Position numbers and translations under genes: made by a program | Source: a virus | Reading direction: 5' to 3' (one strand) | DNA: 21,671 nt | Virus record (IMG/VR): IMGVR_UViG_3300021559_000324 | Coordinates: 1 to 21,671 of that record | Notes under the pieces: model-generated | What the model was told of the DNA's origin: nothing | Databases searched by the model: none | Seen by the model: only the letters and a program-made list of their open reading frames with translations | Shown: one piece after another, positions 1 to 21,671 of the stretch | How the letters are laid out: each line of letters starts with the position of its first letter | How positions within the stretch are numbered: position 1 is the stretch's first letter

Positions 1-636
1 GGCGCCTTTAAGGCCTATGGCGATGTGACGGCAGTGAAAGCCGAGGAAGTCGAGCTGGGCGGCGTTAAGAAACTGGCGTTGTATGCGCAGATCTCGCCCA
101 CGCCGGAACTGGTCGCCATGAACAAGGCACGCCAAAAAATTTACACCAGCATCGAAATCAATCCGAAATTTTCCGATACCGGCGAAGCCTACCTGGTCGG
201 CCTGGCTGTTACCGACAGCCCCGCCAGCCTTGGCACTGAGGTTTTATCGTTCGCCACCAAGAACACCGGCAACCTGTTTTCGGCGGCGGAAGAAACGACG
301 CTGGAATTCGAGGAAGCCCCCCAACCTGAAACCGAAGGAATCAAATTGTCCGATACCGTTAAAAACCTGCTGAGCCGCTTTTCCACCAAGACTACCGGCG
401 ACGATGCGCGCTTCACCGAGCTGGTCGGCGCCGTCGAAACCTTGGCGACCTATGCCAATTCCAGCGCCGACCAGTTCAAAGCAGAGAAGGAACGTGTCGA
501 TACGCTGGAAGCGGCCTTGCAAAAGACGAATGAGGAATTCGCAGCATTCCGCCAAAAGGTCGAGTCGACCGACGCGAATGGCTCGCACCGGCCTGCCGCC
601 ACCGGCGGCGACAACCTGGCGGAAACCGATTTTTAA
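1..636 (+). CDS. O: Capsid scaffolding protein/protease, P2 gpO-like (5' partial)
   Basis: The reading frame is open from base 1, so the true start lies before the window. About 211 residues remain, against about 284 in P2 gpO. In P2, gpO is both the internal scaffold and the serine protease that matures the head proteins. The piece carries the conserved stretch TDSPASLGTE (bases 214-243), which holds the family's catalytic serine; the catalytic Asp and His would lie upstream of the window. The last third is helix-rich and charged, as expected of the scaffold domain (EKERVDTLEAALQKTNEEF). It ends 60 bases before the capsid gene, the usual O-N order. Identification is from remembered family sequence and synteny. 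Confidence 0.93.
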   Translation, partial: GAFKAYGDVTAVKAEEVELGGVKKLALYAQISPTPELVAMNKARQKIYTSIEINPKFSDTGEAYLVGLAVTDSPASLGTEVLSFATKNTGNLFSAAEETTLEFEEAPQPETEGIKLSDTVKNLLSRFSTKTTGDDARFTELVGAVETLATYANSSADQFKAEKERVDTLEAALQKTNEEFAAFRQKVESTDANGSHRPAATGGDNLAETDF

Positions 637-696
637 TCGGCGCCGGCCACCTCTCCCCTACACGAACATCGCCCTATACAAACAGGAGTCACCCGT

Positions 697-1704
697 ATGA
701 AGAAAATTACCCGCGTCGCCTTCGACAAATACACCGCCCGCCTGGCGCAGTTGAACGACACCGGCAACGTCGCCAAGACTTTTGGCGTCGCGCCCACCGT
801 GCAGCAAAAGCTGGAAACCAAGATCCAGGAATCTAGCGAATTCCTCAAAAGCATCAATGTCATCGGCGTATCCGAACAAGAAGGCGAAAAGGTCGGTCTG
901 GGTATTTCCGGCCCAACTGCCAGCCGCACCAATACCGACAAGGGCGACCGCAAGACCCGCGACCTGACCGCCCTGGACGGCAAGGGTTATCGTTGCGAAA
1001 AAACGAACTTCGATACGCACGTCAAATATCAAACCTTGGACGCTTGGGCGAAGTTCCCCGATTTCCAGCAGCGCCTGGCCAACGCCATCTTGCAGCGCCA
1101 GGCGCTGGACCGCATGATGATCGGCTTTCATGGCCGCACCGTAGCGGCCGATACGGATATCGACAAGAATCCGATGCTCCAGGACGTCAACAAGGGCTGG
1201 TTGCAGCACTATCGCGAACAGGCGCCGCAGCGCGTCATGCATGAAGGCAAGAAGGATTCTGGCAAGCTCGTCATCGGCGCCGGCGGCGACTATGAAAATC
1301 TGGATGCTGCGGTATATGACGCAATCAATCTGCTCGACCCCTGGTATCAGAAGGACACCGGCCTGGTGGTGATCGTCAGCCGCAACCTGATGCACGACAA
1401 GTATTTCCCCCTGGTGAACACCAAGCAGGCGCCGACCGAGACGCTGGCGGCGGACATCGTCATCAGCCAAAAGCGCATCGGCGGCCTGCCGGCCATCGCC
1501 GTCCCGTTCTTCCCGGATAACACGATCTTTACTACCCGCCTCGACAATCTGTCGATCTACTGGCAAGAGTCGGCCCGCCGGCGCCGGGTGGTCGAGAAGC
1601 CAGAGCGCGACCGCATCGAAAACTACGAATCGTCCAACGATGCCTACGTGGTCGAGGACCTGGGCCTGGGCGCCGTGCTGGAAAATATCGTCCTGGCGGC
1701 CTGA
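697..1704 (+). CDS. N: Major capsid protein, P2 gpN-like
   Basis: This 335-residue protein is slightly shorter than P2 gpN (about 357). It forms the icosahedral shell after cleavage by gpO. It opens MKKITRVAFDKYTARLAQLN and contains the family-typical segments GLGISGPTASRTNT and ALDRMMIGFHG. The start is set by AGGAG at 684-688, eight bases before the ATG. It lies between the scaffold gene and the small terminase gene. A long reverse-strand reading frame overlaps it completely and is treated as a shadow. Confidence 0.95.
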   Translation: MKKITRVAFDKYTARLAQLNDTGNVAKTFGVAPTVQQKLETKIQESSEFLKSINVIGVSEQEGEKVGLGISGPTASRTNTDKGDRKTRDLTALDGKGYRCEKTNFDTHVKYQTLDAWAKFPDFQQRLANAILQRQALDRMMIGFHGRTVAADTDIDKNPMLQDVNKGWLQHYREQAPQRVMHEGKKDSGKLVIGAGGDYENLDAAVYDAINLLDPWYQKDTGLVVIVSRNLMHDKYFPLVNTKQAPTETLAADIVISQKRIGGLPAIAVPFFPDNTIFTTRLDNLSIYWQESARRRRVVEKPERDRIENYESSNDAYVVEDLGLGAVLENIVLAA

Positions 1705-1705
1705 T

Positions 1706-2419
1706 ATGGAAAACGTTTCTCCCGCCCAGCGCCACAAGGCGCGTGTCCTGGCCGAGCGTGCCGCCGAAGCAGCCGCCCCCGGCGGCGTCACCCACGGCAG
1801 CGCCTACGAAATGATGCTTTATAAACTGGCGAACGACCGCCGCAGCCTGGGCAGCATCCAGTCGGTGGCGCGCAAGATCGAAGTCAAAGCCACATTGCTG
1901 CCCGAGTACCAGGACTGGATTGACGCAGTTCTGGCGAAGGGCCAAGGCGGTCAGGATGATGTCTTTGCCGCGCTCTTGGTGTGGCACATCGACTGCGGCG
2001 AGTATGCGCGGGCCGTAGAAATGGCGCGCTATGCCGTCGCCCACAAGCTGACCTTGCCGGACCAGTTCAACCGCGACATCCCGACGATGTTGCTGGATGA
2101 GTTCTCTATGGCGTACTCACACGGCAAGCTGGCCGACGATCCGGCGCAGGCCGTCGAGATCCTGGCGCAAGTCCAGCAGCTGACGGAACACTGCGACGCA
2201 CCCGACCAGGCGCGGGCCAAGCTGTTCAAGGCGGCCGCCTACGCGATGGTCGCCGTCTTGGACCAGGCCGGCAACGAGCTGCTGACAGCGTCACAACTAC
2301 CGCAGGCGGAAGCTGCCCACAAACTGATGGAGCGCGCCCTGGCCTTGTTCCCCGGCGTGGGCGTTAAACAGGTCATGGACCGCCTGCGCACGCGCATTGC
2401 TAAAACCGTACCGGACTAA
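1706..2419 (+). CDS. M: Terminase small subunit / endonuclease, P2 gpM-like
   Basis: The ATG at 1706 lies one base after the capsid stop, giving 237 residues, close to P2 gpM (about 247). An open frame runs further upstream, but that would overlap the capsid gene deeply and is not needed. In P2, gpM works with the large terminase gpP to cut cos ends and package DNA into the prohead. Seen here are a basic, alanine-rich N-terminus (SPAQRHKARVLAERAAEAAA) and a helical body with the motif LLVWHIDCGEYARAVEMARYA, typical of this family. Translation is probably coupled to the capsid gene. Confidence 0.93.
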   Translation: MENVSPAQRHKARVLAERAAEAAAPGGVTHGSAYEMMLYKLANDRRSLGSIQSVARKIEVKATLLPEYQDWIDAVLAKGQGGQDDVFAALLVWHIDCGEYARAVEMARYAVAHKLTLPDQFNRDIPTMLLDEFSMAYSHGKLADDPAQAVEILAQVQQLTEHCDAPDQARAKLFKAAAYAMVAVLDQAGNELLTASQLPQAEAAHKLMERALALFPGVGVKQVMDRLRTRIAKTVPD

Positions 2420-2436
2420 CGAGCACCCCTGGCGCA

Positions 2437-2496
2437 CGGCGGCGCGGGTCGATGATTGAATCATTGCGATTTCATTCTGACGCCCGCCCACCGCCG
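2437..2496 (+). promoter_or_regulatory. Imperfect stem-loop in the M-L gap
   Basis: The 95-base gap between M and L contains CGGCGG (2437-2442) and GCGGG (2444-2448). These can pair with CCGCCG (2491-2496) and CCCGC (2483-2487). An inner inverted repeat, ATGATT/AATCAT, lies at 2452-2464. No T-run follows, so it does not look like an intrinsic terminator. It may be an mRNA processing or stability element ahead of L, whose own ribosome-binding site is weak. Function is inferred only from folding potential. Confidence 0.35.
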
Positions 2497-2514
2497 ATTT
2501 AATGAGAAATCCGC

Positions 2515-3006
2515 ATGAGCTTTATTGCCTTTGAACCTTCGCCCCCTTCCAGTTCGCCAGCACCGGCCGCCGCCGTTGTCGAAAACGATGGCTGGTATGT
2601 GGATATCCAGCTATCGCAGATGCGCGACGCGGAGCGGCTGGACGGCACCGTCACCGAAGTGCGGCTGCGGCAAGCGGTCGTCGCCGCCATTCTCCATGTC
2701 AATAAAGAGCTGCGCGACTGGAAGCTGGAACAGATTGCCGCCGGCTATGCCTCACTAGCGGCAGTGCCGGCGGACCGTGTTGACCGCGAAAGCGTCAATG
2801 TTTCCCACTATCGCCGTGCCGTCTACTGCTGGGCCAAGGCCGATCTCACCGAGCGTTACCGCGATTTCGACAGTACCGCCTCATCGCTGAACGACAAGAA
2901 AACCATGGATGTCCTGGACGACGCACCTTCCGACCAGCGCCGTAATGCGCATTGGGCCATTACCAACATCATTGGCCGGTCCCACATGACGGTCGAGCTG
3001 ATCTGA
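2515..3006 (+). CDS. L: Head completion/stabilisation protein, P2 gpL-like
   Basis: This 163-residue protein is near P2 gpL (about 169). gpL binds the packaged head and closes the connector before tail joining. The central helix-rich part (ERLDGTVTEVRLRQAVVAAI) and the segment HYRRAVYCWAKADLTERYRDF are typical of the family, and the acidic C-terminus fits. The start at 2515 has only a poor GAGAAA-like sequence upstream. The stop overlaps the first base of the next start (TGATG), suggesting translational coupling to X. Confidence 0.92.
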   Translation: MSFIAFEPSPPSSSPAPAAAVVENDGWYVDIQLSQMRDAERLDGTVTEVRLRQAVVAAILHVNKELRDWKLEQIAAGYASLAAVPADRVDRESVNVSHYRRAVYCWAKADLTERYRDFDSTASSLNDKKTMDVLDDAPSDQRRNAHWAITNIIGRSHMTVELI

Positions 3007-3215
3007 TGCAGGTGCGCGCCCAACAGCATGACACGCTGGATCTGCTGTGCTGGCGTCACCTGGGCGCCACCGCCAACGTGGTCGAGGCGGCGCTCGAACT
3101 GAATCCCGGCCTAGCCGACCTGGGGCCGATCCTGCCGCATGGCCTCCTGGTCAACCTGCCCGAACCTACCGCAACCCCTACTAAAACCGCCCAGGTCGTG
3201 AACCTTTGGGATTGA
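3006..3215 (+). CDS. X: Tail protein X, P2 gpX-like
   Basis: Using the ATG at 3006 that overlaps the L stop gives 69 residues, matching P2 gpX (about 67). gpX is a short LysM-like protein needed for tail formation. The recognisable core is DTLDLLCWRHLG followed by ELNPGLADLGPILPHG, the LysM-like pattern of this family. An open frame continues 54 bases upstream but only inside L. It is followed immediately by the lysis cassette. Confidence 0.9.
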   Translation: MQVRAQQHDTLDLLCWRHLGATANVVEAALELNPGLADLGPILPHGLLVNLPEPTATPTKTAQVVNLWD

Positions 3216-3230
3216 TTGGAGCATTTACCT

Positions 3231-3587
3231 ATGGCAGAACCCAGCACCACCTCCCTGGTCGTCACCAGCGCCGCCGGCATCGGCCTGTCAACGCTGTTCC
3301 CTGGCATTGACGGCAACGCGCTGATTGGCGCTTTCGCCGGCGCCACGCTGGTGGCGATCTCCAGCAAAAACCTGCCGGTCCTGCAACGCCTGGCGTACAT
3401 GGTCATTTCCCTGGCGATTGGCTACCTGGCCGCGCCGGAGGTCATCAGCAATACGCCGTTGAAGCAATCGGGCGTCGCCGCCTTCTTCGCGTCGGCCGCG
3501 GCCATTGCCCTGACGCTGCACGGCATCGACCTGATTAAAACCATTGAGCTGCCGGCCTGGCTGCGCAAGGGAGGCGGCCATGACTAA
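3231..3587 (+). CDS. Putative phage holin / membrane protein
   Basis: This 118-residue protein starts at the ATG at 3231, with GGAG at 3218-3221 as ribosome-binding site; an in-frame TTG at 3216 is an alternative. About three hydrophobic segments are visible, near residues 8-44, 50-68 and 82-101. The C-terminus is short and polar (PAWLRKGGGHD). Position after X and before the endolysin, together with size and topology, point to a class I-like holin or its partner, as in other betaproteobacterial P2-like phages. It overlaps the next gene by 8 bases. Whether this or the next gene is the lysis timer cannot be told from sequence. Confidence 0.72.
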   Translation: MAEPSTTSLVVTSAAGIGLSTLFPGIDGNALIGAFAGATLVAISSKNLPVLQRLAYMVISLAIGYLAAPEVISNTPLKQSGVAAFFASAAAIALTLHGIDLIKTIELPAWLRKGGGHD

Positions 3588-3849
3588 AGCCTTGACCTTG
3601 CTGGCGCTGCTTTCCTACGCCAGCACCTGCGTGCGGCTGCTGTGCTACCGGCGCGGCCTGGCGAATCACCGCTTGCACATCTCCCTGGTGGCCTGGTTTC
3701 TGATTGTCGCCACCGGCACCAGCGCCCTGGAGATCCTGCTCGACCATGGCCGCGCCTCCTTCGGGGAAGCCGGCGTCGCTTTAACTTTGTGTTATCTGGT
3801 GTACCGCGCCCAGGGCAACGTCGCCAACATCATCAGGGGTATCGAATGA
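3580..3849 (+). CDS. Phage holin, 3-TM type (Phage_holin_3-like)
   Basis: This 89-residue protein has three predicted membrane segments: residues 4-22 (LTLLALLSYASTCVRLLCY), 35-52 (SLVAWFLIVATGTSALEI) and about 66-78. Size and pattern fit the 3-TM holins found next to M15 endolysins in P2-like phages. GGAGG at about 3570-3574 precedes the start. The stop forms an ATGA overlap with the endolysin gene, so holin and endolysin are translated together. The probable role is to permeabilise the inner membrane at the end of the lytic cycle. Confidence 0.78.
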   Translation: MTKALTLLALLSYASTCVRLLCYRRGLANHRLHISLVAWFLIVATGTSALEILLDHGRASFGEAGVALTLCYLVYRAQGNVANIIRGIE

Positions 3850-4310
3850 CAACAGCCACACCATTGACCGAACATTTCACCTTGCAGGAATTCACACGCA
3901 GCGACAGGGCGCGGTCCCTCTCTATCGACAACACCCCGGCGCCGGCCATCGTCGCCAACCTGCGGCGCCTGGCGAAGTTTAACGAGCTGGTGCGCCTGGA
4001 GTTGGGCGGCGCGGCGATGGTCATTTCCAGCGGATACCGCTGCCAGTCGCTGAACCGGGCAGTCGGCGGCGCCGGCAACAGCGCGCACCTGGAGGGCCTG
4101 GCGTGCGACTTTACGGCGCCGGCATTCGGTACACCGATGGAGATCTGCCAGGCGCTGGAAAAATCCTATCTGCAATTCGACCAGCTGATCTATGAGCGCG
4201 TCGGCGGCGCGGTATGGGTACACCTGGGCATTGCGGTCGAGGGCAAGACGCCGCGCCGCCAGGTGCTGACCATCGACAGCCGCGGCACTCGGGTCGGCCT
4301 ATGGAACTGA
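3846..4310 (+). CDS. Endolysin, peptidase M15 family
   Basis: This 154-residue zinc peptidase is predicted to cut the peptide stems of peptidoglycan. The zinc triad is visible: H81 and D88 in SAHLEGLACDF, and H126 in WVHLGI. E117 (YERVGG) is a candidate catalytic base. It has no signal peptide, so it should need a holin to reach the cell wall. The start at 3846 is fixed by the ATGA overlap with the holin. Synteny and the complete metal motif make this one of the surest calls in the window. Confidence 0.92.
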   Translation: MTTATPLTEHFTLQEFTRSDRARSLSIDNTPAPAIVANLRRLAKFNELVRLELGGAAMVISSGYRCQSLNRAVGGAGNSAHLEGLACDFTAPAFGTPMEICQALEKSYLQFDQLIYERVGGAVWVHLGIAVEGKTPRRQVLTIDSRGTRVGLWN

Positions 4311-4723
4311 TCGTCAAAAGTCTGATATCGGCCTTGGCAGTCGGCGCGCTGTGCCTGGTGATTTACGTCCAGCGCGACGGTCTGACCGCTGCCAGGGAAC
4401 GCGCCGAGACGGCCGAACAGATCACACGCGACCGCGACGGCACCATCAAGACCTTGACCGACGCAGCGGCCAGGGACAAGAAGGCCGCCGCCAAGCTGCA
4501 AGCCGCCCGCGACAATATCGCGGCAACCCTCACCGAACGAGAAAACCTGATTGAAAGACTTCAACATGACGATCCCCAAGTACGCAACTGGGCCGATACT
4601 CCTTTGCCTGACGCTGTTGCCCGCCTGCGGGAGCATCCGGCCGCCACAGGCGCCGACGCTTACAGTCAACGCCTGCCCAGCGATCACGCGCTGTCAGTTG
4701 CCGGCGGCGGCGCCCAGAACTAA
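4301..4723 (+). CDS. lysB: Inner-membrane spanin, Rz / LysB-like
   Basis: This 140-residue protein starts at 4301, overlapping the endolysin end by ten bases. It has an N-terminal membrane anchor (about residues 5-23, VKSLISALAVGALCLVIYV) and a long charged, probably coiled-coil periplasmic region (about 28-88, ERAETAEQITRDRDGTIKTL and beyond). This is the classic i-spanin layout, which bridges the envelope and helps disrupt the outer membrane. A second lysis gene is nested in the +1 frame inside its C-terminal half, as is usual for Rz/Rz1 pairs. Confidence 0.88.
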   Translation: MELIVKSLISALAVGALCLVIYVQRDGLTAARERAETAEQITRDRDGTIKTLTDAAARDKKAAAKLQAARDNIAATLTERENLIERLQHDDPQVRNWADTPLPDAVARLREHPAATGADAYSQRLPSDHALSVAGGGAQN

Positions 4724-4838
4724 TGGCGCCATGAATCTGGCGCTGGAGCGCGCAGAGGCAGCATGGGGAACGTGTGCGGCCAAGGTAGACGCTGTTGTCG
4801 ATTACCAGGAGGATGCCGACCGTGTACAAGCCAAATAG
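4566..4838 (+). CDS. lysC: Outer-membrane spanin lipoprotein, Rz1 / LysC-like
   Basis: This 90-residue frame is embedded in the Rz gene and continues past it. It begins at ATG 4566 (MTIPKYATGPILLCLTLLPAC). Its hydrophobic leader ends in an LPAC lipobox, with the lipidated cysteine at residue 21. A proline-rich mature start (SIRPPQAPTL) and small size are typical of Rz1. An upstream in-frame TTG at 4551 is an alternative start. Together with Rz it should form the spanin complex. Its end overlaps the first bases of R. Confidence 0.85.
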   Translation: MTIPKYATGPILLCLTLLPACGSIRPPQAPTLTVNACPAITRCQLPAAAPRTNGAMNLALERAEAAWGTCAAKVDAVVDYQEDADRVQAK

Positions 4839-5310
4839 CCTTAGAACGCATCTGACGGCCGCCAGCGCTGAATTACAGCAGAACCCAGATAAACTGTTGA
4901 TCTTTGCGGAGGGTGGCAACACGGTGGCGACCGGCACCGCTTCCCTGTCGTTTGAGTATCGCTATAAGCTGAACATCATCATCACCGACTACGCTGGCTG
5001 CGAGGATGCCATCATGGTCCCGTTGCTGGCCTGGGTCCAGGTGCACCAACGCGACCTGCTGGACAATGCCGAGCTGCGCAAGACCGGTATCGGCTTTGAC
5101 GTGGATTACAACAACCACACGTCGGTAGACCTGGCGATCACGCTGGCGCTGACCGAGCGGGTGATAGTAAAACCTGCCGGCACCGGGCGCCTGGAAGTAT
5201 TGCACCTGGCCGAGCCGCAACCCACTCCAGCATATACCGCTGATTTCTGGCAAGCCTATGCGGGCGACGCGCTGCTGGCTGAATGGCAGACGCCGGCTAA
5301 TCCCGAATGA
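4822..5310 (+). CDS. R: Tail completion protein, P2 gpR-like
   Basis: A GTG at 4822 is preferred: AGGAGG at 4807-4812 sits nine bases upstream, and the product MYKPNSLRTHL matches the N-terminus known for gpR. In-frame ATGs at 4795 and 4813 are too close to, or before, the ribosome-binding site. The 162-residue product is near P2 gpR (about 155). Family-typical segments include TASLSFEYRYKLNIIITDYAG and HLAEPQPTP. gpR is needed to finish the tail end that joins the head. The stop overlaps the S start (ATGA). Confidence 0.92.
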   Translation: MYKPNSLRTHLTAASAELQQNPDKLLIFAEGGNTVATGTASLSFEYRYKLNIIITDYAGCEDAIMVPLLAWVQVHQRDLLDNAELRKTGIGFDVDYNNHTSVDLAITLALTERVIVKPAGTGRLEVLHLAEPQPTPAYTADFWQAYAGDALLAEWQTPANPE

Positions 5311-5774
5311 GCGACGATCTGCACGCCCTGGAAGCCTGGGCCGGCGCACTGCTGGCCCAGCTCCAACCTGGTCAACGCCGCGTCATCACGCGCAGGATTG
5401 CCCAGGACTTACGCCGCAGCCAGGCGCAACGCATCGCCAGCCAACAGGCGCCGGACGGCGCGCCCTACGAGAAGCGCAAGCAGCGCAAGAATCTGCGCGG
5501 CAAAAAGGGAAGGATCAAACGGCAGAAAGCCGCCATGTTTGAGAAGATCCGCACGCTAAAAAATCTCAAGATCGAACAGGACGAAAATCAGCTATCGGTC
5601 GGTTTCTTTGGGCGCGTGGCGCGGATTGCCCGCGTGCACCAGGAGGGATTAACGGACAAGGTCGCAAAAAAGGGGCCGGCATATCACTATCCTTCCCGAC
5701 CGTTACTTGGTTTCAGTGTTACCGATCAAGCGCTAATTCGTGAGTCTCTATTACGTCATCTTGGGCGATTTTAA
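5307..5774 (+). CDS. S: Tail completion protein, P2 gpS-like
   Basis: This 155-residue protein is near P2 gpS (about 150). It begins within the ATGA overlap with R. A very basic stretch (YEKRKQRKNLRGKKGRIKRQK) is followed by MFEKIRTLKNLKI and the conserved end PSRPLLGFSVTD, both diagnostic of the gpS family. It acts with gpR in tail termination and head joining. It is the last gene before the S-V accessory spot. Base composition becomes more AT-rich at its 3' end. Confidence 0.92.
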   Translation: MSDDLHALEAWAGALLAQLQPGQRRVITRRIAQDLRRSQAQRIASQQAPDGAPYEKRKQRKNLRGKKGRIKRQKAAMFEKIRTLKNLKIEQDENQLSVGFFGRVARIARVHQEGLTDKVAKKGPAYHYPSRPLLGFSVTDQALIRESLLRHLGRF

Positions 5775-6081
5775 AAAACACCAGCATGTGATAGCCGGCA
5801 TCCATCATCGATTAAATAAATTGTGCCGAACAAACTCTGTGTTAGTATGCATTCGTGGTTGAGGTTTGCATGCAAACATGCCACTTCTAAATTGATGACA
5901 AAAATGTGATTTGTGTAACTCACGTGACTGCGTCTCAAATTTGGAGCTGTAATTCCGAATACGATGGTCGATACACACGTTGGGGGCACCACGCAGATAG
6001 CGCGGGTTCCTGAGAGTTTGAAAGCACTTTGCAGATAGCACTGGCATTCAAAATACGATTAAGGCATAGGTAATACATTGG
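5775..6081. other. Non-coding part of the S-V spacer
   Basis: No convincing gene is seen. Two short reverse frames (5771-5992 and 5805-6047) lack a ribosome-binding site and protein-like composition. The stretch is more AT-rich than the phage genes. It contains the 14-bp palindrome listed separately and a 9-bp direct repeat, GCAGATAGC, at 5993-6001 and 6031-6039. It may hold regulatory sites or remains of an earlier cargo insertion. Confidence 0.5.
5864..5877. repeat. Perfect 14-bp palindrome, operator-like
   Basis: GTTTGCATGCAAAC is perfectly self-complementary and lies in AT-rich non-coding DNA just after S. Size and symmetry fit a dimeric regulator's binding site. No second copy was noticed in the window, and no obvious promoter is attached, so the function is open. 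Confidence 0.45.
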
Positions 6082-6112
6082 AAAAAAGCCCGCAAATTGC
6101 GGGCTTTTTTTT
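6082..6112. terminator. Bidirectional intrinsic terminator
   Basis: A GC-rich hairpin, GCCCGC/GCGGGC (6088-6093 and 6099-6104) with loop AAATT, is flanked by A6 on the left and T8 on the right. It can therefore terminate transcription in both directions. It lies between the + strand genes ending at S and the reverse-strand gene ending at 6135, so it probably closes both. Confidence 0.88.
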
Positions 6113-6134
6113 CACCATTTTCTGGAGACTTGAG

Positions 6135-6497
6135 TTAAGCATGACCCGTCTTCAACTGAAATTTCTGGAACATGCTAACGATTTTTGTTGAGTCGACAGA
6201 CTTCATATGCGGAGGAATGCGCGTCATCCGTATAAGCAACGCCGCATCATGCAACGTCTTTCTATAGGACGTCATGCTATCGTCAGCACGGTCGGCCAAC
6301 GCCGTCAAAGCGTTCTTGAACGCCAGCAAAAAAGCATCGGGATCGCGTGGCGCGGCCTTGTTCAAGTAATGAAAGACGTTATCGATGACACCGTCAACAG
6401 CGGGTTGGACATTGACGCCATATAGCGTCAGTGTCGCCAACCCTAAAATCTTGTTGATGCTGTCTTTCAAAAATGGATCGTTAGCGTAGGTTTTCAT
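6135..6497 (-). CDS. Orphan reverse-strand gene in the S-V cargo spot
   Basis: This 120-residue protein starts at the reverse-strand ATG at 6497, with AGGA five bases upstream. A longer start at 6518 lacks a ribosome-binding site. It is predicted to be soluble and mainly helical (NDPFLKDSINKILGLATLTL, FLLAFKNALTALADRADDSM), with no signal peptide or membrane segment. I do not recognise a family. It is oriented against the phage late genes and is followed by its own terminator. It lies where P2 carries orf30/fun(Z), a known cargo position in P2-like phages. A lysogeny-expressed accessory function, perhaps phage defence, is inferred only from location. Confidence 0.72.
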   Translation of the reverse strand: MKTYANDPFLKDSINKILGLATLTLYGVNVQPAVDGVIDNVFHYLNKAAPRDPDAFLLAFKNALTALADRADDSMTSYRKTLHDAALLIRMTRIPPHMKSVDSTKIVSMFQKFQLKTGHA

Positions 6498-6597
6498 AGT
6501 TCCTATTGCGGGCAACATGGTGTGTAGAGGATGAAAACCATCCTAGATATCCGTATGCCAGTTGTCCATTGGCATTTATTGCATTTAACGATTGTTT

Positions 6598-6810
6598 TCA
6601 AAAAACGGGCTTCTGTCGCCCGACAGGTGTCTTTTTCCAGCCACGCCATGCTGGGGATGCTGGCTCAGCTATGCTAGCCTTGTCACGCCTGTACCCGGGT
6701 GACGCGGTGTTAGGCTGTGCTAGCGGGGATAGCTGCTTGTATGGTGGAATGTCGGGCAAGATGCATCGACCGTCACCGCGTCTTTTTGATCTGAATGGCG
6801 TCACGCCAGC
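6598..6810 (+). ncRNA. Candidate structured RNA upstream of V
   Basis: The 403 bases between the orphan gene and V contain no convincing gene. A dense set of inverted repeats is present instead: CTGTCG/CGACAG (6613-6626), CCAGC/GCTGG (6637-6654), a bulged stem AGCTAT-GCTAG-CCT (6667-6680) with AGG-CTAGC-ATAGCT (6712-6734), an inner GTCAC/GTGAC hairpin (6682-6703), GACGCGGTG (6701-6709) matching CACCGCGTC (6774-6782) followed by five Ts, and TGGCGT-C-ACGCCA (6796-6808). The layout recalls phage C4/CI-type antisense RNAs, but this is only a resemblance. It could also be the leader of the V operon. Strand is chosen from the T-run. Confidence 0.4.
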
Positions 6811-6900
6811 TAGCAACAAAACATTCTCTAACAGTTAGTAACGCGGATACCAACCCGCTACCAGGTGCGCCAACTCAGGCAACCCGGCACCATGCAATGC

Positions 6901-7566
6901 ATGACTGCTGACTACTCCGAACTTCTGCGTTTAATCTTGAATCTGATCCGATTCGGCACCATTGCCGACATCGATCACGATGCCCAGCGCGTGCGCGTCA
7001 AGGTCGGTGAGAACGTCACCACATGGCGCCCCTGGATCACTTTCCGCGCCGGCGACGCGCAGACCTGGTTTCCGCCTTCCATGGGCGAACAGGTCATTGT
7101 GTTGTCGCCCGAGGGCGAATTCGCCAATGCCGCGATCCTGCCAGCGATCTATTCCGACAAATACACATCACCATCGACCAACCCGGCACACAACACAACC
7201 CGCTATAAGGATGGGACGGTCGTCCAGTACGACAGCGCCGCGCACACCTTGACGGCCACGCTGTCGGACGGCACTAGCGTCACCCTGGCACCGAGCAAAG
7301 TCACTTCCAACGCCGAAAATACGGAATGCACCGGCAACTTGTTGGTGCAAAAAAATCTGATCGTCAATCAGAACCTGACCGTCAACGGCATGTCCGCCTT
7401 GAATGCCGGCATGAACGTCCAGGCCGGCAGCAAAGGGGGGGCGGCGGCTGTGATTCAGGGGATCTTGCGCGCTACTGAAGACGTTATCGCCGGCGCCATC
7501 AGCCTGGTTAAACACCCACACGGCGGCGTCAAAAAGGGCGAAGACGAATCAGGTGGTCCGAAATGA
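6901..7566 (+). CDS. V: Baseplate spike protein, P2 gpV-like
   Basis: The ATG at 6901 gives 221 residues, near P2 gpV (about 211). In-frame starts at 6865 and 6892 exist, and none has a clear ribosome-binding site. gpV forms the trimeric membrane-piercing spike under the baseplate. The N-terminal OB-like domain (GTIADIDHDAQRVRVKVG, then WRPWITFRAGDAQTWFPPSMGEQV) is followed by the beta-helical shaft. An HxH pair (KHPHGG) lies near the C-terminus, in the region that binds iron in the P2 spike apex. It begins the V-W-J-I-H operon. I searched upstream for the TGT-N12-ACA late activator box and did not find a convincing copy. Confidence 0.93.
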   Translation: MTADYSELLRLILNLIRFGTIADIDHDAQRVRVKVGENVTTWRPWITFRAGDAQTWFPPSMGEQVIVLSPEGEFANAAILPAIYSDKYTSPSTNPAHNTTRYKDGTVVQYDSAAHTLTATLSDGTSVTLAPSKVTSNAENTECTGNLLVQKNLIVNQNLTVNGMSALNAGMNVQAGSKGGAAAVIQGILRATEDVIAGAISLVKHPHGGVKKGEDESGGPK

Positions 7567-7901
7567 TGAACGCCCGTACCGGCCGTGTCATGTCGCGCCT
7601 GGCCCATATCCGCCAGTCCCTGGCCGACATTCTCACCACCCCTATCGGTTCCCGCGTCATGCGCCGCACCTACGGCTCCGAAGTACCGGAGCTGATCGAT
7701 CAGCCGCTGAACGGCGCCACGGTCCTACGCATCTATGCCGCCACGGCTTACGCTGTCCTGCGCTGGGAACGTCGCATTGCCTTGACCGGCGTGCAGTTAC
7801 AACGCGGCGCTGACGGACAGGCTACGTTATTGCTGGACGGCGTCACAAATGAACAGAGCGTCCAATTGGATGTGCCGGTCGGCTCAGGGGCTGCATCATG
7901 A
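7563..7901 (+). CDS. W: Baseplate wedge protein, P2 gpW-like (gp25 family)
   Basis: This 112-residue protein is close to P2 gpW (about 115) and belongs to the gp25-like baseplate wedge family. The conserved gp25 pattern is visible: IRQSLADILTTPIGSRVMRR, then YGSEVPELIDQPLN. It overlaps V and J by four bases each (ATGA), the usual tight coupling of this operon. An alternative start one codon later (7566) is possible. Confidence 0.93.
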   Translation: MMNARTGRVMSRLAHIRQSLADILTTPIGSRVMRRTYGSEVPELIDQPLNGATVLRIYAATAYAVLRWERRIALTGVQLQRGADGQATLLLDGVTNEQSVQLDVPVGSGAAS

Positions 7902-8788
7902 GCGCCGCTATCGATCTATCGCAACTGCCGGCGCCAAACGTCATCGAACCGCTGGACTATGAAACCATCCTGGCCGCGCACCTGGTTGACCTGGAAGGGA
8001 ATGGCGTTGACCTTGACGAACTGACCGAATCCGATCCCGCCATCAAGGTCGTGCAACTGAGTGCCTACCGTGAGCTTAAGCTGCGCCAGCGCATCAACGA
8101 AGCCGCGCGCGCTTTGATGCTGGCCTACGCGATGGGCGCCGACCTGGACCAGATCGGCGCCAACATGGACGTCCCACGCTTGCAGATCTGGCCGGCAGAT
8201 TCAGACAAGGGTACTGCTGCCGTCATGGAAGCGGACGAAGATTACCGCCGTCGCATCCAGTTGGCACCCCAAGGCATGTCCGTGGCCGGACCGGAAGGCG
8301 CGTATGTTTTCCACGCCCTGAGCGCAGACGGTCGCGTGCGCAACGCGACAGCCACCAGCCCATCACCTGGTCACGTGGTGGTAGCGATCTTGTCGCACGA
8401 AGGCGACGGCACACCCTCGCAGGAACTGCTGGATATTGTCGCCGTCCGTATGCTTGACGATGGCGTTCGGCCTTTGACTGATTACGTCACAGTCGTTGCC
8501 GCGCAAATTGTCCGCTACCAGGTACACGCCAAGCTGTACAGCTTCTCTGGGCCTGATCCGACCGTTGTGTTGATTGAGGCGAACAAGCGCATGCAGAAGT
8601 ATGCGAAGGAAGCGCACCAATTGGGGCGCGTGCCGACCCATTCCGGCATCGACGCAGCGGTCCACGTGCCAGGTGTTGAGCGCGTCATCCTGGTGTCGCC
8701 GACCGCAGATCCAGAAATATCGAAGCTGGTGGCGTACTACTGCGATGACATCAATATCGAGTACGGCGGTATTTGGGGCAAGGTATGA
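7898..8788 (+). CDS. J: Baseplate assembly protein, P2 gpJ-like
   Basis: This 296-residue protein is close to P2 gpJ (about 302). It builds the baseplate periphery with gpW and gpI. Family signatures include the opening IDLSQLPAPNVIEPLDYETI, the segment ELKLRQRINEAARALMLAYA followed by GADLDQIGANM, and DEDYRRRIQLAPQGMSVAGP. The end GVERVILVSPTAD followed by a variable tail is also typical. The gene is complete and overlaps both neighbours by four bases. Confidence 0.94.
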   Translation: MSAAIDLSQLPAPNVIEPLDYETILAAHLVDLEGNGVDLDELTESDPAIKVVQLSAYRELKLRQRINEAARALMLAYAMGADLDQIGANMDVPRLQIWPADSDKGTAAVMEADEDYRRRIQLAPQGMSVAGPEGAYVFHALSADGRVRNATATSPSPGHVVVAILSHEGDGTPSQELLDIVAVRMLDDGVRPLTDYVTVVAAQIVRYQVHAKLYSFSGPDPTVVLIEANKRMQKYAKEAHQLGRVPTHSGIDAAVHVPGVERVILVSPTADPEISKLVAYYCDDINIEYGGIWGKV

Positions 8789-9345
8789 CCAAGAAAAAAA
8801 TCAAATCCCTGTTGCCGCCAAACTCGACGCCGCTGGAGCGTGCACTGGAAGCGACCATGGCGCGAATCTCAGACGTACCGGTTCCGCTGCGCACGCTCCA
8901 CAATCCGGACACCATCGATATTGATCTGCTGCCCTGGTTAGCCTGGCATTGGTCGGTCGATAGCTGGAAGTCCTACTGGACGGAAGAGGTACGGCGCGCC
9001 CGCGTGCGCAACGCCATGAAGATCCACCGCCAGAAGGGAACCGCGAAGGCCGTCAAGGACGTGGTGGCAGCTTTTGGCGGCTCCATCCTGCTGCGCGAGT
9101 GGTGGCAAAAGACCCCCATGGGAGAACCGTACACCTTCGATCTGGTCATGACGCTGTCCGGCGCCGGCGGCCAGTCGGCCACGGCTGAGTTTGTCGATGA
9201 CGTGATCGCCGAGGTCAACCGCACGAAATCCATTCGCAGCCATTTTACGTTTACCCAGGGTATCGAGACGCAAGCCGCAATAGCCGTGGCAGCGACCATT
9301 CGCCCTGTGATCTATGCCCGTTTAAATCTGACTGAAGCTCAATAA
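8785..9345 (+). CDS. I: Tail protein, P2 gpI-like
   Basis: Using the ATG at 8785 overlapping the J stop gives 186 residues, near P2 gpI (about 176). The diagnostic region reads LLPWLAWHWSVDSW, then YWTEEVRRARVRNAMKIHRQ and KGTAKAVKDVVAAFGG. gpI is a baseplate component that probably connects the fibre. An open frame exists upstream but lies inside J. The fibre gene follows after one base. Confidence 0.94.
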   Translation: MTKKKIKSLLPPNSTPLERALEATMARISDVPVPLRTLHNPDTIDIDLLPWLAWHWSVDSWKSYWTEEVRRARVRNAMKIHRQKGTAKAVKDVVAAFGGSILLREWWQKTPMGEPYTFDLVMTLSGAGGQSATAEFVDDVIAEVNRTKSIRSHFTFTQGIETQAAIAVAATIRPVIYARLNLTEAQ

Positions 9346-9346
9346 T

Positions 9347-11797
9347 ATGCCAGGACTCCAAATCATTATCACCAAGGCCGGCCGCGCCGCCCTGGTCAAT
9401 GCCGAACACAACGGCACGGCGCCGCTCAAAATATCTGCAATCGGCATTACTGCCGCCGTCTTTACAGCGAACGAAGACACGACGACCTTGCCAGGCGAGA
9501 TTAAACGGCTGACAACCATTTCCGGCGAAGTGGTCGCCGCCGATACGATCCACGTCACCATCCGCGACGATGGCATCGACACCTATGCAGTGCGAGGTAT
9601 CGGTTATTGGCTCAACAACGGCGTCTTGTTTGGCGTCTACAGCCAGCCAGATCCGATATTGCAAAAATCGACACAGTCGATGATGCTGCTGGCCGCTGAT
9701 GCCGTATTCACCACCGTCAAGGCCACGGCGCTGACCTTCGGCGATGCCAATTTCACGAACCCGCCGGCCACCGTAGACCGCCAGGGCGTGGTCGAACTGG
9801 CGACGCCGGCGGAAACCGTCGCCGGTACGGACGGCACCCGCGCCGTCACACCAGCGGGCCTTTCGCCGGCCATGGCGCAAGCCATCGCCAAACACCTGGC
9901 GGTAGTCGATCCGCATCAGCAATACCTGACGCCGGAACGCGGCAATGCTCTGTATTTCCGCAAGCTGCCGGCCTATACCGATAGTGATACCAATTGCGAC
10001 ACCTTGCTGGACACCGGCGTGCGCGATGTCTCTGTCGCCAATGATCGCGGCGTCATCGCCGCCACCAGACTGCCCATGGGCGCCGATGGCTATGGCACGT
10101 TGACCACCGAGAACGGCGGCCAGTTCGTGCACCAGGTCTATACAGAAGCCTCTATCCGACACCGTACCTGGCAGCGATCCGGCTATCTGGGCGCCGAACA
10201 ACCCTTTAAAGGCAGCGATTGGAAGCAGCTCTGGGACTCTGTGACGTTCGACCCCGCCTCCAAGCAAGACAAGCTCCCCTTTACGCCTGTCCAACAAGGC
10301 ACCGGCCATGGGCAGAAATGGAATGTCGTCAAAATCGGCTGGACTGGTGATGTTTTGAAAGTCACCGTCGATGACTACGATCTCGGTGCGGTTGTCTTTC
10401 AGGCCAATCTGGATGCTGCGCTGAAAAATTACTTGCCGCTGTCGGGTGGCCGCCTATCAGGAAAATTAACGGTGGTCGGCTCTGTTGGAAGCATTGCAAC
10501 CACCGGCGCAGAAACTCCTGCTATGGAAGTGTCTTCCGACGACGCAGTGACAAGCGACGCTTACATGACGTTTCGCCGTGCCGGTCGGTTTGCTGCGCAT
10601 TTTGGGCTGGATGCCAATAACGACTTTGCAGCCGGCGGCTATTCCATGGGGAACGTGTCTTATAAATTCTGGCACGCCGGTAATTTCAACCCTGCGGCCA
10701 AGCAGGATACGCTGGGCTACCGCCCTCCCCAGGCGGTCGGCACCTGGCTCAACAGTGTGACCGTTGCCGATAATCGTGCAACTAGTCCCGCACCGCAAGA
10801 CCGGGACATGGGCATCTATTTCGATTTTAAAAATAACGATGCTGGCGGTCTCAATGACGGCGGGGTTCAACATGGTGAAATCACCTTCCGACAATGGGGC
10901 GCAGGTGGCGACTTCTCCGGCGGTCCAACGCATCAACTCGGCTTTACTGCGAACGGGAATCTGCATCATCGGACTGGCAGCGCCGACAAATGGGCCGGCT
11001 GGCAGCGCTTCCTGACGCAGGGTCAGAACGGAACGCTGCCGGATAACGGCATGGTGATTATCAAGGATTGCAATAGCGCGCCGCTCGGTTGGGCCACCTA
11101 CACGCAGGAGGCAACTGCTAATCGCCCGAGCGCTTACGGTCAGCTCTTTACGTCATCGCTCACCGGAAATTCGCTAGGCACGAACGGCAATTGGCTCATG
11201 CAGCGCGCCCTGTCTACCGATAACCAAATTTACACGCGCGTCAATACGGGCGGTGGCGTATGGACCGCCTGGGCGCTGTGCTGGAGCAATAACAATTTTG
11301 ATCCTGGCAGCAAAGCAACAGGCAACGGCTATGTCATGAATTGGGCGGGCCAAGGCGGTCAGCCTACCTGGCTTCTGGGTGGTAACTACCCTAACGCCAT
11401 CAACGTCTACAACCCTGCCAACTTCAGCGTCAATTATGCCAATAGCGCCGGCACCGCCAGCAGCGCGGGAAATGCCGACAGGGTCGGCGGCGTGCCGATG
11501 CGATGGGCAGAAAACAATGGTGTGCAGCCTTACTACTTGTATGGCGTCGTTGCCGGCAACCAGGAGTTGACGTTGTTTACCCGTACCCAGGTGGCCGTTG
11601 GCTCCTGCGTCTCGGCGATGTATGCGAATCAGCTTTCCGGTCAGGGTCTGGGGCGCGGTGGTATCGGCAACTATGAATTGATCAAGAACAAGAGCACCAG
11701 CGGATTGCCTGGGGCATGGGAGCAACGCGGCCAGGTCTATGACTACGGGTCCGGTGCGAGTGAAGGTAATGAATCAAGTGCAGTGTTATGGCAACGG
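9347..11797 (+). pseudogene. H: Tail fibre protein, P2 gpH-like, 3' end lost at a deletion junction
   Basis: The first part (MPGLQIIITKAGRAALVNAE) is the standard N-terminal domain that attaches P2-type fibres to the baseplate. A fibre shaft and receptor-binding region with typical collagen-like or shufflon-like segments follow (YANSAGTASSAGNADRVGG). Near residue 817 the sequence reads DYGSGASEGNESSAVLWQR, which looks like the natural last few residues of such fibres. After that the frame runs into gene D sequence in the wrong frame and stops at 12064 (905 codons in total). So perhaps only a few native residues are missing, with about 88 foreign ones added. The fibre may still fold. The fibre-assembly gene G that should follow is absent. 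Confidence 0.85.
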
Positions 11798-12411
11798 GAG
11801 TGCGAGCGTTCTGGCACGACGTCAATTATGGTGGCCTACGCCGCAGCGTTGTTGCTGGCGTGCCTGGTAACACCAAGCGGCTGCGAACTACATACACCAG
11901 CGAGGCAGACGCGCGGACCGTCGCCGTCGCCGAATGGCAGCGCATTCAACGCGGCTTGGCATCATTCGAACTGTCGCTTGCTCTGGGTAATCCTGCGCTT
12001 ATACCTCAATCGCCGGTCAAGGTCTCGGGATTCAAGGTCTCCATCGATAATATGGATTGGCTGACCACCAAGGTCACGCATAGCATTAGCGACGCGGGCT
12101 ATACCTCACGCATTGAGATGGAGACGCGAACGGAGGAAGCAGAGGTAGAGCGTGAAGACGAGCTGGACCGCGACCCCGGCGTAACTGGTGTGATCGCCAA
12201 GTGGCGCGATATTATTTCAAATAAAACTGGCCGGGAACTGGAGCCAACGACAGGAACAGGGAAGCTTAGAAAGCCAGTAGCAGGCGCCGCGGCCAACCCA
12301 AAAACGCTGACCCATATTTATGCAAATCGGCAAACTGCCCAGCACGCTGCAAAAAGTGAATGGGCCAAAATCATTGAACGTAGAAACATAATAAGAGATA
12401 ACAGTGAGTAG
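11798..12411 (+). pseudogene. D: Late control protein gpD, C-terminal half only
   Basis: About 204 residues are clearly the C-terminal part of the P2 gpD family (full length about 390), starting VRAFWHDVNYGG. Typical segments are TYTSEADARTVAVAEWQRIQ, NPALIPQSPVKVSGFKV and MDWLTTKVTHSISDAGYTSR. gpD is the tail tip (hub) protein next to the spike. The N-terminal half is missing. An ATG at 11788 lies in frame but has no ribosome-binding site. The remnant contains two copies of an N-x-K-x-L-x3-Y-x5-A-x3-A-x2-EW motif (about 11869-11955 and 12295-12384), which I believe is normal for betaproteobacterial gpD. Confidence 0.87.
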
Positions 12412-12549
12412 AGTGGTCCGCCAATTTCGTTAGCTCAGCTTTAGCTTTAACCTGACGCTCTCGGTATGGTGCCTCTATCCGGAAATTGCTCATCGCAGAC
12501 AGTAGCGCTAACTCTCACTGAGTTTGCCAGAATTGCAAAATTCGAATAA
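12412..12549. other. Spacer between gpD remnant and reverse-strand operon
   Basis: This 138-base AT-rich gap separates converging genes. CAGTGAG at the end of D pairs with CTCACTG at about 12515-12521, a weak long-range inverted repeat. No strong terminator is visible. No Ogr gene follows D, unlike in P2; the Ogr-like gene lies at 16074 instead. Confidence 0.4.
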
Positions 12550-13053
12550 TCAATTAAATATTTTTTCAGGGTCATTTATTTCCCGTTCAAAGCAAATGTG
12601 AAATGCTCCCTTCATCACAGGATTACCGTCATTGAATTGTTGCCAAATCGATTCCGCACTATGCTGTGGCCAGAGATGATTGACTAAATGAATATGAGGA
12701 CCATTTTTGAAGTGATTGTTTTTATGATCGAGGTCGCGTTGATCAAAGTAAAAGAAATGCCAATTTGAATGATCTTGCAAATAGAAAATATGGCCAACAA
12801 GATAGCGTCGTTGCTTAAGAATTTGAGGGAACAGGCTTTTTATATTGTCGGGTGTATACCGTAAGTGCGCCGGTATAAAATCACGATATGAGATGTGATG
12901 AATCCAAGGGAGAGCTCGCATTTCGCAACCTTCGATGACTTGATGAAATGCTCCAAGTGTAATAACTGATTTTCGGCACAGTTTATCGAGGTCTCTCTTT
13001 GTTTTCGCAAGGAGAAGCTGTACTAGCATTTCGCAACTTGATTTGTCGTCCAT
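12550..13053 (-). CDS. Orphan protein at the end of the repressor operon
   Basis: This 167-residue protein starts at the ATG at 13053, with AGGGG six bases upstream; an ATG at 13071 has no such site. I do not recognise the family. It is predicted to be soluble, without signal or membrane segments, and is unusually rich in His, Phe, Trp and Asn in its second half (WHFFYFDQRDLDH, GPHIHLVNHLWP). The HIH triplet in GPHIHLVN could bind metal, but no known catalytic pattern is complete. Low GC content suggests recent transfer. It is the last and most separated gene (71-base gap) behind the repressor and is likely cargo expressed in the lysogen. Confidence 0.7.
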   Translation of the reverse strand: MDDKSSCEMLVQLLLAKTKRDLDKLCRKSVITLGAFHQVIEGCEMRALPWIHHISYRDFIPAHLRYTPDNIKSLFPQILKQRRYLVGHIFYLQDHSNWHFFYFDQRDLDHKNNHFKNGPHIHLVNHLWPQHSAESIWQQFNDGNPVMKGAFHICFEREINDPEKIFN

Positions 13054-13124
13054 TGCTACCCCTTTTGCCAATTCTAATATTTACCCTAGTTGGAGCATTT
13101 CAGCGGAGATCACCTTTTGACAGA

Positions 13125-13823
13125 TTAACGCATTCGATTTTTTTGTAAATCATCCCAGCGCGGCGTACCCGCAGTCTCACCAACAACGCACTCTCTTATC
13201 CCGACATTCAAAATCTTGGCAGTGCTTCCTACCGAGTAGGATTTTCCATCGTTGTGGCAAATGGTTTCAGTCGGTACTGCGGTTGCCTGCGGGATATCGG
13301 TCGGCATTTTATACAATAACCAACCGCAGCCAGCCGCTAACATCATTAGTCCCCCCGTTAATGCCAGCGCTGTCCATGTCAGTTTTTTATTGGCGCTGGC
13401 CTTTTCCGCGCAGGCGATACACGAAAGGGGTAGTTCAGGAATATTGGCGGCTGCAGGCATAGTCTCGATTTCCTCGATTTCGGGTGCCGACGTTCCGTTA
13501 GTTTCAGCCAGCGAATTATTGAGTAGCGCCATGACCGCTTTATAGCTCTCCAGCGGAACTTGTTCAATTCTTATCACACCGTGTTCGTTCTTGATGACGT
13601 TGTACACATCATGGATGCTCATGCCGCTGCTTGTCGCGACCTCTTTAACCTTTTCAAAAATTGCCTTGCGTTGCAATCCAGTTAGAAATTTTGGCGGCTG
13701 CGGCTCCGGTTCGACCGATGCCCCTCCGATGATCTGAACAATATTGCTAAGCCTGGGTGCTTCGTGAACGCTACCTACAACTGCTTGTGAAACATCACCG
13801 TGAAACGCTGTCTTTTCCGTCAT
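13125..13823 (-). CDS. Single-pass membrane protein sharing two blocks with the repressor
   Basis: This 232-residue protein has, in order: an FHG block (residues 7-20, FHGDVSQAVVGSVH), a helical block (50-107, LQRKAIFEKVKEVA then DVYNVI and YKAVMALL), a CxxC pair at 135/138, one membrane helix (147-171), and a 60-residue tail with C189 and C212. KK just before the helix predicts N-terminus inside and tail in the periplasm. The tail (GKSYSVGSTAKI, EC, PRW) resembles small DUF1496-type domains; that match is tentative. Both N-terminal blocks recur in the repressor in opposite order. It lies in the same operon. Function is unknown; a membrane-linked partner of the repressor is my inference. Confidence 0.78.
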   Translation of the reverse strand: MTEKTAFHGDVSQAVVGSVHEAPRLSNIVQIIGGASVEPEPQPPKFLTGLQRKAIFEKVKEVATSSGMSIHDVYNVIKNEHGVIRIEQVPLESYKAVMALLNNSLAETNGTSAPEIEEIETMPAAANIPELPLSCIACAEKASANKKLTWTALALTGGLMMLAAGCGWLLYKMPTDIPQATAVPTETICHNDGKSYSVGSTAKILNVGIRECVVGETAGTPRWDDLQKNRMR

Positions 13824-13879
13824 GCTAGCTACATCTCCAAAATGCTTTTTACTGATACCTGTAATTCTGATAGTCCAAC

Positions 13880-14689
13880 CTATTTCAATTTTTTTAGCGC
13901 GCTCTCAAATGCCTTTGCGGTATCAGGTCTTAGCCCACTATTTAATTGAGCGACGACTTTTCCATCCCTTGATCGATACAGATACGGTCCGGCAAGACTG
14001 ATCAAGGCATCGTAATAGGCATAAATTGCATCGCAATTTCTCTTAGTAGAACAGATGAAAATTTGTCCACCTTGGGGTGCAACTTCATCTATTGCAAACG
14101 CAATATTTTCGTCAAAGCTCTGTGGTTGAAGTGCGCCTGGCTTCCGCTCGAGGTAGTCGAATGCGTAGATTCCCGTATCCCCGTTGACCAACGCCGCCAG
14201 CACCGCAGAGCCGCGAGATGGCGCTTCATTGTTGGCAAAGGAGTCGGCTGTCTTCTTAACTCTGACCAATTGTTCAAAATCGATCCAATACGAGGGCGTG
14301 CCATCTAGCGGCGCTACGTTCGCCCAGCTATTTGTAAAGTCCACCTGGCGTATGTCTACTTTTTGATGATGTGCGGGTTGAAAATAATGAATGGACGCAT
14401 CCTCAAAGCTGTCGACCTTGGCTCTTTTCCTGAGCCTTTCCATTGTCCGTTCGCGACTGTCTCCCGGTTGGAAAATGCCTTCGCTCTCCAGAAATTTTGC
14501 TCTTAGATAAAAACGCACATAGTCACAAACCGCGAGACTGTCGCAGGCTATTGCTGGTTCGTCTTTTGGTGAGTAGGTAAGCGCGTGGCCCCGGTCGCAC
14601 GTGGATCGCGTACATGCGTCATCATCAGCAATGGACAGATGGCAGATACTTAAAAACAGCACACCGGCTGCAATGTTCTTATACGACAT
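13880..14689 (-). CDS. Exported cysteine-containing protein, unknown family
   Basis: This 269-residue protein has a clear signal peptide (MSYKNIAAGVLFLSICHLSI, likely cut after A21). The mature protein carries cysteines at 26, 31, 49 and 55 and a later CSTKRNC pair, consistent with periplasmic disulfides. The rest looks globular (YWIDFEQLVRV, GDTGIYAFDYLER, QIFICSTKRNC). I do not recognise a family. The ATG lies 8 bases after the repressor stop without a ribosome-binding site of its own, so translation is probably coupled to the repressor. Co-expression with the repressor suggests a lysogen envelope function such as superinfection exclusion; this is inference. Confidence 0.75.
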   Translation of the reverse strand: MSYKNIAAGVLFLSICHLSIADDDACTRSTCDRGHALTYSPKDEPAIACDSLAVCDYVRFYLRAKFLESEGIFQPGDSRERTMERLRKRAKVDSFEDASIHYFQPAHHQKVDIRQVDFTNSWANVAPLDGTPSYWIDFEQLVRVKKTADSFANNEAPSRGSAVLAALVNGDTGIYAFDYLERKPGALQPQSFDENIAFAIDEVAPQGGQIFICSTKRNCDAIYAYYDALISLAGPYLYRSRDGKVVAQLNSGLRPDTAKAFESALKKLK

Positions 14690-14697
14690 ATCAAAAA

Positions 14698-15363
14698 CTA
14701 CTTTTCTTCTTTGGCCTTTTTCTTGCCGGAGCCAAAAACATTTGTTTGTGGCGCAGTGATGTCGCCGGTAATTTGCTGAGTGACTTTTCCGTGAAACACA
14801 ACTGTCGCGCCGTCTTTCTGTTTAGTTGCTTTGTTTGAGGGTGCGTCGACTTCCGACAACGCTTGCTCGAGGAGAGCCATGACCGCTGAGTATTGATCGC
14901 GCGTCACGTTGGCGATGGATTCGACAGCAAGGTCCGCAAAAATAATTTGGTAGACATCAAGCGACTGCATGTTATTTGCACTAGCCACCAGATGAACCTT
15001 CGTTGCAATGGATTTCCGCTGCAGCATCGTAAGCTGCTGTGTTTCGGCGTTTTCGATGCCTTCAATCATGCCAAGCAAGCCCGCCTTTCCTCGAACATCT
15101 AAGCTGCGATAACTTAGCAACAGCTCTTTCTCATCGGGTGCGAGCGCCGGTGACGATTTCTCACCAGTTAAAACATATTGAACATCGCCACCGACATCAG
15201 CAAACGCCTTTAGCACATCTCCGCCGGGGGCGGCTTCGTTGCGTTCATAGCGCCCCCACATGCCGCCTCGAATCCCAATTTGACTGGCGATTTCGGTCTG
15301 CGTAAAGCCGAGCCGTATCCGCTCCTCTTGAAGACGATTCGAGCAAAGTTCATTAAAATGCAC
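14698..15363 (-). CDS. C: Prophage repressor, XRE-type, with C-terminal helical and FHG blocks
   Basis: A GTG start at 15363, with GGAA upstream, gives 221 residues; a longer ATG frame reaches 15414 but would run through the operator region. Residues 10-66 form a Cro/CI-type helix-turn-helix domain (RLQEERIRLGFTQTEIASQI ... WGRYERNEAAPGGDVLKAF ... VQYVLTG). Residues 114-171 are a helical block (LQRKSIATKVHLVA, DVYQII, YSAVMALLEQAL) that reminds me of ORF6C-type phage domains. Residues 189-203 hold an FHG block (VFHGKVTQQITGDIT), followed by a basic tail. It is transcribed away from the early genes and leads the lysogenic operon, so it is the probable immunity repressor. No LexA/CI-like peptidase domain is seen. 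Confidence 0.85.
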   Translation of the reverse strand: MHFNELCSNRLQEERIRLGFTQTEIASQIGIRGGMWGRYERNEAAPGGDVLKAFADVGGDVQYVLTGEKSSPALAPDEKELLLSYRSLDVRGKAGLLGMIEGIENAETQQLTMLQRKSIATKVHLVASANNMQSLDVYQIIFADLAVESIANVTRDQYSAVMALLEQALSEVDAPSNKATKQKDGATVVFHGKVTQQITGDITAPQTNVFGSGKKKAKEEK

Positions 15364-15372
15364 AAATATTCC

Positions 15373-15401
15373 TTGATTAAGTCCATTTAAATGGATATAT
15401 T
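15373..15401 (+). promoter_or_regulatory. Early rightward promoter
   Basis: TTGATT (15373-15378) and TATATT (15396-15401) are separated by exactly 17 bases and lie 36 bases before the first early gene. This is a good sigma70-type match. The palindrome 15382-15395 occupies its spacer, so repressor binding would block it. Confidence 0.65.
15382..15395. promoter_or_regulatory. Perfect 14-bp palindrome, probable repressor operator
   Basis: TCCATTTAAATGGA lies in the 73-base divergent region between the repressor and the first early gene, wholly inside the spacer of the rightward promoter. Position and symmetry fit a binding site for a dimeric XRE repressor controlling both directions. Only one copy was found by eye. 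Confidence 0.68.
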
Positions 15402-15436
15402 TACGCCATCCCATAGCGATTACACATCATAACATC

Positions 15437-15634
15437 ATGGAAACATTGCCGAAAATCAGGCGTATCTCCAAAGGAGCGACTTCACAGCCGCTCGGTGCCC
15501 GACTAATGCCAGACGAGAAGGCGACAGTAGAGCGCCATGCAGCCAAAGAACAACGTTCTCGCGCCTGGTTTCTCCGTTTCCTGATTCTGCGCGGCCTTGC
15601 AGAATACGAGCGCGAAATTGCCCTTCACCAATAA
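15437..15634 (+). CDS. Small ribbon-helix-helix-like protein 1
   Basis: This 65-residue basic protein is the first gene of the early operon. After a variable arm it reads LGARLMPDEKATVERHAAKE then SRAWFLRFLILRGL, fitting the strand-helix-helix pattern of ribbon-helix-helix DNA-binding proteins. The start lacks a clear ribosome-binding site and may be used almost leaderless; a later ATG at about 15508 is possible. It could act as a Cro/Cox-like early regulator, but that is inferred only from position. Confidence 0.62.
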   Translation: METLPKIRRISKGATSQPLGARLMPDEKATVERHAAKEQRSRAWFLRFLILRGLAEYEREIALHQ

Positions 15635-15651
15635 CAGCTAAGGACGCCGTC

Positions 15652-15849
15652 ATGTACCCCGACACCAAGCGTATCCGTAACAATCGGCTCACTCTCCGGT
15701 TTGACGACTACGAACACGACCTGATCAAGGCTTTGGCCAATTATCAGGGAGAACAGCCTTCGACCCTCCTGCGCCAGCTGGTGTTGCGGGAAGCTGCGAT
15801 GGCTTTAGGCATTTCCGATAGTGAAATAGTAGGCGCAAAAGCTGCATAA
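15652..15849 (+). CDS. Small ribbon-helix-helix-like protein 2
   Basis: This 65-residue protein has AAGGA upstream of the ATG. RLTLRFDDYEHDLIKALANY followed by PSTLLRQLVLREA is a clear strand-helix-helix pattern, as in CopG/Arc-type DNA-binding proteins. It is the best-formed of three consecutive small proteins of this kind. It probably binds DNA as a dimer; the target is unknown. Confidence 0.72.
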   Translation: MYPDTKRIRNNRLTLRFDDYEHDLIKALANYQGEQPSTLLRQLVLREAAMALGISDSEIVGAKAA

Positions 15850-15888
15850 GCCTAGACCGCAATAAGCAGACAAAGAGCCGACGAAAAG

Positions 15889-16077
15889 ATGCCAGATCAC
15901 GAAATCACCCTTAACGAAGCAGAAAGCGACCTGCTGGAGCGCGTGCGCCAGCAACAGGGCCTGGCTTCGATACAGCAGGCAGCGGAATGGCTTGCCAAGT
16001 CGCGCTTGCGCAAGCAAACAAGGCAGATTTCCGGCCGCGGCCGTGCGCTGTATCCCGTAGAAAGGAAGCAATCGTGA
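15889..16077 (+). CDS. Small ribbon-helix-helix-like protein 3
   Basis: This 62-residue protein reads EITLNEAESDLLERVRQQQG then SIQQAAEWLAKSRLRKQTRQ, again strand-helix-helix followed by a basic tail. The last four bases overlap the GTG start of the Ogr-like gene, so the two are probably translated together. A role as an early regulator or accessory to Ogr is possible but not shown. Confidence 0.65.
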   Translation: MPDHEITLNEAESDLLERVRQQQGLASIQQAAEWLAKSRLRKQTRQISGRGRALYPVERKQS

Positions 16078-16325
16078 GAGTGATTAGCCTGCCTTGCCCG
16101 CATTGCAAATGCCCCGTACGTGCTACGAAAAGCCGCACGATGTCCGATATGTTCAAGGAAATCACGTATCGCTGCACCAATGACGAATGCGGGCACATTT
16201 TCATAGCCGGCCTGGAGGTGCTGCGCACCGTGTCACTGTCGGCAGTCCCCGATTCCGCGGTGCGCATCCCAATGTCCCAGAACGTGCGCAATGCTTGCAT
16301 CAATCAGCTGGCGCTAACGCTGTGA
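16074..16325 (+). CDS. ogr: Late gene transcription activator, Ogr/Delta family
   Basis: A GTG at 16074 overlapping the previous stop (GTGA) gives 83 residues, against about 72 in P2 Ogr. Four cysteines in the family's spacing are seen: C8-x2-C11 and C34-x4-C39 (LPCPHC ... YRCTNDECGHIF), which bind one zinc. Ogr proteins contact RNA polymerase alpha and activate late promoters. A second GTG at 16080 is a possible start. Placement in the early operon instead of after gene D differs from P2 and means its expression should fall under the early promoter and repressor. Confidence 0.88.
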   Translation: MRVISLPCPHCKCPVRATKSRTMSDMFKEITYRCTNDECGHIFIAGLEVLRTVSLSAVPDSAVRIPMSQNVRNACINQLALTL

Positions 16326-16462
16326 GCCGCCCATGAACAGCGCGTCACGCATCCTAGCGCCGCCATAAGCCACCGCTAGCCCCTTTTCCTCCGTCACATC
16401 TTACCCGGCAATGCCCGATTTCAGGCATGCGGGATTCGCTCACCCTTAGCAAAGGTAACAAC
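16326..16462. other. Short spacer with weak hairpin
   Basis: This 137-base stretch holds no convincing gene, only an 11-codon frame starting at about 16333. A small inverted repeat ATGCC/GGCAT lies near 16412-16429 without a T-run. AAAGG at about 16451-16455 serves the following small gene. Confidence 0.4.
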
Positions 16463-16561
16463 ATGAAAAAAATTCTTCTCGATCTGTGCGTTGTCACGTT
16501 CGGCTGCCTACTGATCATGGCTGGCCCTTTGCTGCAAGCCATCGGCGTCATCGGGGGCTAA
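16463..16561 (+). CDS. Very small single-helix membrane protein
   Basis: This 32-residue frame starts MKKILLDLCVVTFGCLLIMA and is hydrophobic almost to its end (GPLLQAIGVIGG). AAAGG lies seven bases upstream. It has one predicted membrane helix with a positive N-terminus. Such tiny hydrophobic genes recur near the replication genes of betaproteobacterial P2-like prophages, as far as I recall, without known function. It lies five bases before the next gene. Confidence 0.5.
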   Translation: MKKILLDLCVVTFGCLLIMAGPLLQAIGVIGG

Positions 16562-16565
16562 AGCC

Positions 16566-16739
16566 ATGTTTGCAAAAAATACCCGCACCCTGCTGATCGA
16601 CAAGTTGGAGCTGCGCAATTGGTTCATCTCGCGCAAGCACTATATCAACCCCGGCCATGCGGCAACGGTGGGCGAAGTGCTGAACGAGCAGATCGCCGTT
16701 TTCATTGACCAACTTGGCGGTATGGCGGAGGCCTGGTGA
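16566..16739 (+). CDS. Small orphan protein in the replication region
   Basis: This 57-residue protein starts MFAKNTRTLLIDKLELRNWF and ends GGMAEAW. It is soluble and mixed in charge. I do not recognise a family. The stop TGA shares its last base with the next ATG, a coupled junction that supports real translation. Confidence 0.58.
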   Translation: MFAKNTRTLLIDKLELRNWFISRKHYINPGHAATVGEVLNEQIAVFIDQLGGMAEAW

Positions 16740-17095
16740 TGGACGTATCCCTGATCGACAATCATTTGTCGTTCCAGTCGGCCGCCGAGGTCATCCGCAG
16801 TCGCGAAATTGCGGCGGCCACGATGACGCCGGCAGACCGTGCGCACGCCGAGTTGGCGAAAGCCCGCAAGTTGATCAAGGTGCGCCAGCCGAAAGTCGGC
16901 GACGTGCTGCAGGTCGCCAAAACCTGGGGCGCAACCAAAGAGGGCGCACGTCGCTCGGTGCTGCGCGCTGCCGGCCTGGATGCCGCTCGCTGGAATTGCC
17001 CGATACATTCATTTAGCGAATCCGAGCGCATCGCTATCAAGGCAGCGGCAGCAGAAGCGCAGCGCGTATTTCGGCAGGTGTTCGATGCAATCTAA
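16739..17095 (+). CDS. Early-region protein of unknown function
   Basis: This 118-residue protein starts at the ATG overlapping the previous stop (a GTG one codon earlier is also in frame). It is alanine-rich and helical. The central part (VGDVLQVAKTWGATKEGARR) looks like a helix-turn-helix, so DNA binding is possible. It ends 11 bases into the replication gene. It sits where P2 has orf80-83 or gpB; I cannot assign it to those. Confidence 0.68.
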   Translation: MDVSLIDNHLSFQSAAEVIRSREIAAATMTPADRAHAELAKARKLIKVRQPKVGDVLQVAKTWGATKEGARRSVLRAAGLDAARWNCPIHSFSESERIAIKAAAAEAQRVFRQVFDAI

Positions 17096-18968
17096 GCGTG
17101 TCATTCTGCCGAACAAAACACGGCACCAGTCGTTCCTCAACTCCGAGCGTTTCGCGCCAGAGCTGGCCCGTTTGCCGTACAAGTGGCGCAAGCGCGTCAT
17201 AGGCCAGGTGCTGGAAAAAATGTCGTGGTCGTCGTGGTACAAAATTTACGAATCCATCGCCACCGATTTTGTGCGCGATTTTGCTGAGCGCTACGTGCCG
17301 GCCGGCGTGGACCTGTCGCAGCACGATGCCGATATCGTCGAGACCGCCAAGAAGGCGGCGGCCCACGTCTACGCATCGCTGCAGATTGCGATTTCAGATA
17401 AGAACGTCCTCGAAATCATCCATTGCCAATGCGAGGAATACGGCATCGAGGCGCCTGAGCTGGACAACCCTAGCGACGTCATCGCCCGCGCGCTCGATCA
17501 CCGCTGGTGGCGGGCGCAGCTGCGCAAGCGCGTATGCCGGGCGTTTGAAGCCGGCAATATCCGGCTCGGCTATGTGCACTACCACGGCGAACCATACGCC
17601 AGCCATGACACCGTGATTGCGCGCCTGGCGCAGAACCGGCGCAACGAACGGACGCTGGAAGCCAACAAGCTGGAAAACGAACACGGTCAGCAATTCACGC
17701 TGGCAGAGCTGGCCGGCACTAGTACTGCCAACAAATCTATACGACGCGGGGAACTCATGTTGCGCATGAATGGCTTTGAAAGCATCGCCAAGGAATTGGG
17801 CGACGAAGGTATTTTTGTTACCCAAACTTGCCCATCGCGCTTTCACTCGACGCTGCACAACGGCAAGCCGAACCCTAAGTACAGCGGCGCCACGCCGCGT
17901 GAGGCCAACGCCTACCTGCAGAAGGCGACGGCGGCCTTGCGGGCGGCCCTGGCCCGCCGCGGTATCGGTATGTACGGTTTTCGCATCGTCGAACCACACC
18001 ACGACGCGACACCGCACTGGCACATGTTGTTGTTCGTTCGCGCCAAGGAAAACTACACCACGCCACACATTGCCGACATTGCCGGGCGTGCCACACGCCT
18101 GATGAAGCGCTATGCCTGGGCAGAAGATCGTGGCGAACCTGGCGCGTTTAAGCGTCGCCTCAAGGTAGTCCGTATCGATTGGAGCCTGGGCAGCGCTGCC
18201 GGCTATATCGCCAAATATGTGGCTAAAAATATCGACGGTGCCCACGTGGGCGATCACAAGACCAAGGACGGTTACACCATCGTTCCCGATTGCGTCGGCG
18301 GTGTTGAGCTGGTGCCGTCTGCCCGGATTGAGGCCTGGGCCGCCTGTTGGGGTATTCGCCAGTTTCAGCAATGGGGCGGTGCGCCTGTCACCGTTTGGCG
18401 TGAACTGCGTCGAATCAAGGAAGAGATGGTCAATCAGGCGCCGGCGCCAATGCGCCGCGCCTGGGATGCAGCGCAAAAGATCGAAGGCGAAAAGCGCGCG
18501 GACTTTGCCGAGTACATGCGTGCACAGGGTGGCCCGATTGTGCCGCGTAAGAACCTGCAAATTACCCTCGCCAAGGATGAGAAAACAGTTATCGGTCGCT
18601 ACGGCGAGACCGTCAAAGTAACACCCTATGGCGTGCATTGCGCGGCACTGGCCGGGGTTGTCTTTAAATCTGTTCGTCACACCTGGACACCTGTGAGGTC
18701 TGCGGCTGGTGGGGTTGAAGTTGCTCTTCCTCGGACTCGTGTAAATAACTGTACGCGACCCACCGATGACTTCTCCGCGAATAGACCGAAGCGCACGTTT
18801 TATGAGTCTCCAACGTTGGATGATCAAGCGAAATGCGAGGTCATCCAAGCCTGGGCGGCAATCAATGCCTGCCCCTACCCACGAATTTTAGTAACTGATC
18901 CAGATCGATCAGATATCTATCGCCAAGAAATAACGAATCAAGAAAACATAGGGGGAAATCATGAGTAA
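17085..18968 (+). CDS. A: Replication initiator, P2 gpA-like HUH endonuclease
   Basis: The ATG at 17085 gives 627 residues, shorter than P2 gpA (about 761); the open frame starts earlier at 16980 but only inside the preceding gene. gpA nicks the origin and starts rolling-circle replication. The HUH motif is seen at H311-W-H313 (EPHHDATPHWHMLLF), and the paired tyrosines at Y374 and Y378 (GYIAKYVAKNIDG), which are the nicking residues. The middle region around LAQNRRNERTLEANKLEN is also typical. The last 80 or so residues are more AT-rich and less conserved-looking. The origin, in P2 inside gene A, was not pinpointed. The end overlaps the next gene by 8 bases. Confidence 0.93.
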   Translation: MQSKRVILPNKTRHQSFLNSERFAPELARLPYKWRKRVIGQVLEKMSWSSWYKIYESIATDFVRDFAERYVPAGVDLSQHDADIVETAKKAAAHVYASLQIAISDKNVLEIIHCQCEEYGIEAPELDNPSDVIARALDHRWWRAQLRKRVCRAFEAGNIRLGYVHYHGEPYASHDTVIARLAQNRRNERTLEANKLENEHGQQFTLAELAGTSTANKSIRRGELMLRMNGFESIAKELGDEGIFVTQTCPSRFHSTLHNGKPNPKYSGATPREANAYLQKATAALRAALARRGIGMYGFRIVEPHHDATPHWHMLLFVRAKENYTTPHIADIAGRATRLMKRYAWAEDRGEPGAFKRRLKVVRIDWSLGSAAGYIAKYVAKNIDGAHVGDHKTKDGYTIVPDCVGGVELVPSARIEAWAACWGIRQFQQWGGAPVTVWRELRRIKEEMVNQAPAPMRRAWDAAQKIEGEKRADFAEYMRAQGGPIVPRKNLQITLAKDEKTVIGRYGETVKVTPYGVHCAALAGVVFKSVRHTWTPVRSAAGGVEVALPRTRVNNCTRPTDDFSANRPKRTFYESPTLDDQAKCEVIQAWAAINACPYPRILVTDPDRSDIYRQEITNQENIGGNHE

Positions 18969-19170
18969 ATCCGCAGCAATGGTCGGCTCCAGAGTGACAT
19001 TTGATAGCGACAACGGCATTCAGGCCGGCTATGTAGTCGACCTACGACGAGACATTGGCAACGGCGAGGTCCACGCATGGATCGAAATCGATCATCAGTG
19101 GCCAGGCATGTTCCAGGCGGTGCCGGCATCTGCTCTGCTTACGAATAGCTCTGAGGACGCCACGACATGA
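18961..19170 (+). CDS. Small orphan protein downstream of gpA
   Basis: This 69-residue protein starts inside the end of the replication gene (GGGGG at about 18951-18955 is the probable ribosome-binding site). It is predicted to be mostly beta (GSRVTFDSDNGIQAGYVV, EVHAWIEIDHQWPGMFQAVP), perhaps a small SH3-like barrel. No family recognised. It overlaps the following gene by four bases (ATGA). Confidence 0.62.
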   Translation: MSKSAAMVGSRVTFDSDNGIQAGYVVDLRRDIGNGEVHAWIEIDHQWPGMFQAVPASALLTNSSEDATT

Positions 19171-19427
19171 GCACCATACCTATGTCCGACGATATATTTT
19201 TGAGGGATTGCCACGTAGACGAGCTGACCGGTATTAAGCGTGGCATCACAATTAATGGGAAAAAGAAGTCCAAATATCAATTGCAGGTCGAGTTCCTACG
19301 CACACGCGGGATTGCGTTTATCGAAAACGCTCGCGGCCGGCCGGTTGTGGTCCGTTCGATTATCGAAGGTGGTCGCGCGACAGCGGCGCCGAAAACAGCA
19401 TGGCAACCAAAAGTCATTGGGGAATAG
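19167..19427 (+). CDS. DUF4224-like small protein next to integrase
   Basis: This 86-residue protein has the order seen in DUF4224 proteins: DDIFLRDCHVDELTG, a basic turn (KKKSKYQLQVEFLRTRGIAF) and NARGRPVVVR. These small proteins are nearly always encoded directly before a phage tyrosine integrase and may help excision or integration, although I know of no proven mechanism. The stop lies one base before the integrase ATG, so the two are coupled. Confidence 0.82.
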   Translation: MSTIPMSDDIFLRDCHVDELTGIKRGITINGKKKSKYQLQVEFLRTRGIAFIENARGRPVVVRSIIEGGRATAAPKTAWQPKVIGE

Positions 19428-19428
19428 T

Positions 19429-20514
19429 ATGGGACGTAAGCCAACAACACATTCAAATCTACCTCCGCGCATGCGCGCCCGTACTCAGCGCAGCGGAAAG
19501 ATTTATTTTTACTATGACACAGGAGACAAACCGCGCCGCGAAATACCACTCGGCGGCGACTATGTTGAGGCAGTGCGCAAGTGGTCGGAATTGGAAATAG
19601 ACACAAAGGTAAATCCGTCCAAGCTTGTTACGTTCCGCTACGCATGCGAGATTTATCAGAAAAAATATTTGCCGGCGAACAAACGGAAAACGCGCATCGA
19701 AAAATTGCGGCAGTTGGAAACGCTGTATCTATTTTTCGATAATCCGCCGGCGCCTTTGGACGACATCAAACCGATTCATATTCGGCAGTTCATGGATTGG
19801 CGCATTAAGCTCACTCAGGACAAGTTACGCCAAGAAGGTAAGCCTGTCGCGGGTCATGAGGGCGAAGTCGCAGCAAACCGTGAAAAAGCACTTATTTCTC
19901 ATGTATGGAACGCAGCGCGCGACAGTGGCTTGACCGACAAAGCGAATCCATGCGCCGGTATCAAGGCATACAAGGAAAGCGGGCGCGACGTGTATGTATA
20001 CGACGACATGTATTCGGCAGTTTGGAATGTAGCTGATGTGCCGCTGCAGGAGGCAATGGATTTGACGTACTTGTCCGGCGCCAGGCCGGCGGATGTCCTT
20101 AAAATCGACGAGCGTGATCTACGTGAAGGCTCTATCGAGGTCCAGCAAAATAAGACTACGCAAAAACAGCGTATTGCAATTCAAGGTGAGCTGGCCATAC
20201 TGATTGATCGGATTTTGAAACGTAAGCGCGCTATCAACGGGACGGTAGTCTCCACCCGCCTGTTGGTCAACGAAGTTGGGCAACCTTTGACCTATTACGC
20301 CTTGCGTTCACGTTTCGACAAATCGCGCGACATCGCCGCAATTGAAAAATCCGCGTTCCAGTTCCGTGACCTGCGCGCGAAAGCTGGGACTGACAAGACC
20401 GATAGCAGCGGCGACATTCGGCAGGCGCAGAAACAATTAGGCCATGCCAGCGTGACGATGACAGAACACTATGTAAGAAAGAGGCGCGGGGACAAAGTCA
20501 CACCAACCAAATAG
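19429..20514 (+). CDS. int: Tyrosine integrase
   Basis: The ATG at 19429 gives 361 residues; an open frame extends upstream only through the DUF4224 gene. Catalytic residues visible: R219 (LSGARPADVL), K242 or K246, R316 (QFRDLRAKAG), H339 (QLGHASVTMT) and the nucleophile Y348 (EHYVRKR). In the HxxR box the histidine is replaced by R313, a form I believe common in this subfamily. The N-terminal region (about 1-60) is basic and may bind arm sites; a core-binding domain follows. It should catalyse insertion and excision at att sites. It lies at the right end of the early operon, as in phiCTX-like members of the group rather than in P2 itself. Confidence 0.94.
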   Translation: MGRKPTTHSNLPPRMRARTQRSGKIYFYYDTGDKPRREIPLGGDYVEAVRKWSELEIDTKVNPSKLVTFRYACEIYQKKYLPANKRKTRIEKLRQLETLYLFFDNPPAPLDDIKPIHIRQFMDWRIKLTQDKLRQEGKPVAGHEGEVAANREKALISHVWNAARDSGLTDKANPCAGIKAYKESGRDVYVYDDMYSAVWNVADVPLQEAMDLTYLSGARPADVLKIDERDLREGSIEVQQNKTTQKQRIAIQGELAILIDRILKRKRAINGTVVSTRLLVNEVGQPLTYYALRSRFDKSRDIAAIEKSAFQFRDLRAKAGTDKTDSSGDIRQAQKQLGHASVTMTEHYVRKRRGDKVTPTK

Positions 20515-20699
20515 GTTGCAAATCAAGCCATATTCACTTTGCGGCATCGTAAACCAGATTTGTCGTTACAATGTTGCAAAATTGGGCTGGGGGTGTACTT
20601 TAAGAAGCTTTTGTATTAATATTTGCCTTAATACGTCCCCCGCCTCTGTTCCCGGTCATTTAATCATGTGCCGGTCAATCAAGCGGGGGATTTCTCTTT
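20515..20699 (+). promoter_or_regulatory. Leader of the AbiF-like gene
   Basis: This 185-base AT-rich spacer contains the following. GTTGCAAA occurs twice as a direct repeat (20515-20522 and 20573-20580). A promoter-like TTGCAA (20574-20579) is followed by TACTTT (20596-20601) with 16-base spacing. CCGGTCA occurs twice (20652-20658 and 20671-20677). A stem TCCCCCGC/GCGGGGGA (20636-20643 and 20683-20690) encloses an inner CCGG/CCGG hairpin. The 3' arm includes the GGGGGA that best serves as ribosome-binding site, nine bases before the ATG. It could encode a small structured RNA or a translation switch. It may also contain part of the attachment region next to int. Confidence 0.5.
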
Positions 20700-21671
20700 A
20701 TGCTGCCAGTTGGCTCATATTCCAATATCAAGTTTCATCTAACCGCTTCGCAACAAATTTCTTTGCTCAAAGAGCGGGGCATGGTTTTCACAGATGAAAT
20801 ATCCGCGCAAAAAACACTGTTAAACCTTGGCTACTATCGGTTTGCAGGCTATTTTTATTCTTTTCGCAAGACAAATCCTAGAGGGACGCCAGGGCGGCAA
20901 GACGAATTTCAGGCAGGAACAAGTTTTGCTATCGTGGAACAACTTGCCGAATTTGATCGTCTGCTCCGGCTAATGGTACTGGATGCAGCAGCCTGTATTG
21001 AGGTCGCAGTGCGTTGCGATATTGCTCATAGGCTGGGTGTGCAACATAGAATTGCACATGAACAACCTTCTTTGTTAGATGCCAAGTTTGGCGTTACGAT
21101 CGATCCAGTAACCGGCAGAACTGAGTATGCTGAATGGAGAGACAAATTAGCTGCCGCCGTACATCGCGCAAGAAGAGAAGACTTCGTTAAACACCACATC
21201 AATAAATATGGTGGGCGAATGCCAATCTGGACCATCATTGAGGTCTGGGATTTCGGATTGCTTTCAAGATTTTTTGCGGGAATGCAGTTCAAAGATCAGA
21301 CACACATTGCGCGTCGTTACGGCCTGCAACAAGGCCAACATCTAGCGTCCTGGCTTCGGTCAATCAATTTCGTTAGAAACGTGTCAGCGCACCATTCAAG
21401 ACTTTGGAACCGTAATATTGTTGAACGTCCCACCTTTCAGAAAACTCAACCTCACGAGCATTTACATCACTTGACACAGGATGTGCACGCACAAACGCGA
21501 GTATATGGATCGCTGTGTATTCTTAAGTCAATGCTAAGGGTAGCGTCGCCTGATAACAACTGGACAGAACGTCTTCGCGCACTATGCCAAACATTTCCAG
21601 TAAATCCGATAGTCAGTTTACAGGACGCTGGATTTCCTCCCGACTGGGAGCAAAAAACCATCTGGAATTAA
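20700..21671 (+). CDS. AbiD/AbiF-family (Abi_2) HEPN abortive-infection protein
   Basis: This 323-residue protein is a complete member of the Abi_2 family by pattern: ISLLKERGMVF near the N-terminus, then LLNLGYYRFAGYFYSFRK, EFDRLLRLMVLDAAACIEVA, MPIWTIIEVWDFGLLSRFF and the strongly diagnostic INFVRNVSAHHSRLWNRNI. The R226-N-x3-H231 motif is the predicted HEPN ribonuclease site. Such proteins stop phage growth by cleaving RNA when triggered. The gene is AT-richer than the early operon and ends at the last base of the window. Whether it lies inside the prophage or just beyond the attachment site cannot be decided here. Confidence 0.9.
   Translation: MLPVGSYSNIKFHLTASQQISLLKERGMVFTDEISAQKTLLNLGYYRFAGYFYSFRKTNPRGTPGRQDEFQAGTSFAIVEQLAEFDRLLRLMVLDAAACIEVAVRCDIAHRLGVQHRIAHEQPSLLDAKFGVTIDPVTGRTEYAEWRDKLAAAVHRARREDFVKHHINKYGGRMPIWTIIEVWDFGLLSRFFAGMQFKDQTHIARRYGLQQGQHLASWLRSINFVRNVSAHHSRLWNRNIVERPTFQKTQPHEHLHHLTQDVHAQTRVYGSLCILKSMLRVASPDNNWTERLRALCQTFPVNPIVSLQDAGFPPDWEQKTIWN

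What the first reader, a model, noticed from the sequence alone, without database searches (positions are those of the whole stretch)
13125..15363. Repressor and membrane protein share two blocks in swapped order
The repressor's C-terminal region has a helical block (LQRK.I..KV..VA ... DVY.(I)I ... Y.AVMALL) followed by an FHG block (FHGKVTQQITGDIT). The membrane protein two genes downstream has the same blocks with FHG first and helices second, then a membrane helix and a periplasmic tail with two cysteines. The similarity is plain by eye. A soluble DNA-binding protein and a membrane protein sharing probable self-association modules could form a membrane-to-repressor signalling pair, which I do not know from any described P2-like phage.
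Basis: partly seen in the sequence, partly recalled or inferred. Interest (0 to 1): 0.78.

Follow-up and report, generated by a model that had tools for sequence, protein, structure and literature searches.

The report
Phage repressor and membrane protein share tag
In a large group of P2-like bacterial viruses, the protein that keeps the virus dormant ends in a short sticky-looking tag, and a membrane protein from the same operon begins with a copy that has co-evolved with it, so the dormancy switch may be physically wired to the cell membrane.

Summary
Repressor (R) and membrane protein (M) share a helical block (BLASTP E 9e-12) and a short "FHG" motif (profile-profile E 1e-8), in swapped order. 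The helical block, a small Sak-C-terminal/ORF6C-like three-helix fold, belongs to M; in R it is an insertion seen only in this window. The FHG motif is the family trait. In related P2-like prophages of beta-proteobacteria, R carries it at its C-terminus and M at its N-terminus, and it is essentially absent elsewhere. In all 10 non-redundant lineages with a full-length M, R has the tag; five relatives without M lack it. Across 36 paired lineages each R tag resembles its own M tag more than other M tags (p 2e-5; within 15 clades p 0.0016/0.0004; within GC blocks p below 0.0004). Codon use excludes recent gene conversion. This suggests a co-evolving homotypic contact between a DNA-bound repressor and an inner-membrane protein with a periplasmic two-cysteine domain. 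Seven of 22 tagged R lineages have no tagged partner, so the tag must also act in R alone, probably in self-assembly. Direction of signalling, and whether the tag is amyloid-like as in NLR/BASS pairs, are untested.

The parts
14698..15363 (-). R: Cro/C1-type repressor, 221 aa, GTG start
   Evidence: HTH_3 E 6e-5; PHROG transcriptional regulators; RBS and start
15193..15333 (-). HTH DNA-binding domain of R
   Evidence: Pfam HTH_3 stretch; AF2 helices with pLDDT above 90
14842..15033 (-). helical block inserted in R, absent from all other R relatives seen
   Evidence: BLASTP to M; alignment A2 shows an insertion; closest to the window's own M and to L161/L007 M blocks
14755..14796 (-). R tag FHGKVTQQITGDIT; C-terminal extension APQTNVFGSGKKKAKEEK follows to 14701
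   Evidence: PSSM 37.8 bits; profile match to M heads
13880..14689 (-). middle gene, 269 aa, signal-peptide-like N-terminus; replaced by other genes or absent in relatives, so cargo rather than a core part
   Evidence: no family; other genes at this position in L006, L009, L046
13125..13823 (-). M: single-pass membrane protein, 232 aa, PHROG 6521
   Evidence: E 8.4e-19 full length; homologues
13764..13805 (-). M tag FHGDVSQAVVGSVH; a second conserved strand-like stretch (L-S-N-I-V-Q-I) follows
   Evidence: PSSM 37.5 bits; column conservation
13497..13685 (-). helical block of M (residues 47-109), three helices, Sak-CTD/ORF6C-like
   Evidence: AF2 pLDDT about 97; VIA Z 9.0, 1.7 A over 61 residues to 8qe9_1A 139-204
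13410..13421 (-). conserved cytoplasmic CxxC just before the membrane
   Evidence: 84% conserved at both cysteines
13311..13370 (-). membrane helix, N-terminus inside by the positive-inside rule
   Evidence: helix 136-172 in the model
13143..13268 (-). periplasmic beta domain with two conserved cysteines (C189, C212) and W223; kept in short M forms that lost the tag
   Evidence: 94% conserved; five strands, pLDDT 83-93; weak DUF1496 and VWC/fibronectin-I-like matches

Best explanation
R ends in, and M begins with, a 14-residue (about 25 with flanks) beta-type homotypic association tag, F-x-G-x-V-x-Q-x-V-x-G-D-V. In a lysogen both are probably made from the same operon. R tags self-associate, giving the HTH protein the higher-order assembly that other repressors get from a folded C-terminal domain. 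The M tag, held at the cytoplasmic face of the inner membrane, joins or caps these assemblies, so M tethers or titrates R. A change sensed by M's periplasmic two-cysteine domain could then shift R off or onto its operators, coupling lysogeny to envelope state. In this window R has additionally acquired M's helical domain, giving a second shared surface. Shown: shared tags, within-phage matching, near-exclusive locations. Predicted: topology and domain folds. Inferred: physical contact, beta assembly, tethering, direction of signalling, and the signal itself.
For: The profile match of R tails to M heads is significant (controls). With a PSSM, the strong matches in the fetched loci are R C-termini and partner N-termini; the shuffled-ORF maximum is 12.5 bits against 20-43 for the tags that define it. 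Cognate tags match better than non-cognate ones: 36 lineages p 2e-5, within 15 clades p 0.0016 (BLOSUM) and 0.0004 (identity), within GC blocks p at most 0.0004. Matching is significant at alternating positions 1, 5, 7, 9, 13 plus 2, 8, 10, and not at 4, 6, 12, 14. Codon identity at shared residues is 39% cognate against 37% non-cognate, so this is protein-level selection and not gene conversion. Full M never occurs beside an untagged R (27 of 27 loci, 10 of 10 non-redundant); five related R without M lack the tag. R and M exchange pieces elsewhere too: L085 has an extra protein with an M-type tag at its head and R linker plus an R-type tag at its tail. The tag is unstructured in AF2 monomers, as would be expected of a motif that orders only on assembly.
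Against: Seven of 22 non-redundant tagged R lineages have no tagged partner within reach; in six whole prophage records with tagged R but no tagged M no second convincing tag was found. Short M proteins without a tag persist, so M has a role that does not need R. No structure of a complex was computed and there is no experiment. Nothing identifies the periplasmic signal or shows which protein controls the other. The permutation tests are not fully phylogenetic.
Confidence: 0.45

Rival explanations
1. Reverse direction: R controls M. M is a prophage-expressed exclusion or abortive-infection protein acting in the membrane or periplasm. The tag lets R hold it inactive, or seed its assembly when R is displaced, as in lambda Rex or NLR-effector amyloid pairs.
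For: The operon position next to the repressor is that of lambda rexAB, whose products interact with CI by two-hybrid (PMC11077077). PHROG 6521 is filed under moron/host takeover. Short M forms keep only membrane helix plus Cys domain, and other tagged partners are different membrane proteins (L115, L170, L083). Bacterial BASS motifs also sit at the termini of a controller and a membrane effector encoded side by side (PMC7889193).
Against: No PADLOC match for M; M has one membrane helix and no known pore or toxin fold; the full-length M keeps a conserved cytoplasmic part that an exclusion factor would not obviously need.
Confidence: 0.25
2. The tags only make separate homo-oligomers: R with R, M with M. 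They descend from one ancestral motif and never meet; the resemblance within a phage comes from shared history or composition.
For: Tagged R without tagged M exists; the motif is short and of simple composition.
Against: Independent evolution, even with shared phylogeny, does not predict that R of one phage is closest to M of the same phage; matching survives clade-wise and GC-wise permutation. Full M is never seen beside an untagged R.
Confidence: 0.22
3. Chance resemblance or recent DNA duplication or conversion between the two genes.
For: The helical block in this window's R does derive from an M-type block.
Against: hhalign E 9.8e-9 with shuffled controls far lower; codon identity no higher in cognate than in non-cognate pairs; conservation over dozens of lineages.
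Confidence: 0.03

Closest known systems
Bacterial amyloid signalling pairs (BASS motifs of NLR and Bell proteins)
   Same: Two neighbouring genes, a controller and a membrane-associated protein, share a short terminal motif of 20-40 residues; one protein carries it at the N-terminus, the other at the C-terminus (PMC7889193, PMC8086366).
   Different: No NLR and no Bell protein; the controller is a phage HTH repressor; amyloid formation is untested; not an RHIM-type tetrad. The BASS paper itself (J Mol Biol 2020) was not held, so its motif logos could not be compared.
Phage lambda cI-rexA-rexB
   Same: Membrane protein made from the repressor's own transcript in lysogens; Rex proteins contact CI (PMC11077077).
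   Different: RexB has four membrane helices; no tag shared between RexB and CI is described in the passages read; no RexA-like protein here.
PHROG 6521 membrane protein next to the repressor in Burkholderia P2-like phages AP3, KS5, Carl1
   Same: Same family, same gene order, same tag pair.
   Different: Their repressors lack the helical block; the shared tag is not mentioned in the passages found in the AP3 and KS5 papers.
SaPI2 Stl2 repressor and Sak annealase
   Same: A mobile-element repressor that forms rings and filaments and leaves its operator on contact with a partner; the helical block's best fold match is in this complex.
   Different: Stl2 binds a soluble recombinase through loops; no membrane protein and no shared tag.
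ORF6C / Red-beta and Sak C-terminal three-helix domains
   Same: Fold of the helical block.
   Different: No significant sequence match in Pfam; placed here between a tag and a membrane helix.

Membership tests
BASS / NLR amyloid signalosome | two neighbouring genes whose products share a short terminal motif | tested here: met
BASS / NLR amyloid signalosome | one partner is an NLR (NB-ARC/NACHT ATPase) | tested here: not met
   no such domain in R, M or neighbours by Pfam, PHROGs, NCBIfam
BASS / NLR amyloid signalosome | motif forms cross-beta amyloid | not testable with these tools
   alternating hydrophobic pattern only
RHIM / BASS3 motif | (I/V)-Q-(I/V/L)-G core tetrad | tested here: not met
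   motif columns show Q at 7 and G at 11, no tetrad; tetrad from own knowledge
PHROG 6521 membrane protein | full-length profile match | tested here: met
   M 5-231 to profile 3-242 of 243, E 8.4e-19
lambda RexAB | four-helix RexB beside the repressor and a RexA homologue | tested here: not met
   one membrane helix; no RexA match
RecA-cleavable (S24) phage repressors | S24 peptidase C-terminal domain | tested here: not met
   only HTH families pass or approach their cut-offs
ORF6C / SSAP C-terminal domain (helical block) | same three-helix fold | tested here: inconclusive
   VIA Z 9.0 to 8qe9_1A, next row 6.3; no sequence-level Pfam hit
DUF1496 (C-terminal domain of M) | Pfam match above the curated cut-off | tested here: not met
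   11.6 and 16.9 bits against a cut-off of 20.2

The most novel reading that the evidence does not exclude
A prion-like/amyloid signalling motif operates outside NLR immunity: a temperate phage uses a co-evolving beta-assembly tag to link its lysogeny repressor to an inner-membrane sensor, so that repressor assembly on DNA and receptor assembly at the membrane template each other.
Probability: 0.2. Interest if true: 0.92.

Novelty: new variant of a known kind. Interest (0 to 1): 0.72.

Why it matters
P2-type repressors are not cleaved by RecA (own knowledge), and what induces such prophages is a long-standing question. A matched tag between repressor and membrane protein gives a concrete, testable wire. 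A 2021 review asks whether signalling amyloids exist in bacteria outside NLR pathways (PMC7889193); this pair is a candidate with a built-in specificity code. The matched tags also offer natural variants for studying how short homotypic motifs keep cognate specificity.

Tried and rejected
A single-protein scan with the window R found nothing. Gene conversion was tested by codon identity and rejected. GC composition as the cause of tag matching was tested and rejected. The helical block as the general link was rejected: it is absent from all other R and from short tagged M. Strict dependence of the R tag on M was tested and rejected. I suspected a SLATT-type effector in L115; Pfam gave only a weak DUF389 match. 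A PDB sequence search for M found nothing convincing, and Foldseek gave no match below E 0.001. The JMB 2020 BASS paper is not held. Paper searches for amyloid tags in phage repressors or membrane-tied repressors found nothing relevant.

Full report
What is there. On the minus strand the window carries an apparent operon: R (14698-15363, HTH repressor), a middle gene (13880-14689) and M (13125-13823, membrane protein). R and M share a helical block (44% over 66 aa, E 9e-12) and the FHG motif, in opposite order.

Relatives. PHROG 6521 covers M end to end and also hits R's block. The named phages AP3, KS5 and Carl1 have R immediately followed by M. Homology scans gave further loci from IMG/VR and Herbaspirillum, 36 of 392 sampled genomes of Herbaspirillum's family had M-family hits, and 80 loci were drawn by R homology. 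Of 36 paired lineages below 80% identity, none other than the window was seen to have M's helical block in R (alignment; tails). The R block scores highest against the window's own M, then against L161 and L007, so it is an old, lineage-specific acquisition. L043/L066 carries a different insert (an RHH-like stretch by eye) at the same place, and L085 holds a small extra protein made of M-head and R-tail pieces, so rearrangement of this region recurs.

The tag. The real constant is F-x-G-x-V-x-Q-x-V-x-G-D-V. In R it is followed by a turn, a short strand-like stretch and a basic tail; in M by a turn and a conserved L-x-N-V-V-N-L-N stretch. R tails and M heads align as profiles (95.7%, E 9.8e-9; control). 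Nearly all PSSM hits above the shuffled maximum in the R/M loci lie in R C-termini and partner N-termini. In whole prophage records the only other hits, 14.8-17.8 bits, are one recurrent ORF of 400-547 residues present in most of them (possibly antisense) and one long-ORF hit.

Matching. For 36 lineages, cognate R-M tag similarity exceeds non-cognate at p 2e-5; permuting only within 15 clades leaves p 0.0016 (BLOSUM) and 0.0004 (identity); permuting within GC-matched blocks leaves p at most 0.0004. Examples: L161 NIYGNI/NVFGNV; L016 GHQVNG/VHLVNG; L066 GDF/GNF against its relative L068 GDV/GNV. Significant columns are 1, 5, 7, 9, 13 (one face of a strand) and 2, 8, 10. Codons at shared residues are no more alike in cognate pairs. 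These tests are not fully phylogenetic and the pairs were chosen with the motif PSSM, so the p-values are guides. The first test, on 12 lineages found through M homology alone, gave p 5e-6.

Co-occurrence. Among 85 R-selected loci (28 non-redundant), full M always comes with a tagged R (27 loci, 10 non-redundant). R relatives with neither tag nor M are five lineages, drawn from KL3, Mana, Menos, Milagro, Dobby and L165; one further untagged R (L107) has only a weak, probably spurious 13.8-bit hit downstream. Seven tagged R lineages lack a tagged partner: one large group has no M at all, another has a short M with membrane helix and Cys domain but no tag. The tag therefore has a use inside R alone, most simply self-assembly, and M's outer domain has a use alone.

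Structure. AF2 gives M a confident three-helix domain, a membrane helix and a small periplasmic beta domain; the tag is disordered in both monomers. The three-helix domain best matches residues 139-204 of chain 8qe9_1A in the Stl2-Sak complex (Z 9.0, 1.7 A), then the Red-beta C-terminal domain, and viral ORF6C/repressor-domain proteins. Chain 1A is read as Sak from the paper's chain naming. Z 9 for a small helical domain is suggestive, not proof of kinship. In the Stl2 system a satellite repressor with its own higher-order assembly is pulled from DNA by binding the Sak C-terminal domain, a useful precedent for repressor control by assembly.

Interpretation. I favour tag-mediated co-assembly of R and M with regulatory effect on lysogeny (0.45), then a Rex/BASS-like effector under R control (0.25), then separate homo-oligomers (0.22). 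It resembles BASS pairs in logic but is not a member: no NLR. In lambda, Rex proteins made next to CI also touch CI, so repressor-membrane contact has a precedent, but no shared-tag wiring of this kind was found in the papers searched.

Noticed in passing
window 9347-12411: The tail fibre gene runs directly into the C-terminal part of gpD (phrog_52); the P2 genes normally between them were not seen here, so the record looks like a deleted prophage or a mis-join.
   Followed up: partly
window 20700-21671: ORF at the record's end matches phrog_2158, abortive infection resistance protein (E 3e-51).
   Followed up: no
window 13880-14689: Middle gene with signal-peptide-like start; its last third is 49% identical to a hypothetical protein of Pasteurella phage AFS-2018a. 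Other phages carry different, often exported, proteins in this slot.
   Followed up: partly
L085, reverse complement 1019-1399: A 126-aa protein has an M-type tag at its N-terminus and R linker plus an R-type tag at its C-terminus, between R and a short M.
   Followed up: partly
L083 1043-2286: Two consecutive membrane proteins share the head FKG(P/T)VDNVAGRDI; the upstream repressor ends GEFAARDII, a possible divergent cognate tag.
   Followed up: no
L115 3338-4309 and L089: The tag heads a different protein of about 300 aa with hydrophobic segments (weak DUF389), beside a tagged repressor.
   Followed up: partly
L168 3109-4632: A second repressor with a different but related tag follows the first, then a protein with a membrane segment and a WYL domain.
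   Followed up: no
L093, L095-L101 and relatives: Repressors with tag THGKIGQNFVGNII and no M; the slot holds varied genes such as HNH-like and DUF4062 proteins.
   Followed up: partly

Follow-up and report, generated by a model that had tools for sequence, protein, structure and literature searches.

A predicted AbiF-type toxin at the end of a P2-like provirus fragment, preceded by a conserved hairpin that probably represents a distinct class of antitoxin RNA

Introduction

Does a phage-associated abortive infection gene come with its own guardian RNA and, if so, is that RNA of a kind already described? The question is raised by IMG/VR record IMGVR_UViG_3300021559_000324, of which positions 1 to 21,671 were analyzed (hereafter the window, a stretch of 21,671 nucleotides). 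The window closes with a gene for a predicted HEPN protein of the AbiF type, and a foldable leader stands directly before it. The original prediction, made from the letters, tied some AbiF-type proteins to small RNA partners and to the ancestry of Cas13, and both ties are indeed published (PMC12373285; PMC12165695; PMC12737573). Such loci are of interest because RNA-guided Cas13 is proposed to have arisen from AbiF/RNA pairs.

The window encodes an AbiF/AbiD-family HEPN protein

The last 972 bases of the window form a complete open reading frame (ORF) of 323 codons for amino acids (Table 1). Its product matches Pfam Abi_2 with an E-value of 3.3e-48 and 164.9 bits, above the curated cut-off of 25.6 bits, and is labelled AbiD by PADLOC (E 7.8e-65) and 'abortive infection resistance protein' by PHROGs. 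The HEPN motif RNxxxH occurs once in the 323 residues, as R226-N-V-S-A-H231, and its R, N, A and H are invariant in two alignments (17 and 32 sequences). The gene is thus the complete Abi_2 gene with an intact RNxxxH site that had been predicted.

By sequence, the protein is related over its full length to PbAbiF (E 9e-34), whose dimer has been solved together with its non-coding RNA (PDB 8vz6; Zilberzwige-Tal et al., Cell 2025). R226 and H231 align with the catalytic R210 and H215 of PbAbiF, a double mutant of which is reported to be inactive (PMC12373285). The fold is shared as well: an AlphaFold2 model of the window protein (mean pLDDT 94) gave a sole significant Foldseek match among solved structures, namely 8vz6 (E 8e-16, TM 0.77/0.83). 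We therefore assign the protein to the AbiF/AbiD (Abi_2) HEPN family, and its relatives lead us to predict a toxic RNase activity.

The leader folds into a two-part hairpin

The leader between the integrase stop and the AbiF start (20515-20699) is 185 nt long. The only listed plus-strand ORF that crosses it (20516-20797) begins with TTG, lies in another frame than AbiF and had no match in a Pfam search, in line with the earlier description of a 185-base non-coding leader. Positions 20636-20643 and 20683-20690 form eight perfect pairs, or nine counting G20635-U20691, and the hairpin has a folding z-score of -4.3 to -4.9. The GGGGGA in its 3' arm, 9 nt before the ATG, is the only Shine-Dalgarno-like run; the stem-loop proposed at 20636-20690, burying the ribosome-binding site, thus holds.

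The two direct repeats of CCGGTCA that had also been pointed out are present, at 20652 and 20671, but do not behave as a functional unit. Their CCGG halves, each followed by UCA, are the two strands of the inner stem, and the repeats are not conserved among relatives, so that they are best seen as by-products of this stem. A ToxI-like repeat array was considered and rejected on these grounds; ToxIN-type type III systems have tandem repeats that the toxin cuts into units, unlike the window with its one hairpin.

Upstream, the putative -10 element TAATAT ends 12 nt before the hairpin. This gap is the same as in most relatives, whose leaders often carry a sigma-70 promoter with a -10 ending 11-13 nt before the stem. 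The 5' end of the predicted RNA (20629) was placed from the -10 position and from a conserved AAYAYG-like 5' flank. A consensus scan for a sigma-70 promoter found none, and the best promoter site close to the hairpin does not surpass those in shuffles (p 0.33). The promoter-like sequence originally assigned to the leader is thus weak. An operator-like inverted repeat, GTATTAA-N8-TTAATAC (20613-20634), overlaps the putative promoter.

Table 1. Features of the window and stand-alone RNAs in other viral records (handles beginning with L denote other loci or records)
Feature	Coordinates	Strand	Evidence or context
Tyrosine integrase (neighbour, outside toxin unit)	window 19396..20514	+	Pfam
Weak promoter-like site: TGTACT (20594-20599), 17 nt, TAATAT (20617-20622)	window 20594..20622	+	conserved gap
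Predicted antitoxin RNA, class CUC-UG...CA-A	window 20629..20694	+	covariance model R1, covariation, conserved bases, fold
Outer stem, 5' arm GUCCCCCGC	window 20635..20643	+	fold, covariation
Conserved 5' bulge CUC, plus UG able to pair with CA 20680-20681	window 20644..20648	+	alignment
Inner hairpin CCGG-U-CAU / loop / GUG-CCGG, holding both CCGG of the CCGGTCA repeats	window 20652..20674	+	fold
3' bulge UCAAUCAA	window 20675..20682	+	UCAA invariant in nearest subgroup of relatives
Outer stem, 3' arm GCGGGGGAU, with probable ribosome-binding site GGGGGA (20685-20690)	window 20683..20691	+	sequence, fold
U-rich tail, terminator-like, reaching start codon	window 20692..20699	+	sequence after stem
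AbiF/AbiD HEPN toxin (predicted)	window 20700..21671	+	323 aa, RNVSAH at residues 226-231, Abi_2 match, fold
Stand-alone RNA	L074 31-73	-	no AbiF detected in record
Stand-alone RNA	L079 334-375	-	convergent to end of M15-peptidase (endolysin-like) gene
Stand-alone RNA	L085 7456-7497	-	convergent to end of M15-peptidase gene, by reading
Stand-alone RNA	L086 519-562	+	overlaps HicB-like antitoxin ORF before terminase-like gene
Stand-alone RNA	L088 932-973	-	near integrase
Stand-alone RNA	L089 299-341	+	no AbiF detected in record
Stand-alone RNA	L090 380-421	+	convergent to end of M15-peptidase (endolysin-like) gene
Stand-alone RNA	L112 1006-1046	+	no AbiF detected in record

The hairpin is conserved before AbiF genes

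AbiF relatives 26-44% identical in protein were collected from plasmids, phages, two genomes and IMG/VR, and the DNA upstream of their genes was read. In most of them, a two-part, GC-rich hairpin with a U-rich tail stands a short way upstream of the start codon. A covariance model, R1, was built from the leaders of 17 relatives, with member hairpins chosen by eye and the window excluded. Applied to the whole window with filters off, R1 has its best match at 20632-20694 (21.8 bits, E 6.6e-4; next E 0.21), and among 41 matches only the AbiF leader hairpin stands out. The score is modest against the 33-50 bits of most members owing to the long inner hairpin of the window, which is probably also why R1 with default filters misses it.

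Across 27 sequences, 97.7% of outer-stem positions form standard pairs and two-sided changes are found in six of the eight pairs. None of 500 shuffles reached as high a value, and slid versions of the stem gave 21-56%. Inner hairpins vary in sequence and length, mostly being more stable than same-letter shuffles, and in the nearest subgroup (the window and eight others) C-N-CUGU and UCAAG are invariant. A comparison of homologue leaders had been proposed as the check on the original prediction, and the prediction passed it: the bipartite hairpin is conserved across these leaders, its pairs change in compensating fashion, and R1 detects the window hairpin although the window had no part in building it. 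On this comparative evidence, the hairpin at 20635-20691 is a genuine and conserved RNA element.

Ahead of AbiF genes in otherwise unrelated surroundings, bases are conserved and paired positions change in compensating fashion; together with the folding z-score and the one match in 41 that stands out, this makes it very improbable that the hairpin serves only as the integrase gene's intrinsic terminator or is a GC-rich inverted repeat arisen by chance, despite its GC-rich stem, its U-rich tail and its position 120 nt past the integrase stop. That the locus is an RNA-guided system like Cas13, with a guide in its leader RNA, seems to us scarcely credible, even with AbiF proposed as the Cas13 ancestor (PMC12165695, PMC12737573). 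Type VI systems combine two HEPN motifs in one protein with a CRISPR array; here one RNxxxH was found, the searched leader has no repeat-spacer array, and nothing in the RNA beyond the inner loop looks like a variable guide. Moreover, published work describes AbiF as a toxin-antitoxin system and places RNA guidance only with Cas13e (PMC12737573).

A blastn search of the leader plus gene against plasmids returned nothing, and against phages the leader yielded only chance fragments; the RNA is therefore recognizable only via protein-anchored comparison. A locus search with the single protein found two genome loci and no viral ones, and alignment queries were needed for more. No upstream hairpin was seen in L009, L010, L021, L023, L096 and L097, six relatives close to L019, L022 and the window, so not every AbiF of the clade keeps a recognizable adjacent RNA.

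Several loci merit separate mention. The same six relatives form an AbiF subclade near that of the window, with no recognizable RNA nearby, and in L010 genes for the S and R subunits of type I restriction flank AbiF. In L027 and L032, two consecutive hairpins resembling the window's class (33.7 or 34 bits, and 18.7 bits) precede one AbiF gene, recalling the two abiF motifs of RCd22 from Clostridioides difficile.

Two RNA classes divide with the toxin tree

The public model for AbiF RNAs, Rfam RF03085, has a gathering score of 37 bits and gave no match in the window, either at gathering or at E 10. The Rfam matches that did appear there, PyrG_leader and U11, were set aside as chance (at most 18 bits, E 0.5-5). 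Another group of AbiF leaders, class A, has the RF03085 layout: an outer stem, a 3-bp inner stem around a CUCUC-type loop and a 6-nt 3' bulge. RF03085 reaches its cut-off in phiC2, L048 and L059. A model of these RF03085-type leaders, R2, scores the window hairpin at 6.6 bits, compared with 21.8 for R1.

The window hairpin resembles the RF03085 RNA in being a putative small RNA gene just before abiF with a two-part hairpin, a conserved CUCU run and a U-rich tail, and it differs in going undetected by the Rfam model and scoring poorly with R2. Bacteroidota-side relatives have an RF03085-like RNA with the inner 3-bp stem and 6-nt 3' bulge, whereas the window RNA is without that layout.

A scored hairpin was assigned to 41 of the 61 proteins in an AbiF tree (18 of class A, 23 of class B, the class of the window), leaving 20 without. 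All 18 class A members fall on one side of a branch supported at 98/93 and all 23 class B members on the other, with no mixing; class B labels include L022, whose RNA is downstream, and the members from which R1 was built. Because the RNA classes split with the toxin tree, toxin and RNA appear, as far as sequence comparison goes, to be matched and to evolve together. Zilberzwige-Tal et al. (Cell 2025) reportedly used further covariance models of 'diverse' AbiF RNAs, and these may already include the class found in the window.

The same RNA class also occurs outside AbiF leaders

Viral contigs were scanned with a pattern consisting of the stem bases and CUCUG only, plus two tighter patterns. 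The scan recovered AbiF leaders (L024/L081 and L113) as well as eight viral records with the full RNA architecture (Table 1), in which no Abi_2 match was found anywhere, records that may be incomplete. The eight RNAs score 28.8-42.6 bits as against 13-17 bits for chance pattern matches; 11 matches were set aside as chance, at 13-17 bits where scored. An ACAYG-like 5' flank, which lies outside the search pattern, is kept in seven of the eight, with GATATG in L088, and the U-rich tail is lost in four. Three of the records (L079, L085 and L090) look like related phages. A blastn search with the L074 RNA gave four matches on plasmids at a coverage of 80% or more, each of them an AbiF leader. The lytic cyanophage S-CREM1 is reported to carry a stand-alone RF03085-type RNA (PMC9964418).

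Judged from their sequences, these stand-alone phage RNAs could be antitoxin decoys. We only tentatively entertain the combined reading that the window hairpin defines a second class of AbiF antitoxin RNA, distinct in structure and co-evolved with its own toxin clade, and that the toxin-free phage copies are decoys switching off host AbiF defences. If such copies did act as antitoxins, they would amount to an RNA-only counter-defence against abortive infection.

A further displaced RNA is found in L022, where it is downstream of AbiF and convergent to it (2143-2183, minus strand) behind a strong TTGACT-17-TATAAT promoter of its own, with no hairpin upstream of the gene. This arrangement suggests a relocated antitoxin gene and favours action in trans over that of a pure cis-leader. 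The cis-leader alternative holds that the hairpin makes no trans-acting RNA and works only as a hidden ribosome-binding site or attenuator, opened by a phage product as in lactococcal AbiD1. AbiD1 belongs to the same protein family and likewise has a structured 5' UTR limiting expression; in the account cited within PMC12373285, a phage protein binds this leader and activates translation, and it is this known control by a phage protein that sets AbiD1 apart from the window. The single ribosome-binding-site-like run in the 3' arm, with the U-rich tail next to it, would suit a cis-leader. Set against this are the separate strand, position and promoter of the L022 RNA, the conservation of unpaired bases, the same-class RNAs without AbiF downstream and the activity of RCd22 in trans (PMC12373285), and we consider a purely cis-acting leader unlikely.

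A toxin/RNA-antitoxin model for the locus

The closest studied counterpart is AbiFCd/RCd22 of the C. difficile prophage phi027, where RCd22 binds AbiFCd directly and neutralizes it both in cis and in trans; the RNA arises by termination at a terminator that it carries ahead of abiF (PMC12373285). Both systems combine an Abi_2 HEPN protein containing RNxxxH with a structured RNA immediately ahead of its gene on the same strand and a terminator-like end before the gene, and both are phage-borne, the window's probably so. In RCd22, however, the RF03085 abiF motif occurs twice and the terminator is a separate element, whereas a single hairpin of a different class, itself terminator-like and lying over the ribosome-binding site, is present in the window. 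Between the window protein and the phiC2 homologue of AbiFCd, identity is 26-28%.

AbiF/RNA toxin-antitoxin systems are already known, and the window is a member with an RNA class unrecognized by the public RF03085 model. A structured, conserved RNA gene adjoins the toxin gene, as in type III-like systems. The grounds computed here are the identity, fold and catalytic residues of the protein, the conservation and covariation of the hairpin, its position before AbiF genes and the co-segregation of class and clade. With good confidence, though by analogy, we regard the locus as a type-III-like toxin/RNA-antitoxin unit of the AbiF kind with a distinct 'CUC-UG...CA-A' class of RNA. The conserved, covarying hairpin before AbiF genes thereby lends support to the RNA-guarded layout of the original prediction.

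For this toxin/RNA-antitoxin unit, studied relatives serve as the model for the production of the RNA, binding, neutralization, RNase toxicity and trigger. Transcription would start just upstream of 20635, and the RNA would fold into the bipartite hairpin. Given the U-rich tail that follows, termination at the hairpin or a little beyond it is expected for most transcripts, giving an RNA of roughly 60 nt that would bind the AbiF dimer and block its HEPN RNase site. Read-through would yield the AbiF mRNA, in which the hairpin would also hide the ribosome-binding site, so that little toxin would be made. Phage infection would then upset the balance of RNA and toxin; freed AbiF would cut RNA and growth would stop.

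A second antitoxin RNA architecture that splits with toxin phylogeny would offer a natural comparison of the RNA parts needed to restrain an AbiF-type HEPN enzyme, and having two classes makes cross-neutralization directly testable.

The provirus setting

The fragment is a P2-like provirus with a capsid gene about 70% identical to those of Burkholderia phages. AbiF lies directly after the integrase, so its predicted place beside a prophage integrase is confirmed. Its stop codon is the exact end of the record; the gene is probably prophage cargo but may instead lie just outside the provirus. Integrase or recombinase genes also adjoin AbiF in L004, L012 and L096 and, by sequence reading, in L003 and L046.

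Elsewhere in the window, a tail-fibre ORF (9347-12411) passes, out of frame, into the 3' portion of gpD (positions 399-527 of a 677-position profile), and no ORF for tail sheath, tube or tape measure was seen in the window; together these point to a deleted provirus or a joined contig. Beside the repressor gene, three minus-strand ORFs (12550-14689) without a Pfam match are possible lysogenic-conversion cargo, and one of them resembles the phage membrane 'moron' phrog_6521.
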